Below, piece after piece: positions 1-64,000 of a stretch of DNA of 64,000 nucleotides. Position numbers and translations under genes: made by a program. Each line of letters starts with the position of its first letter. The stretch's first letter is position 1. The notes beneath the pieces were generated by a model that made no database searches, was not told where the DNA came from, and was given only the letters and a program-made list of their open reading frames with translations. This DNA comes from an uncultured Armatimonadota bacterium (lineage in GTDB: Bacteria > Armatimonadota > Fimbriimonadia > Fimbriimonadales > Fimbriimonadaceae): the NCBI GenBank assembly GCA_903927025.1, contig CAIYLG010000051.1, forward strand, positions 62,001-126,000. Direction: 5' to 3'.

Positions 1-1606
1 TTCCGGCGAGGAAGAAGAACAGCAGGATCAGGGGGAATTGAACCAGCGTAACGGCGGCGAGTGAGATCCAGTAGGACCTCAACAAAATCCCAGGCACCGC
101 GACGATGACCTCGCCGATCATAAACGGCATTGCGAGTAGGCCATACACGCCAATGGCGAAGAACTGCTGGATCTTGTCGGCGGCATCGGCGTAAATCACT
201 CCGATAAGATACTGGAGCGCCATCCGCGCCGCCAGCCGCAGCGGCATCAGCACGGCAATTCCCACGCTGATCGGAAGCCAAAACGGACCCTGCAGCGCCG
301 CGTAGGTCGCCGAAACTCCTATAAAGAACAGCGTTCCCGATACGAAAGGCGTCCCGAGGTTGGCGACTACCGTCTTCCATCCCTTAATCGGCAGAGGTCC
401 GATCAGTTCTCGCCTTCTGTTGGCAGATTCCGAAGCTGTCTTCGCCGTGGTCATGAATCCCAGGGAGCCGTAGACGGTAAAGAATCCAATCCCGGCGAGC
501 CCCAGCACTTGGGAGGCCATGTCGTCGCCATGAATACTCTTGGCGGACACCGCACCGAAAACCCCGACACCAATTCCGCCAAGAACAGGAACCAGAAAGT
601 TCGCCCATGGGCGCTTGCCCGCCGCGCACAGGTGTGCCCAAAACAGGGCGACGGCACCTTGGCCGAACGGTCGGATGGTATACAGTCGGTCGCTCTGGTA
701 CTTGAACGATGACGCCCGGGTCGCCATCAGGGACGCATAGCCGCCTCTGGCCGCATTCACCACCGTGGATCGTCGCTCCGTACTTGCAATCGACTGCTCG
801 TACCAATTGGCGTTGGACGTCAGCACCGGAATCAGTGAGATTACATAGCCGACCGCCAGCCACAGGATCGACCCGCCCACGGGAAGCTTGGCGTACCCAT
901 CCAGAAGCGCCTGAGAGCTGAGCGAAGCGGGCAGGAACGTCCAATAGACGATAGGCGAGTTGATCACCTCGCCAAGAGTCTTGGCGCCAAACAACATCCC
1001 GATTCCCCCGACGCCGATCATTCCACCAATCAGACCCGCCGTATGCAGTCGCTGGTAAACCTTGCGATCCACCACCTTCATCGATACGTACATCGCCAGG
1101 TTGAGATAGATGCCGCCGCAGAAGTACAGCGCGACCGGACTTGCCCAAGCGGGAGCGATGGTGTGACCCGTCAAGGGTAGCTTCGGCTGGGTGAGATGGC
1201 TGATCATGCCAAACGCAAACAGCAGGAAGGCGGCCGTGAACAGGCTATTGAACATCAGTGCAGGTAAGCGATAGAAAAGGACCGCCCGACGTGGAATCGG
1301 CGATGGAAACAGGTAGTCCACGTCACTTGGCCCGAACGCCAGCAGTCCGTCCCCAAGACCTGCCCCGATAAACCCGTAGGCGATAAACAGGATCGCGATC
1401 TTGACGCCAACGGTGAACACATCTCCGCTGATCATCTGCTGGGCGCCGGGAATAGCCGGCTGGCTTGCGCTTAGGCTGTAAAGCCCCCCAAACCCAACCA
1501 TGATCAGGATGAAGATGATCAGCGGAATCAGCTTGCGCGGGTCGCTCAGGACCGTTCGCACGCTGTTTCGCAGCTTAAAGGACGCCAAAAGCGCAATCGG
1601 GTACAT
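1..1606 (-). CDS. ABC-2 type exporter permease, partial (3' end outside window)
   Basis: An uninterrupted minus-strand frame runs from an ATG at 1606 to the left edge, about 535 codons without a stop. The ATG shares its A with the TGA of the ATP-binding gene (TGATG), so the two are translationally coupled. The translation (start MYPIALLASFKLRNSVRTVL) has many hydrophobic segments, for example LIPLIIFILIMVGFGGLYSL near residue 30, and two clusters of membrane helices separated by polar stretches. It resembles the large permeases of putative ABC exporters. It presumably forms the membrane part of an export complex with the neighbouring ATPase. Substrate is unknown. The C-terminus is missing because the window ends. 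Confidence 0.8.
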   Translation of the reverse strand, partial: MYPIALLASFKLRNSVRTVLSDPRKLIPLIIFILIMVGFGGLYSLSASQPAIPGAQQMISGDVFTVGVKIAILFIAYGFIGAGLGDGLLAFGPSDVDYLFPSPIPRRAVLFYRLPALMFNSLFTAAFLLFAFGMISHLTQPKLPLTGHTIAPAWASPVALYFCGGIYLNLAMYVSMKVVDRKVYQRLHTAGLIGGMIGVGGIGMLFGAKTLGEVINSPIVYWTFLPASLSSQALLDGYAKLPVGGSILWLAVGYVISLIPVLTSNANWYEQSIASTERRSTVVNAARGGYASLMATRASSFKYQSDRLYTIRPFGQGAVALFWAHLCAAGKRPWANFLVPVLGGIGVGVFGAVSAKSIHGDDMASQVLGLAGIGFFTVYGSLGFMTTAKTASESANRRRELIGPLPIKGWKTVVANLGTPFVSGTLFFIGVSATYAALQGPFWLPISVGIAVLMPLRLAARMALQYLIGVIYADAADKIQQFFAIGVYGLLAMPFMIGEVIVAVPGILLRSYWISLAAVTLVQFPLILLFFFLAG

Positions 1607-2334
1607 CAGGCGATCGGCTCTTCCGTGAGTTCTAGGAACATGTCTTCCAGCGACGTGGCGTCGGAGGACTGAAGACGCTGCTTGAGCTCCGGAACCGTGC
1701 CCTCCGCGATCAGTTGGCCCCGCTTCAGGATGATCACTCGGTCGCACAGTCTCTCGGCGGTGTCCAGCATGTGGGTGGAGATCAGCACCGAGTTCCCCAG
1801 TGCCCTCCGCTCCATGATCATCGCCTTCAGCTCCCGCATGCCTTTGGGGTCTAGGCCAATAAGAGGCTCGTCAAAGCAGAAAACCTGGGCCTTGTGAATG
1901 AACGCGCAGGCGCAGGCCAACTTTTGGCGCATGCCCTTGCTTAGGCTCGCGCCAAGGTCTCCCCGCTTCTCCCAAAGGTCCAAGCGGGTAAGGATCTCTT
2001 CTGCATGGACGAGTTCCTCTTCCATTCCATAAGCAGCTGCCACAAACCGCAGGTGCTCCATCACCGTGAGCATCTCGTACGGGTTGGGGACCTCTGGCAC
2101 AAAAGCAAGCGCCCGCTTCGCCCCCACCGGGTCATCGGAGACATCATGGCCATTCAGCAGAATATGCCCACTGGTCGGCTGGAGCAGGGAAGCCACACAC
2201 CGAATCGTCGTGGTCTTTCCCGCACCGTTTGGGCCGAGAAGGCCAACAATCTCGCCATCCCCCACCGTGAAGGACAGACGGTCAACCGCCGTCATCCCTC
2301 CGAATTGTTTGGTGAGTTCAATTACCTGGAGCAT
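1606..2334 (-). CDS. ABC transporter ATP-binding protein
   Basis: This 242-residue nucleotide-binding subunit drives the exporter whose permease overlaps its stop codon. Visible motifs are Walker A GPNGAGKTT (about residues 34-42), a signature loop LSKGMRQK in place of the usual LSGGQ, Walker B VFCFDEPLIGLD and the switch histidine in ISTHML. The sequence belongs to the ABC-2/CcmA-like exporter ATPase group. The gene starts about 40 bp from the end of the molybdenum-enzyme gene, so it may have its own promoter in that short gap. Exported substrate cannot be told from sequence. Confidence 0.93.
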   Translation of the reverse strand: MLQVIELTKQFGGMTAVDRLSFTVGDGEIVGLLGPNGAGKTTTIRCVASLLQPTSGHILLNGHDVSDDPVGAKRALAFVPEVPNPYEMLTVMEHLRFVAAAYGMEEELVHAEEILTRLDLWEKRGDLGASLSKGMRQKLACACAFIHKAQVFCFDEPLIGLDPKGMRELKAMIMERRALGNSVLISTHMLDTAERLCDRVIILKRGQLIAEGTVPELKQRLQSSDATSLEDMFLELTEEPIA

Positions 2335-2374
2335 TGAGTCTCAGTACGAGTGAAAAGCCCGATTCGGCGTCGTT

Positions 2375-4426
2375 TTAAGCGGGCAACCGCATCGGCATTG
2401 ATCGCAACCGGATCCCGGTTGCCTGAAACACCGCGTTCCCGATCGCTGGCGCTATAGCCATGATCGGCACCTCACCAGCTCCCGCCGATGGCAGATCTTT
2501 GCGATCAATCAGCACCGTTTCCATTTTCGGGATGTCGCTGAATCTCGGAACTCGATACTTGGAGAGACGCGGGTTCAGGATCTTTCCGTTCTCAAACTCA
2601 ATCGCCTCAAACAGCGCGCCGCCAATTCCCATGATCACCGCACCGTCTACTTGGTTCTTCAGCAGGTCGGGGTTCAAAATCGCGCCGCACTGGAACGCCG
2701 TCACCGCTCTCACCACCCGGATCGCCTTTGTCTTGGGGTCGACCGCTATCTCCACGCAGGTGGCCACGTAGCCGCCCTTTTCGGTGCCGCAGGCAAGGCC
2801 GAAACCGTGGTTGGATGCTGGCGTGTGCTGGCCCCACTCGAATTTGGTCGCCGCCGCCTTCAGGACTTCCTGCAGCTCGGGGCTCTTCTCTAGATTCCTT
2901 ATTCGAAACGCGAGAGGGTCGAGGCCGCAGGCGTGGGCGAGGTCGTCCACATGGGATTCCCGTGCGAAGTTGTTGAACGTAGCGCCGAGGCACCTGTAAG
3001 AGCCCTGCCGAAGCGGCGATTTCGCCTGATGGGATTCGGTTCGAGGGGTTGCCGTGTCATACGGGCACTCGATGCCGGGAGGGCCAGAGTTAAAGTTGTC
3101 ACATTCCCACTGCACAATCCTGCCGTCAGGCGTAAAGGTCGCAAACAGTTCATCCACGCCTGCCGGACGGAAGTAGGCAAACTCAAACTCCTCGGGTCGG
3201 CTCCACGACACCGAAACGGGAACCCCAAGCGCCTTCGAGATCTTGGCCGCCTCAACCGCTGCATCTCCCGCATGTTTGCCACCGTAGCCGGAGCCCGTAT
3301 CCGGGACCAAAATGCGAACCTGTGACTCGGGAATTCCCAGAGCCGTCGCCACTTCGGGGCGAACACCAAAAGGCCGCTGGGTTCCTGTATGAACCGTCAT
3401 CCTCGTCCCATCCCATTCCGCGAGCGCCGCTCGTGGTTCGAGGGGGACATGGGCAATATAGGCACACTGATAAGTTGCCGAGAGTGGTTTGGCGCCAGCA
3501 ACCGGTTCTGGATGGGCGATGGTGGAGGTGCCTCGCAGAATCGCATGAACCTGTTTAGAGGATGGCTGTCCCGGCTTTTCCGTCCACTCCACCTTGATGG
3601 CGGCGATTGCTTTCCCTGCGGCACTCAGCGAAGGCGCGGCCACCGCGACGAACTCACTGTCGCGAACGACTTTCACTCCCGGCATTGCCTCCGCGGCGCT
3701 TGTGTCGATCGACTCGATGACAGCACCGTAAGAGGGTGGCCGCAGGACCTTGGCCCGCAACATCCCTTTTGCCGTCATGTCGACCGCGTAAACGTGGCGG
3801 CCAGTGACAAAGTCCCGGGCATCCACTTTGCGCACGGTTTGCCCCAGAACCTTCCACTCGTTAGGAGCGGTAACCGCGATGGATGCGGGAATCGTATCGG
3901 TGAGCGCCTCGCCGCCGGCAACTTCGCCGTAAGAAGCGCTTCGGGTTCCTGCCCAAACTTTGCCGTCATGAGTGGTGAGCTGATCGGCAGAGACGCCAAA
4001 CGTCTTCGCGGCTCTTGTCAGCAGCTGCTGCCGGGCCGCCGCTGCCGCCTTTCGAATCTGCGGGATCATCATTGGGGTCGTCAGACTTCCGAACGTGCCC
4101 ATGTCATAGGGGACGGCGTCGGTGTCTCCCATCAGAACCGTAACCAGGCTCATGGGAACCTGAAGCTCTTCCGCAGCGGCTTGGGTGATGGAGGTCCGCG
4201 CATTCTGCCCGACTTCAACCTTTCCGGTGAGCACCAGGATGCGGCCATCCTTGCCAATGTGGATCCAAGCGCTGATGTTCTGTGGCATCGCAGGTCGATT
4301 GCGCTGACTCAGCGCCTCGGCAATCGCGGCAGGGCCAGCCGCCGCAACCAGAATGCCGCCACCAAGCAGCTTCAGGAGAGCTCGGCGGCTTATTGCGGTG
4401 GACTTCTCGACAGGAAGGGTGGTCAT
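2375..4426 (-). CDS. Molybdopterin-dependent hydroxylase large subunit (IorB-like, Tat-exported)
   Basis: This 683-residue protein is the molybdopterin cytosine dinucleotide-binding subunit of an aldehyde/isoquinoline oxidoreductase of the xanthine dehydrogenase family. The N-terminus has a twin-arginine signal (SRRALLKLLGGG followed by an Ala-rich core), typical of IorB-like enzymes that fold in the cytoplasm and are exported. The C-terminal GAGEVPI carries the expected catalytic glutamate of the family. I chose the ATG at 4426 because it overlaps the stop of the small-subunit gene as TGATG; the longer frame to 4495 lies inside that gene and would precede the signal peptide. No haem c subunit, FAD subunit or cofactor-insertion gene is nearby, so the electron acceptor is unknown. 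Confidence 0.9.
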   Translation of the reverse strand: MTTLPVEKSTAISRRALLKLLGGGILVAAAGPAAIAEALSQRNRPAMPQNISAWIHIGKDGRILVLTGKVEVGQNARTSITQAAAEELQVPMSLVTVLMGDTDAVPYDMGTFGSLTTPMMIPQIRKAAAAARQQLLTRAAKTFGVSADQLTTHDGKVWAGTRSASYGEVAGGEALTDTIPASIAVTAPNEWKVLGQTVRKVDARDFVTGRHVYAVDMTAKGMLRAKVLRPPSYGAVIESIDTSAAEAMPGVKVVRDSEFVAVAAPSLSAAGKAIAAIKVEWTEKPGQPSSKQVHAILRGTSTIAHPEPVAGAKPLSATYQCAYIAHVPLEPRAALAEWDGTRMTVHTGTQRPFGVRPEVATALGIPESQVRILVPDTGSGYGGKHAGDAAVEAAKISKALGVPVSVSWSRPEEFEFAYFRPAGVDELFATFTPDGRIVQWECDNFNSGPPGIECPYDTATPRTESHQAKSPLRQGSYRCLGATFNNFARESHVDDLAHACGLDPLAFRIRNLEKSPELQEVLKAAATKFEWGQHTPASNHGFGLACGTEKGGYVATCVEIAVDPKTKAIRVVRAVTAFQCGAILNPDLLKNQVDGAVIMGIGGALFEAIEFENGKILNPRLSKYRVPRFSDIPKMETVLIDRKDLPSAGAGEVPIMAIAPAIGNAVFQATGIRLRSMPMRLPA

Positions 4427-4896
4427 CACTTGCCTCCGCTTTGGGCCGCCTTTTGAATCGCTTCTACGATTCGCGGATAGGCTCCGCATCGGCACACATT
4501 GCCAGACATGTACTCCACGATCTGCGCCTCAGTGGGGTGGGGGTTCGATTTCAGGAGTCCCACTGCCGTCATCACCATGCCGGAAACGCAGTAGCCGCAC
4601 TGGAACGCGCCGGTCTCGAGAAAAGCCTCTTGGACGGGATGAAGCGTGCCGTTCTTCTCCAAAGACTCGATAGTCTGCACCTTCGCGCCCTTCACATCGG
4701 CGATGGTGGTGACGCAGCTGTGGGTCGGCACCCCATCCACCAGCACCGTGCAGGCTCCGCACCGGGATTCGCCGCACCCATACTTGGTCCCCGTCATCCC
4801 GAGGTCTTCGCGAAGCGCCTCCAGCAGACTCGTCTCCGGGTCCGCATCTAGCTGGTGCTTCTTTCCATTCACGTCAATCTCAAGCTTCTGTCCCAC
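4426..4896 (-). CDS. (2Fe-2S)-binding small subunit of molybdenum hydroxylase (IorA-like)
   Basis: A 156-residue electron-transfer subunit with two 2Fe-2S sites. The plant-ferredoxin-like cluster motif is CGESRCGACTVLVDG with a later Cys in THSC, and the second cluster uses QCGYC and CRCGAYP. This matches small subunits of isoquinoline and aldehyde oxidoreductases in length and cysteine spacing. The start is a GTG preceded by TTAGGAG, a good ribosome binding site. It is the first gene of a two-gene operon and overlaps the large subunit by one base. The complex probably oxidises a heterocycle or aldehyde at the cell surface; the exact substrate is an open question. Confidence 0.93.
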   Translation of the reverse strand: MGQKLEIDVNGKKHQLDADPETSLLEALREDLGMTGTKYGCGESRCGACTVLVDGVPTHSCVTTIADVKGAKVQTIESLEKNGTLHPVQEAFLETGAFQCGYCVSGMVMTAVGLLKSNPHPTEAQIVEYMSGNVCRCGAYPRIVEAIQKAAQSGGK

Positions 4897-5007
4897 GATT
4901 CTCCTAACTTACACCGATTAGACTCAATCCACCGTTAGAGGGTCCTTGAGTTTCAATTATCGTGGAGCTGGCTTCGATGGGAAGGCTATTTTGCCTTTGC
5001 CGCTCGG

Positions 5008-5400
5008 TTGGCCTATGCTCGGAACCCCCATCTCACGCCGCCAGTAAAAGCGCTTTCTTCGGATAGCTTTGATGCCGATCCGGCGATTCTGGTGGAGCAA
5101 GATAAGCCCGGTTCCCCTTTGGTGGCCATTCTGTCGGTTCGATTCCTTTTGCCGATTCCCTTTTCGGGCACTTTCACCCTTGGCAACATTGAGGTCGGGC
5201 CGCTTGACTATCTGGAGCGAGCCGTCGACGAAGTGTGCTCCCTCTGCTCCTATGACCGTATGAAGCTCGCTCAATCTTCGATGGATCAGGTCGATGACAG
5301 TGCGACTTTCTCTGAGGTGGCGCTATACGGAACCCACATTTTCGCAAAACTAGTAGACGAGGCACGCAACCGAAACCTTCCGCTGATTCTTGACTACTAA
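5008..5400 (+). CDS. Hypothetical protein
   Basis: I do not recognise this 130-residue protein. It is acidic in its second half, has no signal peptide and no clear membrane helix, and contains a hydrophobic core stretch VAILSVRFLLPIPF. Codon use looks like that of neighbouring genes. The start is uncertain. The only in-frame initiator is a TTG at 5008, yet the frame stays open upstream and continues the protein-like stretch FQLSWSWLRWEGYFAFAARL, with no ATG, GTG or TTG before a stop near 4936. Either initiation is unusual or the 5' end has been lost. It is convergent with the next minus-strand gene. Confidence 0.5.
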   Translation: MAYARNPHLTPPVKALSSDSFDADPAILVEQDKPGSPLVAILSVRFLLPIPFSGTFTLGNIEVGPLDYLERAVDEVCSLCSYDRMKLAQSSMDQVDDSATFSEVALYGTHIFAKLVDEARNRNLPLILDY

Positions 5401-5436
5401 TTCAATGATCCAAACGCCGGTTGCGACGGATGTCTA

Positions 5437-5904
5437 CTACTCGGCCCATTGTGGTTCGACGATGGAGGCGTACTCGTCAGCGATTTTTCGGATGCGCCAC
5501 TGATCGCCGCGTCCTTCCAGCACGAAGCCACCTTGCAGAACCCCGCCTTCGACCCATAGTTCGAGCCTTCCTTCGACAAACTGCTGATGGAAAGATCGGG
5601 CCTGTGATGCGCCGGTGAGCTTCATTGGCTTCACCCATCCGAACTCGTCTCCAACTAGAATCTCGCTTTCCAGAAGCACTTTGTTCGAGACATCCAGTCC
5701 CTTGAAGCAAGCGCTGACGACGCGGAGGGGGTTGGTGCTGGGCGGCTGATGCATGCGCCAAACAAACACCGATCCGTCTGCCTCGATCCGCAAGTCCCAG
5801 CACATTTGCTCCGTGCGCTGCTCTAGAACGAATCGTAAAGTGGGCAAATTCACTGTCGACTGCGTCGGGTGATCCATAGACTTGAGAATGCTCTTCCGTG
5901 ACAT
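5437..5904 (-). CDS. LigD 3'-phosphoesterase-like protein lacking catalytic histidines
   Basis: This 155-residue protein resembles the phosphoesterase (PE) domain found at the N-terminus of bacterial LigD and as stand-alone proteins. Shared features are an opening RFVLEQ, then WDLRIEADGSVFVW (family: YDFRLE.DG...W), a PPSTNP loop, and an end pattern GRLELWVEGGVLQGGFVLEG (family: G.L.F.L.G..L.G...L). The family's active site uses histidines in the stretch between RFV and YDFRLE; here that stretch is EQRTEQMC with none. It is therefore probably not an active nuclease and may be a nucleic-acid-binding relative. I chose the ATG at 5904 because a promoter -10 lies six bases upstream. No ligase or Ku gene is nearby. 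Confidence 0.6.
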   Translation of the reverse strand: MSRKSILKSMDHPTQSTVNLPTLRFVLEQRTEQMCWDLRIEADGSVFVWRMHQPPSTNPLRVVSACFKGLDVSNKVLLESEILVGDEFGWVKPMKLTGASQARSFHQQFVEGRLELWVEGGVLQGGFVLEGRGDQWRIRKIADEYASIVEPQWAE

Positions 5905-5910
5905 GCAGTG

Positions 5911-5939
5911 ATTATATATGCACGTGCGTCTACATACAA
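5911..5939 (-). promoter_or_regulatory. Promoter giving a leaderless transcript for the LigD-PE-like gene
   Basis: On the minus strand a -35 TTGTAT (5939-5934) and a perfect -10 TATAAT (5916-5911) are 17 bases apart. The ATG at 5904 follows after only six bases, so transcription should start at or within a base or two of the start codon. The spacer contains the palindrome GCACGTGC, a possible operator. Confidence 0.7.
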
Positions 5940-6043
5940 GTGGTTTTTTAGTATATGTCTGGAACGATTCCATGGACATGCTCTAGTTTGAGTTCGGTGA
6001 CGGACACACGAATGGCCTCCGTTCTGGGGTGCAATAGGTAGAC

Positions 6044-6877
6044 ATGAGCGTGATCTCCGAAGTGCATTCTGCTGGCCACCCCGTTTTTAAGCTGTCTCAC
6101 GGTGACCAAGAAGTGGTGGTCTCTTCCTTTGGTGGACAGATCAATGCTTGGACTAAGGGCGACCTGGCCATCGTGTTCGAGAATCGGGATCGCGTCATCG
6201 TGGATGGCAAGACGGCGTATCGGGGCGGAGCACCGGTCTGCTTTCCGCTCTTCGGAAAGGGAACGCTTCTCCCGCTGGGGACCACCCAGCCCGTCGCGCA
6301 TGGTCGGGCACGGGTCTCGATTTGGGATGCGGAGATTCTCGAAGCTGAAAATGCCGTCCGCCTCACCAATCGCCAGCCAAGTGCAGAGGGTTACGGCCCC
6401 ACCGAATTCGAATGTGAAATGCTTTACACGCTGGGCGAAACATTCCGGGTTCGGGCCACCATTCGCAATGTTGGGGAGAGTGAGTCTCCATTTCAGTTCG
6501 CCCTTCACACCTATTGGGCCGCAGAAGATCCGTCTTCTGTCACGGTGACGGGCCTGGCGAACCGCTACCTCGACAACCTGCTTGGCTTGACTGAACAGCA
6601 GGAAGACGATAGTTCAGTCGCCCATCCCATTCCATTCGATCGGATTTATCTGGACGCCGCGGATCAACAAGTCCTGAATTTGGGCGATGTCGAAATCGAC
6701 ATCGCCACGAAAGGCTGCGCCGGATCCGTTCTCTGGAATCCCGGCGTAGACCACACGATCAAAGACCTCGGCTCCCCCGTTTTCGTCTGCCTGGAGCACG
6801 GCCTCATCACCCCGTGCGGAAGCCTGGCACCCGGTGAAGAGCACGTGATCGAAATCTCGTTCATCGCCAGCGTGTAA
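6044..6877 (+). CDS. D-hexose-6-phosphate mutarotase (aldose 1-epimerase fold)
   Basis: A 277-residue cytoplasmic enzyme of the YeaD group of the aldose 1-epimerase superfamily. It is expected to interconvert alpha and beta anomers of hexose 6-phosphates. The family signature GGAPVCFPLFG near residue 63, the AHGRAR segment that supplies the catalytic histidine, and the late stretch VFVCLEHGLITP fit this group in order and length. There is no signal peptide. It would feed sugars from the nearby polysaccharide enzymes into glycolysis. It ends facing the hydrolase gene across an intergenic region full of palindromes. Confidence 0.88.
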   Translation: MSVISEVHSAGHPVFKLSHGDQEVVVSSFGGQINAWTKGDLAIVFENRDRVIVDGKTAYRGGAPVCFPLFGKGTLLPLGTTQPVAHGRARVSIWDAEILEAENAVRLTNRQPSAEGYGPTEFECEMLYTLGETFRVRATIRNVGESESPFQFALHTYWAAEDPSSVTVTGLANRYLDNLLGLTEQQEDDSSVAHPIPFDRIYLDAADQQVLNLGDVEIDIATKGCAGSVLWNPGVDHTIKDLGSPVFVCLEHGLITPCGSLAPGEEHVIEISFIASV

Positions 6878-6909
6878 AACGGAGCGCAGAGTTCACACTG
6901 CACCTCTGC

Positions 6910-7098
6910 CAGGACTTTCAGTCCTGCGCCTCGCCGTCCCGACAAGTCGGGATCGTGAGTCCGGAGAAACAATCGCGTTGCGGTTTGGGCCCTTGCGAAC
7001 CGGGGTTCGCAAGGAAGCTCTCGCTTCACGAGCGCCTCCCTTCGCTGCGCAGAAGCGGCCCCGTTGGGGCACGTCCAAACCAGATCACCCCAACGGGG
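6910..7098. repeat. Cluster of four perfect short-loop palindromes between convergent genes
   Basis: Four inverted repeats lie in a row: CAGGACT/AGTCCTG with loop TTC (6910-6926); TCCCGAC/GTCGGGA with loop AA (6937-6952); CCTTGCGAACC/GGTTCGCAAGG with loop GG (6991-7014); CCCCGTTGGGG/CCCCAACGGGG with an 18-base loop (7059-7098). None is followed by a T-tract on either strand. The cluster fills the 230 bp between two convergent genes and probably ends both transcripts or protects their 3' ends. Confidence 0.75.
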
Positions 7099-7107
7099 TG
7101 AATTTTG

Positions 7108-9000
7108 CTACTTCGCCACGCCGAGCGCTTCCTCGAGAGCGGGCTTGCCTCCGACAACGGGGAGTTGGATGTGGGTGGCATCTAGGTCCACGGTGAGCTG
7201 GGTGCCTGGTTTTGGCCAGAGGGTGAAGTCGTGGTCACTGGAGAGGATCATCAGGGCGATGCGCTTTCCGGCGGGAATGATTTGATCCTTCGGCTGAAGG
7301 TCGAACGTTAGGCTCACGAATTCACCTGGCTTGAGGGGGACGCCTGGGGCTTTGCTGTGGTAATCGCCACCGTGGCGAAGGGAGCGATAGTTCTGGGGAT
7401 CTGCCCAGCCTCGAGTGATGAGGTTGGTTGTGCTGATCGGTCCCTTGGTCCAAGGGAGCTGCACGAGATAGACGGAAAGATTAGCGGCCGGTTTGCTTGA
7501 AGCCAGTCGAATCGTAATTCGAGCGGTGCCGGAAAGGTGAACTGGCGACGTCAGAGTCGGGCCAGCGTAGATCAGCCGATTCGGTGAATCTCCTGCGAGC
7601 GCAAGCGTCGGCGCGTCAAACGACACGTCATCAGTAAGGTCTTCCTTCCCCTGCTTGGAAGTTCGAGCGACAGAGAGTCCTCCCGCGGTTCTGCCACCGG
7701 TGGAGAGGAAGAGCTCCACGGGCTTGGTATCCGGATTTGGAAAGTCTGGGTAGGGCGTTGGAGGGCCAGCGCGCCTCGAGGCGCCAGGTGCGCTTTCTCG
7801 AACGATGTACGCCTTGGGACCGTTCTCGATTCCGTTTTGAACTCCGTAAAGGAACCGCGTGAACCACTTGTTCATTAGCTCCATGGGAGGGTCTCCGCCG
7901 TGTCCGCCCTGGTGGAAATATTGGATCAGCGGCACTCTCCCCTTGACCGCCTCGCTGATTCGAGTGCTGTGTTCTGGCACCACATTCCAGTCGTTGAAGC
8001 CGTGGCACATGAAGACGGCACACTTGATGTTTTTCGCGAACTGGAGTAGGTCTCGCTCTGCCCAAAAGTCGCTGTAGTCGCCCGTTTTACGGTCCTGATA
8101 CTTTGCAAACTCGCCGTCTCGGTACAGCTTGTTCGCATTGTCGCGCAGGGCTGGGTCGCCGCTGTGGATGAAATCGTACAGCGAGTCAACATCCTCGCCG
8201 AGATAGCCACCTGGGCTCCTAACAAGTCCGTTCGAGCGGTAGTAATGGTAGTAGGACGTGTTTGGCGACACGGGAATGATGCACTCAAGGCCCTTCACTC
8301 CCGTGGTTGCGGCCGCGATAGGGAGGGTGCCTTCATAGGAAGTGCCCGTCATTCCAATCTTCCCAGTACACCATTTCGCGTAGACCTGGGTGTCCCCGTC
8401 AACGCTGGTGTATCCCTTCGCTCGTCCGTTTAGCCAGTCAATGACCGCTTTCGGAGCGAATCGCTCTACGGGCCCGCCGACGGTTGGGCATCCGGTCGAA
8501 AGTCCAGTGCCAGGCGCTTCCGAATGCACTACTGCAAAGCCACGCGGCACCCAAGTCCCCACAAGCGAGTTCGAAATCCGAGTCTTGTTGGGCTGAAATT
8601 TGATATTGGGATGAAAGGTCCGAGGGATCGGGTCGGCGCCTAGTTCGAGGCGCACGTCCCAGTTGATCCCCGGCCCATCTCCGGTTCCCGCGAAGTAAGG
8701 CGAAGACTGATAAATCACAGGAACCCGTAAGCCCTCTGTGTCGGTCTGCTTGGGCCGGGTGACATCTACAAACACACGGTCGTGCTTTCCAACATGAGCC
8801 GAGTCAATTTCCGTCTCCACCCATAGGCTCTCCCGAACCCAGTCTGAAGAATTGGAGAAGGCGGTCACCACCTGCGCTTGCCCATCCACAAAGACCGGCT
8901 TCGCCGGCTCCCCCTTGGTTTGGGCGGATATGACGACGATAGCGGCGACGAAGGAAAGGCCGATTCCTAGACGAGGCCGCCAGAGCTTGGCAAGAGGCAT
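7108..9000 (-). CDS. Secreted CocE/NonD family hydrolase (X-Pro dipeptidyl-peptidase-like)
   Basis: This 630-residue alpha/beta hydrolase belongs to the CocE/NonD (S15) family, acting on acyl esters or peptides. The nucleophile motif is GTSYEG, the acid residue is expected in HGFNDWNVVP and the catalytic histidine in GGHGG. The C-terminal third is the jelly-roll domain usual for the family. An N-terminal signal peptide (MPLAKLWRPRLGIGLSFVAA) indicates export. I chose the ATG at 9000 because the longer frame to 9021 would begin inside the promoter -10 box. Its substrate is unknown; the neighbourhood suggests plant cell-wall esters. Confidence 0.9.
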   Translation of the reverse strand: MPLAKLWRPRLGIGLSFVAAIVVISAQTKGEPAKPVFVDGQAQVVTAFSNSSDWVRESLWVETEIDSAHVGKHDRVFVDVTRPKQTDTEGLRVPVIYQSSPYFAGTGDGPGINWDVRLELGADPIPRTFHPNIKFQPNKTRISNSLVGTWVPRGFAVVHSEAPGTGLSTGCPTVGGPVERFAPKAVIDWLNGRAKGYTSVDGDTQVYAKWCTGKIGMTGTSYEGTLPIAAATTGVKGLECIIPVSPNTSYYHYYRSNGLVRSPGGYLGEDVDSLYDFIHSGDPALRDNANKLYRDGEFAKYQDRKTGDYSDFWAERDLLQFAKNIKCAVFMCHGFNDWNVVPEHSTRISEAVKGRVPLIQYFHQGGHGGDPPMELMNKWFTRFLYGVQNGIENGPKAYIVRESAPGASRRAGPPTPYPDFPNPDTKPVELFLSTGGRTAGGLSVARTSKQGKEDLTDDVSFDAPTLALAGDSPNRLIYAGPTLTSPVHLSGTARITIRLASSKPAANLSVYLVQLPWTKGPISTTNLITRGWADPQNYRSLRHGGDYHSKAPGVPLKPGEFVSLTFDLQPKDQIIPAGKRIALMILSSDHDFTLWPKPGTQLTVDLDATHIQLPVVGGKPALEEALGVAK

Positions 9001-9009
9001 GAGGCACTT

Positions 9010-9015
9010 ATTATA
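9010..9015 (-). promoter_or_regulatory. -10 element TATAAT upstream of the CocE-type gene
   Basis: A perfect TATAAT ends nine bases before the ATG at 9000, leaving at most a 2-3 nt leader. No good -35 is visible at the expected distance. Confidence 0.55.
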
Positions 9016-9089
9016 GGGCAAGGCTCGCCAAGGATTCGACGCTAGGTCACTTTGTAGGTCAGCTTGGGCCCTGCGGGTTAACCAACCTC

Positions 9090-11456
9090 TTACAGTGACC
9101 TGCCAGATGCGCCGATTAGGCGAATGGAATTCACTGAATGCGCGGGAAGGGCGATCTCCACCACGTTTTGGTGTAGAGCGGTCTGCAACTTCTTCGTGGT
9201 CACCTTGCTGGGCAGCGACGGCGAGTTGGCGGCGGTAAGGTCACCCGAGACTGACTTCGCTGACACGGAACCAACTTGAAAGTGCTCCAAAATCACGCTG
9301 GTTGTTGTCGGGTGAGAATCTAGGTTCACCGCTGTGACCACCACCGAACGGCCATCGGTGCTGCGGGTGGCGATAACATCCAGCCCTGACGAAGCATCTG
9401 CGGCAACTCTAAGCGGCAGACGATCCTCTGAGAGGAGCTTCTGGGCGTAGTAGGGCGGCATCCCCCACACCATGTCAGGTGTGAAGAAGACTTGCCCTTG
9501 ATCCCAGCCGTTGTCGTTCTGCAGCCACGGCTGAAGGCAGTTGGCTGGACAATCGGCGATGACAAAGTCGCCATGTCGACGCACGGCGTTGAGAGTGGTC
9601 GCATGTCCAAGCGCTCTCTGTTGGTTGTGAAGCCCGCCGTTTTCTTCGAACAACACCACCTTGAGCTTGCTGTCTGGGTTCCAGGACTTAAACGAGTGTT
9701 CAATGTCCGTGATCTCCCGATCGACGCCGATTCCCGCGTTCGAATCATCGCTCCAAACATGAATGTCCCAAGCCGTCGCCTTACCGTCGACTGCGTTGAA
9801 CACATGCCTCATATCGGGCGAACCAGCGATCCACCAGGCCGCGCAGACAAGCTTGAGCGCAGGATTTCGCTGATGGATGGCAGTTTCTAAGATACGAAAT
9901 CGCTCTACGTAGTGAAGCAGGTCGGGGTGAGGAGAATCGCCGATCCCTTCCTCATTTCCGATCTCAATGTACTCCGGGTGGTACGGCGTCGGGTGTCCGT
10001 CCGCGGCTCGACGGGCGCCCCATCGGGTGCTGGTCGGGGCCGTCAGATAGTCGGCCAAGTCCGCGGCATCCTGTGGCGTCTCCTCGATATTGATCGCGAA
10101 AGCGGATCGAATATGAGCCGCTTCACAGAAGTTGAGGATGTCAAATATCCCGAACCCGTTGGTGGAATACGGATACCAGTTTCCTCGGTAGGGCGGCCGA
10201 TGATCTGGATTCCCGATCATGTTCTTCCAGCGATAGCCAGGAACATTGACCATCGTCCCTGCATATCGCATAAATGTGAGGTGCTCCGAGACGATTGCTC
10301 TGGCGATGTCGCCGCGTACAGCGAGCCCATGGAAGCGGTCACCGTCGAGTAGCGTCGCCTGGTCCACCCAAAGGGTTCCGGGTCGTTTCATCAGGACGAC
10401 AAATTTCGCGTTGGCATCGGTGGAAGTCGGACGAAGGTGAAACGGCATGACTCTCCATTCTCGAGAGACAGCCAGCGCTTGGCTCGCGTAAGACCGCTTG
10501 CCATCGGAGCTTTGAAGGGCGACCGTGGCGAATCCAATGTCGCCGCGAAGCGCAATTCGACCTTCCATCGTCTGGGCTTTTCGCACCGCAATGCCCCAGC
10601 GGTTAAGTCCGCGATTCGCAATCCCCACCGGTTCGGTGGCCCGTCGGTTCACGATCTTTTGGCACTGCGCACCATTGAAGGCAACCCGGTCAAGTGAGAA
10701 CTCAGGCGCTCCAATGGGGTCCCACATGCCACTGAGCCCTTCCGCCTTCAGCACCAGAGAAACCCTCTGCTGATTGATGCTGACGTCGCGATAGGCGCAA
10801 TCGGCCTGCCACGGACGCAGAGCGGCCGTTCCAGACAGAATCGGCTTGTCTCGATCCGTGAAATCGATCCGAGGTGTGGCTTCGCTGTCTAGGAAGACTC
10901 GGATTCGAGCCCCCTGCAGAACCACTCGAATGAGGTGAGATTCACCGGCGGCAATCGGTGCGGCGACCGTGGCCAGCGGTTTGTAGTCGTGTCGATGGCG
11001 GCTGAGCGTCAACGCCCCGACTTTTGCCTGAAAGGCAACTTCATATCCATCAAAGGTGTCAACGCCTGCAGTAGCGTTGTTCACACGCACGAGAAGCCCA
11101 GCGCTGCCTCCCTCACTTTGTTTCACCTGAACGCGTGCTTCGACGGTCCCGTCCGAAAATGGCTTTCGCTCGAGAAGCAGCATCGGCCCGTCTCCAACTG
11201 GGCACTGCACTGCGTCACCCGATGACGTCCATTCGCCGCTAATCGCCCGCCACCCAGCCGGGCCAACGATTTTGCTAGGCTCCTCAAAGCTCTCGCCGAA
11301 GATTCTCTGCCCATACAGCCCGCCATAAATCTCATGGTTGACGTCTTCAATGCACGACCCGTACAAGTCATCTGAGATCGAGTTGATCACCCTTGCAGGA
11401 TCCACACGAATCTCTGCGGTCGAGAATAGCCCGAAGAGCGCAGCCGCAATCAACAT
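9090..11456 (-). CDS. GH51-like alpha-L-arabinofuranosidase with inserted concanavalin-like domain
   Basis: A 788-residue secreted glycoside hydrolase. After a short signal peptide, the stretch ISDDLYGSCIEDVNHEIYGG is typical of the start of GH51-like arabinofuranosidases. Residues of roughly 70-230 form a LamG/concanavalin-like insert. The catalytic barrel follows, with acid/base Glu in EIGNEE and the likely nucleophile Glu in VLFEENGG. A C-terminal beta-sandwich ends the protein. It should release arabinose from arabinan or arabinogalactan side chains, matching the endo-galactanase and importer at 15-19 kb. It follows the CocE gene's promoter region by about 70 bp, so the two are probably separate transcripts. 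Confidence 0.85.
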   Translation of the reverse strand: MLIAAALFGLFSTAEIRVDPARVINSISDDLYGSCIEDVNHEIYGGLYGQRIFGESFEEPSKIVGPAGWRAISGEWTSSGDAVQCPVGDGPMLLLERKPFSDGTVEARVQVKQSEGGSAGLLVRVNNATAGVDTFDGYEVAFQAKVGALTLSRHRHDYKPLATVAAPIAAGESHLIRVVLQGARIRVFLDSEATPRIDFTDRDKPILSGTAALRPWQADCAYRDVSINQQRVSLVLKAEGLSGMWDPIGAPEFSLDRVAFNGAQCQKIVNRRATEPVGIANRGLNRWGIAVRKAQTMEGRIALRGDIGFATVALQSSDGKRSYASQALAVSREWRVMPFHLRPTSTDANAKFVVLMKRPGTLWVDQATLLDGDRFHGLAVRGDIARAIVSEHLTFMRYAGTMVNVPGYRWKNMIGNPDHRPPYRGNWYPYSTNGFGIFDILNFCEAAHIRSAFAINIEETPQDAADLADYLTAPTSTRWGARRAADGHPTPYHPEYIEIGNEEGIGDSPHPDLLHYVERFRILETAIHQRNPALKLVCAAWWIAGSPDMRHVFNAVDGKATAWDIHVWSDDSNAGIGVDREITDIEHSFKSWNPDSKLKVVLFEENGGLHNQQRALGHATTLNAVRRHGDFVIADCPANCLQPWLQNDNGWDQGQVFFTPDMVWGMPPYYAQKLLSEDRLPLRVAADASSGLDVIATRSTDGRSVVVTAVNLDSHPTTTSVILEHFQVGSVSAKSVSGDLTAANSPSLPSKVTTKKLQTALHQNVVEIALPAHSVNSIRLIGASGRSL

Positions 11457-11677
11457 CTAATCGCAAGCCTCACTGAGGAATCGCGGCAGGAGTCGGTGGG
11501 ATAGCGAAACTGAAGAGTGACAGGTCATGGAGTTCAACCACCCTCACTATGATCCGGTTGGTCGGTTGCACACAATGAGAATCCATTTCACAGTGCTGAG
11601 AATTATTGTCAGTCTTGGGTGGCATCCAATTCATGGATGACTTTGCAGTTTGTTGCCACTTAGCCCGCTTTTAGAAA

Positions 11678-11763
11678 GGGGTTTCAACCCCGTGGCTGTA
11701 AGTTCCCGTAGGTTCATCCACGCCATGGACTTTCGTACACGGCGTGGCGAAGGGCTGATGCCC
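11678..11763. repeat. Short palindromes in a 410-bp intergenic region
   Basis: The gap 11457-11865 contains no convincing gene. It holds GGGGTT/AACCCC with loop TC (11678-11691), CCACGCC/GGCGTGG spaced by 16 bases (11718-11747) and AGGGC/GCCCT with loop TGAT around 11751. They resemble the short-loop palindromes found after other genes in this window. Confidence 0.55.
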
Positions 11764-11852
11764 TGGCCAGACCTCATCATAGGCGGTAGCCGTAACCTCC
11801 CTCCTGCCGAACCGCCAACACTTCGCCACTCGCACTTTTAACAGACTCGGTG

Positions 11853-11858
11853 CATAAT
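11853..11858 (+). promoter_or_regulatory. -10 element for the DUF4240 gene, leaderless arrangement
   Basis: CATAAT ends seven bases before the ATG at 11866, so the transcript should begin at the start codon or within a base of it. There is no recognisable -35 and no ribosome binding site. Confidence 0.5.
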
Positions 11859-11865
11859 TTTTGCC

Positions 11866-12450
11866 ATGGCGGAATTTTGGAGCATCATCGATCAAGCGCG
11901 GCAACCGGGCGGTCCGACCACACCCTCTGCGTCGCCCGAAGCCCTTAAGAAGGTGCTCGCTGACTTGCCCTCCGAGCAAATTCAGGAGTTCATGAGGGAG
12001 TTCTGGCGAAAGCTGATTGAACTGAACAAGTGGGATCTGTGGGGCGCAGGCTACGTCATTTCCGGGGGAATGGGAGACGACAGCTTCCACTATTTCCGGA
12101 GCTGGATTATCGGGAAAGGTCGCGACTGCTTTGAAGTCGCCCTAAAGGATCCTTCCGGCCTGATCCCTTTTTTGGACACTGTGGAGGTTGATAACGAACT
12201 TCTCGAATACGTTGGCCTTGAGGTGCTAGAGGGCAGGGGCATCACCGATGATCCTGGAGAGGGCAAAGTTGGCAACCCTGACGATGAACCCTCGGGAGAA
12301 CCCTTCGATGAAGATGAGGTCGATGACCAATATCCAAAGCTGGCTTCATTCAGCGCTAAGTTCCACGTCGATCCAAATCCAGCCGAACCGCCTCCCTCAT
12401 TCGGATTCTTCCAGTCGCTCTTGAACCGCTTGCGTTCACCTAAGCGCTAG
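11866..12450 (+). CDS. DUF4240 domain protein
   Basis: A 194-residue cytoplasmic protein. The N-terminal two thirds match the DUF4240 family: an opening FWSIIDQAR, the core WDLWGAGYVISGG, then DDSFHYFRSWIIGKGR and FEVALKDP. The family's function is unknown and members are scattered through bacteria. The last 60 residues are acidic, Pro-rich and probably disordered. It has its own promoter and sits upstream of, but is not part of, the BlaI/BlaR1-like operon. Confidence 0.85.
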   Translation: MAEFWSIIDQARQPGGPTTPSASPEALKKVLADLPSEQIQEFMREFWRKLIELNKWDLWGAGYVISGGMGDDSFHYFRSWIIGKGRDCFEVALKDPSGLIPFLDTVEVDNELLEYVGLEVLEGRGITDDPGEGKVGNPDDEPSGEPFDEDEVDDQYPKLASFSAKFHVDPNPAEPPPSFGFFQSLLNRLRSPKR

Positions 12451-12477
12451 TGTTTCCATCTCCATACAAAAAACACC

Positions 12478-12533
12478 TTGTTATCCGCGAACTTCTGTTG
12501 TACGATAGATCATCTATAAGAGTAAATCTATCG
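12478..12533 (+). promoter_or_regulatory. Promoter and BlaI-type operator of the blaI/blaR1-like operon
   Basis: The -35 TTGTTA (12478-12483) and -10 TACGAT (12501-12506) are separated by 17 bases. Overlapping the -10 and start site is the perfect palindrome ATAGAT-C-ATCTAT (12505-12517). A further ATCTAT at 12526-12531 lies within CGATAGAT...ATCTATCG, an 8-bp inverted repeat spanning 12503-12533. A repressor bound here would block the promoter, the usual autoregulatory arrangement for BlaI/MecI proteins. Confidence 0.8.
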
Positions 12534-12543
12534 GAATAAACAG

Positions 12544-12918
12544 ATGAGAATTGGAAGCGTACAACTGAAAATCATGCGCGTCCTCTGGAAAGAGGGGGAC
12601 GCCACCGCTCGTCGGATTGGGGAAGTGATCTCGGAGACGGAGCCGATGGCCCACAGTACGGTGCAGACCCTGTTGCGCCAGCTGGAGTCGAAAGGTGCCG
12701 TCGTCCACGAGAAGCGGGACCGGACCTTTGTGTTCCGCGCAAACGTCCGCGAAGATGAAGTTGGCCGCTCTGCCGCTCAGGATCTGCTCGACCGAGTGTT
12801 CCGAGGTTCGGTTTCTGGGCTGGTTGCCCACCTGCTGGACAGCGAGGAAGTTTCCCAGACCGAGCTCGACGAGATTCGAGCCCTGATTGAGAAGAAGGAA
12901 AGGAGTGAGCCGAAATGA
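12544..12918 (+). CDS. BlaI/MecI/CopY family transcriptional repressor
   Basis: A 124-residue winged-helix repressor. The DNA-binding part (residues 5-75) contains MRVLWKEGDATARRIGE and HSTVQTLLRQLESKG, typical of BlaI/MecI. The C-terminal helices mediate dimerisation and include the region normally cut by the partner protease. Length is normal for the family. The gene overlaps the M56 peptidase gene by four bases (ATGA). It probably represses its own operon through the palindrome just upstream until the membrane sensor signals. Confidence 0.95.
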   Translation: MRIGSVQLKIMRVLWKEGDATARRIGEVISETEPMAHSTVQTLLRQLESKGAVVHEKRDRTFVFRANVREDEVGRSAAQDLLDRVFRGSVSGLVAHLLDSEEVSQTELDEIRALIEKKERSEPK

Positions 12919-15101
12919 GTCTCCAGGCACTGTTCGTTCTATTCGTCCAGACATCGGTCCTCCTCGGCGTAGCCCTCGTCGCCTGCGCATTCCTGCGTCG
13001 CTCGCCTGCGATTCGAATGCTTGTCTGCAAAACCGCGCTGGTCGCCACTGTCGCGATGGCGTTGGCCAGCCCTTGGCTCCGAGAGCGTCAGCGTCCGGTG
13101 GTGCCCCTCGATACCGTTCCGCTGTTCCTCCAGACCACGGTGATTGAGCCGCCTTCCATCCCCAAGGAAGAGCATCCCAATGCAGATGACTTCTCGCCGG
13201 ATGCGCACCACGAATCCCACGATATCGACCCTCTTGCGATCGGGACCGCGGTTTATCAATACGGGGTGCTGCTGATGCTGTTAGGGCTAGGGATTGGCTA
13301 TGCGAAGCTGTTCCTCCTCCGCGCCACAACCCAAGCCGTGACGGATCAGCCAATCCTTGAGGCTGTCCAAGCTGTCAGCAAGGAGTTCCAGGTTCAGGTG
13401 CCCGCCGTCCGAGCCGGGACCAAGGTTTCGACGGTTTTCGTAGCCGGAATATTGCGGCCAACCCTGTTTCTGCCGGACTCATGGGCATCTTCCCAGGATG
13501 AGGCCACAATTCTTTCGGTGGTACGTCACGAGGTGGCGCACATCGCTGCCAAAGACCTCCAATGGAGCTTGGCGTATCGCGTCATTCACATTCTTCTCTG
13601 GCCACAGGTGTTGCTCCTTGCGCTCAAGAAGCCATTTTGCACCGCTTCGGAAGAGCTCTGCGATATGCGTGTACTTGAGTCGGGAAGTGAGCCCAAGGCC
13701 TACGCCTCTGCACTATTGAACTTAAGGGACCAGCTTAAGGCAAACCGCCGCCGCGTGCCCATCGGCATTGGCGCGGTAACGATTCGAAGCAACTTTGGCC
13801 TGCGAATCCAGCAGATTCTCAGCTATCAGCCGGGAAGAGGCGCTCGTCTGTCACGAAAAGTTGTCGTGTTCGGTGCCTTAGGCACGTGCCTATGCGCTGG
13901 CGTGGTGGCAAATGTCTTTGCCGCTTCCAAAGCTGGGACAGTTGGACGGCTGGCCAGCGTTCAAAACATCGCTGAACTTCGCGGAACGACGGAAGTCACC
14001 ATTTCGACGCCGAACGGTTCTGCATTCCTTGGAAAGGCGTGGGTTGTCTTTAGTGATCAAAGGGGAGTGGACTCTGCGGAACCGATTGCCGTGAACCACG
14101 GCAGGGTAAAGGTCGAACTCGAAAAATATCAAGGTGCTTTTCGGATCAGCCTTGTTGCGATGATGCCGGGCTATGGCATTACATTCAAACGGATCATCCC
14201 CACCGATAAGCCGGTGAAAACGATGACGATGCTCAGGACGACCACGATGGTGGGACAAGCGATCGGCCCAGATAAACAGCCAGTCGCCAATGCCCCAGTT
14301 GTGCTGAAAATGCTTACCCTCGACTCGAAGGAACCTGAAAACCACGAATTCCTATTGCCTCCTCCGCTTATCGCCACCGTGCTTGCCACCAGGACGGATG
14401 CTAAAGGAAGATTCACAATGCCATCACTTCCTCAGGGATGCAGCGCCCGAGTTGACGTGGTTGACTCGAAGTACGCGGCCGCGGATCTGTGGGAAACCCG
14501 AAAGAAGCTTGGAACGGACCCGATCACGAATATCGGCGTGATCAAGCTGACTCGAGCTGCCGAGATTCGAGGAATCGTTCGCCTTAACGGAAAGCCTGCA
14601 CCTGGTATCCGTTTGGGTGCGCAAGAGAACAATAGCGGCGGATCGACTCGAGGCTACTGGGCAACCGCAATAACCGATGCTAACGGCAGGTACGTCCTGG
14701 GCCGACTCAATGAAAGTGTCTACAACGTGGCTCTCGACTTGGACAGCAAGATAGAGACCGCCTACACGGCCAAGGCCCATGAGCACGTGCAGGCTCTCGC
14801 TGGCAGATGTCTCATGGGAATGGACTTTGACCTGATTTCAGGTGGGGTCGTCGAAGGCACAGTTACGGGACCCGACGGGAAGCCCGTTGCCAACGCTCAG
14901 GTGGGAATCTATGGCCCCGCCCATCCGCAATCGAGTGCCTGGGTGCAAACCATGTTCACCGGGGCGGACGGCAAATATCGGTTCCACGTACCTCCCGGCA
15001 GGCAGTATGTGTACTTGATGAGCCAGGCAGAATCCAATCACGGTGAAGACATCACCGTGGCCAATGGAGCCACAACCGCCGTCAACTTCCAAATGAAGTA
15101 G
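12915..15101 (+). CDS. BlaR1-like M56 peptidase with carboxypeptidase-regulatory-like sensor region
   Basis: A 728-residue membrane zinc protease predicted to sense an envelope signal and inactivate the neighbouring repressor. Membrane helices appear near residues 4-27, 33-53, 112-135 and 313-335. The M56 zinc motif HEVAH is at 205-209 in the cytoplasmic loop. In place of the penicillin-binding domain of true BlaR1, the outer C-terminal half (about 336-728) consists of three or so beta-sandwich repeats of the carboxypeptidase-regulatory type (examples GQAIGPDKQPVANAPVV, IRGIVRLNGKPAPG, VEGTVTGPDGKPVANA). It may recognise a wall sugar or protein instead of a beta-lactam. Its stop codon lies within a palindrome shared with the convergent permease gene. 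Confidence 0.9.
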   Translation: MSLQALFVLFVQTSVLLGVALVACAFLRRSPAIRMLVCKTALVATVAMALASPWLRERQRPVVPLDTVPLFLQTTVIEPPSIPKEEHPNADDFSPDAHHESHDIDPLAIGTAVYQYGVLLMLLGLGIGYAKLFLLRATTQAVTDQPILEAVQAVSKEFQVQVPAVRAGTKVSTVFVAGILRPTLFLPDSWASSQDEATILSVVRHEVAHIAAKDLQWSLAYRVIHILLWPQVLLLALKKPFCTASEELCDMRVLESGSEPKAYASALLNLRDQLKANRRRVPIGIGAVTIRSNFGLRIQQILSYQPGRGARLSRKVVVFGALGTCLCAGVVANVFAASKAGTVGRLASVQNIAELRGTTEVTISTPNGSAFLGKAWVVFSDQRGVDSAEPIAVNHGRVKVELEKYQGAFRISLVAMMPGYGITFKRIIPTDKPVKTMTMLRTTTMVGQAIGPDKQPVANAPVVLKMLTLDSKEPENHEFLLPPPLIATVLATRTDAKGRFTMPSLPQGCSARVDVVDSKYAAADLWETRKKLGTDPITNIGVIKLTRAAEIRGIVRLNGKPAPGIRLGAQENNSGGSTRGYWATAITDANGRYVLGRLNESVYNVALDLDSKIETAYTAKAHEHVQALAGRCLMGMDFDLISGGVVEGTVTGPDGKPVANAQVGIYGPAHPQSSAWVQTMFTGADGKYRFHVPPGRQYVYLMSQAESNHGEDITVANGATTAVNFQMK

Positions 15102-15120
15102 GAGCTAAGCTCCTACTTCA
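15094..15120. repeat. Perfect palindrome containing both stop codons of convergent genes
   Basis: TGAAGTAGGAGC/GCTCCTACTTCA with loop TAA forms a 12-bp perfect stem. The TAG of the M56 gene (15099-15101) is in one arm and the TAG of the permease gene (15113-15115 on the minus strand) in the other. Both genes therefore end with the same AAG TAG. It probably acts as a bidirectional transcription end. Confidence 0.75.
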
Positions 15121-15985
15121 GACCGCTGGTTGCAATGCCCTGAATGAATACTTTTTGGGCTAGGAAGAACACGATCACCACCGGCAAGATCACGAGACAG
15201 GAGGCCGCCATCAGTAGATTGAACGGTGTGCCTCCGTGCTGGCTCTGATACGCCTGGAGTCCTAAGGAGAGCGTGAACGTGTTTTGGTCCACCAGGTAGA
15301 TCATCGGGCCGAGGAAGTCGTTCCAAGAGCCCATGAACGTGAACAGCGCCACCACCATCAGTGCCGGGCGGGATAGGGGAACGATGACGTCAGTGAAGAT
15401 CCGCAGCTCGCTGCATCCGTCAATCTTGGCCGCCTCGCTCAGCTCCATCGGAATCGTTCGGTAGAACTGGCGAAGCAGGAAGATCGAGAAGGCGCTCGCA
15501 AAAAACGCTGGCACCCAGAGCGGCTTAAACGTGCCAATCCAGCCGAGGTATTTAAAAAGCGCAAAGGTCGGCACCATCACCACGGGGAAAGGCACCATCA
15601 TCGTGGCAAGCGTGATCCCAAAGAACAGGTCTCGCCCAGGCCACTTCAGCCTGGCAAATGAGTACGCCACGATCGAGTTGGAGAGCACCGCGCCACCTAC
15701 TGACAGAACCGTGATGATGATGGTGTTCCGGGCATAAACCAGGAACGGAATGTAGCCAAGCTCCTTGCTGCCGTACTTCACCGCGTCCGGGTAGTTGCTC
15801 CAAAGCACATGCGAAGGTATCCAGCGGGGCGGATTGCTCAGCGTCTCGGTGATCGGCTTCAGCGAGGTGGAGATCATCCAGGCAAGGGGGACCACAAACA
15901 GCACGGAAAGCGTGACCAGGGCGATGTGCGTGATCATCGTCTGCATCTGACGATTGCGCTTATGAGATTGAGAGACAGGCTTCAT
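15113..15985 (-). CDS. Carbohydrate ABC transporter permease, MalG-type
   Basis: A 290-residue inner-membrane permease of the carbohydrate uptake transporter-1 family. The conserved EAA loop reads EAAKIDGCSELRIFTDVIVPLSRPAL, six membrane helices are evident, and the C-terminus IQGIATSGLK is typical of MalG/LacG/GanQ proteins. I chose the ATG at 15985, four bases after the first permease's stop; the longer frame to 16036 overlaps that gene by 47 bases. It is the last gene of the galactanase-importer operon and probably pairs with the next permease to import galacto-oligosaccharides. Confidence 0.93.
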   Translation of the reverse strand: MKPVSQSHKRNRQMQTMITHIALVTLSVLFVVPLAWMISTSLKPITETLSNPPRWIPSHVLWSNYPDAVKYGSKELGYIPFLVYARNTIIITVLSVGGAVLSNSIVAYSFARLKWPGRDLFFGITLATMMVPFPVVMVPTFALFKYLGWIGTFKPLWVPAFFASAFSIFLLRQFYRTIPMELSEAAKIDGCSELRIFTDVIVPLSRPALMVVALFTFMGSWNDFLGPMIYLVDQNTFTLSLGLQAYQSQHGGTPFNLLMAASCLVILPVVIVFFLAQKVFIQGIATSGLK

Positions 15986-15989
15986 CGTC

Positions 15990-16865
15990 TTAGTTGCTTT
16001 CGTAGTGAACGTGCTTGTTGGAGAGCTTGAGGGCAATCAGGGTGAGGGTCAGCGTGATGAGGAACAGCACCCAACCCATCGCGCTGGCATAGCCCATTCG
16101 CTGGTATTGGAATGCATTGTCATATAGATACATCGCATAGAAGTAGGCCGACCGTGCCGGGGCTCCGTTGGGGAACATGATGTAAGGCACCGCGAAGATC
16201 TGAAGCGCACCGATAATTCCCATGACGACGTTGAACAGGATCACAGGGGAGATCATTGGCAGGGTGACGTTTTTAGTTTTCGCCCATGCCTTGGCTCCAT
16301 CCAGTTCGGCGGCCTCATACAGGGAAACCGGCACGTCTTGCAATCCGGCAAGGTAGATCACCATCGCCTGCCCACATCCCCACATAGAGATCAGGATGAG
16401 CGTCCATTTAGACCAGGCTGGGTCTCCCAGCCAGTTGGGGGACGACATGTGGACCTTGGCAAAGCCTGCCTTCAGCAGTCCGTAGTCTCCATTGAATACC
16501 CACAGGAATAGGGTTCCCAGCGCCACCATCGGTACCAGCGTGGGAAGGAAGAACATCGTTCGGTAGAACGACATTCCCTTCACCTTAGTGTTGAGCAGCA
16601 GGGCCAGGGCGATGGCGGCGACCGTCGTAAGCGGCACCGCCCCGAGAACATAAAGGAGCGTGTTTCCCAGACTCTTGTAGAACACCTGGTCGTGAAACAG
16701 CTCTTTGTAGTTGTCGATCCCAATGAATGAAGGTGGGCGCAGAATCGAGAAGTTTGTAAAGCTGGTCACCAGTGAGGCCACGAGCGGATACGCCATAAAG
16801 ATCAGAAAGCCCATGATCCACGGCATCGCAAATAGGATCCCAACGCGGGCGTCTCTTCCTCTCAT
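15990..16865 (-). CDS. Carbohydrate ABC transporter permease, MalF-type
   Basis: A 291-residue permease with about six membrane segments and the EAA motif YEAAELDGAKAWAKTKNVTLP. Sequence type is that of LacF/GanP-like subunits of oligosaccharide importers. Its ATG overlaps the stop of the binding-protein gene by four bases (ATGA), so expression is coupled. No ATPase is encoded in this operon. Importers of this family often share a common MsmX/UgpC-like ATPase coded elsewhere. Confidence 0.93.
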   Translation of the reverse strand: MRGRDARVGILFAMPWIMGFLIFMAYPLVASLVTSFTNFSILRPPSFIGIDNYKELFHDQVFYKSLGNTLLYVLGAVPLTTVAAIALALLLNTKVKGMSFYRTMFFLPTLVPMVALGTLFLWVFNGDYGLLKAGFAKVHMSSPNWLGDPAWSKWTLILISMWGCGQAMVIYLAGLQDVPVSLYEAAELDGAKAWAKTKNVTLPMISPVILFNVVMGIIGALQIFAVPYIMFPNGAPARSAYFYAMYLYDNAFQYQRMGYASAMGWVLFLITLTLTLIALKLSNKHVHYESN

Positions 16866-18181
16866 TTGTTCAGCACCTGATCCTTGTAGGTCGTCCAGAG
16901 GTCGCTGACTCGGTTCTGAGCGTCGTGAAGCGCCTGATCGGGCGACTTCTGCTGGGTGTTGACTTCTTGGAACGCCACATTCATCTCATTTTGAAGCTGG
17001 GGAAGGATGCCGATCTGGGGCGGTGAAAACGCTTTCGGTGACCTTGCAAGAGAGTCGAACAGACGGATGAACTTGTTGCGGTGGGTCTTAAAGAACTCCT
17101 CACTGACCTTTTCCAACGGCGAGTTCTTTCCGTGTCCCTTGCAGAGCCCTTCCATCACGTCCTGACGCTGGACGAATTTGATGAACTCAAACGCCTCTTG
17201 CGGATGCTTCGCGCCTCGCGGAATCGTGAGCACGTCCTGAGAAAGCTCGGAGTGGCCGGCTAAGTCCTTCCGATCGGCCGGATACGGGAACGGAACCGCA
17301 AACCACTGGGTGTCCGGCTTGTAGACGTGGATGTAGCTCGCCTTCCAAACCCCGTTGAGCTCTGTGGCGACTTTGCCCTGCATGAATGGGTCTTGAGGAG
17401 AAGCAAACGTACCAAAGCCACTCTGGAAGCTTTGAACTTCTTTTGATCCAAACGTCTTCGCGTATTTATCGACCCACTTAAACGCCCGCACATTCTCTGG
17501 CGAGTCCAAGGTCAGCTTGTCGCCGTCGAAAAGGGAAGCGCCAAAGTAAATGCCCCAGGCGAAGTTCCACCAACCCGGGTTGGATGGCAGAAAGCCCGCC
17601 ATTTCGAGGTCGCCGTTCTCCCTCTTCTTGGAGATCTTCATCGCCATTTCGTCCAGCGCCTCGATCGTCTTGGGGAAGGTCTCGGGAGAACCGTACTCCT
17701 TGGGAACGAGGTCCGTGCGGACGTGGAGCGCGATGGAGGCAGGCGTGCTAGGCAGCGCCCAGAGTCCGCCTCGGTAGTTCAGCGGATCCCAATAGCCTTT
17801 AATGTAGGTGTCCGGGCCGAGTCCGGCCGCTTTGGCCATTGGGCTCAAGTCGGTTAAGGCCTTAGCGTCTGAAAATTCGCAGAGCTGATCCAGCCAGATG
17901 CCGGCGATGTCGGGAGGGTTGCCGCCCGCCGTGGCCAGCATGGTCTTGGTATCCACGCCAGAGATGCTGAGGTAGCGAACATAGATTTTGTCCTGGGACT
18001 TGTTGAAGGCATCCACGACTTTCCGCATCTCAGTCGCTTCGTCACCCGTCCACTTTTCCCAGTAGATCACGGTCGTACGACCGGCGCCGCCTTGACGAGA
18101 CACCGCTTTGTCTCCCATTACAGACGCCCCGATCATCACGCCTGCGGCGAGGGCGATCCCGATAATCTCTTTGGTTGTCAG
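16862..18181 (-). CDS. Extracellular sugar-binding protein of the ABC importer
   Basis: A family-1 extracellular solute-binding protein of about 439 residues that should capture oligosaccharides for the two permeases downstream. Typical stretches are VIYWEKWTGDEATEMRKVVD, the tryptophan-rich GWWNFAWGIYFGASLFDGD and the IPRGAKHPQEAFEFIKFV region. The ATG/GTG codons at 18136-18139 would cut the signal peptide in half. An in-frame CTG at 18181, seven bases after the ribosome binding site GGGAG, gives MTTKEIIGIALAAGVMIGAS, a sensible signal sequence, and I take it as the start. No cysteine of a lipobox is present, so membrane attachment may be through an uncleaved helix. Confidence 0.9.
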   Translation of the reverse strand: MTTKEIIGIALAAGVMIGASVMGDKAVSRQGGAGRTTVIYWEKWTGDEATEMRKVVDAFNKSQDKIYVRYLSISGVDTKTMLATAGGNPPDIAGIWLDQLCEFSDAKALTDLSPMAKAAGLGPDTYIKGYWDPLNYRGGLWALPSTPASIALHVRTDLVPKEYGSPETFPKTIEALDEMAMKISKKRENGDLEMAGFLPSNPGWWNFAWGIYFGASLFDGDKLTLDSPENVRAFKWVDKYAKTFGSKEVQSFQSGFGTFASPQDPFMQGKVATELNGVWKASYIHVYKPDTQWFAVPFPYPADRKDLAGHSELSQDVLTIPRGAKHPQEAFEFIKFVQRQDVMEGLCKGHGKNSPLEKVSEEFFKTHRNKFIRLFDSLARSPKAFSPPQIGILPQLQNEMNVAFQEVNTQQKSPDQALHDAQNRVSDLWTTYKDQVLNK

Positions 18182-18203
18182 TTTCCGTCTCCCGCGTGGA
18201 TGA

Positions 18204-19337
18204 TCATTTGTTCACTGCCGTTCCCTTTCCCGATCCGAGCCCACCGAGGACCTCTAGGGAAGGAAGAGCGTCTCCATCGTAGTTGAATAAAGCCAAATTG
18301 TCGTACGGCGAGGCGGACTTTCCGGGAGAAATCCACGTGGGTGCCCAGTAGAGGAGCCCTTTGCCACGGTCGCCCGGAATCGCCTGAATGACATCCAGCA
18401 CCTTAGCCAAAAACCTGGCCTGGCCATCCGGCGTGGCGGGGAAGTCAGCCAGCAGTCCCTTGTCGTCTCCCTCCACATGTTCCGAGGATCGACTTCGGGT
18501 GTCGATCACCCAGGGGTAGCCGGTCTCAACGATGTAAACATCTTTTCCGTATCGGGTCGCCAGGTCATTCACGTTGGCCTGCATCGCAGCGATGTTCCCG
18601 TGCCAGACCGGATAGTAGGAGAGGCCGATGGTGTCGAACTTGAGCCCGTTCTTGATCGCGTTGTCGAACCACCATGTCGCGCCCTTGTTGTCTCCGCCCC
18701 GATCCAGATGGATCATCGTGATGATCGAATTGGAACCAGCGGCGTCATGAACTGCATCGAACCCTGCGGAGAGAAGGGTGACCAGTGGCTTCCATACGGC
18801 AGGATCGTTTCCCGTTACTTTGCCGTCTGGCCAAAGGGTGCCGCCGGTGATCTCGTTGCCGACCTGAACCATGTAGGGTGGTGTCCCCTGTGCCACCATC
18901 GCCGAGACGACGTCCTTGGTGTAGTCGTAAACCGCCTGCTTCAGCTTGTCGAACGGGAGGTACTTCCAAGCCTTTGGCTTAAATTGCTTGCCGGGGTCTG
19001 CCCACCAGTCGGAGTAGTGGAAGTCCAAGCTGATCTTGAGCCCTTCCGCCGCCGCCCGCTTGGCCATCGCAAGAGTGTGCTCTTTATCGCACCAGCCCCC
19101 TTTGGGCTCGTTCCAGATTCGGAAGCGGACGAAGTTCCAGCCAGCCTGATGCATGATCGCAAACGGATCCATCTGCTTGCCATGGAAGGAGTAATGTCCC
19201 CCTTTTGCCTCAACTTCCGGAATCTCGGAAACGTCTCCGCCCCGCAAGAAGGAGGTAGGCAACTGAGCCATCGCCGCACCGCTCAGTGAAGCGGCCAGTA
19301 ACGCGGCTAGTATGCGAACTTTGTAAACCCTGGTCAT
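18204..19337 (-). CDS. Arabinogalactan endo-beta-1,4-galactanase (GH53)
   Basis: A 377-residue secreted endo-galactanase that cuts beta-1,4-galactan in type I arabinogalactan of pectin. The signal peptide ends at AAMAQ. GH53 hallmarks are FLRGGDVSEIPEVE near the start, NFVRFRIWNEP, the acid/base Glu in VGNEITGG and the nucleophile Glu in YIVETGYPW. The gene heads an operon with a binding protein and two permeases, comparable to ganB-ganS-ganP-ganQ of Bacillus subtilis, where galactanase products are imported. No beta-galactosidase is in this window. Confidence 0.95.
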   Translation of the reverse strand: MTRVYKVRILAALLAASLSGAAMAQLPTSFLRGGDVSEIPEVEAKGGHYSFHGKQMDPFAIMHQAGWNFVRFRIWNEPKGGWCDKEHTLAMAKRAAAEGLKISLDFHYSDWWADPGKQFKPKAWKYLPFDKLKQAVYDYTKDVVSAMVAQGTPPYMVQVGNEITGGTLWPDGKVTGNDPAVWKPLVTLLSAGFDAVHDAAGSNSIITMIHLDRGGDNKGATWWFDNAIKNGLKFDTIGLSYYPVWHGNIAAMQANVNDLATRYGKDVYIVETGYPWVIDTRSRSSEHVEGDDKGLLADFPATPDGQARFLAKVLDVIQAIPGDRGKGLLYWAPTWISPGKSASPYDNLALFNYDGDALPSLEVLGGLGSGKGTAVNK

Positions 19338-19516
19338 CGCTTCCTCGCAATGCAGTCCCCGCCAGCACAGGCAGCGACAAAGACCATTATGCCCCCTTGT
19401 GAATCTGCATCCTTTTCAGCAGGGTGCATTTCGGCGAACCTGTTGCTATTACTGTGAGGTTTTTTCGCTTTTGGCCCATACTTATAGCAGGCAGGAATTC
19501 CGCGTCTTACTTGCAG

Positions 19517-22123
19517 ATGGATAGTCCAATCCCCTCTCCACACGACGGATTCCTTCAGTTCTGCGTCCCAGTTCTCCACGCACTTTCGGAATCTGAATCG
19601 CCGTGGAGCTTTGAGGCAGGACGTTCCGAGCGGGCTCTGCTCGCTACTACCGATGAGGACTCCGCTGAGTGGCTCTGGCGCATGGCCGAGCTTCATCGGG
19701 ATCGCGGGCGGTTTTCAAGTTCGCTGAATTATGCGGCGCTGGCAATTGAAGTCTCCGAACGCGCCAATTCACCGTTAGACCTGGTCTGTGCCCACGCCGT
19801 GGCCACCAGCGTTCACGTGATGAAAGGAAACTTTACGACAGCGCGCGACACGCTCACCAAAGTGCGGCCGCTGACAATTGAGAATTCGGATCAGCGGATC
19901 TCCGCCGTTTACAACGAAACTCTTGCAACCCTTCTTCTGCGCGCAGTGGGCAGCACATTCTTTGAGTTTGAAGAAGCTGGAGAACGGTACACCCTTGCCG
20001 GGAATATCTATCGCGAACTCAACGACATCCCAGGGCAAATTCGATGCTCGGTGGGGATGTCCTCCGTCCTATCCGGCCGTGGGCAATATTTCCGGGCGGT
20101 CGAGCAGGTGGATGAAGGGCTCAGGATCTCGCTTGAGCACCTCAACTGGTCGTATTTGGGGCAGCTTCTTGGATGTGCCGCATTTGCTTTTCGAGACCAG
20201 GGCTATCGCCATTGCGTTCCTGATCTCTTTGCGCTTTCGGTCGAATGGTCTACCTACGTAGGGGACATTCCTGCGCGCATCCGAAGTGTGAGCGGCATCG
20301 GCGAACTCGCCAAGATGGACTTCACCCCTCCAGCCCAAGAAGCTCTGGATCGGGCGATCGCACAAATCTGTCAGGCAATTTGGGAAGCTAAGGAGATTGG
20401 TGCCGGCCCTATGATGCTGGAGATGCAAATGGCACTGGCGGGCCTGTTCAAAAAGGCTGGTGACCCGGAATCTCAGTGGAAGTGCCGTGTCATCGCCGAA
20501 GAGATTGCGCAGTCCGAGGCGTTTGAGGGCGCCCACCGGGTTATCAACTGGAACGACTTTATTGCCGATCGGCTGATCGTCGCCCGAGAGGAGCGTATCG
20601 CCTCCCGATTGGAAGAGGCGCTGGAGGGCAGTGCCGACCCGTTCTTCGTTTTCGACCCCCGCCATGGGTCAGATTCCACAAGATTTGATCTGCTGAACGA
20701 GTTTAGGAATTCGGCGGCAGACCGTCTCCTGGGCATCGATGATCGCAGCGTCCGTCTCTTGCCAGACTTGGCAGAGGTTCCTGAGTTTGTCGGTCTCCAG
20801 ATCCCCCTGATGCGTGCGGCGATCGATCGGGAGTCGTTTGAGGATGAGATCCGTGTGTTCGGACTCAAAGGAGAAGCGGTCTGGTACGCGCGCCGCGTAG
20901 CGCCAGCAGGTGCAGGTGCGGTGCTGACCTTTCGAGACGTCACCACCACTCATCGCATTGAAGATGCCCTCCGGGAAGCCGCCGATCGAGCCAATGAGGC
21001 GGACCGGGCGAAGTCCGAATTTCTGGCCAACATGAGCCACGAGGTCCGCACCCCCATCAACGGAGTCCTCGGTCTGGCCCAGCTGTTAAGGGCGCTTGAC
21101 CTAGATCCCGTCGCCCGGAAGTATGTCGATGGAATCGTCTCGAGTGGGAACATCCTGCTCAAAGTTATTGGAGACGTCCTCGACCTCTCCAAGATCGAGG
21201 CTCGCAAGCTGCAGCTCACGGTAGGACCCGTGCTCCTTCGATCACTTGTCAGCGAAGTAGTAGATCTCTTCGCCGGTCAGGCCGCCTCGCACGGCGTGCC
21301 GCTTGCCTTTAGAATGGGGCACGAAGTGCCCGAGGTCATCGAGACGGATGGATCATCTTTGCGCCAGGTGCTTGCAAACCTCATCGGCAACTCAATCAAG
21401 TTCACTGAGTCCGGCAGCATCGAAGTCAGCGTCTCCCTGCAGGATTGCTTTCTTCGATTTGAGGTTCGAGATACCGGGATCGGCATTCCAGCTCACCTGC
21501 TTGAAACCATATTCGAGCCGTTTCAGCAGGGAGGAACCGAGATGGACTTTGGCGGGACAGGTCTAGGTCTCACTATTTCGAGACGCCTTATTGAGCTGAT
21601 GGGGGGCCAAATGGGAGTGTCCAGCGTCGAAAAGGGCGGCAGCACCTTCTTCTTCACACTCCCTCTCAAAGAGGCGGTCGGATCTCAAATTGAACCAGAG
21701 CCGATCGGGAAAGCTGACGAAGTCCGGTTCGAAGGAAGGCAGATCCTCCTCGTTGAGGATAACCCTGTAAACACGATGGTCTCGGAGGGGATGCTGACTC
21801 AGCTCGGATGCGCGGTCACCTGTGTTGAAAATGGTCAGGAAGCGTTGGATGCCGTTGAAAAACAGAGCTTCGACATGGTCCTGATGGATATGAGGATGCC
21901 GGTCATGGACGGCATCGAAGCAACGGTGGCCTTGCGTGATCGCGAAAAGCTGAGTGGAACCCATTTGCCCATCGTTGCCCTCACTGCTGGGGCCTTGACT
22001 CAGGAGCGGGAAGCCTGCCTAGAGGCAGGCATGGATGACTATTTGACCAAACCGTTCACGCTGCAGGCGCTGCGGGAAACGATGTTCCGCAACTTCGCTC
22101 GGGCTACTTCAGCGAACTCTTAA
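19517..22123 (+). CDS. Soluble hybrid sensor histidine kinase with helical-repeat N-terminus and receiver domain
   Basis: An 868-residue signalling protein. Residues 1-350 are alpha-helical and TPR-like (for example the DTLTKVRPLTIENSDQR region). A PAS-like domain follows at about 355-490 and a short coiled coil. HisKA has H508 in NMSHEVRTP, the ATPase domain carries DTGIGIP and GGTGLGL, and the receiver domain has phospho-acceptor D791 in LMDMRMP with the conserved KPF lysine. I see no membrane helix from the ATG at 19517, so the input is probably cytoplasmic. The longer frame to 19424 adds a basic hydrophobic stretch but begins beside the galactanase promoter. No partner regulator is adjacent. 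Its end overlaps the convergent permease gene by 20 bp. Confidence 0.92.
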   Translation: MDSPIPSPHDGFLQFCVPVLHALSESESPWSFEAGRSERALLATTDEDSAEWLWRMAELHRDRGRFSSSLNYAALAIEVSERANSPLDLVCAHAVATSVHVMKGNFTTARDTLTKVRPLTIENSDQRISAVYNETLATLLLRAVGSTFFEFEEAGERYTLAGNIYRELNDIPGQIRCSVGMSSVLSGRGQYFRAVEQVDEGLRISLEHLNWSYLGQLLGCAAFAFRDQGYRHCVPDLFALSVEWSTYVGDIPARIRSVSGIGELAKMDFTPPAQEALDRAIAQICQAIWEAKEIGAGPMMLEMQMALAGLFKKAGDPESQWKCRVIAEEIAQSEAFEGAHRVINWNDFIADRLIVAREERIASRLEEALEGSADPFFVFDPRHGSDSTRFDLLNEFRNSAADRLLGIDDRSVRLLPDLAEVPEFVGLQIPLMRAAIDRESFEDEIRVFGLKGEAVWYARRVAPAGAGAVLTFRDVTTTHRIEDALREAADRANEADRAKSEFLANMSHEVRTPINGVLGLAQLLRALDLDPVARKYVDGIVSSGNILLKVIGDVLDLSKIEARKLQLTVGPVLLRSLVSEVVDLFAGQAASHGVPLAFRMGHEVPEVIETDGSSLRQVLANLIGNSIKFTESGSIEVSVSLQDCFLRFEVRDTGIGIPAHLLETIFEPFQQGGTEMDFGGTGLGLTISRRLIELMGGQMGVSSVEKGGSTFFFTLPLKEAVGSQIEPEPIGKADEVRFEGRQILLVEDNPVNTMVSEGMLTQLGCAVTCVENGQEALDAVEKQSFDMVLMDMRMPVMDGIEATVALRDREKLSGTHLPIVALTAGALTQEREACLEAGMDDYLTKPFTLQALRETMFRNFARATSANS

Positions 22124-22874
22124 ACGAGCCCACCACCAGCGAGACCAGGACGGTGAACAGCACCAGGACGACGGCAAACCCCTGCCAAATGGCAGGGTCT
22201 CCCCACCCAAACAGCACCAAGGCGCGGGTTCCATCGACGATGTAGGTCACCGGGTTGTAAGTGGCAATGGTACGAAACCCAGCTGGGAGCAAATTCTTGG
22301 GTGCCTGTGAGGTGGTGAGGTACAGGAACGGGAACACGAGGATGAACATCGACTGCACGAGCCGAGCATTTTGGGTTCGAAGCGCCGCGATCATGCCGAT
22401 GCAGCTCCATGCCATCGCAAACAGCACCAGCATGCCAAACATGGCGAGGGTGCCCAAGATCCCAGTCTGCACGCGGACGCCGATAGCAAGCAGAAGGACC
22501 AGCACGATTCCACCCTGGAACACCGCCTGCACGGCCACTTCTGTGAGCTTGCCCATGACAATGGCCAGCCGATTGATAGGCATTATCTGGAGCTTCTTCA
22601 GGTACCCGCTTGCGATATCCTGCGCCAATTCAATCCCGGCGTTGCCCGCGGAGAAGAATATCGCGGTGAAGATAGCCACTGGCGCAACAAAATCCCGATA
22701 GGAGACACCCTTCGGGAATCCGGGAGCTTTATCCATCGCGGAAAGAGCCTGCGAGTTGACCGCAAAGAAGAAGATCGGAATGAACAGGGAAGGGATCAGC
22801 GCCAGAAGTGGCCGCCAAATCTGACGGATGTTTCGGATGGCAAGGTAGTACCAATCGGAGAAGAAGGTCGACAT
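22104..22874 (-). CDS. ABC-2 type transporter permease (DrrB-like)
   Basis: A 256-residue export permease with about six membrane helices. The stretch AGIELAQDIASGYLKKLQIMPINRL is the ABC-2 signature, and YNPVTYIVDGTRALV near the C-terminus is typical of daunorubicin-resistance-type permeases. It lies two bases after the ATPase gene and is certainly its partner. The substrate could be a drug, lipid or polysaccharide. The 3' end overlaps the kinase gene on the opposite strand. Confidence 0.93.
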   Translation of the reverse strand: MSTFFSDWYYLAIRNIRQIWRPLLALIPSLFIPIFFFAVNSQALSAMDKAPGFPKGVSYRDFVAPVAIFTAIFFSAGNAGIELAQDIASGYLKKLQIMPINRLAIVMGKLTEVAVQAVFQGGIVLVLLLAIGVRVQTGILGTLAMFGMLVLFAMAWSCIGMIAALRTQNARLVQSMFILVFPFLYLTTSQAPKNLLPAGFRTIATYNPVTYIVDGTRALVLFGWGDPAIWQGFAVVLVLFTVLVSLVVGSFKSSLK

Positions 22875-22876
22875 CG

Positions 22877-23674
22877 TTATCTCCGCCCTCTCACGTACGG
22901 GTCGGATGCCTTCAGGTTGACCTCTTCGTCGGCAAGACTGCTTCCCGTCGTCTTCAGGAAGACCTCTTCAAGAGTCTTTGCCTCGTGCTTGGCGAGAAGC
23001 TGAGGAACGGTCCCTTCGGTCACGATCTGACCCTTATCCATAATCGCGATTCGGTCGCAAAGCGCTTCTGCTTCATCCATGAAGTGGGTGGTTAAGAAGA
23101 CGGTCATCCCTTTCTTGTTCAGGTCCCGTAGGTGGTTCCAGATAAGCTGACGAGCGTGGGGGTCAAGGCCTTGAGTGGGTTCGTCGAGGAACAGAACCCG
23201 CGGCTCATGAATCAGCGAGAGCGCAAGATCGAGCCGGCGTCGCATTCCGCCCGAGTAGGTGGATGCATAGTTGTCGGCGACCTTCTCCAACTCCACGAGT
23301 TTGAGAAGTTTTGCGATCTGCTCCTTAACGCGGGCTTTGGGCAGGTGGTAAAGGTGACCGTGCAGTTCAAGCATCTCCCTTGCCGTCGCCGTCTCATCAA
23401 GCCCGATTTCCTGCATGGCAAACCCGATGCGCGCATAGATCTCATTTGCCTGGCGATCTAAGTCAAAGCCGTCTATCGTGATGGTGCCAGAGGTCCTTTT
23501 GACAAGGTTGACCAACATATTCATGGTGGTAGTCTTGCCGGCGCCGTTTGGGCCGAGGAAGCCAAAAAACTCCCCTTCCTTCACATCGAAGGTGACGCCA
23601 CGGACCGCTTCGGTTCCACCCGCGTAAGTCTTTCTAAGGTCCTTGACCTTGATGATGTTTCCGTCGTTGCTCAT
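22877..23674 (-). CDS. ABC transporter ATP-binding protein (DrrA-like)
   Basis: A 265-residue ATPase. Walker A GPNGAGKTTT lies near residue 40, the signature is YSGGMRRRLDLA, Walker B is LFLDEPTQGLD and the switch region LTTHFMDEAEALCDRIAIM. It belongs to the DrrA/daunorubicin-resistance group including its C-terminal extension (LEEVFLKTTG). It precedes the permease gene in an operon and follows the lipoprotein gene by three bases, so all three may be co-transcribed. Confidence 0.95.
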   Translation of the reverse strand: MSNDGNIIKVKDLRKTYAGGTEAVRGVTFDVKEGEFFGFLGPNGAGKTTTMNMLVNLVKRTSGTITIDGFDLDRQANEIYARIGFAMQEIGLDETATAREMLELHGHLYHLPKARVKEQIAKLLKLVELEKVADNYASTYSGGMRRRLDLALSLIHEPRVLFLDEPTQGLDPHARQLIWNHLRDLNKKGMTVFLTTHFMDEAEALCDRIAIMDKGQIVTEGTVPQLLAKHEAKTLEEVFLKTTGSSLADEEVNLKASDPYVRGRR

Positions 23675-23677
23675 GGT

Positions 23678-24499
23678 TTAGGGGTTGGGAAGCTGCCAGT
23701 TCGTAAAGCTAAGGGTGAGCAGGTTTGCGAACGTCACTGTTCCGTTGCCTGAGCTGTCCCAAACGATCACGGCAGGTAAGCCGGGGTCCGGACCTGAAAG
23801 GGTACCACTGCCGGCACCTGAGGCGGCGAGGTTGACCGTGCTTGTGTATCCATGATTGTCAGACGCATGGATCGTTGTGCTGCCGTTTGAATGGTACGTC
23901 ACTGTTGCGGTTTCGCTGTACCCGTTGGCTTCAGTGACGGTCTCGGTTCCGGTCCCGGTCGGAATGCCTAACGCGCTGATAGTTACCGTGAAGCTGCAGC
24001 TCACACTGTCCCCGCTAGGAAGCGTAAAGGCGTAGGTTCCGGTTGTGCCGTTTTTGGCCAGAGTCTGGCTGAACGTCCCGGTTAATCCGGATTCTGGGCC
24101 GGCGGTTAAATCAAAGGTGCCAGTAAGCGTCTTTGTGGAAGTGTCCAAGACGTAGACCGCAGTTCCAGCAGGCTGAGTCTCCGCTTTGTCAACAAAGAAG
24201 CTCTGCGTCAAGGTCGTCCCACTGGCGGTCGCTGACATCCACAACTGGATGGCAGGTTCGTAAACTGGGCCAACTTGGGTTGGCCGGGCTGGAACCGGCA
24301 ACCCTTTGCCAAACGGCGAAAGGGTAACTCCTGCCTGCATCAGCCCGAAAGTCCCCAAGTGTGTGGCTGTATTCGCTTTTGTCGTCGAAGTTGGAGCGGT
24401 GGAGTTTCCCGTCGGGCTACTGCCTCCGCCCCCGCCGCAGCCACCGAGCAGAGCTGCTCCCAGCATAGCAAGGCCAGCATTTTGAATAAGTTTCTTCAT
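23678..24499 (-). CDS. Hypothetical Gly/Thr/Ser-rich lipoprotein
   Basis: A 273-residue protein with a lipoprotein signal (basic MKKLIQN, hydrophobic core, lipobox LLGGC) followed by a Gly-Ser linker. The mature part is rich in Thr, Ser and Gly with alternating beta-strand-like patterns and no motif I recognise. It is probably anchored in the envelope. Its stop is three bases before the DrrA-like ATPase, suggesting a link with that exporter, possibly as an accessory or simply co-transcribed. Confidence 0.75.
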   Translation of the reverse strand: MKKLIQNAGLAMLGAALLGGCGGGGGSSPTGNSTAPTSTTKANTATHLGTFGLMQAGVTLSPFGKGLPVPARPTQVGPVYEPAIQLWMSATASGTTLTQSFFVDKAETQPAGTAVYVLDTSTKTLTGTFDLTAGPESGLTGTFSQTLAKNGTTGTYAFTLPSGDSVSCSFTVTISALGIPTGTGTETVTEANGYSETATVTYHSNGSTTIHASDNHGYTSTVNLAASGAGSGTLSGPDPGLPAVIVWDSSGNGTVTFANLLTLSFTNWQLPNP

Positions 24500-24573
24500 G
24501 GGGATGTTTCCCTCTACGTATCCGGTTCCCAGTTTGCGACGAGCGGAATAGCACCATTCCTCTCACTGAGGCG

Positions 24574-25986
24574 TTAAATGTGGTTGGAAATGTAAGGCGG
24601 ATAGGACGCAACAATATCATACGCGCTTGTTGCCGCACCCTTTCCGAGTTCGGCACGGCGAGTTCCTCCATCGTCCTTCATGTCGGGGCCAAGACTGTAA
24701 ATTCGAACTTCGCTCTTCGAACTTTTGACATGAAGCGGTTGGTGGCTAAATGGATCATCCCAGGTGCCAGGGATCTGGCTAGCCGAATTCGGCCAATTTC
24801 CCATCTTTTGCTTGACGTCCATGGCCGCCATAAGTGCCTTGGTCACTATAGCCTGGGCGCGAATCCTGCCGATGGCGGTGGCGAACTCAGGGAGGGCCGA
24901 GCTCTCAATGCCAGCAGCAATAGCACTGCCGGTTTGGCGTCTGCCCCATCCGTCAGCAATCTTGCGCAGCGATTTTGCCAAGGCAATAGGATCAGCCGCT
25001 TCATCCCGGATGGCAGGAGCGACCTCGCACCAAAGCTGAAAATGCCGCGCCGCATAGGCTCTCGATTTTGATTCTTTCGGGAGCCCCGTGCGAACCGCCT
25101 GATCGGGATGGGTGCTGGTGATGCCGGGTCCAGAGTTCGCTCCTGGGATCTCGCCAGAAGATGCCAGAGCGTCGATGGGATGCTCGAAATTCCGGTAGCA
25201 CACCAGTCCCTCGTAGGCACGAACGCGATATAGCCGCTGGATATCAGGCAGATCCTTGTCTGACCCTAAGAGTGCGTTTAGGCGTCCGCGCAAATCGGGG
25301 CGGTTGATCCATTTGCCAGCATAGGCTTCGACCTCACCCAGAACGAGGGCTTCTACCGAGAACCCGACCATGATTGCGGTGGTGCTCGGCATCCGGCTCG
25401 TCCGGACGCCAAGCTTCCAGGCGACGCCAAGGTCATCGATCGCACTTTCTTCGCGCCCGTCTGAGGCTCTGCACCTGGCGCGCAGGCAAAGTAGCCTCAC
25501 AAACTGTCGAAGGCTGCTTAGGATCTGGCTGCCTCCTTCTCCGAACCGGTCAGGGTCGATGCCCAAGTCTAAGGACTGCTTCGACACCGCGCGCTTGACC
25601 TCGTCTAAGATCGGTGCCAAGGGTTGGAGCTGAATGTCAGCCTCTTTGAACCTACCTTGATTGATAAGTTCCATGATCGGTTCTGGCTTGGCGGGGGTCT
25701 TTAGGAGTCCCAGTTGCTTAACCGCTTTGTTGAAGAGAGGGTCGCCATCATCTTCCTCTCTCTGCGGTCCCTCAATAATGTCTTTAGATTCCCACGCCCA
25801 ACCTGCGGCTCGATAGGCTTTTGCATCGGCATCAACATGTTCTGCCGTCGAGTCGAAGTCGGAATATCGGCTGAAGAGAAAGGCGAAATAGGACCCAGTC
25901 GCGGCAGATACTGCGCATAGAAGGAGCATGAACCCGTAGAGCCACGACCTGACTGATTTCTTGCTCGACTTCCGTCCACCCTCCAT
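24574..25986 (-). CDS. Hypothetical membrane-anchored protein with pilin-like C-terminal motif
   Basis: A 470-residue protein with a single N-terminal membrane anchor (about residues 14-37, basic residues before it) and a large outer region that looks mainly helical. The C-terminus contains IYSLGPDMKDDGG, a motif common at the end of general-secretion pseudopilins and related envelope proteins, where an Asp-rich loop binds calcium. I do not recognise the family otherwise. A CATAAT hexamer lies four bases before the ATG. It is unrelated in sequence to its neighbours and its role is unknown. Confidence 0.7.
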   Translation of the reverse strand: MEGGRKSSKKSVRSWLYGFMLLLCAVSAATGSYFAFLFSRYSDFDSTAEHVDADAKAYRAAGWAWESKDIIEGPQREEDDGDPLFNKAVKQLGLLKTPAKPEPIMELINQGRFKEADIQLQPLAPILDEVKRAVSKQSLDLGIDPDRFGEGGSQILSSLRQFVRLLCLRARCRASDGREESAIDDLGVAWKLGVRTSRMPSTTAIMVGFSVEALVLGEVEAYAGKWINRPDLRGRLNALLGSDKDLPDIQRLYRVRAYEGLVCYRNFEHPIDALASSGEIPGANSGPGITSTHPDQAVRTGLPKESKSRAYAARHFQLWCEVAPAIRDEAADPIALAKSLRKIADGWGRRQTGSAIAAGIESSALPEFATAIGRIRAQAIVTKALMAAMDVKQKMGNWPNSASQIPGTWDDPFSHQPLHVKSSKSEVRIYSLGPDMKDDGGTRRAELGKGAATSAYDIVASYPPYISNHI

Positions 25987-26266
25987 CGCTATTATGTTGG
26001 GCGCTAAAGACTCGAAAGAAATACATAAAGTTCAATTCTCGCCTTGATTCAGGCAAGTTTTGATACCAATCCAGCATTTAGGAAGTTGTTCAAACACAAA
26101 GGTATTTCTGAGCGGATGCTTCCGGGTGATTGGTGCCGTCGCCACCGATTGCGAAAGCTCGGAGTAAGTCAAGGCGCGGCGTGTATCCTAGTTCCGTCGA
26201 GCGCTGAATCCAATGGATCTGATATTTTCAGAAGTCGCCCGTCTGCATTTCAGAGGAGAATTGCTG

Positions 26267-29200
26267 ATGAATAGTCGTCTGGGTCACTGGTGCGCCCGCA
26301 AGAGTTGGTTGCCCGTTTTGGTGTTCTGCCAGTTGACGCCATCCTCCGCCCAAGCTCAAGAAATACCGCGCGGCGTCGCGGTTTGGAAGCCCGAGTTAGG
26401 CAATGTACGGGCACGAATCATCGTGGGAGCGAAGTCCGATGCCGTCCGAGTTCGTATCTTGTGGCGACGGCGAGACATTTCTCCTGAAAAGAAAGGCTTG
26501 ATCCTTGTGGATGCGGCCACAGGAAAGCCGGTGCGAAACGTTGTGCCCATTCGAGTGGTTCGCGAGGCCGGGGATATCGTCTTTCAAGCCACGTCGGGGC
26601 CCGGAGAGTACGACCTCTACTATCTGCCGTTCCAAACGTCCGGCTCCCCCTACTTTCCCGTCGTCACTTATCCGGCATCCAAGTCGGAAGTCGATCCAGC
26701 CTGGCTGCAAGCTCTGAATTTGGGGGATGGACATTGGCGAGACCTTCCAGAAGCTGGGGCCATTCAGATTCAGTCTCGAACCGATTGGAACCGGTCCGAT
26801 CCGATGGAGGTCATCGCGGGTGAGGATGAAACCAATCATCTGAGACTGGCCCATCCGGACTCACCCTTCATGGTTTTTCCCGAAGATAGGGCCCACCCGA
26901 TCCGAATGACCAGCGACCTGCCCGAACGGTGGATGGCGAAGGGACCCTCAGAAGACTTTGTCGCAGAGGCAGACCGCGGCGAGTACCTAAGCTTCCAGCT
27001 TGGGGTGTGGGCACATCGTCGCCGTCTTGATCGCCTAACTGTTTCCACTGGACCGCTTACTGGGCCTCATCGTAAATATATTCCTGCCTCCTCCATCAAG
27101 TGCATCAACCAGGGAGGAACCGACTGGATCGGCAGGAAGTTCACCAAGGTGATCTCGGTGGCGAGTGGAGAAGTCGCCCCGATATGGATGGGAGTCCAAG
27201 TTCCGAAGAACCTCAGGCCAGGGAAGTACAGTGGCATCATCGTCCTGGATGCGGGAAAGGCAGGTGCGCGCCAGGTTCGGCTTAGCATCACCGTGAAGCC
27301 AAACTTAGTGGCGGATGCTGGAGACTCTGACCCGTTCAGGATGTCGCGCCTTCGCTGGCTGGATTCCACCATCGGGTTGGATGACGAAGTGGTGGCACCG
27401 TACACACCGCTGAATTTCATACCAGGAGGCATTGCCTGTTTGGGAAGGAGCTTCAAATTTGCCTCGACGGGTCTTCCCGCAGATATTGGGAGCGGGACGC
27501 ATAAAGTGCTTTCGGGTCCGATTCGGTTGGTGGTCAATCTGCAGGGCAAAGCCGCTCCTTGGAGTTCACGACCGACGAGAATCCTCCACCGGTCGCCTGG
27601 TGCTATCACTCAGGAAACGATATCCAAGTCGGGAGCGCTGACGATGGTGTGCACCTCCAAGCTCGAAGCCGATGGATATGTCAACTACAAGGTAAGCCTC
27701 TCCGCTTCCGCAAAGGTGGAGGCAAACGATATCAGCCTTGAACTGCCGGTGCGACGCGATGTTGCCCAGTTTCTGATGGGGATGGGGTTCAAGGGTGGCG
27801 CACTTCCACCCAAATGGTATTGGGACTGGAAACAGGGCTACGCCAACAACATGGTTTGGCTCGGATCGCCGGAAGCGGGGATACAGTGCAAGCTGAAGGG
27901 CCCGGAGGAGTCTTGGGACCTCTTCCACCTGACTTCAATTCCGGATGCATGGTCAAACGGGGGGAAGGGCGGAGTCGCCATCTGGGGTGCAGGGAGTGAC
28001 TCTGTTCTCGTCAAAGCCTCCAGTGGATTCCGAGAACTGGCCCAGGGACAAACGCTCCACTTCAACTTTGGACTTCTCGTCACTCCGGTAAAGCCACTTG
28101 ATCCTGCCCACTGGTCACAGCGATACGATCACGAATTCATCTCACCGGAAAAGGCAAAGGCGAATGGCGCCACCATCATCAACGTCCATCAGGGCAACAG
28201 CCTGAACCCCAACATTAACTATCCGTTCCTGCACGCGGACAAGATGGCCGCCTACATCAAGCAGGCTCATGCCTTGGGTCTTAAGGTCAAGATCTACTAC
28301 ACGGTTCGAGAACTCTCAAACCGGGTTGCCGAAATCTGGGCGCTACGCGCTTTAGGCGCAGAGATCTTCGTCGATGGCCAAGGCGGTGGTGATTCGTGGC
28401 TTCAGGAACACCTCGTCTCCCACTATAAGCCAGCGTGGCACACGCCTTTGGAGGATGGTTCGGTAGATGCCGCAATCATCACTGCGGGCCTCTCTCGCTG
28501 GCACAACTACTACCTTGAGGGCTTGTCGTGGCTGATCAAGAACGTTGGGATCGACGGGCTGTATCTGGACGGAATTGGCTACGACCGCGAGATCATGAAA
28601 CGCGTTCGCAAGGTCATGGACCGCACCCGACCCGGTTGCCTGATTGACTTCCACTGCGGAAACAGCTTTGAGCCTCAGTACGGCATGAACAGTTGCGCCA
28701 ACCAGTTCATGGAGCATTTCCCGTACATGAACAGCCTTTGGTTCGGCGAGGGGTACGACTACAACGAATCCCCCGATTACTGGCTCACGGAGATTTCGGG
28801 CATTCCGTATGGCATGTACGGTGAGATGCTCCAAGGCAACGGTAACCCTTGGCGAGGGATGATTTACGGAATGACTGCCCGCTACTACAGCGGCGCCGAC
28901 CCAAAGCACATCTGGAAACTGTGGGATGACTTCGGCATCGCCCAGGCAAAGATGATCGGCTACTGGTCGCCAAGCTGCCCAGTGAAGACGAGTGATAAAG
29001 ACGTCCTCGCCACCGCCTACGTCAAACCCAGCAAAACCCTGATCTCCATCGCCAGTTGGAACAGGCAACCGACCAAGGTGAATCTCCAGATCAACTGGAA
29101 AGCACTCGGGCTGGACCCAGCCAAGGTCACCCTCTCTGCACCCGAAATCAAAGGATTTCAACCTGCCGAAGAGTTCACACCAGAATCCGAAATCCCCGTC

Positions 29201-29272
29201 GAACCAGGAAAGGGGTGGCTAATTGTGGTGAAAGCCAAGGCTGCGCCTCTTCCTCTACCCCAGCGGGGTTGA
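26267..29272 (+). CDS. Secreted DUF6067 glycoside-hydrolase-like protein
   Basis: A 1001-residue secreted protein. The stretch RLRWLDSTIGLDDEVVAPYT near residue 360 is characteristic of DUF6067 proteins, usually annotated as putative glycoside hydrolases. Before it lies a beta-rich N-terminal region. After it comes a barrel-like region with GLYLDGIGYDRE and CLIDFHCGN, where acidic catalytic residues could sit. I chose the ATG at 26267, eight bases after the strong site GAGGAG, because it yields a signal peptide ending at SSAQAQ. The longer frame to 26213 adds residues before the signal. Substrate is not known; the context suggests plant or mucin-like glycans. Confidence 0.82.
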   Translation: MNSRLGHWCARKSWLPVLVFCQLTPSSAQAQEIPRGVAVWKPELGNVRARIIVGAKSDAVRVRILWRRRDISPEKKGLILVDAATGKPVRNVVPIRVVREAGDIVFQATSGPGEYDLYYLPFQTSGSPYFPVVTYPASKSEVDPAWLQALNLGDGHWRDLPEAGAIQIQSRTDWNRSDPMEVIAGEDETNHLRLAHPDSPFMVFPEDRAHPIRMTSDLPERWMAKGPSEDFVAEADRGEYLSFQLGVWAHRRRLDRLTVSTGPLTGPHRKYIPASSIKCINQGGTDWIGRKFTKVISVASGEVAPIWMGVQVPKNLRPGKYSGIIVLDAGKAGARQVRLSITVKPNLVADAGDSDPFRMSRLRWLDSTIGLDDEVVAPYTPLNFIPGGIACLGRSFKFASTGLPADIGSGTHKVLSGPIRLVVNLQGKAAPWSSRPTRILHRSPGAITQETISKSGALTMVCTSKLEADGYVNYKVSLSASAKVEANDISLELPVRRDVAQFLMGMGFKGGALPPKWYWDWKQGYANNMVWLGSPEAGIQCKLKGPEESWDLFHLTSIPDAWSNGGKGGVAIWGAGSDSVLVKASSGFRELAQGQTLHFNFGLLVTPVKPLDPAHWSQRYDHEFISPEKAKANGATIINVHQGNSLNPNINYPFLHADKMAAYIKQAHALGLKVKIYYTVRELSNRVAEIWALRALGAEIFVDGQGGGDSWLQEHLVSHYKPAWHTPLEDGSVDAAIITAGLSRWHNYYLEGLSWLIKNVGIDGLYLDGIGYDREIMKRVRKVMDRTRPGCLIDFHCGNSFEPQYGMNSCANQFMEHFPYMNSLWFGEGYDYNESPDYWLTEISGIPYGMYGEMLQGNGNPWRGMIYGMTARYYSGADPKHIWKLWDDFGIAQAKMIGYWSPSCPVKTSDKDVLATAYVKPSKTLISIASWNRQPTKVNLQINWKALGLDPAKVTLSAPEIKGFQPAEEFTPESEIPVEPGKGWLIVVKAKAAPLPLPQRG

Positions 29273-29281
29273 GCAACCTAG

Positions 29282-29334
29282 CCACGCGGTGGGCGCAAAG
29301 CGCCTACCCGTGGATCTGGGCCGCCACGCGGCCC
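29282..29334. repeat. Two short-loop hairpins after the DUF6067 gene
   Basis: An imperfect long hairpin (29282-29313, CCACG...CGTGG with inner GGGCGC/GCGCCT and loop AAA) is followed by GGGCCGC/GCGGCCC with loop CAC (29318-29334). Neither has a T-tract. They begin ten bases after the stop codon and fill most of the gap to the next gene. Confidence 0.6.
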
Positions 29335-29407
29335 CCGCGAAGCGCCAAAAACCCTTTCGGATTTCCTTTGCTCGCCGGCGTGGAAACCTCATACTTTCAA
29401 CTACGAA

Positions 29408-30121
29408 ATGAAGGTCAACTCCCAAGTCACCATCCTCGAACTCCCGATGGTGTTCAACAATGTCGAGCGCATCCTCAATCTGACGCTGATCAGCGACCCG
29501 CTCGGCGGCTTGACCCTGGTGGACACCGGACTGCCCAATCAGGTGGAGCTTATCGAGGCTGCGATGGCGAAGGACGGATTTTCAATCGACAACATCCGGC
29601 AGATCGTGCTCACCCACCACGACCTCGACCACGTCGGCTCTCTGAACGAACTGGTTAAGCGAACTGGAGCCAAAGTGATTGCGCTGAAAGAGGAGGTCCC
29701 ATACATCGACGGGACTCTGATAAGCACCAAGTACCCTTCCGATGAGGTTCTGCGAAATCGCCCGGAGCTCGCGAAGCTGCTTGAAAGCTGTGTACCGACT
29801 GCGGTCGACGAGCCTGTCGTGGATCGAACAATCCTCGATTCTTCAGGCGGCGCAGTAGTGATCGCCACTCCTGGACACACTCCCGGTCACCTGTGCCTTT
29901 ATCTGCCTATGGTCAAGACCTTGATCACGGGCGACGCCCTGGTCAGCGAGAACGGAGTTCTGAAAGGTCCCGTGGAGTCTGCCACGCCAGATATGGAAGC
30001 CGCAAAGCAGTCTGTCAGGAAGCTGACCCGCGTCAACGTGACAACCATCGTCTGCTACCACGGCGGCCTCGTCGCCGACGACGCCAACGGTCAACTCCAG
30101 CGACTTGCGATGTCACTCTAA
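29408..30121 (+). CDS. MBL-fold metallo-hydrolase
   Basis: A 237-residue cytoplasmic enzyme of the metallo-beta-lactamase superfamily. Metal ligands are visible in THHDLDH (HxHxDH-like), GHTPGH, the aspartate of ITGDAL and the final CYHGG. The type is close to general MBL hydrolases acting on thioesters, lactones or small esters. The reaction cannot be specified. No clear promoter is visible; the gene ends about 50 bp before the tRNA. Confidence 0.9.
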   Translation: MKVNSQVTILELPMVFNNVERILNLTLISDPLGGLTLVDTGLPNQVELIEAAMAKDGFSIDNIRQIVLTHHDLDHVGSLNELVKRTGAKVIALKEEVPYIDGTLISTKYPSDEVLRNRPELAKLLESCVPTAVDEPVVDRTILDSSGGAVVIATPGHTPGHLCLYLPMVKTLITGDALVSENGVLKGPVESATPDMEAAKQSVRKLTRVNVTTIVCYHGGLVADDANGQLQRLAMSL

Positions 30122-30172
30122 CAGGCAGCTTGCGCCGAAGCCGAAGCTGGAGGTATCCTTTTTCCCTGCTTC

Positions 30173-30249
<77 letters not shown>

Positions 30250-30252
30250 AGC

Positions 30253-30292
30253 ATCTCCTCAGGTTCCTTGAATCTGAGGAGATTTTTGTTTT
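30253..30292 (+). terminator. Intrinsic terminator of the tRNA-Ile gene
   Basis: ATCTCCTCAGGTTC pairs with GAATCTGAGGAGAT (one G-T pair) across a CTT loop, giving a 14-bp stem. TTTTTGTTTT follows, overlapping the stem end. It starts four bases after the tRNA. Confidence 0.9.
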
Positions 30293-30410
30293 CAGGTGAC
30301 GTCTTTCCGTCTACTGGTCCGAACGGCTGAACGCCATTCGTGGGGCACCACTGGCAGATGGGCGGGAGGACCGAGCATCAGAGGAGCAATTGATCACCTG
30401 AGTCAGGGCG

Positions 30411-30626
30411 CTACGAGACGAGCCTGCGGAAGAGTTTCAGGGAAGTGAGCTCGCCGTCATTGGTGGAAACGGTCTCCCCATCGTCCGCGACGAAGAGGTA
30501 GGTGAACCCGACCGAGATGGTTTTGCTGATCAAAGTTGGGTCCTGCCTCGCGGTGCGCTCCCTTGCGACAGCGAATCTTTTCCCGTCAATCAAGCGAAGG
30601 ACGAAGTCACCGTTGATGAATGGCAT
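30411..30626 (-). CDS. Small hypothetical protein
   Basis: A short reading frame of 71 residues from the ATG at 30626 (92 if started at 30689). The translation begins MPFINGDFVLRLIDGKRFAV and looks like a folded beta-rich domain with balanced composition: no signal, no membrane helix. I do not recognise it. Coding likelihood rests on composition only. It may be spurious. Confidence 0.4.
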   Translation of the reverse strand: MPFINGDFVLRLIDGKRFAVARERTARQDPTLISKTISVGFTYLFVADDGETVSTNDGELTSLKLFRRLVS

Positions 30627-30942
30627 AGTACAGCGTGACACTATCCAGGGGGTAATCCTCGGTTGAGGGGCGAACTTGAGTTCAGCCACGCGAAATAGAG
30701 CAAGTTTGCGGAACTCCCACGCCTATTTGTCGGAAGATGGTATTTACATATCGCAACAAGCCAGGCCGGTCCAGTTGGAAACTCACCTTCATTAGCCACG
30801 TTACGAGATAAGTTGAACGTTGGCTATTTCGTGTTTTGGTATTCCAGTTCTGGCCCAACGAGCTTGATGTTGCCAACTATCTAGCTGCACTTTGCGAAAT
30901 GCTCGACTCGATCGTAAAATCCTAGATATTGGTGAATGCGAT

Positions 30943-32223
30943 ATGAACCAGCAACCCGAAAGGCTAGCGAAGCAGAGCCGGGCGGCTATGGCACTTTATT
31001 TGACCGCCGGAATGGCGCAAAGGGTGGAGCACGCGCACCTGGGGCCGGATGAGATTGGTCGGCATTCGCTTTCCTCACCCTTCGTCATCAAGACATTTTT
31101 GAAGCAGTATCCCGGCGTCGCGTCTGACTTTCTGGTTCGGGCTGGAATAGACGCAGATACTTTGCTCCGTGCTATTGACCTTCCTGATGAACCCGAGGCC
31201 CAGCCCAAACCGCTGACGCTGTCAGAAAACCCGACCGAAGATCAGCGAAAGGTGTACGAGATCATGAAGGAGTTGGAGGACAATCGCCGGGCGAAAGGCG
31301 AGCCGGAGCCCTTCACGCTTCCTCTCAAGATGGCTTTGGCCTCAGCGAGAGGCGTGGCCACTGAGATGGGTGATGAAACGTACGGCGTGTGTGCCTTGGT
31401 GTCCTCCATTTTCGCAACCGAGTCGATTGCGCGGGATGCTCTTCTTGGAGTGGCGGATCCAACAAAGGTCGATGAGGCGCTTCAGTGGCTTCGTGTGCAG
31501 GCTGATCCTGATGACGGCCCAAACCTCATGGAGGCCAACAAGGTTCATATGCGAGAGGCCCTCGATCGCATGTGGCCAAAGATCCGCGAGGCGTCGAGTG
31601 AGCGAAACAAGGAGGCGATTCTAGCCGCGAGGGACAGGAAGTACGAAGAGAACCCTGATCTCTATGAGAAGCCGTTAGATATCGCCCAGCACCTTTCCAG
31701 ACAAGGGCCGGATGCTGACGATGACTACAGCAGGCGAGCAGGCGTTTGTTTACTCGCCGCCCGGAACGAGGCCCGGATTCGGCGTGCCAAGGAATGCACG
31801 TTGGACCATATGCTCGTCGCGCTCGTTAGGGACGGAACCGACACTGCCGCATTTCTTGACCGGCACAATATCGACCGGACAAAGTGGGCTGCTCGGCTTA
31901 ATGATTTACTTCCAAGAGCGGAGGAAGGACCTCGATGGCCGCCGGACGATCGAGCCTTGGGGATGAGCTTCCCATCAAATGTGCGCTATGAATTTAAGCC
32001 ATTGCCAGAAGGCGTAGATATCGAGAGTCTTTCACCCGAGGAGCGGAAAGAAGCTGTCACGCGCGTCGTGGATGCAAATCGCAAATTCACAGATCTCGTA
32101 ATGCTCCGAAAAATTCACGAGGAACCGCAGACATTTGCCTTTCAGCTCTTTGACGAAGCTGGGATCACGGCGGATGAACTCAAGGCGGAAATCAGGGCCC
32201 GAGAAACTCGCAATTCAGACTGA
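30943..32223 (+). CDS. Clp N-domain-like repeat protein without AAA ATPase
   Basis: A 426-residue cytoplasmic protein. At least three segments look like Clp R (N-terminal) repeats: around residues 120-185 (FTLPLKMALASARGVATEMG and GVCALVSSIFATESIARDAL), 250-315 (RRAGVCLLAARNEARIRRA and LDHMLVALVRDGTDTAAFL) and a weaker one at 370-425 (FAFQLFDEAGITADELKAEI). In ClpA, ClpB and ClpC such repeats bind substrates or adaptors. Here no ATPase module follows, so the protein may be an adaptor or a decoy for a Clp complex. I chose the ATG at 30943; the longer frame to 30892 adds unlikely residues. Confidence 0.65.
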   Translation: MNQQPERLAKQSRAAMALYLTAGMAQRVEHAHLGPDEIGRHSLSSPFVIKTFLKQYPGVASDFLVRAGIDADTLLRAIDLPDEPEAQPKPLTLSENPTEDQRKVYEIMKELEDNRRAKGEPEPFTLPLKMALASARGVATEMGDETYGVCALVSSIFATESIARDALLGVADPTKVDEALQWLRVQADPDDGPNLMEANKVHMREALDRMWPKIREASSERNKEAILAARDRKYEENPDLYEKPLDIAQHLSRQGPDADDDYSRRAGVCLLAARNEARIRRAKECTLDHMLVALVRDGTDTAAFLDRHNIDRTKWAARLNDLLPRAEEGPRWPPDDRALGMSFPSNVRYEFKPLPEGVDIESLSPEERKEAVTRVVDANRKFTDLVMLRKIHEEPQTFAFQLFDEAGITADELKAEIRARETRNSD

Positions 32224-32439
32224 CCAGGTTGGAAGCGGTCGGAGTCCAGTTCGAGGCACTGCCGTGGCGGTCCAGCTTTTTGATTGCCACGTGCTGGCTG
32301 GTCTGACCGGCTCTCTGAAACTCGGCAAGTTCAATGCGCCGCTCATGTGACGCCCGTGCCCTAAGAATTCATAAGCTGGGCATGCCTCAATCGTGCCGAG
32401 GAAGTGGTTGCGCCGTCGGCAGGTAACCTCCAACCGCCA

Positions 32440-34314
32440 ATGCGCCCTCTTCTGCTTGCCATCATCGTCGGCCTGAGTTCCTTTGCCGCACTTACTGACG
32501 CCCAGACCGCACCCGAGAAGCAGGCGTCCTCCTTCCCGGACGTCGTCCGTGAAGTCGACCAGGCGGCTGCTGCTTTTCGAGGCTTTGATCGGGATCAGGA
32601 CGGCACGGCTGAAATCCGCAACCTTGGCCGACTGAAGGGCGGGTTTGAGGCGAAGGGCAAGAATGGCGGCACCGTTATCGTGCTTGTGGAAAGTCGCCTC
32701 CTGGCCCAAATTGCCGGGCAGCCAGATTTGCGTCCCGCACTAAAGACCTTTGTCAAAGACATCGCCAACGGGGGCTCGAACGCGTTTGTTCTGGAAACTT
32801 CATTTTACGATGGGGCGGAACACCAAGATGGCCTCACGCTAATCGCCTATCGAGACTTTCTTCGCCGCCTTTATCTCAAGGTGAAGGAGTTCCAGGGCGT
32901 CATTTTCGTCGGCAACTTCCCGCAGGCGTTCATGGTTCGCCAATACGCCTGGCATCGAGACGACCCGGTCACACTGTTTGCCGGCACAGCGGCCGCGGTC
33001 AGCTTCAGCCAACCATGGGTTCGCGCGGTGGCTGAGCCGGTGGTTTCGCCCGCCGACATCGTCCTCGCCGATCTTGACGGCCGCTGGGACCGGATCTACG
33101 TCCGTCAGCCGATGAACGTGACTGACCTCAACGCGGTCTTCCCAAAGGGCTCTGACATCACCGAGAACTGGGAGATGACGTCCGAGCGGTACGAGGATTT
33201 CTTCTTCGTGCAGGATGGTCCATGGACCCAAGAGCCACAGGGCGGCCACCGGATGCGCTTTACGTTCGACCCGGAGCCGAACGAGGAGTGCTCATCCCCC
33301 GAAAAGAAGCTGCCGAATCCGCTGGGGCTCCCAAAGATTTCGGTGAGCAGGATCAATGCCTTCCACGCTGGTGTCGTCCCTGATCCCAAAATTCACGGAA
33401 TCAAGGGTGAGGGTCTGCTGGACGCAAATGGGATGCCTCAGACGGTTGAGTTCGCCAACGCCGAGTCGGTCCCCAGCATCATGAACGCCTGGGTTCCGTC
33501 GCCGGCGCTGGAGCGAACCCTGCTCGTGCAGTACTTCGCCCGCAACCACGCCTTCCGATCTGGAGGCTCATCCAATGTGTTGGGAGCATCCGCGGTCTCA
33601 ACCGGCTTGGGTTCTGACCTTGAGGAGCTGCGCGCAGACGTACCCGGCTGGAAAGACTTGAGCCCAAAGCAGTTCCTAGACACCGATATCACGATCACCG
33701 ACCTTGCGAAGTGGATGAAAGAGCCAGCGCTTGTCCGCGAAATTCGAGCTCACAGCAATGGGATCCTGTCGGCCTTCGAAGGCCCGAAGGACCTCGCCAG
33801 CCTTACGGCTGAGACGGGTGGACGCCCCTGGTATTGGACCCGAGAAGGGAACAAGCTGGTGCCTTCGCTAAGGGGCATCGGCGGCACGATGGGATTTGGT
33901 TTCTTGCGCACTCTCTACGAAAACAAGGCACTTCCTGGGAACGGCGTCCTCTACTTCCACACCGGATGCGAGGCGACTCGGCCCCTTGGTGCCGAAAATG
34001 AGCCGTTCAACAGCCCCGGATACGCCCGCTGGCAGCTTGCCGAATGCACGATGATGTACGGCAACGGACTGGCTCTGGTCGGAAGAGGCAAGGTGTTCTA
34101 CGACGAGCCACGAGAGTTCTGGAAGGTACTTGGCAAAGGCGGCACCTTCGGCGACGCCTGGAAGCGCTATTTCCAGGTGGAGTCTCAAGATGGAGAGTTG
34201 GCGAAAGACGGCATCGGCCGCAAGCGAAGCTACTTCTGGAGCCTCCTCGGAGACTTCACCCTGCGCCTGCCGGACGCATTGCTGAAGTCCCCTACAGACC
34301 TGAAGCGCTATTGA
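32440..34314 (+). CDS. Secreted C25 (gingipain)-like cysteine peptidase
   Basis: A 624-residue exported protein (signal [21 protein letters not shown]). The order of motifs resembles peptidase family C25: an early [11 protein letters not shown] strand like the family's LLVGD, a histidine followed by Asn-Gly (IRAHSNG), then a cysteine after a hydrophobic strand (YFHTGCEA), and a closing [10 protein letters not shown] comparable to the family's GDP motif. The His-Cys pair fits the caspase-like clan CD dyad. Sequence similarity to characterised gingipains is low. The 3' end overlaps the pseudopilin gene on the other strand by seven bases. An EF-hand-like DRDQDGTAE near residue 50 may bind calcium. 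Confidence 0.6.
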
Positions 34315-35117
34315 AGGTCCCAAAGGTATTTCGACCGGTCCGTGATGATCGTCTCTCCGAATTTGCTGGTGCTCGTCCAATTGGTGCCGCCAGTCAGTGC
34401 GCCAACCATGATGAGCTTTGCATGCCCATCTAAAAATCCGATCACACCGCCATTCTCTCGTGGACGGAAAATGCCTTGTTTGGACGAAGCAGGGTTAGTC
34501 TTCAGACCAAAGTAAAGGCTGTTCGTTGCTCCCCAGTCGCCGTAGCTGCAAACGTCGTTGGCCGTCTGCATTCCGGGGCCGTAGACGATCAGTGCTCCCA
34601 CATTGTCGTCCGGAGCATCCTGTCCGGTCTCCGCAAATTCGATGGTGCCGGCTGGATCCTGGGCAGAGGTTGACGAGATTGGAGTGCCGAAGGCGTTCCC
34701 GTTCGCCTGAAACGAGCCGCTGGAGCAGTCTGGCGATCGATTCATATAGCTCGCGTTGTATCCGTACTGGACGAAGTACTTCCAGTTATCCGGTGTCTTG
34801 GCTGACTTGCTCCACGCCGAAATGAGCCGGTCCCCGCCCAGGGGGCTAAAGAAGACGTCCCAGTTCTTGATATATGGCTGCACGCCCTCGCTCCAGGTGT
34901 GGAATGTATTGGTCTCAAGAGCGAGCGGAACCACATCGTCATTGTCGTTCGCGTACATCTGTGCTCCAAGTGCAATTTGCTTCACGTTGCTAAGGCTGGC
35001 TGTCTTCTTCGCAGCGAGTTTCGCCTGGGCGAAGACGGGGAAAAGGATGGCGGCAAGGATCGCAATGATAGCGATGACGACCAAAAGTTCGATAAGGGTA
35101 AATCCAAAACGTCGCAT
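34308..35117 (-). CDS. Pseudopilin-like protein (prepilin N-terminus, DGHA motif)
   Basis: A 269-residue type IV pilin-like protein. The class III signal [20 protein letters not shown] is cut by a prepilin peptidase after Gly, leaving a methylated Phe. The C-terminal part ends with [10 protein letters not shown], the H-X9-DG type motif of pseudopilins common in Planctomycetota and Armatimonadota. The start at 35117 follows the site GGAGG; the longer frame to 35222 precedes the signal. Upstream is a 580-bp region without a clear gene. The role is unknown; such proteins may form short surface fibres or secretion-system parts. Confidence 0.9.
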
Positions 35118-35627
35118 AGGAATCAGCAACCTCCAAAGGCCCGTGCGTGCACTTACCAGCCTCTGTCGCGATAACAAAGGAAGGAATCCGATAAGGGCAT
35201 TGTCTGGATCATGCGATATCACCTGTGACGGAATCGTGATGAGAGTTTGCGTCTACAGCGTGAGAACGCAGGCGGCGCACCCTGCTGGGAATCGTTCGCC
35301 GGTCGGTTGTCAAGCTGAAGGGTTCGTCAAATCCGACAAAAGGGGCTCTACCTATTTCGCAAATGCGCGGCAAGGGCGACAAGGCGATGACGACGGAAGA
35401 AATCATCGCCCTTAGCAGAGGCGTATAGATTGTCGTCTGCGCAGTGGCCGGCCCCTTTCCTCCTCGACATGAAAGGAGCTGCTTACTAGTGAGCCGACCG
35501 AATGGCCCGATGCCAATATCACAAAGTCAGTAAGGTGCCAGGGGTAGCCCCACAACCTTAGGAATAAGGAACCGGACGCGATTACGGTCAGAGAACCCCT
35601 CGCGGGATAGGGAAATGTTTCGATACG

Positions 35628-35664
35628 CATCGCAGGGTAGCCGCTTCGCGGCTACCCTGCGATG
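35628..35664. repeat. 17-bp perfect hairpin after the DUF4965 gene
   Basis: CATCGCAGGGTAGCCGC pairs perfectly with GCGGCTACCCTGCGATG around loop TTC. It begins 36 bases after the stop of the minus-strand gene ending at 35700. No T-tract follows on either strand. It is the strongest of the short-loop palindromes in this window. Confidence 0.8.
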
Positions 35665-35699
35665 GATCAGGTACTGAATGCCGTCAGAAGTCGCGTCAC

Positions 35700-38234
35700 C
35701 TACGGGACTTTCACCAGGATGAACCCAGCGTCGATAAAGGAGTCGCCTCCCGTATCGGTGCAATGGATGGCCAGCGTGTTCTTACCAGCTCGAAGTGCTG
35801 CCTGGGCGGTCTTAGAGAGTTCGTAGGTCTCGTACCGCTGGGCACCCGGTAGGTGAAGCACGAGGACGCCGTTGAGGAAGATGTCCGCGTCGTCGTCGTG
35901 GGAGAGGGTCAACTGAACGTGCTTGGCCTGGTCGGCGGTTAGGCTGAACTCTCGGCGCACCCAGATATCTCGGGTGTCCCACTTCGTTCGAATCGGTGCG
36001 TCCGGCTCGGGCCCATGGCCAAAGGCACCTTTGCCAACCGTCCAAGAAGAAGCGTCATACCCTGGCTGAGCCCAATCTCCAACCGGCTGAGTCAGCGTGT
36101 ATTGCCAATCGGTGGCTGAGATTCCGGCGGTCGGAACAACTGATGTCACAATTGGCGGCTTCGGCAACGGGGCCCATGGTCCCACCTTCTTTCGGTCACG
36201 CGAGGCGTACTTCTTCCAGGTTTCGAAGTCGTCCATCAGCTTGATGAACACGCCACCCACGACCGAACGGGCCTGAAATCCCCGCTGCTTTGGCGTGCTC
36301 GTCATGTACCAGTCGGTCATCGGGACTCGGTCTGGCGTCTCGTCCAGGAATTTCGCGATAGGATCCACAAGCGCGCGGAAATCTTCCAGGCTGGGCGTGA
36401 GGGTCGCCGTCCAAACAATCCAGTCCAACTTGGTGTAGTCTTCGCGATTGTCGAGGGGCAAGCCATAGGGGTTCAGTTTGGTTCGGTAGAACGTCATCTC
36501 CTCTTGAGCAACCGACCGAGGGAACAGGTCCAACCCGAGAATTCGATCCCACACAAGGTTGTATTTTTGGCTCCACGTATTGGGCCGATCAAACGCCAGT
36601 TTGTAGTGGTCGCCGATTTTTCCTTCTATTGCCCAGCGTGCCGCGAAAGATTTGGCCAGGGTGCGGTAGCGCGTCGCCTCATCCGTTTTCCCAAGCTTCT
36701 CCGCCAGGTAGGCATAGGCGCCCAGCGCCTCGATTGCCTTGGCAGACAGGTTCACGTTATGGGCAAGGTGACCGGCGAAGTCGTCAGTCGAGAGCTGTCT
36801 CTCGGGGTCGAAGCCCTTGTCCTGTAGGTACTTGGCCCATTTCTCCAGTTGCGGCCAATACTTGGCGCTGAAGTCTGCGTTTCCTTCAACCTTCGCCAGT
36901 GCGGCAAGGATGAGCAGCATGTTGCCAGATTCTTCAACCGGCATCTGATTATCTTCGGTTCTTTCGCCGCCGCCGTAAACTTGCCCGTTTGCCTTGGGAT
37001 AGGTTCCCAGATCGTGGGGGGCAAAGGGCCACTTCCATCGCGAAGATGCGGCGTACTCCAGGATCGGCACCAGCGAGGCTTTCGTGAGGTTCGGACTGAA
37101 CGCGAGAAGGAGAGGGGATGCGGGATACAAAACGTCGACTGTAGAAATGCACCCATTGCTGAAGTTCTCCTTGCTGAACATCAGCGGCTGCCCATTGGAG
37201 TCAGCTGCCACCTTTTGGGCAGCAAGGCTCTGGCGGTAGGCGAGGGATCCCAAGTTTGAATAGGTGGCGCCACCTATCCGCGTCAGGTCGGCGGTGAGTT
37301 CGCGATCGAATGCATCGCATCGAGCTCTGAGTGAGACATAGTCCTTTTCTGCCGCACGGATGAGCCCAAGCCCGTCCATGCCTTTTCGCCGCCAGTAGGG
37401 GCGAAGGTTGTGATTCATGAACTGGATCGAGTACTCGTCGTCGTAGGCGACAGTGACGTGCTTCGAAACGGGCGCAGCGCCAACCTTGCCAAACGGAAGC
37501 GCGAAGGCGGCAACAATGCCCGAACCGGACGTGGGGACCTGATCCGCAGGCAGGCCCCCGCCATCGCTAAAGGAGCCGACCGCTGCCAAGTCAGCCCCTA
37601 AGAACCCCTTCTCGCTAGAAGCCACTAAAAGATGGCCCCAGTCGATGCGAAGATTGTCTCCCTTTTTCTGGAGAACCGGCTGCTCCACACTGCCGATGCT
37701 CAGGACGCTAAATGGACCTGTCTTGTAACGATGAGAGGCCACCTCCTGCCCCCGCTTGTTCACCGTAATAAGCGAGTCCGCGCTGAAGTAGACCTGGACA
37801 TCGTGAACATGTCCATCGGACGAACTGACACTCCACGTCAGATAGGTCGCCGGGCGGCTCAATATGTCGATATCGTCCGGAAGGGCTGGCGTCGTAAACG
37901 TGAGGCGGCAATCGATACCGTCTCCTGAAAATTCATAAACGGTCTGAGTGGGAAGCACGCTCACACTAATCTGAGGAAGGAACGCACTGACTTGGGAGGA
38001 CCTCCCCATCAAGCGAAACGACTTGCCATCAATTCGGATAATGCTTGTAAGAGGCTGCTCGCTCCCCGTCCAGTGACGGGTGGACCCACCGGCCAACTGG
38101 TCAGAGGTCGACCAAATACTGAAATAGGGGTCGTGGGCGATGAGCGGGACGGCGGGTGGGCGCATCTGCGCCTCAACAAATGGGGTTAGCATCGCAACAG
38201 CGAGACAGGGAAGTAACCGAGTGGCCCTGGACAT
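35700..38234 (-). CDS. Glutaminase-like protein (DUF4964/DUF5127/DUF4965/DUF1793) with C-terminal jelly roll
   Basis: An 844-residue secreted protein. After the signal peptide (MSRATRLLPCLAVAMLTPF) the stretch PLIAHDPYFSIWSTSDQLAG is the DUF4964 hallmark. A beta-sandwich (DUF5127) follows, then the alpha/alpha barrel of DUF4965 and DUF1793, with WKWPFAPHDLGTYPKANGQ and EESGNMLLILAALAK. This order matches the fungal glutaminase A family and its bacterial relatives, some of which are glycosidase-like. The last 140 residues form a beta-galactosidase-type jelly roll (AIHCTDTGGDSFIDAGF). I chose the ATG at 38234 because of the promoter directly before it. Actual substrate is uncertain. Confidence 0.85.
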   Translation of the reverse strand: MSRATRLLPCLAVAMLTPFVEAQMRPPAVPLIAHDPYFSIWSTSDQLAGGSTRHWTGSEQPLTSIIRIDGKSFRLMGRSSQVSAFLPQISVSVLPTQTVYEFSGDGIDCRLTFTTPALPDDIDILSRPATYLTWSVSSSDGHVHDVQVYFSADSLITVNKRGQEVASHRYKTGPFSVLSIGSVEQPVLQKKGDNLRIDWGHLLVASSEKGFLGADLAAVGSFSDGGGLPADQVPTSGSGIVAAFALPFGKVGAAPVSKHVTVAYDDEYSIQFMNHNLRPYWRRKGMDGLGLIRAAEKDYVSLRARCDAFDRELTADLTRIGGATYSNLGSLAYRQSLAAQKVAADSNGQPLMFSKENFSNGCISTVDVLYPASPLLLAFSPNLTKASLVPILEYAASSRWKWPFAPHDLGTYPKANGQVYGGGERTEDNQMPVEESGNMLLILAALAKVEGNADFSAKYWPQLEKWAKYLQDKGFDPERQLSTDDFAGHLAHNVNLSAKAIEALGAYAYLAEKLGKTDEATRYRTLAKSFAARWAIEGKIGDHYKLAFDRPNTWSQKYNLVWDRILGLDLFPRSVAQEEMTFYRTKLNPYGLPLDNREDYTKLDWIVWTATLTPSLEDFRALVDPIAKFLDETPDRVPMTDWYMTSTPKQRGFQARSVVGGVFIKLMDDFETWKKYASRDRKKVGPWAPLPKPPIVTSVVPTAGISATDWQYTLTQPVGDWAQPGYDASSWTVGKGAFGHGPEPDAPIRTKWDTRDIWVRREFSLTADQAKHVQLTLSHDDDADIFLNGVLVLHLPGAQRYETYELSKTAQAALRAGKNTLAIHCTDTGGDSFIDAGFILVKVP

Positions 38235-38240
38235 TGGCAG

Positions 38241-38246
38241 ATTATA
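38241..38246 (-). promoter_or_regulatory. -10 element TATAAT, leaderless arrangement, DUF4965 gene
   Basis: A perfect TATAAT on the minus strand is separated from the ATG at 38234 by six bases. No ribosome binding site can fit. Confidence 0.6.
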
Positions 38247-38334
38247 AATCATCTGGGATAACTCTCTGATTTTCTGAGATATTTTCGGAATCAGTATTCC
38301 CATTCGGGATGACTCCGCGTATCATTCTTCCACG

Positions 38335-38574
38335 ATGAAGCTTTCAATGAAGAACCGCGCCGGTATCGCTGCACTTTTGTCGGTCTTTGTCGCCACCGGA
38401 TGCCATGCCGGCGGTGACCCTGGAGATCCCAATGTTGGAGCGGCTGCCGGCCCTCCTGCCGCATCCCTCGGTAACCCTGCCGGGCGACCCGGAACGCCGA
38501 ACGGCCCTGCGCTCAAGCCACCTCCTCCCCCAGATCCAAATGGTGGGCGAACTGGCGCTGCCGCTGGCCACTAG
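38335..38574 (+). CDS. Small Pro/Gly/Ala-rich lipoprotein
   Basis: A 79-residue lipoprotein with lipobox VATGC near residue 23 and a mature part of only about 57 residues, mostly Gly, Pro, Ala and Asn, so probably unstructured. A possible promoter lies directly upstream (TTCCCA, 17 bases, TATCAT at 38320-38325), leaving a leader of about two bases. A strong terminator follows after the stop. Function unknown; it may be a surface spacer or a partner for the neighbouring pseudopilin, like the small lipoproteins at 45.9 and 63.3 kb. Confidence 0.7.
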   Translation: MKLSMKNRAGIAALLSVFVATGCHAGGDPGDPNVGAAAGPPAASLGNPAGRPGTPNGPALKPPPPPDPNGGRTGAAAGH

Positions 38575-38585
38575 GACCTAATCTA

Positions 38586-38625
38586 AAAAATGGCCCTGCC
38601 CTCATTGAGAGCAGGGCCATTTTTC
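38586..38625. terminator. Bidirectional intrinsic terminator
   Basis: AAAAATGGCCCTGC pairs with GCAGGGCCATTTTT (14 bp, 11-base loop), with T-tracts in both directions. It separates the convergent lipoprotein and pseudopilin genes. Confidence 0.93.
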
Positions 38626-38639
38626 TTGGTTGCCGACCG

Positions 38640-39488
38640 TCAGTCCTGCTCGGCCGTGAACATCGAAAGTGCTCCGAATGTGGCGAGGTTCGGATCCGTC
38701 ACCTTCTTCAGCATCTGTCCAGGCGCCACCGACTTGGCGTGGCCATCCGGGAATCCGACGTTGGTTCGTCCAGCATTCGGGAAGATGATCGCGCCTTCAG
38801 GAGTCTTGTTCAAGTCGTAGGAGTTGTCTCCCCAGCTCAGCGACTGTGAGTTGCCGGTGCCTACGGCATGTGTTGGCTGTGAGGCGATATTGGGCCAGTC
38901 GAACTGGAAGGAGCCGTTGCCGTTCACAAGAAGGACAGTCCCGGCAATGTCGTCAATCGCAGTCGTCGTACGCGGTGTGCCGCCATCCTTTCCGAATGAT
39001 GCGCATCCGAGGGGCTCGTTCTGGTTGCCACCGCCCCAATAGGCTGCGTTGATTCCGTAAGAACCGAATTTGTTGGTGCGAGTGCCGCCCTGCCCGTTGT
39101 TGGCATCGTCACCTTTTGCGGGGATCTGGTCGCGGGGAATATAGGTTGCGTGGTCGCCCGTGATCTGAGCCGTTGGGCCATGGAAGATGTCGGCGTTTTT
39201 GATGTACGGATAGACCGAATCCATCCAGTGGTATCGATCAGACCCGACACCAGCGGCGTAGGTCGTAAACACGTCGTTGTTCCAGTTGCGGGCGTACGTG
39301 TCGTTGTTGTCGGTTGTGTACTGGATGATTGCCAAATTGATCTGCTTGATGTTGGACAGATCGGCACTGGCCTTGGCAGCGGCCTTGGCTGCGGCGAATA
39401 CAGGGAAGAGGATAGCGGCTAGGATCGCGATAATGGCGATGACGACAAGGAGCTCGATAAGCGTAAATGCACGGTTTATGATTCTCAT
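38640..39488 (-). CDS. Pseudopilin-like protein coupled to a GntR-type regulator
   Basis: A 282-residue pilin-like protein. The prepilin signal is [20 protein letters not shown], with the usual Glu five residues after the processing site. The C-terminal region carries NVGFPDGHAKSVAP, the DGHA motif. Its ATG overlaps the stop of the upstream regulator by four bases (ATGA), so the two proteins are made together. This is unusual for a structural surface protein and suggests either self-regulation or a shared signal. It ends at a bidirectional terminator. Confidence 0.92.
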   Translation of the reverse strand: MRIINRAFTLIELLVVIAIIAILAAILFPVFAAAKAAAKASADLSNIKQINLAIIQYTTDNNDTYARNWNNDVFTTYAAGVGSDRYHWMDSVYPYIKNADIFHGPTAQITGDHATYIPRDQIPAKGDDANNGQGGTRTNKFGSYGINAAYWGGGNQNEPLGCASFGKDGGTPRTTTAIDDIAGTVLLVNGNGSFQFDWPNIASQPTHAVGTGNSQSLSWGDNSYDLNKTPEGAIIFPNAGRTNVGFPDGHAKSVAPGQMLKKVTDPNLATFGALSMFTAEQD

Positions 39489-40630
39489 GTGAAATGACCC
39501 TCATTGGTCGGATTGCGTTTGGTTGCGGTCAGGGACGCAGACTCCTGAAAGTCCACGTCGGTAGTATTGATGTCGGCCCCGATTCGAACGGACTTTGGCG
39601 GCCGTGAGGGCGAGGCGATTCGGTCGAGAAGCAGGTCTGCCGCGGCGTATCCCAGCTCATATTTTCGCTGGACGATTCGCCTGACGTTCCATGGTCTCGT
39701 CAGGGTCATGGGATGCCAGTCGATAAACGTGGCAATCTCCAAATCGGAAGGTATGTCGAGGCCCAGGCGGTCGCATGCCACCACTGCGGCGCAGCCGAGG
39801 CAGTCTTCGACGCAGAAAAGTGCGGTAATGGGTTCGGCTTCGTGTCGCAGTCCAAGAATCGTGTCACGAATAATTCGCTCGAAGATCGGCTGGGATACGG
39901 TGGCTCCTTCCGGCAGCCAGCGAACAAGTGACTCGGGATCTAAACCTGCGGCAGACATCGCCGTGCAATACCCCTCATGGCGTTCCATGACCGAGGTGTA
40001 GGTTGGCTTATGAAGTCCAAGAAACCCGATTTGACGGTGACCGCCTTCAATCAGCGAGGTCACGACGTGCTGGACCGTGCCCCGATTGTCCGTGACGGCA
40101 GTGTCGATGGAGACGCCCTGCGGAAGTCGGTCAATTGCGACGACGGGATAACCCTCGCTGAGCAAAGCGGAGAGCGCCGCCGAGCGATCGGGTGCGCACG
40201 CGTACAGCAAAATGCCATCCGCCTCCTTGAGGAGCCGGCGGAAATGGCGGGCTTCTAAAGCAGGGTCGTGCTTGCTGTCGGCTATCAGAAGCGTCTTCTC
40301 TTCGCCAATTCGATCCTGAATTCCCCGCAGAAGGTCACCAGAAGGGAAGTTATGAACGGCGCTGTAGCCATCGACAAGAAGCGCGATTCGGCCATAGCTC
40401 TTCTTAGAGCGCTCAGTAACGAGGGTTCCGCTACCTTGTCTGCGGACCACGAGTCCACCGCGCTGAAGTTCTTCGAGGGCTCGATGAACAACATTCCGGT
40501 TGACATCCATTGAGCGCGCTAAGGCATCGCCAGAAGGCAGGCGTGTGCCTGGTGCCAGCTCTCCCGACTCAATTTGGGCGGCGATCTTTGCCGCGATTGT
40601 CTTCCAGTTGCCCTCAGCCATGATGCTCAC
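39485..40630 (-). CDS. GntR-type HTH / LacI-type sugar-sensor chimeric regulator
   Basis: A 381-residue transcription factor built like AraR of Bacillus. The GntR winged helix covers residues 5-75 (APGTRLPSGDALARSMDVNR and RQGSGTLV). A LacI/PBP1-type effector domain fills the rest (GILLYACAPDRS, VAIDRLPQG, FLGLHKPTYTS, FCVEDCLGCAAV). It should bind DNA as a dimer and respond to a sugar. Start may be the GTG at 40630 or the ATG at 40621. It lies divergent to the halogenase-like gene across 130 bp, a likely site of action. Confidence 0.92.
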   Translation of the reverse strand: MSIMAEGNWKTIAAKIAAQIESGELAPGTRLPSGDALARSMDVNRNVVHRALEELQRGGLVVRRQGSGTLVTERSKKSYGRIALLVDGYSAVHNFPSGDLLRGIQDRIGEEKTLLIADSKHDPALEARHFRRLLKEADGILLYACAPDRSAALSALLSEGYPVVAIDRLPQGVSIDTAVTDNRGTVQHVVTSLIEGGHRQIGFLGLHKPTYTSVMERHEGYCTAMSAAGLDPESLVRWLPEGATVSQPIFERIIRDTILGLRHEAEPITALFCVEDCLGCAAVVACDRLGLDIPSDLEIATFIDWHPMTLTRPWNVRRIVQRKYELGYAAADLLLDRIASPSRPPKSVRIGADINTTDVDFQESASLTATKRNPTNEGHFT

Positions 40631-40761
40631 CGAAATATTTCTGTGATTCTAACTCAATGTCTGAGATAATTGGGGTTCTGTTCCAAACAATTCGAATTCT
40701 TTTCATCTGTTTACGTTATCCTTCTGAAAACTAGGACGTTTGAGCCTGAAATCTAAAGCGC

Positions 40762-42465
40762 ATGCATCAACAATTTCACTACGATGTGGCAATTGTGGGC
40801 GGTGGACCCTCGGGGGCCACGGTCGGTACGTTGCTCAAGAAATACCAACCGGAACTTTCGGTGGCCATCATCGAGCGGGAAATATTCCCGCGTGACCACA
40901 TCGGAGAGAGCTTACTGCCCCCGATTGGTCCCATTCTGCAGGAGATGGGGGTTTGGGATCGGGTCGAGGAAGCTAACTTCCCGATCAAGATCGGGGCCAC
41001 CTACCGATGGGGACGCAGCTCAGAACTGTGGGACCTAGACTTCCTGGCTTCGGAGGCGTTCCAGGAGGAGTCTCGCCCTGCTCAGTTTAAGGGGCAGCGG
41101 ACCCGCACCGCGTTCCAGGTAGATCGTGCCATCTACGACAAGATCCTGCTTGACCGTGCCGCCGAGCTTGGCTGTGACGTCCGCGAAGGGGTCCGAGTCG
41201 CATCGGTTGAGCACGAAAGGGATTCGGTGTCTGGCCTCAAGCTGGATTCCGGAGAAACAGTCACCGCCAAGCACTACGTCGATGCCTCAGGGAACGCCGC
41301 TCTGCTGAGGAAGGCTCTGAATGTTCCTATCGACGAGCCGACGACCTTGCGCAATATTGCGATTTGGGATTACTGGCAGAACGCAGATTGGGCGGTGGAG
41401 ATTGGGGTGGGAGGAACCCGGATCCAAATCATGAGCCTCGGCTGGGGCTGGCTCTGGTTCATTCCGATGGGCCCCACCCGAACCAGCTTGGGCCTGGTTG
41501 TTCCCGCCGCTTACTACAAGCAAAGCGGACTGCGTGCCGCGGAGCTCTACGAAAAGGCAATCCGTGACGAGCCTCGCATCGCCGGACTCCTCAAGAACGC
41601 GACCAGTGAAGGGAAAATCCAGGCCACCAAAGATTGGTCTCACCTAGCCCAGAGACATTACGGGACGAACTGGTTCCTTGTCGGAGAGTGTGCCGGCTTT
41701 GCAGACCCTATCCTCTCTGCGGGAGTGACGATGGCCCAAGTAAGCGCTCGCCACCTTGCCTACACAATCTGCGAGATTGAACGCGGGGATCATTCAGCGG
41801 AATGGCTCTGCCAGCAGTTCGATCACGGGCAGAAGGAGCGGATATTGACTCACATCCGCTTTGGAGACTATTGGTACACCGCCAACTCTCAGTTCACAGA
41901 CCTGCAGCAGTTCACTGCTGATCTCGCGCGGGATGCTGGGCTCGACCTGACCCCAGCCAAAGCCTGGGCTTGGATTTCACAGGGTGGCTTCATCACCCAG
42001 GATCTTCGCATGGGGACAGGAGGATTCAGCATCACCGGCGCCCGTAAGCTCGGCGAATTTCTCAGTAACCTCGAAGTCGATCTCGCGGTAGAGCGAAACA
42101 ACGTCTTCCATCTCAACTTAGAAGGTGCGACGCTGAACTCGGTTGCCGTCTACCACGAGGGAAGAATCTACAAGGAAGATTCGTATGTGCGCGGCGAACG
42201 CGTGCTTCCTTTGTTCAGCCAGGCTTTGATGGTTTTCGAATTTCTTCGGCGAGAGCCCAGGCTTCCTCACTTCTTTGCGCTCCTTCAGGATCTGGCCAAA
42301 ACTGATCCATTTGTTGCCCAGGCGCTGTCGGAGGTGCCTGATACGCTCGAAGCCATGGTCAACGATGGATGGGTAAAGGCATCTTACGATCCCAAGCTTC
42401 CGCTCCTGAGAAGGAACAAAGAAAGCCGGATGATCCACTGGAACAGGGACCCAGTCTCGGGCTGA
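40762..42465 (+). CDS. Flavin-dependent halogenase-like FAD oxidoreductase
   Basis: A 567-residue flavoprotein of the tryptophan halogenase / geranylgeranyl reductase superfamily. The FAD-binding motif GGGPSG is at 13-18. FPIKIGATYRWG around residue 75 provides the lysine that halogenases use to guide hypohalous acid. The motif WLWFIP (WxWxIP) is near 228 and FADPILSAG (FxxPxxSxG) near 312; both mark flavin-dependent halogenases. The C-terminal 250 residues are helical and may cover the substrate. It would need reduced flavin from another enzyme. No biosynthetic cluster surrounds it, so substrate is unknown and hydroxylation or reduction remains possible. Confidence 0.8.
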   Translation: MHQQFHYDVAIVGGGPSGATVGTLLKKYQPELSVAIIEREIFPRDHIGESLLPPIGPILQEMGVWDRVEEANFPIKIGATYRWGRSSELWDLDFLASEAFQEESRPAQFKGQRTRTAFQVDRAIYDKILLDRAAELGCDVREGVRVASVEHERDSVSGLKLDSGETVTAKHYVDASGNAALLRKALNVPIDEPTTLRNIAIWDYWQNADWAVEIGVGGTRIQIMSLGWGWLWFIPMGPTRTSLGLVVPAAYYKQSGLRAAELYEKAIRDEPRIAGLLKNATSEGKIQATKDWSHLAQRHYGTNWFLVGECAGFADPILSAGVTMAQVSARHLAYTICEIERGDHSAEWLCQQFDHGQKERILTHIRFGDYWYTANSQFTDLQQFTADLARDAGLDLTPAKAWAWISQGGFITQDLRMGTGGFSITGARKLGEFLSNLEVDLAVERNNVFHLNLEGATLNSVAVYHEGRIYKEDSYVRGERVLPLFSQALMVFEFLRREPRLPHFFALLQDLAKTDPFVAQALSEVPDTLEAMVNDGWVKASYDPKLPLLRRNKESRMIHWNRDPVSG

Positions 42466-42518
42466 TGCGGAACTGCAGGCGAGGAACTTGCTATTGATTA
42501 GCATAGGGTTCTCCTGAA

Positions 42519-42689
42519 CTAATGGTTCCGCAGGAACATATCCGCCAACGTATAAAGACAGTACGCGACAATGAAGACGAACATGTACCACGGCACATAC
42601 CCGTACGTGGTGATTTTGGAGAGGTAGATCAGGGACCTGCCGGGTTCAAGTGGCTCCTTATTGTCTGGCTTGTCTGGTAATTCCGCCAT
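42519..42689 (-). CDS. Small single-pass membrane protein
   Basis: A predicted 56-residue protein (MAELPDKPDNKEPLEPGRSL...), with a charged N-terminal half and one membrane helix (VPWYMFVFIVAYCLYTLADM) near the C-terminus. A longer frame to 42737 exists. The polar-then-helix layout and composition look genuine. Function unknown; similar small tail-anchored proteins often accompany respiratory complexes, but no such gene is near. Confidence 0.5.
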   Translation of the reverse strand: MAELPDKPDNKEPLEPGRSLIYLSKITTYGYVPWYMFVFIVAYCLYTLADMFLRNH

Positions 42690-42777
42690 AACGGCCCGCG
42701 GTCCTTTGGTGTTCAGCGCTTCCACGCAGTTGACCATCCTATCGTACGTCTGGGTTTAAACGCTCGTTGAGAAAGCG

Positions 42778-42786
42778 TGGTATAAT
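42778..42786 (+). promoter_or_regulatory. Extended -10 promoter of the candidate small RNA
   Basis: TGGTATAAT is a perfect extended -10 (TGnTATAAT). The -35 region is poor, as is common with extended -10 promoters. Transcription should start near 42793. Confidence 0.7.
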
Positions 42787-42792
42787 GTGCAT

Positions 42793-42932
42793 CAGCCTTT
42801 TGAGGGCATGGTTTGATCTGTGGGTATTGTTGGCCCCGGGTTGGAATCAGGGGGTGTTTTTCGAAGTTTCGTCTCCGACTTGCCCTCAATCGGCGAAGTC
42901 CGTTCCGAGTTTATTCGGAACGGACTTTTTCT
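42793..42932 (+). ncRNA. Candidate free-standing small RNA of about 140 nt
   Basis: The stretch lies between an extended -10 promoter and an intrinsic terminator, with no convincing protein gene inside. Bases GCC (42795-42797) and TTGAGGGCA (42800-42808) pair with TGCCCTCAA (42881-42889) and GGC (42892-42894), closing a 12-bp stem with a 2x2 internal loop. Inside are CCCC/GGGG (42834-42837 with 42850-42853) and CGAA/TTCG (42862-42871). A closed outer stem around a loose centre resembles the overall shape of 6S RNA, but I do not recognise 6S, SRP, tmRNA or RNase P sequence. A 54-codon GTG frame starting at 42820 is an alternative reading. Confidence 0.6.
42896..42932 (+). terminator. Intrinsic terminator of the candidate small RNA
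   Basis: AAGTCCGTTCCGA pairs with TCGGAACGGACTT (13 bp, loop GTTTAT) and is followed by TTTCTTT on the plus strand. On the minus strand no T-tract follows, so it mainly serves plus-strand transcription. Confidence 0.9.
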
Positions 42933-42950
42933 TTGTCTGACCCGGCAGTG

Positions 42951-44438
42951 CTACTGCGGCTTGACGATGTGCTTCCGAGCCTGATCCAGTTTGTCCATGG
43001 GGCGGCTTTGATCCCAAGGGCCATATCCCTTCTCCTCGTGCTCCTGCATCGAGCGCAGCTCCTTCTGAAAGCCGTCGATTGCATCATCCCACTTGTGAGC
43101 CTTAAGGGCGGCTTCTCCGCGGGCGCCGTTGATCGAAATCCCGGTTGCAGGATCATTTGCATAGCCCATGTAGTTGAGCGTCTCTGCCCATGAGGGACTC
43201 AAGGCGCAGGTTGGCTTCGAGATCGACTGAGAGAAGACTGGCACCACGGTGGCTTCTCCATAAATCTTGTTTCGATAGTTTGGCTGCCAGTGATAGGTCA
43301 CCGTCCCATCCTTCTCTTGGATACCCGCTTCAATCACGCGAGTGAACTTGCCGTCAGGATCCATTTGGGTGGTAACAGTCAGTGTTCTCGGTTGCTTGGG
43401 TTCCAGCGGATGAGGCGGAGTGAATACTTCCATCTCTACCTTTCCGTCTGGTGAGTTGAAGGGACCTTCCATCGAGTTTCCGAACTGACCGACACGGATA
43501 TAGGGAGTTCCGAGGTCATCTTTGAGGTTCAGCGCATATCCGGACCAACTGTTCGGCGATTTGTCGCCGACTTGGTAGGCAAGGAAGACGGTTCCATCTT
43601 CTGCTACTGCCAGGTCGCGGACCACCAGGCGCCCTCGCTTGAATTTCACGCTGGCAAGAGTGGTCTTCTCCATCGCGGATGTGAATTCGGAATCAGCCGC
43701 TTCAGGAGTGAGGGTTCGGTATTTCTTGAGGTCAGGGGTTGGCCCCTTGATGTCCACACCATAGGCGAAAGAGATTGCCTGCCGCTGTCGCCATTTGCCG
43801 CGCTCCTTGGAGTAGATCTCACCCCGGATCGGCAATTCTGTCTTGGCGTCCGCGATCAATACGTATCGTTCAGGAAGCGGGTCATTGTTGAAGCTTGCCC
43901 TTAAAAGCTTCCTCCCATTTTCGCTGAATTCCTCGATATTTGCCGTCTTTCCTGCCTTGAATCCGCCGTTCCCAGCGACAAGGTCAGAGAGCCTCATGTT
44001 GGTCATTGGCGCCCGGTTGCGGACAATATAAGCTTTCAGTTTGGGATCAAACCAATAAGACTTCCCATCCATAATCACCTCTTCACGATTTCCCGCCGCC
44101 GTTGCATACCAAGAGTAATTTTTGGCGAGGATAGACTTTGAGAAGGGAGTCTGGTGGCCCTCAGCATCAATGTTTGAGATGGTGATGCAGACAGTGCCAG
44201 CCTTATCCAAGGCGATCATAATTCCGTGGATGGAGGCGTGAGCATTGAGCGATGCAAGTCCCATCAGCCAGACACCAGCGGCGCAAACTCCAGAAAGAGA
44301 CAGGAACAGACGGCGCCTGAAATGTCCGCTCGCCTTCCCTTTCGAAAGGGCACGGTCAATCTTGGCGTCAAGGTTTGCTGACGCCTCCGGCGCATAGGCT
44401 GCCGCTTTAACTGCAGCTTCAAATTTGGATTCGTTCAT
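42951..44438 (-). CDS. Putative anti-sigma factor with large outer domain
   Basis: A 495-residue single-pass membrane protein. Residues 1-40 are a short cytoplasmic region, followed by one membrane helix at about 43-67 (RRRLFLSLSGVCAAGVWLMG) and a large outer region. The part around SYWFDPKLKAYIVRNRAP and AKTELPIRGEIYSKE resembles the lipoprotein-localisation-like fold of MucB/RseB-type proteins. Its ATG overlaps the stop of the sigma factor gene by four bases, the usual arrangement for an anti-sigma factor. No zinc-type anti-sigma motif is present. Signal unknown. Confidence 0.75.
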   Translation of the reverse strand: MNESKFEAAVKAAAYAPEASANLDAKIDRALSKGKASGHFRRRLFLSLSGVCAAGVWLMGLASLNAHASIHGIMIALDKAGTVCITISNIDAEGHQTPFSKSILAKNYSWYATAAGNREEVIMDGKSYWFDPKLKAYIVRNRAPMTNMRLSDLVAGNGGFKAGKTANIEEFSENGRKLLRASFNNDPLPERYVLIADAKTELPIRGEIYSKERGKWRQRQAISFAYGVDIKGPTPDLKKYRTLTPEAADSEFTSAMEKTTLASVKFKRGRLVVRDLAVAEDGTVFLAYQVGDKSPNSWSGYALNLKDDLGTPYIRVGQFGNSMEGPFNSPDGKVEMEVFTPPHPLEPKQPRTLTVTTQMDPDGKFTRVIEAGIQEKDGTVTYHWQPNYRNKIYGEATVVPVFSQSISKPTCALSPSWAETLNYMGYANDPATGISINGARGEAALKAHKWDDAIDGFQKELRSMQEHEEKGYGPWDQSRPMDKLDQARKHIVKPQ

Positions 44439-45043
44439 CGGAAATCTCCAGTGGATTCGGTCATCTTTCGAGCCCGGGTTCGGGCGCGGCCAAGTAGAGA
44501 GTTCGTGGCCTTTTCGCTTCGGTTGATCACGATAGCGATTTCGGCTATCGAGAGCTCCTCGACAACGCTCATCAGCAGGACATCGCGCTCGTCGGCTGGA
44601 AGCTTAGAAAGCACGGTCGATGCCTGCTCAATCTCAGCGAAGGTGAGGAATTCTCCCATTGCGTCTCGAGCGATATCGGATTCGCGAAGTGCCCATACGG
44701 GGCGCCTTTTGCGGTAGCTGGCGACCAGCTTTCGCCTGGCGATACCAAAAAGCCAAAGGCGGGCATCTCCCCGACACTTTCCCCACTTAGAGAATGCGTC
44801 TGCAAAGATGGCGGCAACAATGTCTTCCGCTTCTTCCACTGGACGCACGCGACGGGCCACGAATGCGAAAACGGCACCTTGGTAGCGACCACGCGCCTCG
44901 TCAAAGGAGAGCGCTTCGGATTTTGCCGGTAGGTTGGCGGCTTCAGTAATAGATTCAGTCAAGGGCAGCTCCAGTCCGTTTGCATAACATGGAGTTCGCC
45001 CATCTCCCGCAATCCTATCGGAGGATTTATCCTTTATGAACAC
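44435..45043 (-). CDS. ECF-type RNA polymerase sigma factor
   Basis: A sigma-70 family extracytoplasmic function factor of up to 202 residues. Region 2 is seen in VRPVEEAEDIVAAIFADAFS and LWLFGIARRKLVASYRKRR; region 4 in LPADERDVLLMSVVEELSIA and EKATNSLLGRARTR. The GTG at 45043 follows the previous stop directly. A TTG at 44962 with GGAG six bases upstream may be the true start, since the first 27 residues do not fit region 2. It forms an operon with the anti-sigma gene and probably controls an envelope regulon. Confidence 0.9.
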   Translation of the reverse strand: MFIKDKSSDRIAGDGRTPCYANGLELPLTESITEAANLPAKSEALSFDEARGRYQGAVFAFVARRVRPVEEAEDIVAAIFADAFSKWGKCRGDARLWLFGIARRKLVASYRKRRPVWALRESDIARDAMGEFLTFAEIEQASTVLSKLPADERDVLLMSVVEELSIAEIAIVINRSEKATNSLLGRARTRARKMTESTGDFR

Positions 45044-45271
45044 TCAAACTTTGAGGACGTCCGACGAAGATTCTGAGATCTCCCTCTCCACAAGTAGATT
45101 CAGCCCTCCGCCCCAGGAACTGAAAGTTCTTAACTTAAAGTCCGAATAGAGCCTCACAAGCCTCCAACCATCTTGACCAAGCACGTTGAGTTCATCAGTC
45201 AGCCGCTCTTCTCGCGAAGTCACCGGACCGTCAAAGCGCAAGTAGTGGGTCTTGTACTCGTACTTCTTCAC
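45044..45271 (-). CDS. DUF4177-like small protein
   Basis: A 75-residue protein. KYEYKTHYLRF at the start and ELNVLGQDGWRLVRL followed by LLVERE match the pattern of DUF4177 (WEYkvv...LN.lG.eGWelV). The function of this family is unknown. The gene starts with GTG six bases after a TATGAT hexamer and its stop is directly followed by the sigma factor start, so all three genes may form one transcript. Confidence 0.75.
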   Translation of the reverse strand: MKKYEYKTHYLRFDGPVTSREERLTDELNVLGQDGWRLVRLYSDFKLRTFSSWGGGLNLLVEREISESSSDVLKV

Positions 45272-45277
45272 AAGGGG

Positions 45278-45283
45278 ATCATA
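45278..45283 (-). promoter_or_regulatory. -10 element TATGAT, leaderless arrangement, DUF4177/sigma operon
   Basis: TATGAT lies six bases before the GTG at 45271 on the minus strand. No -35 is obvious. Confidence 0.5.
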
Positions 45284-45432
45284 TCACCGAAGGAGGTTGC
45301 TGTTCGGATAAAGATTCAAAGATCCGGCAGGCGATCTTCGCCAACCAATGCCGGCTATGAATTTCAGCGGGAACCGGGAGGTAATTTCTGCCCAATTGGA
45401 TCTCAAGACAACGTATCCCACTCGAATTGAAG

Positions 45433-45843
45433 CTACGGCTGCTTGTCCATTACGATTTTTGACTTCAACGTGCCGTTGGCAACCAGGGTCAGCTTGGTCC
45501 CATCCAGTTTATAGCCATAGCCGGCGACGTTGCCAGACTGGTCCTTGAAGAGCATCTGGTCCCCTTTCACTCCCCAACTGCCTGTAAGGTGGGAATCGAT
45601 GGGCTTCTGTTTGGAAACCTGAATCTTTTGGTCCAGCTTATAGGTTCCAGCCGCATCCAGCGTATAGGTTGCCACCGTTCCTTCGGTCTTCCACGTTCCC
45701 GCCAATTTCGGGTCGGGAGCACCGTCAAAGGCGACTTTGGTGGGCGCAGTATCAGTGATTTCCTCTTCATCGTGTTTGCACCCGAAGCACAAGAGTGCGG
45801 CTAGAGGAATCAGGAAAAGGGCTGAGGTCTTCGTTGTCTTCAT
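45433..45843 (-). CDS. Hypothetical lipoprotein with lipocalin-like pattern
   Basis: A 136-residue lipoprotein with lipobox LCFGC. The mature part alternates beta strands and turns: LAGTWKTEGTVATYTLDAAG, LTGSWGVKGDQMLF and YKLDGTKLTLVANG. This pattern is found in lipocalin-like or extracellular DUF proteins that measure chemical damage or bind small ligands. I do not assign a function. I start it at the ATG at 45843; the frame to 45900 runs through the hairpin of the upstream terminator. The T-tract of that terminator touches the ATG. Confidence 0.75.
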   Translation of the reverse strand: MKTTKTSALFLIPLAALLCFGCKHDEEEITDTAPTKVAFDGAPDPKLAGTWKTEGTVATYTLDAAGTYKLDQKIQVSKQKPIDSHLTGSWGVKGDQMLFKDQSGNVAGYGYKLDGTKLTLVANGTLKSKIVMDKQP

Positions 45844-45852
45844 AAAAAGAAA

Positions 45853-45876
45853 GGGACCAGCACAAGTGCTGGTCCC
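45853..45876 (-). terminator. Intrinsic terminator directly before a lipoprotein start codon
   Basis: GGGACCAGCAC pairs perfectly with GTGCTGGTCCC around loop AA. On the minus strand TTTCTTTTT follows and runs into the ATG at 45843. It ends the pseudopilin/lipoprotein operon and may control expression of the next gene by read-through. Confidence 0.88.
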
Positions 45877-45889
45877 GGAGCGTGGCGGA

Positions 45890-46147
45890 TTAGCCGCCAT
45901 TCTGCTTCTTCATCATCTCAAAGGCTTTCATACGAGCAGAGTCATTGTTCATGTTCTGCTGTGCCTTTGCTTGACCGATGGCTGCCGCTGCGGAAGCTCG
46001 TGCCTCCGGCGGCATATTCGCCGGTAGCTCACTCGCGTTTTTGGGCGCAGATTGAGCTGACTTTTTGGCGACGACTGGATCAGAGGATGGAGCTTCTCCA
46101 CAACCTGCCAACATCGCCAAACATAACCCGGCAAGAGCCCAACGCAT
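45890..46147 (-). CDS. Small lipoprotein coupled to pseudopilin (TGATG)
   Basis: An 85-residue lipoprotein: signal MRWALAGLCLAMLAGC with a clear lipobox, then a polar, Ala/Gln/Lys-rich tail ending MKAFEMMKKQNGG. The ATG at 46147 shares its A with the TGA of the pseudopilin gene. The longer frame to 46168 lies inside that gene. Coupled translation suggests equal amounts of the two proteins, so the lipoprotein may be a pilotin-like partner. A second copy of this arrangement occurs at 63.3 kb. A terminator follows. Confidence 0.8.
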   Translation of the reverse strand: MRWALAGLCLAMLAGCGEAPSSDPVVAKKSAQSAPKNASELPANMPPEARASAAAAIGQAKAQQNMNNDSARMKAFEMMKKQNGG

Positions 46148-47028
46148 CATCTTGAGAATGCTGCGCATGCGTTTCCTGGACTAAACAGCCAGTCCCAGTT
46201 GTCGTTCCAGTTGGTGTCTTTGCCCTTCACGTAAACGTACTTGCACCAGTTGAAAGCGCCCTTCTTAACGAATTTTGCGTGTCCATCGGCGAACGCAGAG
46301 TTCAAGCCACCCTGGTAGCGATACCGAGGCATTGCCCAAGTTGGCCAGTAGTTTGCGTCCAGATCCCACTGCTCATTGGAGGTTTTGCCTGAGAACACGG
46401 GTGGCCACTGGGCACCGCCCCACCACCACCACGAAGAGTCAGCTACGTCTCCAGATGCCCCCCAGTCTGGGTTCACGCCAACCGTCCAGGTTGCCGAGAT
46501 ATTTGCCGGAGCGTCGAGTTCCGTCATGCTAACTGAGGGGAACGGAGCATTGCCGGTGGGCAGGCCAGTGTTTGAATCCTGGTCGCATCGGTTGTTTCCT
46601 GCAGTGTTGTCCCACTGGCAAAAGCCGGGCATCAGGTTGTTGTTGGCCTGATAGACGCCACGAGCCGTCATCTGAGCCGGTGTCGAGAAGAGACCACCTT
46701 GAGCAAACACCTGGGTCTTGGTGCCGTCCTGATAGGTCGTGCTGCCATTCTTCACGTAGGGAAGGATAGCTTCTCGCCAAGTGTGCGGTGTTTGCCAGCC
46801 CCACAGGTTGATGTTGGTGATGTAGACCGCACGTGGGAACGTGTCGTCAAAATCACCCGCATACATGTGGATGGCAAGCGCGTGCTGCTTGGTGTTGGAA
46901 AGGTCGAGCGTCTTCTTGGCAGCTTCTTTTGCCTGAGCGAAGACGGGGAAAAGGATCGCCGCTAGAATGGCGATGATGGCTATGACTACTAAGAGTTCAA
47001 TAAGCGTAAATGCTTTAGTCCGAATCAA
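46147..47028 (-). CDS. Pseudopilin-like protein coupled to a small lipoprotein
   Basis: A 293-residue pilin-like protein starting at a TTG preceded by GGAGGA at the right distance; it gives [19 protein letters not shown]. The frame could be extended to 47109 but without a fitting start. The C-terminal part has the motif SAFADGHAKFVKKG. Trp-rich stretches (SSWWWWGGAQWPP) in the outer domain are notable and may bind sugars. It ends with TGATG overlap into the small lipoprotein gene. Confidence 0.92.
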   Translation of the reverse strand: MIRTKAFTLIELLVVIAIIAILAAILFPVFAQAKEAAKKTLDLSNTKQHALAIHMYAGDFDDTFPRAVYITNINLWGWQTPHTWREAILPYVKNGSTTYQDGTKTQVFAQGGLFSTPAQMTARGVYQANNNLMPGFCQWDNTAGNNRCDQDSNTGLPTGNAPFPSVSMTELDAPANISATWTVGVNPDWGASGDVADSSWWWWGGAQWPPVFSGKTSNEQWDLDANYWPTWAMPRYRYQGGLNSAFADGHAKFVKKGAFNWCKYVYVKGKDTNWNDNWDWLFSPGNACAAFSR

Positions 47029-47255
47029 TGGAGTCCTCCGTTGGACGTTTGATTGAAAATATTGCAGTACCCTGCACCGATATTCTAACACTGGATGTGC
47101 AGAATGCAAAGGCCGAATCGACTGGTAAATTTACTGAAGATTATTCATTTCGGGAAAACTTACGCCAAAACTACCGTTCACCACGCCGTCAGCCAGCTTC
47201 AACAAAGGGGTAACGGCAAGTTGCCACTGGGAGTCGCGTACACGGCGAGCCTTGG

Positions 47256-47261
47256 TAAATT
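47256..47261 (+). promoter_or_regulatory. -10 element TAAATT, leaderless arrangement, SGNH gene
   Basis: TAAATT ends six bases before the ATG at 47268. No ribosome binding site and no clear -35 is visible. Confidence 0.4.
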
Positions 47262-47267
47262 GGACGC

Positions 47268-48005
47268 ATGCCATTCATGAAGCGTGCTTTCCTTCTCACC
47301 GCTGCCGCAGCGCTCGCTTGCCTGTCGGGAGCGCAGACAAACCTTGCAGAGGTTCCTGTGGCCCAGGGAGGATGGGGCGAACGCCATTCCCAAAAACTGG
47401 CGCAGGAAAAGGATCATAAGTTTGATCTTCTGATGATTGGCGATTCGATTACCCACAACTTCGAAAAGGCTGAATATCAGGCGACATGGACTCGCTACTT
47501 TGGATCGCGAAATGCGATCGACCTCGGATACAGCGGTGCCCGGACTGAAAACATCCTGTGGAACATTGAAAACGGCGAACTCGAGGGTCAGTCGCCCAAG
47601 GTTGTCACCTTGATGATTGGCACCAACAATGCCGATGAGATCAACTACCCAACCCACCATACCGGGGAGCAGATCTACGGCGGAATCCGAGCGATCGTGA
47701 AGACGATTCGGAAAAAGCTGCCTCACACCAAGATTCTGCTTCTTCGGTGCTTCCCCTACGGAGCCGAGCCGGACCACAATTCGAGAGGCATCGTGCTGAA
47801 TCAGGCGTCTGCACTTGCAAAGAAACTCGCCGACAATCGGCATGTGTTTTGGTGCGACGTCAACCCTGCGTTCCTGAACGCTGACGGCACCATGAACAAA
47901 TCTCTCATGCCAGACCTCCTTCATCCGTCCCCCGAGGGCGCACAAAAATGGGCTGAGAGCATGGAGCCACTTTTGAGCAGACTTTTTGGAGACAAGCCCC
48001 ACTAG
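47268..48005 (+). CDS. Secreted SGNH/GDSL hydrolase
   Basis: A 245-residue exported esterase-type enzyme (signal MKRAFLLTAAAALACLSGAQ). SGNH blocks are all present: nucleophile in GDSITHNF, Gly in GYSGARTEN, Asn in GTNNADE and the Asp/His pair in DLLHPSPEG. It resembles acetylxylan esterase or PAF-acetylhydrolase-type members. It probably removes acetyl groups from a polysaccharide, which fits the glycosidase-rich region. An ATG at 47277 is an alternative start. Its TAG overlaps the TAG of the convergent deacetylase gene through the palindrome CTAG. Confidence 0.92.
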   Translation: MPFMKRAFLLTAAAALACLSGAQTNLAEVPVAQGGWGERHSQKLAQEKDHKFDLLMIGDSITHNFEKAEYQATWTRYFGSRNAIDLGYSGARTENILWNIENGELEGQSPKVVTLMIGTNNADEINYPTHHTGEQIYGGIRAIVKTIRKKLPHTKILLLRCFPYGAEPDHNSRGIVLNQASALAKKLADNRHVFWCDVNPAFLNADGTMNKSLMPDLLHPSPEGAQKWAESMEPLLSRLFGDKPH

Positions 48006-48691
48006 CGCCGACGCTTCAGCAACGGCTTCAAAGTGATCTTATAGATCAGCATCGGCAGAGCATCGCTGTATGCCACAACAACGCGCGGCAGCTTTAGGCG
48101 GTTATCTGTATCCTTCGCGATGGCTTTGCCCAGGGCAAGCCCGATGGGATACTGACACTGCTTAAGCTGTTCGATTGCCGAATCGTTGAGGCTGCCGTAG
48201 GGAAAACAGAAACTTTTTGGAGAAATTCCATGAGCTTCCATTGCCTCGTGGGCGATGGAAATCTCGTCCCTCTGCTTCACCCCGTCGATGTCCGCCATCT
48301 TTAGGTGCTGCATCGAATGATTTCCAATTTCGTGCCCTCGAGAATGGGCCTGCTGTAAAAGGTCCCAGTTTGCCAGTGGGCGAGCTAAATCGCCATCCCA
48401 ATCAGAAGTGCCGCCAACCTTTCCAGGAACCGCATAAAAGCTCGCACGGACTCCAATTTGCTCGAAGATTTCGGGCGCATGAACCATAGTGGAGTGGTAC
48501 GCGTCATCGAACGTAAAGCAAATAGTTCCTGGCTGCCAACGGTCGGATAGGTCGCAAGCCCTTACAATTGCTCGCTTTCTTCGTGCGAAAAACTCGACGT
48601 GGGTGCGCAGGCGATCAGGCTCGATATTAAGGCGTCGACCCTCCTCAGCCCCTGGTCCAACCTTGTGGTAGCAGAGAATTGTTGCGTTCAT
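48002..48691 (-). CDS. Polysaccharide deacetylase family protein (NodB-type)
   Basis: A 229-residue carbohydrate esterase 4 protein. The metal-binding motif 1 is FTFDDA (catalytic base Asp and metal Asp); motif 2 is HEIGNHSMQHLKM with HxxxxH ligands; SFCFPYGSLND is motif 3. It probably deacetylates N-acetylglucosamine residues of a wall or exported polymer. There is no signal peptide in the chosen frame, so export is unclear. It starts ATGAACGCAACAATTC and has no visible ribosome binding site. Confidence 0.92.
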   Translation of the reverse strand: MNATILCYHKVGPGAEEGRRLNIEPDRLRTHVEFFARRKRAIVRACDLSDRWQPGTICFTFDDAYHSTMVHAPEIFEQIGVRASFYAVPGKVGGTSDWDGDLARPLANWDLLQQAHSRGHEIGNHSMQHLKMADIDGVKQRDEISIAHEAMEAHGISPKSFCFPYGSLNDSAIEQLKQCQYPIGLALGKAIAKDTDNRLKLPRVVVAYSDALPMLIYKITLKPLLKRRR

Positions 48692-48826
48692 CGTGATTAG
48701 CGTGACGCCGGAGACTCGCCGCGCGTCCGAAGTATGGCTGAACCATTGGTAGACAAACCTGGTGCGGCGTGACTAAAATGGATCGAACCCCGGAGAGTGC
48801 TTCGGGACCTGGAGACAGTAGGACAG

Positions 48827-50500
48827 ATGCAGAAGATGCTCTCATTAGCCGCCGGCATTGCCGCCCTCACTCTTAGCAGTGTTGCAGTTGCGCAATTCGA
48901 CGGTCCGGCGCCGCTTGCCTGGCGATGGCAACAATCCTCAACCTCAGTGCCTGGCGGATCGCCACTGGTACTGGGCAACACAATTTATCAGTCTTTAGGT
49001 GGGCGCATCTTCTCGGTTGATAAGCAGTCCGGCAACCTCAAATGGCGTTTCCCGGCTGTCGATCCGATGCAGGGAGTTTTCCGAACCAGCCCTATTCTTG
49101 CTGAGGACACGCTCGTTGCCGCATGCGACAACAAGCTGATCGTCGGCATTGATCCTAAGACCGGCGAATCGAAGTGGACGACCCCCACGACGGTTTCCGT
49201 ATATGGAGACCCAGTCGCCGCTGGCAAATATGTGATTGCCGCCCTCAGCGACAACACCGTTCTTGCCCTCAATCCTTCAGATGGCACACCTGCCTGGACA
49301 GCTCCGTATCACATCTACGACGGTATCCAAGGCAAGCTCGCCGTTGCAGGTGACAGTGTTTTAATCTGCACTGCCAACGCCAAGCTCATCTCGTTCAATG
49401 CCGTCACTCGACATATTGATTGGAGCCGACAGCTTGAGCAGCTGCCGCCCAATCCAAGTGCCGTCGTCGTTGGAGATCGAATCCTGGTTGTTTCGGGGAC
49501 CTACATGATCGCCCTGAACGCGGCGACGGGTAGGCCGATCTGGCAGATCGATACTCGTCTTCAGATCGCATTCCCACCCGCAATTTCCCCAGCCGGAATC
49601 TTGTTGGTCACGGTTGATGGACAGGCCGTCATGTACGATCTTGACCATCATCTCCTCACCAAGACACCGATTACCCTTGGATCGATTCCTATCTCAAGAC
49701 CGACCGCAGTGGGCAAAAAGTTTATTGTGGAGACCTCCAACGGCGGCCTGATTCTCTTGGATCCAGCAAGCGGCAAAGAGCTTTGGAACTACATCATCGG
49801 CCCAGTCGATGAAACCGTTCGCACTACCACAGGCACAACGTCTGGCGGCGGCGGTGGTTTCGGTGGTGGTGCCGGTGGCAAAGGCGGTCCTGGCGGCGGC
49901 GGTGGCTTCGGCGGCGGTGGCGGCGGTGGTTTCGGCGGCCAGGGTGGAAGCGGAAACTCTAAAGCAGACGACAAGGTCTACTTTGTTCAGGCAAGCAGCC
50001 CTGCGGTCTTGGCAGGACAGACTCTGCTCGTCCCAGTTAAGGATGGCAGCATCCTCGCCTTCGACAAGGATCTCGGCGTGGACCTCACTCCTCCAACGAG
50101 TGAGCTGTTGTTCCCACGAGCTGGAGAGCAGGTCAATGGACTTCCTCCTCTTGTCCTTCTCTTTAAGGTCGAAGATTCAAACTCCGGACTGAACAAGAAG
50201 TCCATTAAGATTGATGTGGACGGCAAGGTGCTTGAGCACACCGTTACCAAAGAGGGTCTCCTCCTGATTCGCTTCAGCCTTAGCGGTAAGAATCCGCCAC
50301 TTCCAAATGGCCGACACGTCTTTACGGTGACGGCTCAGGACTGGATGGGCAACGAAAGCAAGACTGGGTTCGCTCTTATCATTGACAACACGCTTCCTCC
50401 GATCAAGATCCCAGGTCAGGCTGATAACGCTAATCGGCCGGGTGCAGGCGGCGCAGGTGGCGGCGGCGGCAGCGGAGACGGCGGCGGCAACAGCGGTTAG
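48827..50500 (+). CDS. Secreted PQQ-type beta-propeller with Gly-rich linker and Ig-like C-terminus
   Basis: A 557-residue exported protein. After the signal MQKMLSLAAGIAALTLSSVA come blade repeats of the quinoprotein kind (GGRIFSVDKQSGNLKWRF, LIVGIDPKTGESKWTTP, MIALNAATGRPIWQID, LILLDPASGKELWNYI). A glycine stretch of about 40 residues at 340-380 follows, then an Ig-like domain (SELLFPRAGEQVNGLPPLVL) and a second Gly-rich tail. It is probably a scaffold on the cell surface, like BamB-type propellers, and not a dehydrogenase. It lies five bases before dprA but the link is probably accidental. Confidence 0.88.
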   Translation: MQKMLSLAAGIAALTLSSVAVAQFDGPAPLAWRWQQSSTSVPGGSPLVLGNTIYQSLGGRIFSVDKQSGNLKWRFPAVDPMQGVFRTSPILAEDTLVAACDNKLIVGIDPKTGESKWTTPTTVSVYGDPVAAGKYVIAALSDNTVLALNPSDGTPAWTAPYHIYDGIQGKLAVAGDSVLICTANAKLISFNAVTRHIDWSRQLEQLPPNPSAVVVGDRILVVSGTYMIALNAATGRPIWQIDTRLQIAFPPAISPAGILLVTVDGQAVMYDLDHHLLTKTPITLGSIPISRPTAVGKKFIVETSNGGLILLDPASGKELWNYIIGPVDETVRTTTGTTSGGGGGFGGGAGGKGGPGGGGGFGGGGGGGFGGQGGSGNSKADDKVYFVQASSPAVLAGQTLLVPVKDGSILAFDKDLGVDLTPPTSELLFPRAGEQVNGLPPLVLLFKVEDSNSGLNKKSIKIDVDGKVLEHTVTKEGLLLIRFSLSGKNPPLPNGRHVFTVTAQDWMGNESKTGFALIIDNTLPPIKIPGQADNANRPGAGGAGGGGGSGDGGGNSG

Positions 50501-50505
50501 TCCCG

Positions 50506-51543
50506 TTGCGCTCACCTGAATTCTGGCAGCGCCTACTGTCCGCGGAGCTTGCTCCGGCAAAGAACCGAGTTCTTCTTGAAGAGCTCGGTTCGTTTGTTGA
50601 TGACCCATTCGCTCGCCTTGCCCGACACCCATTGCTCACCGACATCGAGCGCCGCCGTCTTGAGGGTGCCGACATGGATTTGCTCCGTGGAGAATCCGCA
50701 CGTGGTATAGGTGTGTTGGAGTGGGATCAATATCCCGAGATTCTCCAAGAAAGTGGGAACGTCTCTCCAGCGCTCTTTGTGAAGGGAAACCCAGAGTGTC
50801 TTAACGGGCCGACTGTCGGGATCGTGGGAACAAGGTCAGCCTCTGCCTATGGACGCGCGTGTGCATACAAGTTCGCTCAAGCACTTGCTCAATCTGGGGT
50901 AACGGTTATCAGCGGCGGCGCGCTGGGTATTGATGCAGCTGCACACAAGGGCGCGCTCGAGGCTGGTGGAAAGACGGTTGCGGTGTTGGCGACTGGAGTC
51001 GATGCTGTGTATCCATCCGTGCACAGTGGGCTCTTTCGGCAGATTTCGCAGTCAGGGTGTCTCGTGAGCCAGTTTGCAGTAGGTTCCCGACTGGCCGACT
51101 ACAAGTTCTTGATCCGAAATATCCTCATCGCCTCGCTGAGTCAGGCCGTGCTTGTCATCGAGGCTCCTGCACGCTCTGGCGCGATCAGTACCGCTACTGC
51201 GGCGAATGAGTTGGGACGGGAAGTGTTTGTCATCCCAGCAAACATTGACCATTTCGGATTTCAAGGTTCATTCGGCCTCCTGCGAGACGGTGCGAGCCTC
51301 GTCGTGAATCCAGATCAGCTGCTGGAAGCGCTCGGAATGGAGCCAGTTCCTCAGGCGGCAGCTGTGCCCCCATCTGACGAAGGCTCAGCCATCTTAAAGG
51401 TGCTCAGCTCCTCCCCGCTGTCCACCGAGCGGATCGTAGAACTCACCGAGATGACCACGTCAGACGTTCTCTCGGAACTGACGATGCTTGAGTTAGAAGG
51501 GCGCGTGATCCGGAGTCCGATGGGATATGCCTTAATACCGTGA
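50506..51543 (+). CDS. dprA: DNA-processing protein DprA
   Basis: A 345-residue cytoplasmic protein that loads RecA onto incoming single-stranded DNA during natural transformation. The Rossmann-like core has VGTRSASAYG, SGGALGIDAAAHKGAL, AVLATGVDAVYP and APARSGAISTATAANELGR, all DprA/Smf hallmarks. A C-terminal winged helix (STERIVELTEMTTSDVLSEL) is present. The start is a TTG five bases after the propeller gene's stop. It overlaps nagA by four bases. Its presence suggests competence together with the pilin-type machinery of this organism. Confidence 0.95.
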   Translation: MRSPEFWQRLLSAELAPAKNRVLLEELGSFVDDPFARLARHPLLTDIERRRLEGADMDLLRGESARGIGVLEWDQYPEILQESGNVSPALFVKGNPECLNGPTVGIVGTRSASAYGRACAYKFAQALAQSGVTVISGGALGIDAAAHKGALEAGGKTVAVLATGVDAVYPSVHSGLFRQISQSGCLVSQFAVGSRLADYKFLIRNILIASLSQAVLVIEAPARSGAISTATAANELGREVFVIPANIDHFGFQGSFGLLRDGASLVVNPDQLLEALGMEPVPQAAAVPPSDEGSAILKVLSSSPLSTERIVELTEMTTSDVLSELTMLELEGRVIRSPMGYALIP

Positions 51544-52583
51544 GCATGCGCTGTCACTATTTGGGTTCCGCCGGCTTTGGCACTTACGACATCGACCTTG
51601 ACCGGCGTTCGTTCCAACGCGTTGAAGGACAAGCTGAAACGATCTTGGTGCCGGGATTTGTAGACATCCACACCCACGGAGCATTTGGCATTGATTTCAT
51701 GACCGCTACAAAGGCGGAGATGTCCGATCTGTGTGGACAGTTGCGAGCAGTGGGCTACGAGGCGTTTTTGCCCACGACCGTCACTGCAAGCAAAGCAGAC
51801 GTTCAGCGAGCATTTGCCGCGCTGCCCGATGATCCAATGATTCTGGGCGTCCACCTTGAGGGACCTTTTGTCAGCCTCAAGTATCCAGGTGCTCAGCCAC
51901 AGGCGTTTATCGTCAACCCTCCCATTGGGCCGTCTGAGTGGAGTTCCGTACTTGATGATCCGCGGCTGAAACTCATCACCATGGCTCCAGAACTGCCCGG
52001 TGCATCCGAGCTGATCTCATCCCTCACGAGTCGCGGAGTTCGTGTGAGCATGGGCCACACCAACGCGACTTACGCCGAGGCAGAGGCTGGATTCAAGGCG
52101 GGTGCCGACCATGCGACGCATACATTCAACGCGATGAGGCCGCTGCACCATCGTGAAGCTGGAATGGTGGGCTACGTGCTTGGCAACGACGAACTCTACG
52201 CCGAAATCATCTACGACAGACTCCACGTCAAGCGTGAGTCCGCAGAGGTGCTTATGCGATGCAAACCCTCTGATCGGGTGGTGGCGGTGAGCGACAGCAC
52301 CATGGCTGCAGGGATGGAGGCGGGTCAATCCATCTGCATGTGGGGACTCAACTGCCTGGTTGGAGACAAAGAAGTCAGGCTTACGGATGGCACTTTGGCA
52401 GGAAGCGGTATCACCCTATTCGACGCCTTCCGGAATCTCTTTGAAGACTTTGGCCCCGAAACTGCAGTGAAGGCATGTAGCCTTAACCCGAGACTCTCCA
52501 TCGGTCACAACACTCCGCCTCGGCTGTACGTTGAGTTCAATCAGAATCTGGAAATAGTTGGGATGCACGAAGTCGCCGCTTAG
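51540..52583 (+). CDS. nagA: N-acetylglucosamine-6-phosphate deacetylase
   Basis: A 347-residue amidohydrolase that converts GlcNAc-6-phosphate to GlcN-6-phosphate and acetate in amino-sugar recycling. Metal-binding and substrate motifs are PGFVDIHTHGAFGIDF, HLEGPF, SMGHTNATYAEAEAGF and ADHATHTFNAMRP, with catalytic Asp in VSDSTMAAG. The gene starts with GTG overlapping the dprA stop by four bases. It can work with wall recycling and with the deacetylase upstream. Confidence 0.93.
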   Translation: MSMRCHYLGSAGFGTYDIDLDRRSFQRVEGQAETILVPGFVDIHTHGAFGIDFMTATKAEMSDLCGQLRAVGYEAFLPTTVTASKADVQRAFAALPDDPMILGVHLEGPFVSLKYPGAQPQAFIVNPPIGPSEWSSVLDDPRLKLITMAPELPGASELISSLTSRGVRVSMGHTNATYAEAEAGFKAGADHATHTFNAMRPLHHREAGMVGYVLGNDELYAEIIYDRLHVKRESAEVLMRCKPSDRVVAVSDSTMAAGMEAGQSICMWGLNCLVGDKEVRLTDGTLAGSGITLFDAFRNLFEDFGPETAVKACSLNPRLSIGHNTPPRLYVEFNQNLEIVGMHEVAA

Positions 52584-52586
52584 CGC

Positions 52587-53510
52587 CTAGGGCCCGGCTG
52601 CTTTCTCGATTCGGTCCCAAACCGCTTCCCACTCCTGAGTTTGCGGCGGCATCTCGATGAGAAGCTCTGCTTGTCCCAGCTGGTCAAGCTCAAACAACGT
52701 TGCGTAGAGCGCCCGCGCGTACTCTGGCGCGCTTAGCGGCAGTTGCCGCTGTCCGCTGTTCAACGGTACCCGGAACGTGATGCCTGCCTCGGTTTCGTCC
52801 AATTCCTGAACCAGTCGAACCGCGGTTCGGGGCGAATAGTGGCGCAGGTACATCCCTGGAGATCGGTGCTCGCTGAGCACTCGTCTGCCTGCCGCTTGTC
52901 CCAGCACACCTTCGATCTGGGCCCGAGTAATCCCTCCTGGACGCAGGATCGCTGGCACGTCGCTGCTGCAGTCGATAACCGTTGATTCGACTCCCACATC
53001 GCAGGGACCACCATCCAGAACACAGGACAGGCCCTTGAGGATTTCTGGTGCGATGTGCTCTGCTCGCGTCGGCGACAGGCCCATGAATGCGTTTGCGCTG
53101 GGAGCGGATACAGGAAGCTGGGCGGCACGGAGCAGTTCCAGCGCAACGGGATGGCCGGGGACTCGCACTGCTACTGTATCCAAGCTGCCGGTGACAATCC
53201 CCGGGATGACGGAATTCTTGCGAAGCACCAGAGTGAGAGGCCCGGGCCAAAATGCCTCAGCAAGCTTAATAGCCGGTTCTGTGAGTTCCGAAATGAGTTG
53301 AGCGGCGCTCTCGAGGCTGTCGACATGGACGATGAGGGGATTCTCAGCTGGCCTCCGCTTAAGCTGAAACGTTTTGAGGACAGCTTCCGGATTGGCCGCG
53401 TTCGCGCCGATTCCATAAACGGTTTCGGTAGGTAGGCCGACCAACTGTCCCGTGTGGAGGGCCGATACCGCAAAGTCGATCGACTCAGCCGACGGAGACA
53501 GGATCTTCAC
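52587..53510 (-). CDS. L-threonylcarbamoyladenylate synthase (Sua5 type)
   Basis: A 307-residue enzyme making threonylcarbamoyl-AMP for the t6A modification at position 37 of tRNAs reading ANN codons. The YrdC fold contains LPTETVYGIGANA, KRRPAENPLIVHV and SAPSANAFMG; the extra C-terminal Sua5 domain starts after PGMYLRHYSP. I chose the GTG at 53510, which overlaps the aroE stop as GTGA. It is the last gene of a six-gene operon. Confidence 0.95.
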   Translation of the reverse strand: MKILSPSAESIDFAVSALHTGQLVGLPTETVYGIGANAANPEAVLKTFQLKRRPAENPLIVHVDSLESAAQLISELTEPAIKLAEAFWPGPLTLVLRKNSVIPGIVTGSLDTVAVRVPGHPVALELLRAAQLPVSAPSANAFMGLSPTRAEHIAPEILKGLSCVLDGGPCDVGVESTVIDCSSDVPAILRPGGITRAQIEGVLGQAAGRRVLSEHRSPGMYLRHYSPRTAVRLVQELDETEAGITFRVPLNSGQRQLPLSAPEYARALYATLFELDQLGQAELLIEMPPQTQEWEAVWDRIEKAAGP

Positions 53511-54316
53511 TGCAGGGCCTCCGCCATAGCTCTTCTGGGAGCGGGGATGCCTGTCCACCACTCAAAAGCCAATGCACCTTGCTCCATCAGCATCGCACGG
53601 CCATCAAGTGTCTGCATCCCCATAGATGCCGCCTTGGCAAGAAAAGGTGTCGGCTCCTTGGCATACATCAAGTCATAGGCCAATGTTCGCGTTGAAGCGC
53701 GATCCCAAACGAGCGGAACGTGCTCTTTTTGAAGCGAAGCGGAAGTAGTGTTGACGATGAGCCCCGCTCCGGATGGATCGGCCTGGTCCAGTACCGTTCC
53801 AGACGGCAGCTCAAGCTCTTGGGCTAGATCGATTGCCTTGGATCGGGTGCGGTTGAAGAGTTTAAGTTCATAGCCCTCCCCCGCAAGGGCAATCAGGATC
53901 GAGCGTGCGGACCCGCCTGCCCCAAGGATCAGTGCGGAGTTGGACGGGAGGTCGACACCTTTGAGAGTTGCGAGAAAACCGGGTGCGTCAGTGTTGATGC
54001 AGGTCCGCGACTGCAAGTTGAGCGTGTTGGCGGCTCGTGCCCGTAGTGCAAGCGGCTCTTGTATCTCACACCATTCCAGCGCCTCTTCCTTGTGAGGCAC
54101 TGTTGCGTTGACTCCCTTGTATCCCATCGCCTTAAGGTGTTCCAGCGCTCTTGACACTTCACCTTTGTCTACGCGGATGGCCACGTAGTGGTACGGCAAC
54201 CCTAAGCACTCGTACGCAGCTGAGTGCATTCTAGGGGAAAGTGAGTGCGACACAGGGTCGCCAATAACGGCAAAGTCCGCCTGCGGGGCGTCTCGCCACT
54301 CGTAAACCAAGTTCAT
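53507..54316 (-). CDS. aroE: Shikimate dehydrogenase
   Basis: A 269-residue enzyme reducing 3-dehydroshikimate with NADPH in aromatic amino-acid synthesis. Motifs: substrate-binding VSHSLSPRMHSAA, catalytic lysine in GVNATVPHKEEAL, NADP-binding GAGGSARSI and late NTTSASLQ. I start at the ATG at 54316, overlapping the fusion gene by four bases (ATGA); the longer frame to 54361 is internal to that gene. The pairing with a YqeG-type gene is also seen in Firmicutes. Confidence 0.95.
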   Translation of the reverse strand: MNLVYEWRDAPQADFAVIGDPVSHSLSPRMHSAAYECLGLPYHYVAIRVDKGEVSRALEHLKAMGYKGVNATVPHKEEALEWCEIQEPLALRARAANTLNLQSRTCINTDAPGFLATLKGVDLPSNSALILGAGGSARSILIALAGEGYELKLFNRTRSKAIDLAQELELPSGTVLDQADPSGAGLIVNTTSASLQKEHVPLVWDRASTRTLAYDLMYAKEPTPFLAKAASMGMQTLDGRAMLMEQGALAFEWWTGIPAPRRAMAEALQ

Positions 54317-55404
54317 ACTTTGCCGCGAAACGCCCACAGCCTGGATCCGATGAAGTTCCACGTTCCACCCACCAGGGCACCCAGAACTTTAGGAATCAGG
54401 AGCTCCTGTCGGCCGTTGAGGTTGTACATAAATGTCGCCACGCCGACGCCGATAACCTGACCAATAATACAAACGATGTAGAACCGGGTCATCTGCCGCG
54501 CCCGCTCTTCCTTGCCCTTCACCTCAAACGTCCAGGCGCGGTTGAGAAAGAAGCTGTTTGTCATCGCAAACACGCTTGCAAGAGCGGACATCAGGGGAAG
54601 CGCCGCCTCACTGGGGCCCTTTGCAAAGCCAAAGAGGCCGGGGATGCTTGATCTCAGGAAGTTCCCTAAGTGGTCGCTCATCAGGCCATTCCCCATTGGG
54701 ATCAGCTTCATAAACACGTACGTGAAACCAAAGTCGATGACAAAGGAAGAGCCACCAACGATTCCAAACTTGACGATTTGGTGAACCAGCGTCTTCTGAG
54801 CCAAGGGTTTTGCCTGCTCGGCGGCAGGGGAGTCCGGCGTCTCATCCAAAGGGGTGACCAGCGCTTGATAGATCGGCCCGGTGAGCATTCGCTCCATGCG
54901 GCGGTTGATGCTGGTTCCGCTGAACTCCTTACCTTCCAGGCGCCGCACCCAAATCGCCTCGATACCGCTTCGATTGGCGCCGAGAACGTCAGTGATGAGC
55001 TGATCGCCAATCATGATCGCTTCGGCAGGCTTGCGCTTAAACTTGATCAGGGCCAAACGAAACATAGAACGGCTCGGCTTGAACCGGCCCTTCACCGTCG
55101 CCGCGCCAATTCTTCCCGCGATCTTTGCCAAGCGGTCGTGTTGGGTGGTGTTGCTGATAATGCAGATTTCAAAGCCGATCTTCTTGGCTGCCTCAGTCCA
55201 CTCCAGGACTTCCGGCGATGGCTCATCTGAGTGCCATTGAACCAGCGTGTTGTCCACATCCAGCATCAAAAGCCGCTTGCCGCGATCCCACAGCGCCTGA
55301 GCGTTCACACAGTTGAGGGAGTCCTCAGCGTGGGCCGGAGTGAAGGGGTGGTACACCCGCGAGATGCGTTGCCGTTCAAATCGGCCACTCTTCCAAGGGG
55401 TCAT
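54313..55404 (-). CDS. YqeG-type HAD phosphatase fused to GtrA-like membrane domain
   Basis: A 363-residue two-domain protein. Residues 20-185 match the YqeG HAD phosphatases related to mitochondrial phosphatidylglycerophosphatase Gep4: motif I LDVDNTLV, motif II IISNT and the late GDQLITDVLGANRSGI. After a linker (TPDSPAAEQAKPLAQ) residues 205-363 form a GtrA-like four-helix membrane domain (FGIVGGSSFVIDFGFTYVFM, NSFFLNRAWTFEVKG, WNFIGSRLWAFRGKV). GtrA proteins are linked to movement of lipid-carried sugars. The fusion suggests action on a lipid phosphate in the membrane. No frameshift separates the domains. Confidence 0.92.
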   Translation of the reverse strand: MTPWKSGRFERQRISRVYHPFTPAHAEDSLNCVNAQALWDRGKRLLMLDVDNTLVQWHSDEPSPEVLEWTEAAKKIGFEICIISNTTQHDRLAKIAGRIGAATVKGRFKPSRSMFRLALIKFKRKPAEAIMIGDQLITDVLGANRSGIEAIWVRRLEGKEFSGTSINRRMERMLTGPIYQALVTPLDETPDSPAAEQAKPLAQKTLVHQIVKFGIVGGSSFVIDFGFTYVFMKLIPMGNGLMSDHLGNFLRSSIPGLFGFAKGPSEAALPLMSALASVFAMTNSFFLNRAWTFEVKGKEERARQMTRFYIVCIIGQVIGVGVATFMYNLNGRQELLIPKVLGALVGGTWNFIGSRLWAFRGKV

Positions 55405-56420
55405 TTCGTCGCCTTCAGCTTGGCGATGGCTGCCTTTCGTTTCACGATATTCTTCAAATGTTCGGGATAAGTCTCCGCGTAGATGGTGGTGCCGTTTGGA
55501 AGCGCCACGTAATACAGATTGTTGTTGCTGGCTGGATGCATGGCCGCCTCAATATCCTTTTCGTCAGGGGAGCAGATCGGTCCGGGCGGCAGCCCTTTGA
55601 ACTTGTAGGTGTTATAGGGAGAGTCGATCTCTCTGTAATCCTTAAAGGTCAGGCGTCGCCATTTTTGAATGCCGTAGAGCAGGCACGCATCGATCTGAAG
55701 CGGCATGTTCTTCTTGATTCGGTTTTCAATAACGGCGGCAATCATGGGTCGGTCGCGGTCTGCGCCCGCCTCCAACTGTACCAGTGAGGCAAGAGTGAGC
55801 GTTCGCTGCAAATCCTTGGGACGTTCGGGACCGTTCCAGACGGTTCTCTGAAATTCTTTGAGCTGCTGTTCAATCACCGCTTTGGCTCCCATCAGCGGGG
55901 TGACTTCGTAGCGCTTTGGATAGAGATATCCTTCTAGAGAATCCTTTGGCAAAGGGAAGGACACGGTGTCTTTGAACTCCTCAGGGTGGCGAACGAGCCG
56001 CATGTATTCATCGGCATCGACAATCGAATTGTTCTGCAGCAGGTGAGCCGTCCGGTTCGCCCAGTTGGTTTCTGGAAACCGGAAAATCAGCTTATAGGGC
56101 GTTTTGAGCTCCCTTAGAATTTGACTCGCGCTCATTCCTGGGCTGATCTGATAGGTGCCCGCTGCCACCAGGTTGGGCCTGCTCTGGATAATCGCCAGAA
56201 TCCGCGTGGCGAAGGAGCTGCGTAGGATCCCTTTCTGTTCCAGGTCTTTGAGGACGACTGAGAGGCGCTTGGGGTCTTCGTAGCGGATGTACTGTTTTTT
56301 GATCCCCTTTGCCGAGGAAACTGGCTGCAGCTGTCCACGGAACCAAAGCGCGCAGACGCAAGCCAGCGCCAGCAGCACCAGTATGGGAATCAGCTTCTTA
56401 CCGCGCTTCTTCTTCGCCAT
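55401..56420 (-). CDS. mltG: Endolytic murein transglycosylase MltG
   Basis: A 339-residue inner-membrane protein that cuts nascent peptidoglycan strands. A basic start MAKKKRGKKLIPILVLLALA leads into one membrane helix, followed by a LysM-like part (YEDPKRLSVVLKDLEQKGIL) and the YceG domain with the catalytic Glu in LASLVQLEAG and the marker SPYNTYKFKGLPPGPI. Start at 56420 is chosen for the signal anchor; the longer frame to 56462 is inside ruvX. Its stop overlaps the next gene by four bases. Confidence 0.95.
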   Translation of the reverse strand: MAKKKRGKKLIPILVLLALACVCALWFRGQLQPVSSAKGIKKQYIRYEDPKRLSVVLKDLEQKGILRSSFATRILAIIQSRPNLVAAGTYQISPGMSASQILRELKTPYKLIFRFPETNWANRTAHLLQNNSIVDADEYMRLVRHPEEFKDTVSFPLPKDSLEGYLYPKRYEVTPLMGAKAVIEQQLKEFQRTVWNGPERPKDLQRTLTLASLVQLEAGADRDRPMIAAVIENRIKKNMPLQIDACLLYGIQKWRRLTFKDYREIDSPYNTYKFKGLPPGPICSPDEKDIEAAMHPASNNNLYYVALPNGTTIYAETYPEHLKNIVKRKAAIAKLKATK

Positions 56421-56817
56421 CGAGATACCTTTCCAAAATGAGGGCCGCCGCCTCGCCATCACGAAGCTTCCGACGCTGGCTTGCCTTCAGACCATCTTGC
56501 CTGAGTGCGCCGTCAGCCTGCACGCTGGTCATGGATTCATCGACAAGATGCACAACGATACCGTTCCCAGAGATATGCTCGGCCAGCGTTCGGCAGATTC
56601 TTGCCATACGCCCCTCTTCTCCAGACTCCTCGATTGGCAACCCCAGAACCACTGCATCGACCTCTTCGCGCTTCGCAAGAAGGGAGATCGCTTCGGCATC
56701 CCTCTTGAGGGTGCCGGATGCATCCATCGGTGGTCTTGGCGTGACGATGCCAACTTCCGACTCGGCGACGGCAATACCGATTCGCTTAAACCCAAAGTCA
56801 ATCCCGAGCAGTCTCAT
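56398..56817 (-). CDS. ruvX: Putative pre-16S rRNA nuclease / Holliday junction resolvase-like protein RuvX
   Basis: A 139-residue RNase H-fold protein of the YqgF family. The acidic motif LGIDFGFKRIGIAVAES, the central VLGLPIEESGEEGRMA (catalytic Glu region) and the final DGEAAALILERYLD are diagnostic. It processes the 5' end of 16S rRNA in other bacteria. ATG overlaps the hisN-like stop by four bases; its own end overlaps mltG by 23. Confidence 0.94.
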   Translation of the reverse strand: MRLLGIDFGFKRIGIAVAESEVGIVTPRPPMDASGTLKRDAEAISLLAKREEVDAVVLGLPIEESGEEGRMARICRTLAEHISGNGIVVHLVDESMTSVQADGALRQDGLKASQRRKLRDGEAAALILERYLDGEEEAR

Positions 56818-57560
56818 GAGTTCAGCGCTGCCAGGATCTCTTCGTGAATGGCACCGTTGGAACTGACCGCACTGGTTGACAGCTTGTCTCCACCGGCAAA
56901 GTCAGTGAATCTTCCCCCCGCTTCGCGTGTGATCAGCGACACGGCAGAGATATCCCAGTGGCTGATGATCGGGTCAAGCATCACATCGGCCCGCCCGCTC
57001 GCCACCATGGCGTGGCCGTAGGCATCGCACCAGGTCCGTGTCGCAAGGGCGCGCGGCAAAAGCGGGGCGACCTTGGGATAGTTCTTGGCATTGAACATCG
57101 AGCCGCCGCAGCAGAGGATTCCACCCTGGAGGGATTCCCTTGTGGACACGCGTATGGGTCGTCCGTTCATAAAGGCACCTTGCCCCTTTTCGGCGTAATA
57201 CATTTCATCGAGTGCAGGGAAGTAGCACACGCCTACCTCTGGCTCGCCATCTACTTCGTAACTAAGCAGAGTCGAATAGAGCGGAACGCCACTGATAAAG
57301 GACTTGGTTCCGTCAATCGGATCGATCACCCACCGATCAAGCGCCCCGGTGTCTCCTCCCTCTTCTTCACCAAGGATTGCGTCAGTCGGATACTTAGCCG
57401 CAATCAGTTCCCGAATCAGTCGCTCCGCATTTCGGTCGGCGATTGTGACCGGCGTTGCGTCGGACTTCGTGATCACCTCGGCTCCGGCTTGGAACCAAGC
57501 GAGTGTAGACCTGCCACCTCGATACGCAGCATCAACGGCAAAGGCAAGCCGGGGGGACAT
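56814..57560 (-). CDS. Inositol monophosphatase family protein, histidinol-phosphatase-like
   Basis: A 248-residue Mg2+/Li+-sensitive phosphatase. Metal ligands are in GEEEGG, WVIDPIDGTKSFI and SHWDISAVSLITREAGG. The type is closest to HisN-like histidinol-phosphatases, but inositol phosphatase activity is possible. It is the first gene of the operon that continues with ruvX, mltG, yqeG-gtrA, aroE and sua5. A TAAAAT hexamer six bases before the ATG suggests a leaderless transcript for the operon. Confidence 0.9.
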   Translation of the reverse strand: MSPRLAFAVDAAYRGGRSTLAWFQAGAEVITKSDATPVTIADRNAERLIRELIAAKYPTDAILGEEEGGDTGALDRWVIDPIDGTKSFISGVPLYSTLLSYEVDGEPEVGVCYFPALDEMYYAEKGQGAFMNGRPIRVSTRESLQGGILCCGGSMFNAKNYPKVAPLLPRALATRTWCDAYGHAMVASGRADVMLDPIISHWDISAVSLITREAGGRFTDFAGGDKLSTSAVSSNGAIHEEILAALNS

Positions 57561-57566
57561 GGAGTA

Positions 57567-57572
57567 ATTTTA
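57567..57572 (-). promoter_or_regulatory. -10 element TAAAAT, leaderless arrangement, hisN-like operon
   Basis: TAAAAT is separated from the ATG at 57560 by six bases (TACTCC). No good -35 is visible. Confidence 0.5.
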
Positions 57573-57610
57573 CTCGGACTGATCCTTTTGCCTTTGGTTG
57601 GGATGCTGGT

Positions 57611-58534
57611 ATGTTCAACCTTATGAGTGCGGTTTTGGTAGGTGGATTGGCGGTGTTGGCTTTTGTGGGAGGAGTCCAGGCAAAGCCGAAGGAGTCTTAT
57701 GCCGCCCAGCTATCGAAGTGGCGCGCAGAGCAGACGCAGGCATTGACGCGCCCAGAAGGATTCCTCAGCGTGGCAGGCCTTGATTGGCTTCAGGACGGAG
57801 AGAGCACGGTAGGATCGGACGCTAGCTCGGCTGTGAGACTCTCTGCTTCAGCGGTGCCGACGCGTTTGGGCATTCTGAACCGCGTGGGCGGACTGATCAC
57901 TCTGAAGGTGGAACCGGGCGTGAGCGTCCATGTAACGACTGATGCAGGCGGCACCAAAGAGGTCGTTGGTTCTCGAACAATGCTTCCGATCACCCTGAGA
58001 TCGGATTCGACTCGTGTCAGCGTCGGCAAAGTCAGCTTCATGATCATCACGCGTGGGAGTCGCGTCGGTGTGCGTGTGTTCGACACATCGTGTCGCGGCT
58101 ACCGAGAGTTCAAGGGTCTGAAGTGGTATGCCGCTAATCCTCGTTTCGTAGTTGAGGCCAAATTTGTGCCGTATTCGCCTCCGAAAATGGTGGACATCAC
58201 CAACGTGATCGGAGACAAGACTCCCGTCCCCATCGTGGGCTATGTCGAGTTCACATTGGATGGCAAGGTCTGCCGCCTGGATGCTCAGGGAGCTGGAGAC
58301 GGCCTGTTTCTTAACTTCAAGGACCTCACCAGCGGCAAAACCACTTACCCAGCGGGCAGATTCTTAGACACACCTGGGCCAGTCGATGGAAAAGTTCTGA
58401 TCGACTTCAACAAAGCCACAAACCCACCCTGCGCCTTCACCGCATTCGCCACCTGCCCGCTGCCGCCGGCGGGGAATACCTTAGAAGTTGCCGTTCCAGC
58501 AGGTGAGAAGACTCACCATCCGGTCCACGAGTGA
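57611..58534 (+). CDS. Secreted DUF1684 protein
   Basis: A 307-residue exported protein (signal about residues 1-24). The stretch SKWRAEQTQALTRPEGFLSV, continuing into GLDWLQDGE, is the DUF1684 signature, and the later FNKATNPPCAFTAFATCPLP fits the family end. The family is found in many bacteria and its function is unknown. A downstream ATG at 57623 is possible. It is divergent from the hisN-like operon. Confidence 0.88.
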   Translation: MFNLMSAVLVGGLAVLAFVGGVQAKPKESYAAQLSKWRAEQTQALTRPEGFLSVAGLDWLQDGESTVGSDASSAVRLSASAVPTRLGILNRVGGLITLKVEPGVSVHVTTDAGGTKEVVGSRTMLPITLRSDSTRVSVGKVSFMIITRGSRVGVRVFDTSCRGYREFKGLKWYAANPRFVVEAKFVPYSPPKMVDITNVIGDKTPVPIVGYVEFTLDGKVCRLDAQGAGDGLFLNFKDLTSGKTTYPAGRFLDTPGPVDGKVLIDFNKATNPPCAFTAFATCPLPPAGNTLEVAVPAGEKTHHPVHE

Positions 58535-58569
58535 TGCAATTCGCTGAATTCAGTGTGGGAGAAGGGGCG

Positions 58570-59898
58570 CTAACGGCTCTTTATCGATTCGACGACGATG
58601 GAAATAGCCCGCTCAAGATCGGCTTCCGCTATGTTTAGCGGAGGCGCCAGAGTCAGAACCGTGCCTGCAGAGATCTTGAAGCTGAGTCCCTTTGAGAGGC
58701 ATTCATAAAGGACTCTTTCCGCAAGGATCGGGTCTCGCAGTTCGACTCCAATAAGAAGTCCGAGGCCCCTAACTTCGACAACATGCTCGCATCCGGCCAA
58801 TTTCGTCTGAAGCGATTCCAACATCTGCAAGCCCAAAGATCGGCTGCGCTCAACCAGTCCCTCCTCGTCGATTACCTCCAACGTCGCCAGCGCGGCGGCG
58901 CAGCTAACGGGATTCTTTTCGTGAGTGTAATGGCCGATGGAGTACTCCTCCACGATGTCGAGTTCGGATCGTGCGATGACGGCTGCGATCGGCATAAGCG
59001 CGCCGCCTAGCCCCTTGCCAATCACAAGAATGTCCGGCTCTGCGCCAAACCACTCCCACGAGAACATCTTTCCCGTCCTTCCCAGCGCAGTAGGAATCTC
59101 GTCGAAGATGAGGAGGGCGCCATGACGTTCACAGGCGCGCTTAACCCGACGCCAGTAGTCAGGTGGAGGTGGGACGACCGTAGTGCATCGCATTGGTTCG
59201 GCGATCACGGCGGCAACATCTCCCTCTCGTTCGAGCACGTATTCCAGGTAGGAAGTGCAGCTGCCGGAGCATGTGGAGCCGCAGTGAAGCGGGCACCGCA
59301 GAGGATCAGGCGGTGGCACATGCTCAGTACCCGGCAATAATGGGCCGAGGTCTCTCCTAAACCTCTCCTCACCACCCACTGACGACGCATCGAGCGATGC
59401 CCCGTGGAAACTGTCCCACATGGAGATCGTCTTGTGGCGACCCGTAACAATCCGAGCCAGCTTCAGAGCAATTCCGACCGCCGCGCTCCCTCCGGGTGCG
59501 AACAGCACTTTTCCCATGTCTGGCTTGCATAAGCCGCTCAACCTTTGCGCGAGCGCGACTGCCATATCATTTGTATAGCGCCTCGGGCAAAAAGGAAGCT
59601 CAAGAATCTGTCTCTGTACCGCTTCGATCACTTTGGGATGGCCATAACCCACCTGATGGACCATGTTCCCATGAAAGTCGAGATACCGTCGTCCTTCGAT
59701 GTCTTCCAACCACGATCCGCTCGCGGATTTGAGCACATTAAGGCATGGTGTCGAGAGGCTCTGATGAATGAAGGCTTCCGCATCCTCGGCGAGAATGGAG
59801 GCAGTAGCCTCACCTATGTTTTGGCTTCTCCATTGCTGTCGGAATGGAGAGACGTTGACGTCGCCTTCGGTGGTGCTGCCGCGGTCACTTAAGGTCAT
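58570..59898 (-). CDS. Class III PLP aminotransferase-fold enzyme, PbfA-like
   Basis: A 442-residue PLP enzyme. Motifs are FHGNMVHQVGYGHPKV, the phosphate loop in APGGSAAVGIAL, the PLP aspartate in LIFDEIPTALGRTG and the lysine in ILVIGKGLGGALM. The group includes PbfA, the ammonia lyase for (R)-1-hydroxy-2-aminoethylphosphonate, often encoded beside phosphonate genes; the PhnZ-like gene nearby supports this. A cysteine cluster (CPLHCGSTCSGSC) in the middle is noteworthy. Its ATG overlaps the phosphoesterase gene by 14 bases. Ordinary omega-aminotransferase activity cannot be excluded. Confidence 0.8.
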   Translation of the reverse strand: MTLSDRGSTTEGDVNVSPFRQQWRSQNIGEATASILAEDAEAFIHQSLSTPCLNVLKSASGSWLEDIEGRRYLDFHGNMVHQVGYGHPKVIEAVQRQILELPFCPRRYTNDMAVALAQRLSGLCKPDMGKVLFAPGGSAAVGIALKLARIVTGRHKTISMWDSFHGASLDASSVGGEERFRRDLGPLLPGTEHVPPPDPLRCPLHCGSTCSGSCTSYLEYVLEREGDVAAVIAEPMRCTTVVPPPPDYWRRVKRACERHGALLIFDEIPTALGRTGKMFSWEWFGAEPDILVIGKGLGGALMPIAAVIARSELDIVEEYSIGHYTHEKNPVSCAAALATLEVIDEEGLVERSRSLGLQMLESLQTKLAGCEHVVEVRGLGLLIGVELRDPILAERVLYECLSKGLSFKISAGTVLTLAPPLNIAEADLERAISIVVESIKSR

Positions 59899-62461
59899 CG
59901 TTGTCCTTCATGGCTGCAATGCTGGGCCGTTCATCCGGTCTCGCCGGATACGGCTTGTTCTGATGCAGGTTGTACCAAATAATTCGGTTGAGCCAGTATG
60001 AGTCGGCGGCGTCCGGGTGGCTCCAGTCAAGTTTGGTGGATACATTGGTCCAATACTTATCGGCATCAGACTCCGCCCCCTTGTTTCTTCCTGGGTTTGG
60101 AAGGTCGAGCCGAATGCGGTTGGGGCGGACGTCATAGGAACTGAGGTCAGGCTTGTTCTGAAAGCATGAAGTGATCGGAGTCGCTAAATAGTCAAAGCGA
60201 TTCATCGGGGAAAGACCCAGCATCATTTCGATGGACTTGAGCATGCTCACTGTTGTGTAGAAAGTGTGATCCACCTGGTGGCGCTTATTGAACGGGCTCA
60301 CGACCAAATAAGGAGTCCGATGTCCGTCCACATGATCCGGTCCAGACTGGGCATCGTCCTCGATGACGAAGATGCAGGTGTTTGCCCACTGCGGGCTGTG
60401 AGACACCGCGTCGATCACGCGACCCAAAGCAAGGTCATTGTCCGCCATCATGCACTTTGGCTGAGGATAATCGGGATCCATTCCCTCGCTGTGATCGCAC
60501 GGCAGCGAGAGGATCATCAGATTGGGGATCGTATTGGTCTTGGAACGCGCGCCGTACTCCTTGATGAATTCGTCTGCACGAGACTGGTCACTTTGAATCA
60601 AGGGCCAATAGTGAATGTGCTTATTCACGATCGGTTTGAGACTCTGTACAAGCGTTACTGGCTCGTAGTCAAATTTGTGAGTTCCCATCTCACGATCCTT
60701 CCACGCCTCGAACCAGTCCTTGGGGCGATAGGGGGAGTATTTCGCCACATCTGCGTAGCAGAATTCTCCGTAGTCTCGAACAGAGAGTCCCTTTGCGAGA
60801 GCCGCATCCCAGATGCAGCCGGTAGAGGAGATCGACATCGCACAGTTTCCGTCGTCGTTGTACGTCCGCGAGTAGCCAACGTAAAAGTGCTCCACGTAGT
60901 CATTGGCCATGCTCTGCGTGCTCCACTGATGCCCGTCGCCGCTGTTGGTTCCGCTAACGTAGGCATTGTCGAAGAGGGTGAATTCTCGAGCGATAGCCTG
61001 GTGGTTCGGCATAATGAGGCTGCCGAGGCCGGCCAAGCTTGGATCTCCGTTTCCTTCCGGCATGTCGCCAAAGACTTCATCGTACGTGCGGTTTTCCTTG
61101 ATGATGTAGAGCACGTGCTGGATGGCGCCGTTGTAAACCGCCAAGTCAGGTTTCTTGTTCGAATCTTCGCCCCATCGGTTGAGAGACGCGGTTTCGGCCG
61201 TAGCTTTTGCCAGATCAGACCGCAGATCAAGAATGCTGACCGAGCCCTCGAATTGGTGAACGTTGCCAGATTTGGCGCCATGCCCCAAGCGTGAGACGCT
61301 GCCATTGCCCTTCGAATTGAGAATCCAAGCGTGATCTCCCTTGAGCGCAATGGAGATGGGATAGTAGCCCGCTGGCCGATATCCGAGGACGACGCCACGA
61401 GCGAGATCAATCTCCGCGACGGCATTGTCCCCGCCATTGCAGGTGTATAAGGTGTTGCCACTCTTTGCCAGTGCGACTGGCATGGATCCGAGAATCTTGA
61501 ATCCGTTCCAGGTAAGGCGAATCGTGCGCGAGATCTTTCTGGATGGAATGTCAATGTCGGTGATGGAGTCACTCATCGAATTGGCGATGTAGGCGTGCGA
61601 CCCATCCACGAGCAGATCGGTTGGATGGAGCCCAACTTCGATATCTGTCTTCTGGCCAGACTTCAGATCGATAATCGAGACGGTTCCTGAAGAGGGTGTC
61701 CCTTTCTTGTCAACGACGACGGTGGAGATTCCTGTCTTTTGAACCACGTCCTTGGGCAGAGGGATTCGACCTCCCCAATTCGAAACAATGAGGGTTTGCT
61801 CATCGTCCGTGAGCCTTGCCCCGAAGGGGATCATATTCACAGGGATCTTCCGACGTCTTTTTCCCGTTGACGCATCAATCTCAAGCACGCTGTTCAGGTC
61901 CCCGGCGGGGACAAATAGCCGAGATCCATCTTTAGTCAGACACAGTGAGCCAGGCACTACGTTTCCTGGCTCGCCCGGCTGGTTGAGGGTGATTTCAGGC
62001 AATGCTGCGAGCTTGCCACCTTCGCAGGAGTACACTTCGATGACCCCCTCGCGCTTCTCGTCGGGAGGTGTGCTGTCACCTCCGCCTGCAGTTGAAACAT
62101 AAAGTTTGGTTCCTGCCTGGTTCCAGACCATGCCGTGAAACCCCGGCTCATGGCGCATATTCAGGCCCGAACCTTCTATGACTCCAGATTCGTTGATAAG
62201 AAAGAGTCGATCAAACCTGTTCGCCTGATCCTTCACCATCACGGCGACTAGGTCTTCTTGAGGACGCATCGCGAGGTCAGCAGGACGCCCGTTGAAGGCA
62301 ATCGTGCCGGGTCTTATCCGCTGTCCAGAACTCACGATGTAGCTGCCATCTGGCTGCTTGCCCATGTGAGCCAGCCACCCTTGTTGGCGAAAAGCGAGGA
62401 GCGTTCCCCCACATGCTAGGAACGCGATAAGTGCAATGCTGCTGACCGAACGAACGTTCAT
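59885..62461 (-). CDS. Bifunctional YncE-type propeller / phosphoesterase family protein
   Basis: An 858-residue exported protein (signal MNVRSVSSIALIAFLACGG). Residues 40-420 form a YncE-type seven-bladed propeller (LYVSTAGGGDSTPP, VLEIDASTGKRRRKIPV, HAYIANSMSDSITDIDI). Residues 430-830 are a phosphoesterase domain of the phospholipase C / acid phosphatase type, with IIKENRTYDEVFGDMPEGNG, ISSTGCIWDAAL, YWPLIQSDQSRADEF and DDAQSGPDHVDGHRTP. It probably frees phosphate from phosphoesters or phospholipids outside the cytoplasm. Upstream is the PhnZ-like gene, downstream the PbfA-like one. Confidence 0.9.
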   Translation of the reverse strand: MNVRSVSSIALIAFLACGGTLLAFRQQGWLAHMGKQPDGSYIVSSGQRIRPGTIAFNGRPADLAMRPQEDLVAVMVKDQANRFDRLFLINESGVIEGSGLNMRHEPGFHGMVWNQAGTKLYVSTAGGGDSTPPDEKREGVIEVYSCEGGKLAALPEITLNQPGEPGNVVPGSLCLTKDGSRLFVPAGDLNSVLEIDASTGKRRRKIPVNMIPFGARLTDDEQTLIVSNWGGRIPLPKDVVQKTGISTVVVDKKGTPSSGTVSIIDLKSGQKTDIEVGLHPTDLLVDGSHAYIANSMSDSITDIDIPSRKISRTIRLTWNGFKILGSMPVALAKSGNTLYTCNGGDNAVAEIDLARGVVLGYRPAGYYPISIALKGDHAWILNSKGNGSVSRLGHGAKSGNVHQFEGSVSILDLRSDLAKATAETASLNRWGEDSNKKPDLAVYNGAIQHVLYIIKENRTYDEVFGDMPEGNGDPSLAGLGSLIMPNHQAIAREFTLFDNAYVSGTNSGDGHQWSTQSMANDYVEHFYVGYSRTYNDDGNCAMSISSTGCIWDAALAKGLSVRDYGEFCYADVAKYSPYRPKDWFEAWKDREMGTHKFDYEPVTLVQSLKPIVNKHIHYWPLIQSDQSRADEFIKEYGARSKTNTIPNLMILSLPCDHSEGMDPDYPQPKCMMADNDLALGRVIDAVSHSPQWANTCIFVIEDDAQSGPDHVDGHRTPYLVVSPFNKRHQVDHTFYTTVSMLKSIEMMLGLSPMNRFDYLATPITSCFQNKPDLSSYDVRPNRIRLDLPNPGRNKGAESDADKYWTNVSTKLDWSHPDAADSYWLNRIIWYNLHQNKPYPARPDERPSIAAMKDNDDLK

Positions 62462-62637
62462 GAATGGCTGATCCCAATGAGTTGAGTTTCGGCGTCGCCT
62501 CTGTGACTGAGGGCGAAGTCTACGGTTGGAAAGCGTCCGGGAGTTGGGCGAGCAACGACAATTGTAACTCGCCGGAATGTTGAGAGGCCAAAGCTGCCTT
62601 TACTCATTTGTGACCTAACCTCGGCCTAGATCTCAAC

Positions 62638-62703
62638 ATGTTCATAGTGGACGATGATCTATCTCTGCGAAACGCTTTGCGTGAACTTGAAACACCGAAC
62701 TAG
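62638..62703 (+). pseudogene. Remnant of a response-regulator receiver domain
   Basis: A 21-codon frame MFIVDDDLSLRNALRELETP ends at TAG. The acidic pocket IVDDDLSLRNAL is the exact opening of FixJ/NarL-type receiver domains, which normally continue for 100 residues. Nothing of the remainder is visible, because the PhnZ-like gene begins on the other strand. It is probably the leftover of a deleted regulator gene. Confidence 0.6.
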
Positions 62704-63260
62704 GGTGTTTTCTGAATAGTGGACATTCCGTTAATCAAATTGACATAGGATTCGAGCGTCGGTACGACAACATCTTGTTTGCCTTCATCGTCCCAACGGC
62801 GTAGGCGAACAGCATCTTGAAACCATGGATTCTGCTCAAACTCAAGTGTTTCTGCTTCAGACATTGGCCCTCCCTGCAGTTCCAGGCTAATCCGAGAGGC
62901 TTCGCTGAGAAAGTCCAGGTATTCAGGCTCTTTTGAGCAGATGTAGCGCTTGGCATCCACATGGAGCCTCACCGGTTCTGAGACTTCTGGACCGTAGTGC
63001 TGTTGGATCCATCGATCTCCCAGCCACTCGTGCCGATCATCTTCGAGGTGAGCCGCTTTATAATCCGTGCCCGCAAGAAGATGGCCGATATCATGGAGAA
63101 GCGCCGCGAGAATGAGCGAGTCTGGCGCGTCCGACTCACGTGCCAGATATGCGCATTGAAGGGCATGCTCGCGCTGTGTGACGTTCTCACCGTAAGTGAG
63201 ATCTCCGAATTGATTGAAGAGGTCGATGACCTCATCTGAAACGAGAGGCATGTGTTTCAC
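62700..63260 (-). CDS. HD-domain oxygenase of the PhnZ type (phosphonate degradation)
   Basis: A 186-residue HD-fold protein. PhnZ cleaves (R)-1-hydroxy-2-aminoethylphosphonate to glycine and phosphate with a mixed-valent di-iron centre. Ligands by alignment are H32, H56/D57 in LLHDIGH, H60, H77, H100 and D157. The family stretches SLELQGGPMS and RWDDEGK are present, as is the lid YGE at 23-25. The start may be the GTG at 63260 or the ATG at 63251, which follows AAGG. No phnY, phnW or phosphonate importer is in the window. Confidence 0.88.
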   Translation of the reverse strand: MKHMPLVSDEVIDLFNQFGDLTYGENVTQREHALQCAYLARESDAPDSLILAALLHDIGHLLAGTDYKAAHLEDDRHEWLGDRWIQQHYGPEVSEPVRLHVDAKRYICSKEPEYLDFLSEASRISLELQGGPMSEAETLEFEQNPWFQDAVRLRRWDDEGKQDVVVPTLESYVNLINGMSTIQKTP

Positions 63261-63273
63261 CTTGAATCGAGTG

Positions 63274-63302
63274 GGCCGCCCGTAAGTTTGGTACGGGCGG
63301 CC
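63274..63302. terminator. Hairpin after the pseudopilin/lipoprotein pair (no T-tract)
   Basis: GGCCGCCCGTA pairs perfectly with TACGGGCGGCC (11 bp, 7-base loop). It lies just after the lipoprotein stop on the minus strand and has no T-tract on either side. It would end or stabilise the transcript. Confidence 0.6.
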
Positions 63303-63308
63303 GATAGT

Positions 63309-63443
63309 CTAGCCCTTCGCTTCCTTGTTCTTGTGGTGCTTTGCGATTTCAGCTGGCGTTGAAGCTCCACTGGTTTCGTTGGAGCTGCATCCGCACACAA
63401 AGATGACACAAAGGGCCAGAAGCGCTAGAACGAGCGATCGCAT
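63309..63443 (-). CDS. Small lipoprotein coupled to pseudopilin (second copy)
   Basis: A 44-residue protein not found by usual length limits. The ATG at 63443 shares its A with the TGA of the pseudopilin gene (TGATG). The signal MRSLVLALLALCVIFVCGC has a lipobox VCGC, and the mature part is a short polar tail ending AEIAKHHKNKEAKG. The layout copies that at 45.9-47 kb: pseudopilin, TGATG, small lipoprotein with a basic tail, hairpin. Function unknown; a pilotin- or anchor-like partner is plausible. Confidence 0.8.
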   Translation of the reverse strand: MRSLVLALLALCVIFVCGCSSNETSGASTPAEIAKHHKNKEAKG

Positions 63444-64000
63444 CACTGCTTGATCGGTGCCCCGCGCTCGGTCGTTGCCGTTGTAACCACCTGTTGACAG
63501 GTGGGCGATGTCGATGCGTCCTCAAGACCTCCAAATTGCCCACCGCTGTAGGATCCGCTAAGGATCGCACTGGGGTCATAGCAGCTTTTCACCATGTTCT
63601 TAGGATCCACGGGCTCAAGGTCAGTGTCACCCTGAATGTTGTCCTGATACCAGGCCATTTTCCAGTGACTTGCATGCCCATCGGTGAAGCCGACCTGATA
63701 CTGAAAGTTGTGGCGAACCTGGCTTAGGCAGTCGCCGGCACCGTTGCACTGATCGTACGGGGCATTGGTGTACTGGGGGTCGTCACCGGTGTCGATAAGG
63801 CTCTCAACATCAGCGGGAGAAACGAATTCACTGAAATTTCGCCCTTGGAACCAATGGTTTCCGTAGCGAGGATCGGTGCTGGAAATGCTGGTGTCGTAAG
63901 AGGTGCTCATGTGGAACGTTCCAAACCCAGCCCGGTTGTGATACGGACCGTAGTTCATTCCATAGCCGAAGAGTCGGCCGCCAGGATCGTTGCTGCTTCC
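63443..64000 (-). CDS. Pseudopilin-like protein, partial (5' end outside window)
   Basis: The C-terminal 185 residues of a pilin-like protein; the frame is open to the right edge, so the prepilin signal lies beyond it. The visible part contains FQYQVGFTDGHASHWKMAWY, with the DGHA motif of the three other pseudopilins here, and an outer domain with many Asn, Gly and aromatic residues. The apparent start at 63958 is internal. It ends in the TGATG overlap with the small lipoprotein gene. Confidence 0.85.
   Translation of the reverse strand, partial: GSSNDPGGRLFGYGMNYGPYHNRAGFGTFHMSTSYDTSISSTDPRYGNHWFQGRNFSEFVSPADVESLIDTGDDPQYTNAPYDQCNGAGDCLSQVRHNFQYQVGFTDGHASHWKMAWYQDNIQGDTDLEPVDPKNMVKSCYDPSAILSGSYSGGQFGGLEDASTSPTCQQVVTTATTERGAPIKQ

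Follow-up and report, generated by a model that had tools for sequence, protein, structure and literature searches.

We identified a probable stand-alone small RNA gene, apparently restricted to a few Fimbriimonas species, in an intergenic region (42778–42932, plus strand) of the window, which is the whole 64-kb stretch of DNA that was analysed. A sequence-only reading of the window had proposed a new small RNA here, with its own promoter and terminator, and had likened it to 6S RNA. The first part of that proposal remains the best-supported reading: the limits of a homologous sequence coincide with those of the predicted transcript, pairing is kept in the stem, and an overlapping reading frame is unlikely to be a gene. 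The likeness to 6S RNA did not hold up.

We infer that the unit is transcribed and acts in trans, as follows. RNA polymerase with the housekeeping sigma factor would use an extended −10 promoter, similar to those that serve tRNA-Ile in this genus, and would start near 42793. The transcript, about 138 nt long, would fold as a three-way junction closed by a TTGAGGGCA/TGCCCTCAA stem and would end at its own intrinsic terminator. Its most likely action would be that of a trans-acting regulatory RNA that presents a conserved loop (UUUNUCGAAGYUU). The partner of the loop could be a target mRNA, a protein, or, via the self-complementary CGAAGYUUCG, a second copy of the RNA.

If it is expressed, this would be a first candidate small RNA for the genus Fimbriimonas; a literature search found no paper that names both Fimbriimonas and a small RNA. 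Otherwise it is an ordinary kind of finding, namely an orphan, lineage-specific small RNA. It resembles other orphan intergenic trans-acting bacterial small RNAs in having its own promoter, a compact fold, an intrinsic terminator, and a narrow phylogenetic spread, but it has no family match in Rfam 15.

Genomic setting

The window comes from contig C51 of a 5.25-Mb, Fimbriimonas-like genome that is 98% complete (G000). On this contig, the candidate occupies 104778–104932. The closest relative that has a named record is Fimbriimonas sp. MAG_BO249 (G012, a MAG). As the sequence-only reading had stated, the candidate lies between genes on the opposite strand: it occupies the gap between a divergent ORF of 72 amino acids (42519–42737, minus strand) and a convergent gene (42951–44438, minus strand), which encodes a 495-amino-acid protein with no Pfam match. 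The 72-amino-acid ORF has a hydrophobic C-terminus and no match in Pfam or NCBIfam, and 37 genomes contained no relatives of it. Its start is more likely to be at about 42689, where there is a ribosome-binding site. The convergent gene comes after a gene for an ECF-type sigma factor (44435–45043, minus strand). This pair (42951–45043) is kept in MAG_BO249 (contig C25), and the 495-amino-acid partner of the sigma factor may be an anti-sigma-like protein.

Promoter and terminator

The predicted promoter is the extended −10 element TGGTATAAT (42778–42786, plus strand), with a predicted start at about 42793. It was rightly described as perfect: it is the sole exact match to TGNTATAAT on either strand of the 64-kb window, where 0.3 are expected, and 27 of 100 shuffles of the window contained at least one. 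There is no recognizable −35 box at the usual distance, and a scan for sigma-70 hexamers did not report the site. GGTATNNT elements, which TGGTATAAT resembles, are found at the equivalent place upstream of most of the listed tRNA-Ile genes of the genus, so this type of promoter suits the lineage despite the missing −35 box. These elements could also help to locate further stable RNAs in the Armatimonadota.

The intrinsic terminator is a stem-loop at 42895–42928 (plus strand), with a T-run that continues to about 42932. We count 15 pairs (the sequence-only reading gave 13), a 4-nt loop, and a TTTTTCTTTG tail. There are three strong plus-strand terminators in the 64 kb, and the other two follow the tRNA-Ile gene (30253) and a gene that ends at 50500. 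The candidate thus combines a predicted promoter of its own (judged by the −10 element only) with an intrinsic terminator about 110 nt farther along the same strand, and sequences of either kind are scarce within the window.

The terminator might instead belong to a halogenase/FAD-type oxidoreductase gene (PF04820; 40762–42465, plus strand), in which case the candidate would be part of that gene's 3′ untranslated region. The gene is on the same strand, and there is no strong terminator directly after 42465. Nevertheless, this seems very improbable indeed, because the gene ends 430 nt away with an opposite-strand ORF in between, because the exact extended −10 immediately precedes the element, and because the homologous element in MAG_BO249 adjoins a tRNA-Ile gene and not a gene of this kind.

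A homolog in a related genome

When 61 relatives and then 291 genomes of the phylum were searched with blastn, a single match was significant, in MAG_BO249 (E = 2e-10, 86% identity over 51 nt of the 3′ half). On reading, the MAG_BO249 copy also has an identical 5′ arm (TTTGAGGGCATGGT), and both arms of its closing stem are identical to those in the window. The closing stem marks both limits of the homology, so that the homologous block in the window is directly flanked by the predicted start (about 42793) and the terminator (42895). The proteins encoded around the two copies are mostly 45–70% identical (one gene reaches 85%). At this distance, intergenic DNA that is free of constraint should no longer align, but the element is 86% identical. 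As the two species are well diverged, this non-coding identity implies either constraint or recent exchange.

The element is present in 2 of the 20 genomes of the genus, with one copy in each. A covariance model built from these two sequences gives them scores of 116 and 111 bits; across the 291 genomes of the phylum, it found no further homolog and one coding false positive. Similarly, an unfiltered search with the model in the regions 3′ of tRNA-Ile in five relatives and in the MAG_BO249 neighborhood found only the known copy, and the exact two-arm pattern was found in 84,980 GTDB genomes only on the MAG_BO249 contig. Searches of phages, plasmids, and viral contigs found no homolog.

Several weaker matches were rejected. 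A match to the model in genome G087 (L125, E = 0.22) reads as coding DNA, and two weak blastn matches (L012 and L035) have no arms and are embedded in other sequence. The 13-base 5′ arm TTGAGGGCATGGT is found in 29 of 101 genomes; the element aside, the loci that were read lack the partner arm and look coding-like, and we attribute them to chance.

Predicted fold

The conserved body (42796–42894, plus strand; 99 nt) is predicted to form a three-way junction, with a closing stem and two internal hairpins, according to the homolog, the fold, and the pair counts. The 12-bp long-range stem that had been claimed is present as 9 perfect base pairs, between the arms at 42800–42808 (TTGAGGGCA) and 42881–42889 (TGCCCTCAA), plus 3 base pairs (42795–42797 with 42892–42894) across a 2×2 internal loop. 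A stem of at least 9 bp that links the first and last 20 nt arises in 0.03% of dinucleotide shuffles. Within the junction, the 5′ half (42809–42849) is variable and poorly conserved and has a hairpin of its own; in the consensus alternative, 42810–42813 pairs with 42877–42880. The other hairpin (42850–42876), identified from the alignment and the fold, is conserved: it has a GGGGGTG/CGTCTCC stem and a 13-nt loop, TTTTTCGAAGTTT.

On the loop side of the conserved hairpin, CGAAGYTTCG is self-complementary in both species if G-U pairs are allowed. Its center is GC in MAG_BO249 and GU in the window, with self-duplex energies of −15.1 and −7.4, respectively. Judging from this pattern, the conserved loop would be a natural candidate for target contact or for dimerization.

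The whole unit (139 nt) folds at −63 kcal/mol (z = −5.9). Without the terminator, the body in the window folds only slightly better than shuffled sequences (z = −1.2 to −1.7), so the low z of the unit comes mostly from the terminator. The homolog from MAG_BO249 folds with z = −5.0, and none of 500 shuffles was as good. In the window, the plus strand of the body folds better than the minus strand (−35.2 versus −27.6); in MAG_BO249, there is little difference between the strands.

RNA, DNA, or protein

The differences between the two copies bear on whether the element acts as RNA. The copies share two helices, one being the closing stem together with its inner extension and the other the conserved hairpin, and three substitutions fall within these. 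On the plus strand, these substitutions, at 42810/42880, 42813/42877, and 42852/42874, exchange G-C with G-U, C-G with U-G, and A-U with G-U. On the minus strand, the same three changes give A-C mismatches. Because the G-U pairing is kept on the plus strand only, the substitutions point to a plus-strand RNA rather than to a palindromic DNA or a protein, although weakly, as there are just two sequences to compare. A fourth substitution that keeps pairing belongs to a helix of 2 bp that may well not be real. The outer pairs 42798/42891 and 42799/42890 are present in MAG_BO249 and broken in the window. In all, of the 25 pairs compared between these two sequences, 4 were kept despite a change on one side, 1 was broken, and none changed on both sides.

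The overlapping GTG frame of 54 codons noted in the sequence-only reading does exist (42820–42984, plus strand), and it could be a small protein-coding gene (ESGGVFRSFVSDLPS...) or what is left of a decayed one. What speaks most for a protein is that 4 of the 7 codons that differ within the conserved block are synonymous. Also, the alignment of the two copies has a single internal gap, of 3 nt, and in MAG_BO249, the frame is open from an ATG. However, we judge that the frame is not a gene, because it runs through the terminator and its stop lies 3′ of it. Two codons after the conserved ATG, the window has a TGA, and one antisense frame looks nearly as good (4 of 8 differing codons are synonymous). 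Furthermore, the C-termini encoded by the two copies do not align, there is no match in NCBIfam, and relatives are absent from plasmids and phages, with weak, low-identity matches only elsewhere in the phylum. A coding role is thus very unlikely. The only open frame that is internal to the predicted transcript is AUG-GUU-UGA, with two codons; all longer frames pass the terminator.

Comparison with known RNA families

The sequence-only reading did not recognize the sequence, and neither did covariance searches against Rfam: above threshold, the only match in the whole window was the tRNA-Ile, and a permissive search of the locus gave no family. The locus has weak matches to RF02278 (Betaproteobacteria toxic sRNA, 16.6 bits) and RF02837 (anti-hemB, 14.4 bits), but these fall far short of the respective gathering scores (50 and 49.5), what they match is the terminator hairpin at the end of the candidate, and the families belong to another phylum.

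A 6S-type RNA, which would mimic an open promoter and sequester RNA polymerase, would share with the candidate a closed outer stem, the looser center of the window's fold, and a predicted promoter of its own for autonomous transcription. Also, no Rfam 6S RNA was found elsewhere in the genome. Nevertheless, we consider it extremely unlikely that the candidate is a 6S RNA. The 6S model (RF00013) does not match the locus at up to E = 10. 6S RNA forms an extended rod, about 180 nt in length, that has a bubble at its center, whereas the candidate is about half that size (its body has about 99 nt, the model 187) and branched, with a three-way junction. Its conserved part is the 3′ hairpin and not a bubble, and 18 of the 20 genomes of the genus lack it. 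The absence of RF00013 matches from the rest of this 98% complete genome should be read with a control in mind: the model matched in only 5 of 14 control genomes, so a diverged 6S RNA could be present elsewhere in the genome. In Fimbriimonas, 6S RNA may be absent or too diverged.

Location of the homolog and a mobile origin

The contig of MAG_BO249 that contains the homolog, JARLGV010000054, is a reversed, syntenic counterpart of the window: the tRNA-Ile, the gene at 32.4–34.3 kb, and the block at 48–57 kb are in the same order. The element and the tRNA-Ile are on the same strand in both genomes, but the distance from the tRNA to the element downstream is about 50 nt in MAG_BO249 and about 12.5 kb in the window, and the intervening DNA is lineage-specific. 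The MAG_BO249 copy sits between the tRNA-Ile and a frameshifted GIY-YIG gene, which is followed by a partial tRNA repeat. It shows neither a promoter nor a terminator of its own and, given its position, could be read from the tRNA promoter. The ortholog of the gene at 42951–44438 is on another contig, where the element is absent.

This setting of the second copy, without its own promoter or terminator and between a tRNA-Ile and a broken GIY-YIG gene, makes a mobile hairpin the main rival to a small RNA. That is, a short mobile or palindromic DNA element (similar to MITE or REP elements, or a passenger of a tRNA/GIY-YIG cassette) might have been inserted beside a promoter and a terminator, and the fold would then be a by-product of its inverted-repeat ends. 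Like MITE or REP elements, the candidate has inverted repeats that bound the homology and two copies that lie at different spots of the same neighborhood. The surroundings in MAG_BO249 (tRNA-Ile, frameshifted GIY-YIG gene, and partial tRNA repeat) look mobile, and the two strands of that copy fold about equally well. On balance we think that this is unlikely, although it deserves to be taken seriously. Whereas MITE and REP elements are present in multiple copies, there is one copy each in G000 and MAG_BO249 and none elsewhere in the phylum. We saw no target-site duplication by eye in the flanks of either copy, and the substitutions keep pairing on the plus strand only, as G-U. Finally, the promoter start and the terminator lie within a few bases of the ends of the element, and random insertion is not expected to fit so exactly. 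We also considered an integron attC site, which we rejected on reading the sequence, as the arms carry GTT/AAC in the wrong order.

A more speculative idea, which we think is quite unlikely, would combine a small RNA with a mobile origin. The element could represent a new class of structured RNA in Fimbriimonas that originated in, or travels with, tRNA/GIY-YIG cassettes. Captured in the lineage of the window, it would there have become a gene in its own right, served by a tRNA-type promoter and a terminator of its own, and it would act via its self-complementary loop.

Related arrangements of tRNA genes were seen elsewhere in the genus. In G017 (L147), a pseudo-tRNA-Ile with a CCCGCTAAGGCGGGA hairpin lies directly 3′ of an intact tRNA-Ile, with no GIY-YIG gene in the stretch that was read. 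In several other Fimbriimonas genomes (L094, 1413–1800; L113, 1100–1800; L118, 1296–1800; L097; and L096), small GIY-YIG genes adjoin a tRNA gene. Beside these are partial or degenerate tRNA copies, sometimes in tandem arrays, in which the anticodon arm is replaced by a CCCGA..TCGGG hairpin. This arrangement looks like a tRNA-associated mobile cassette.
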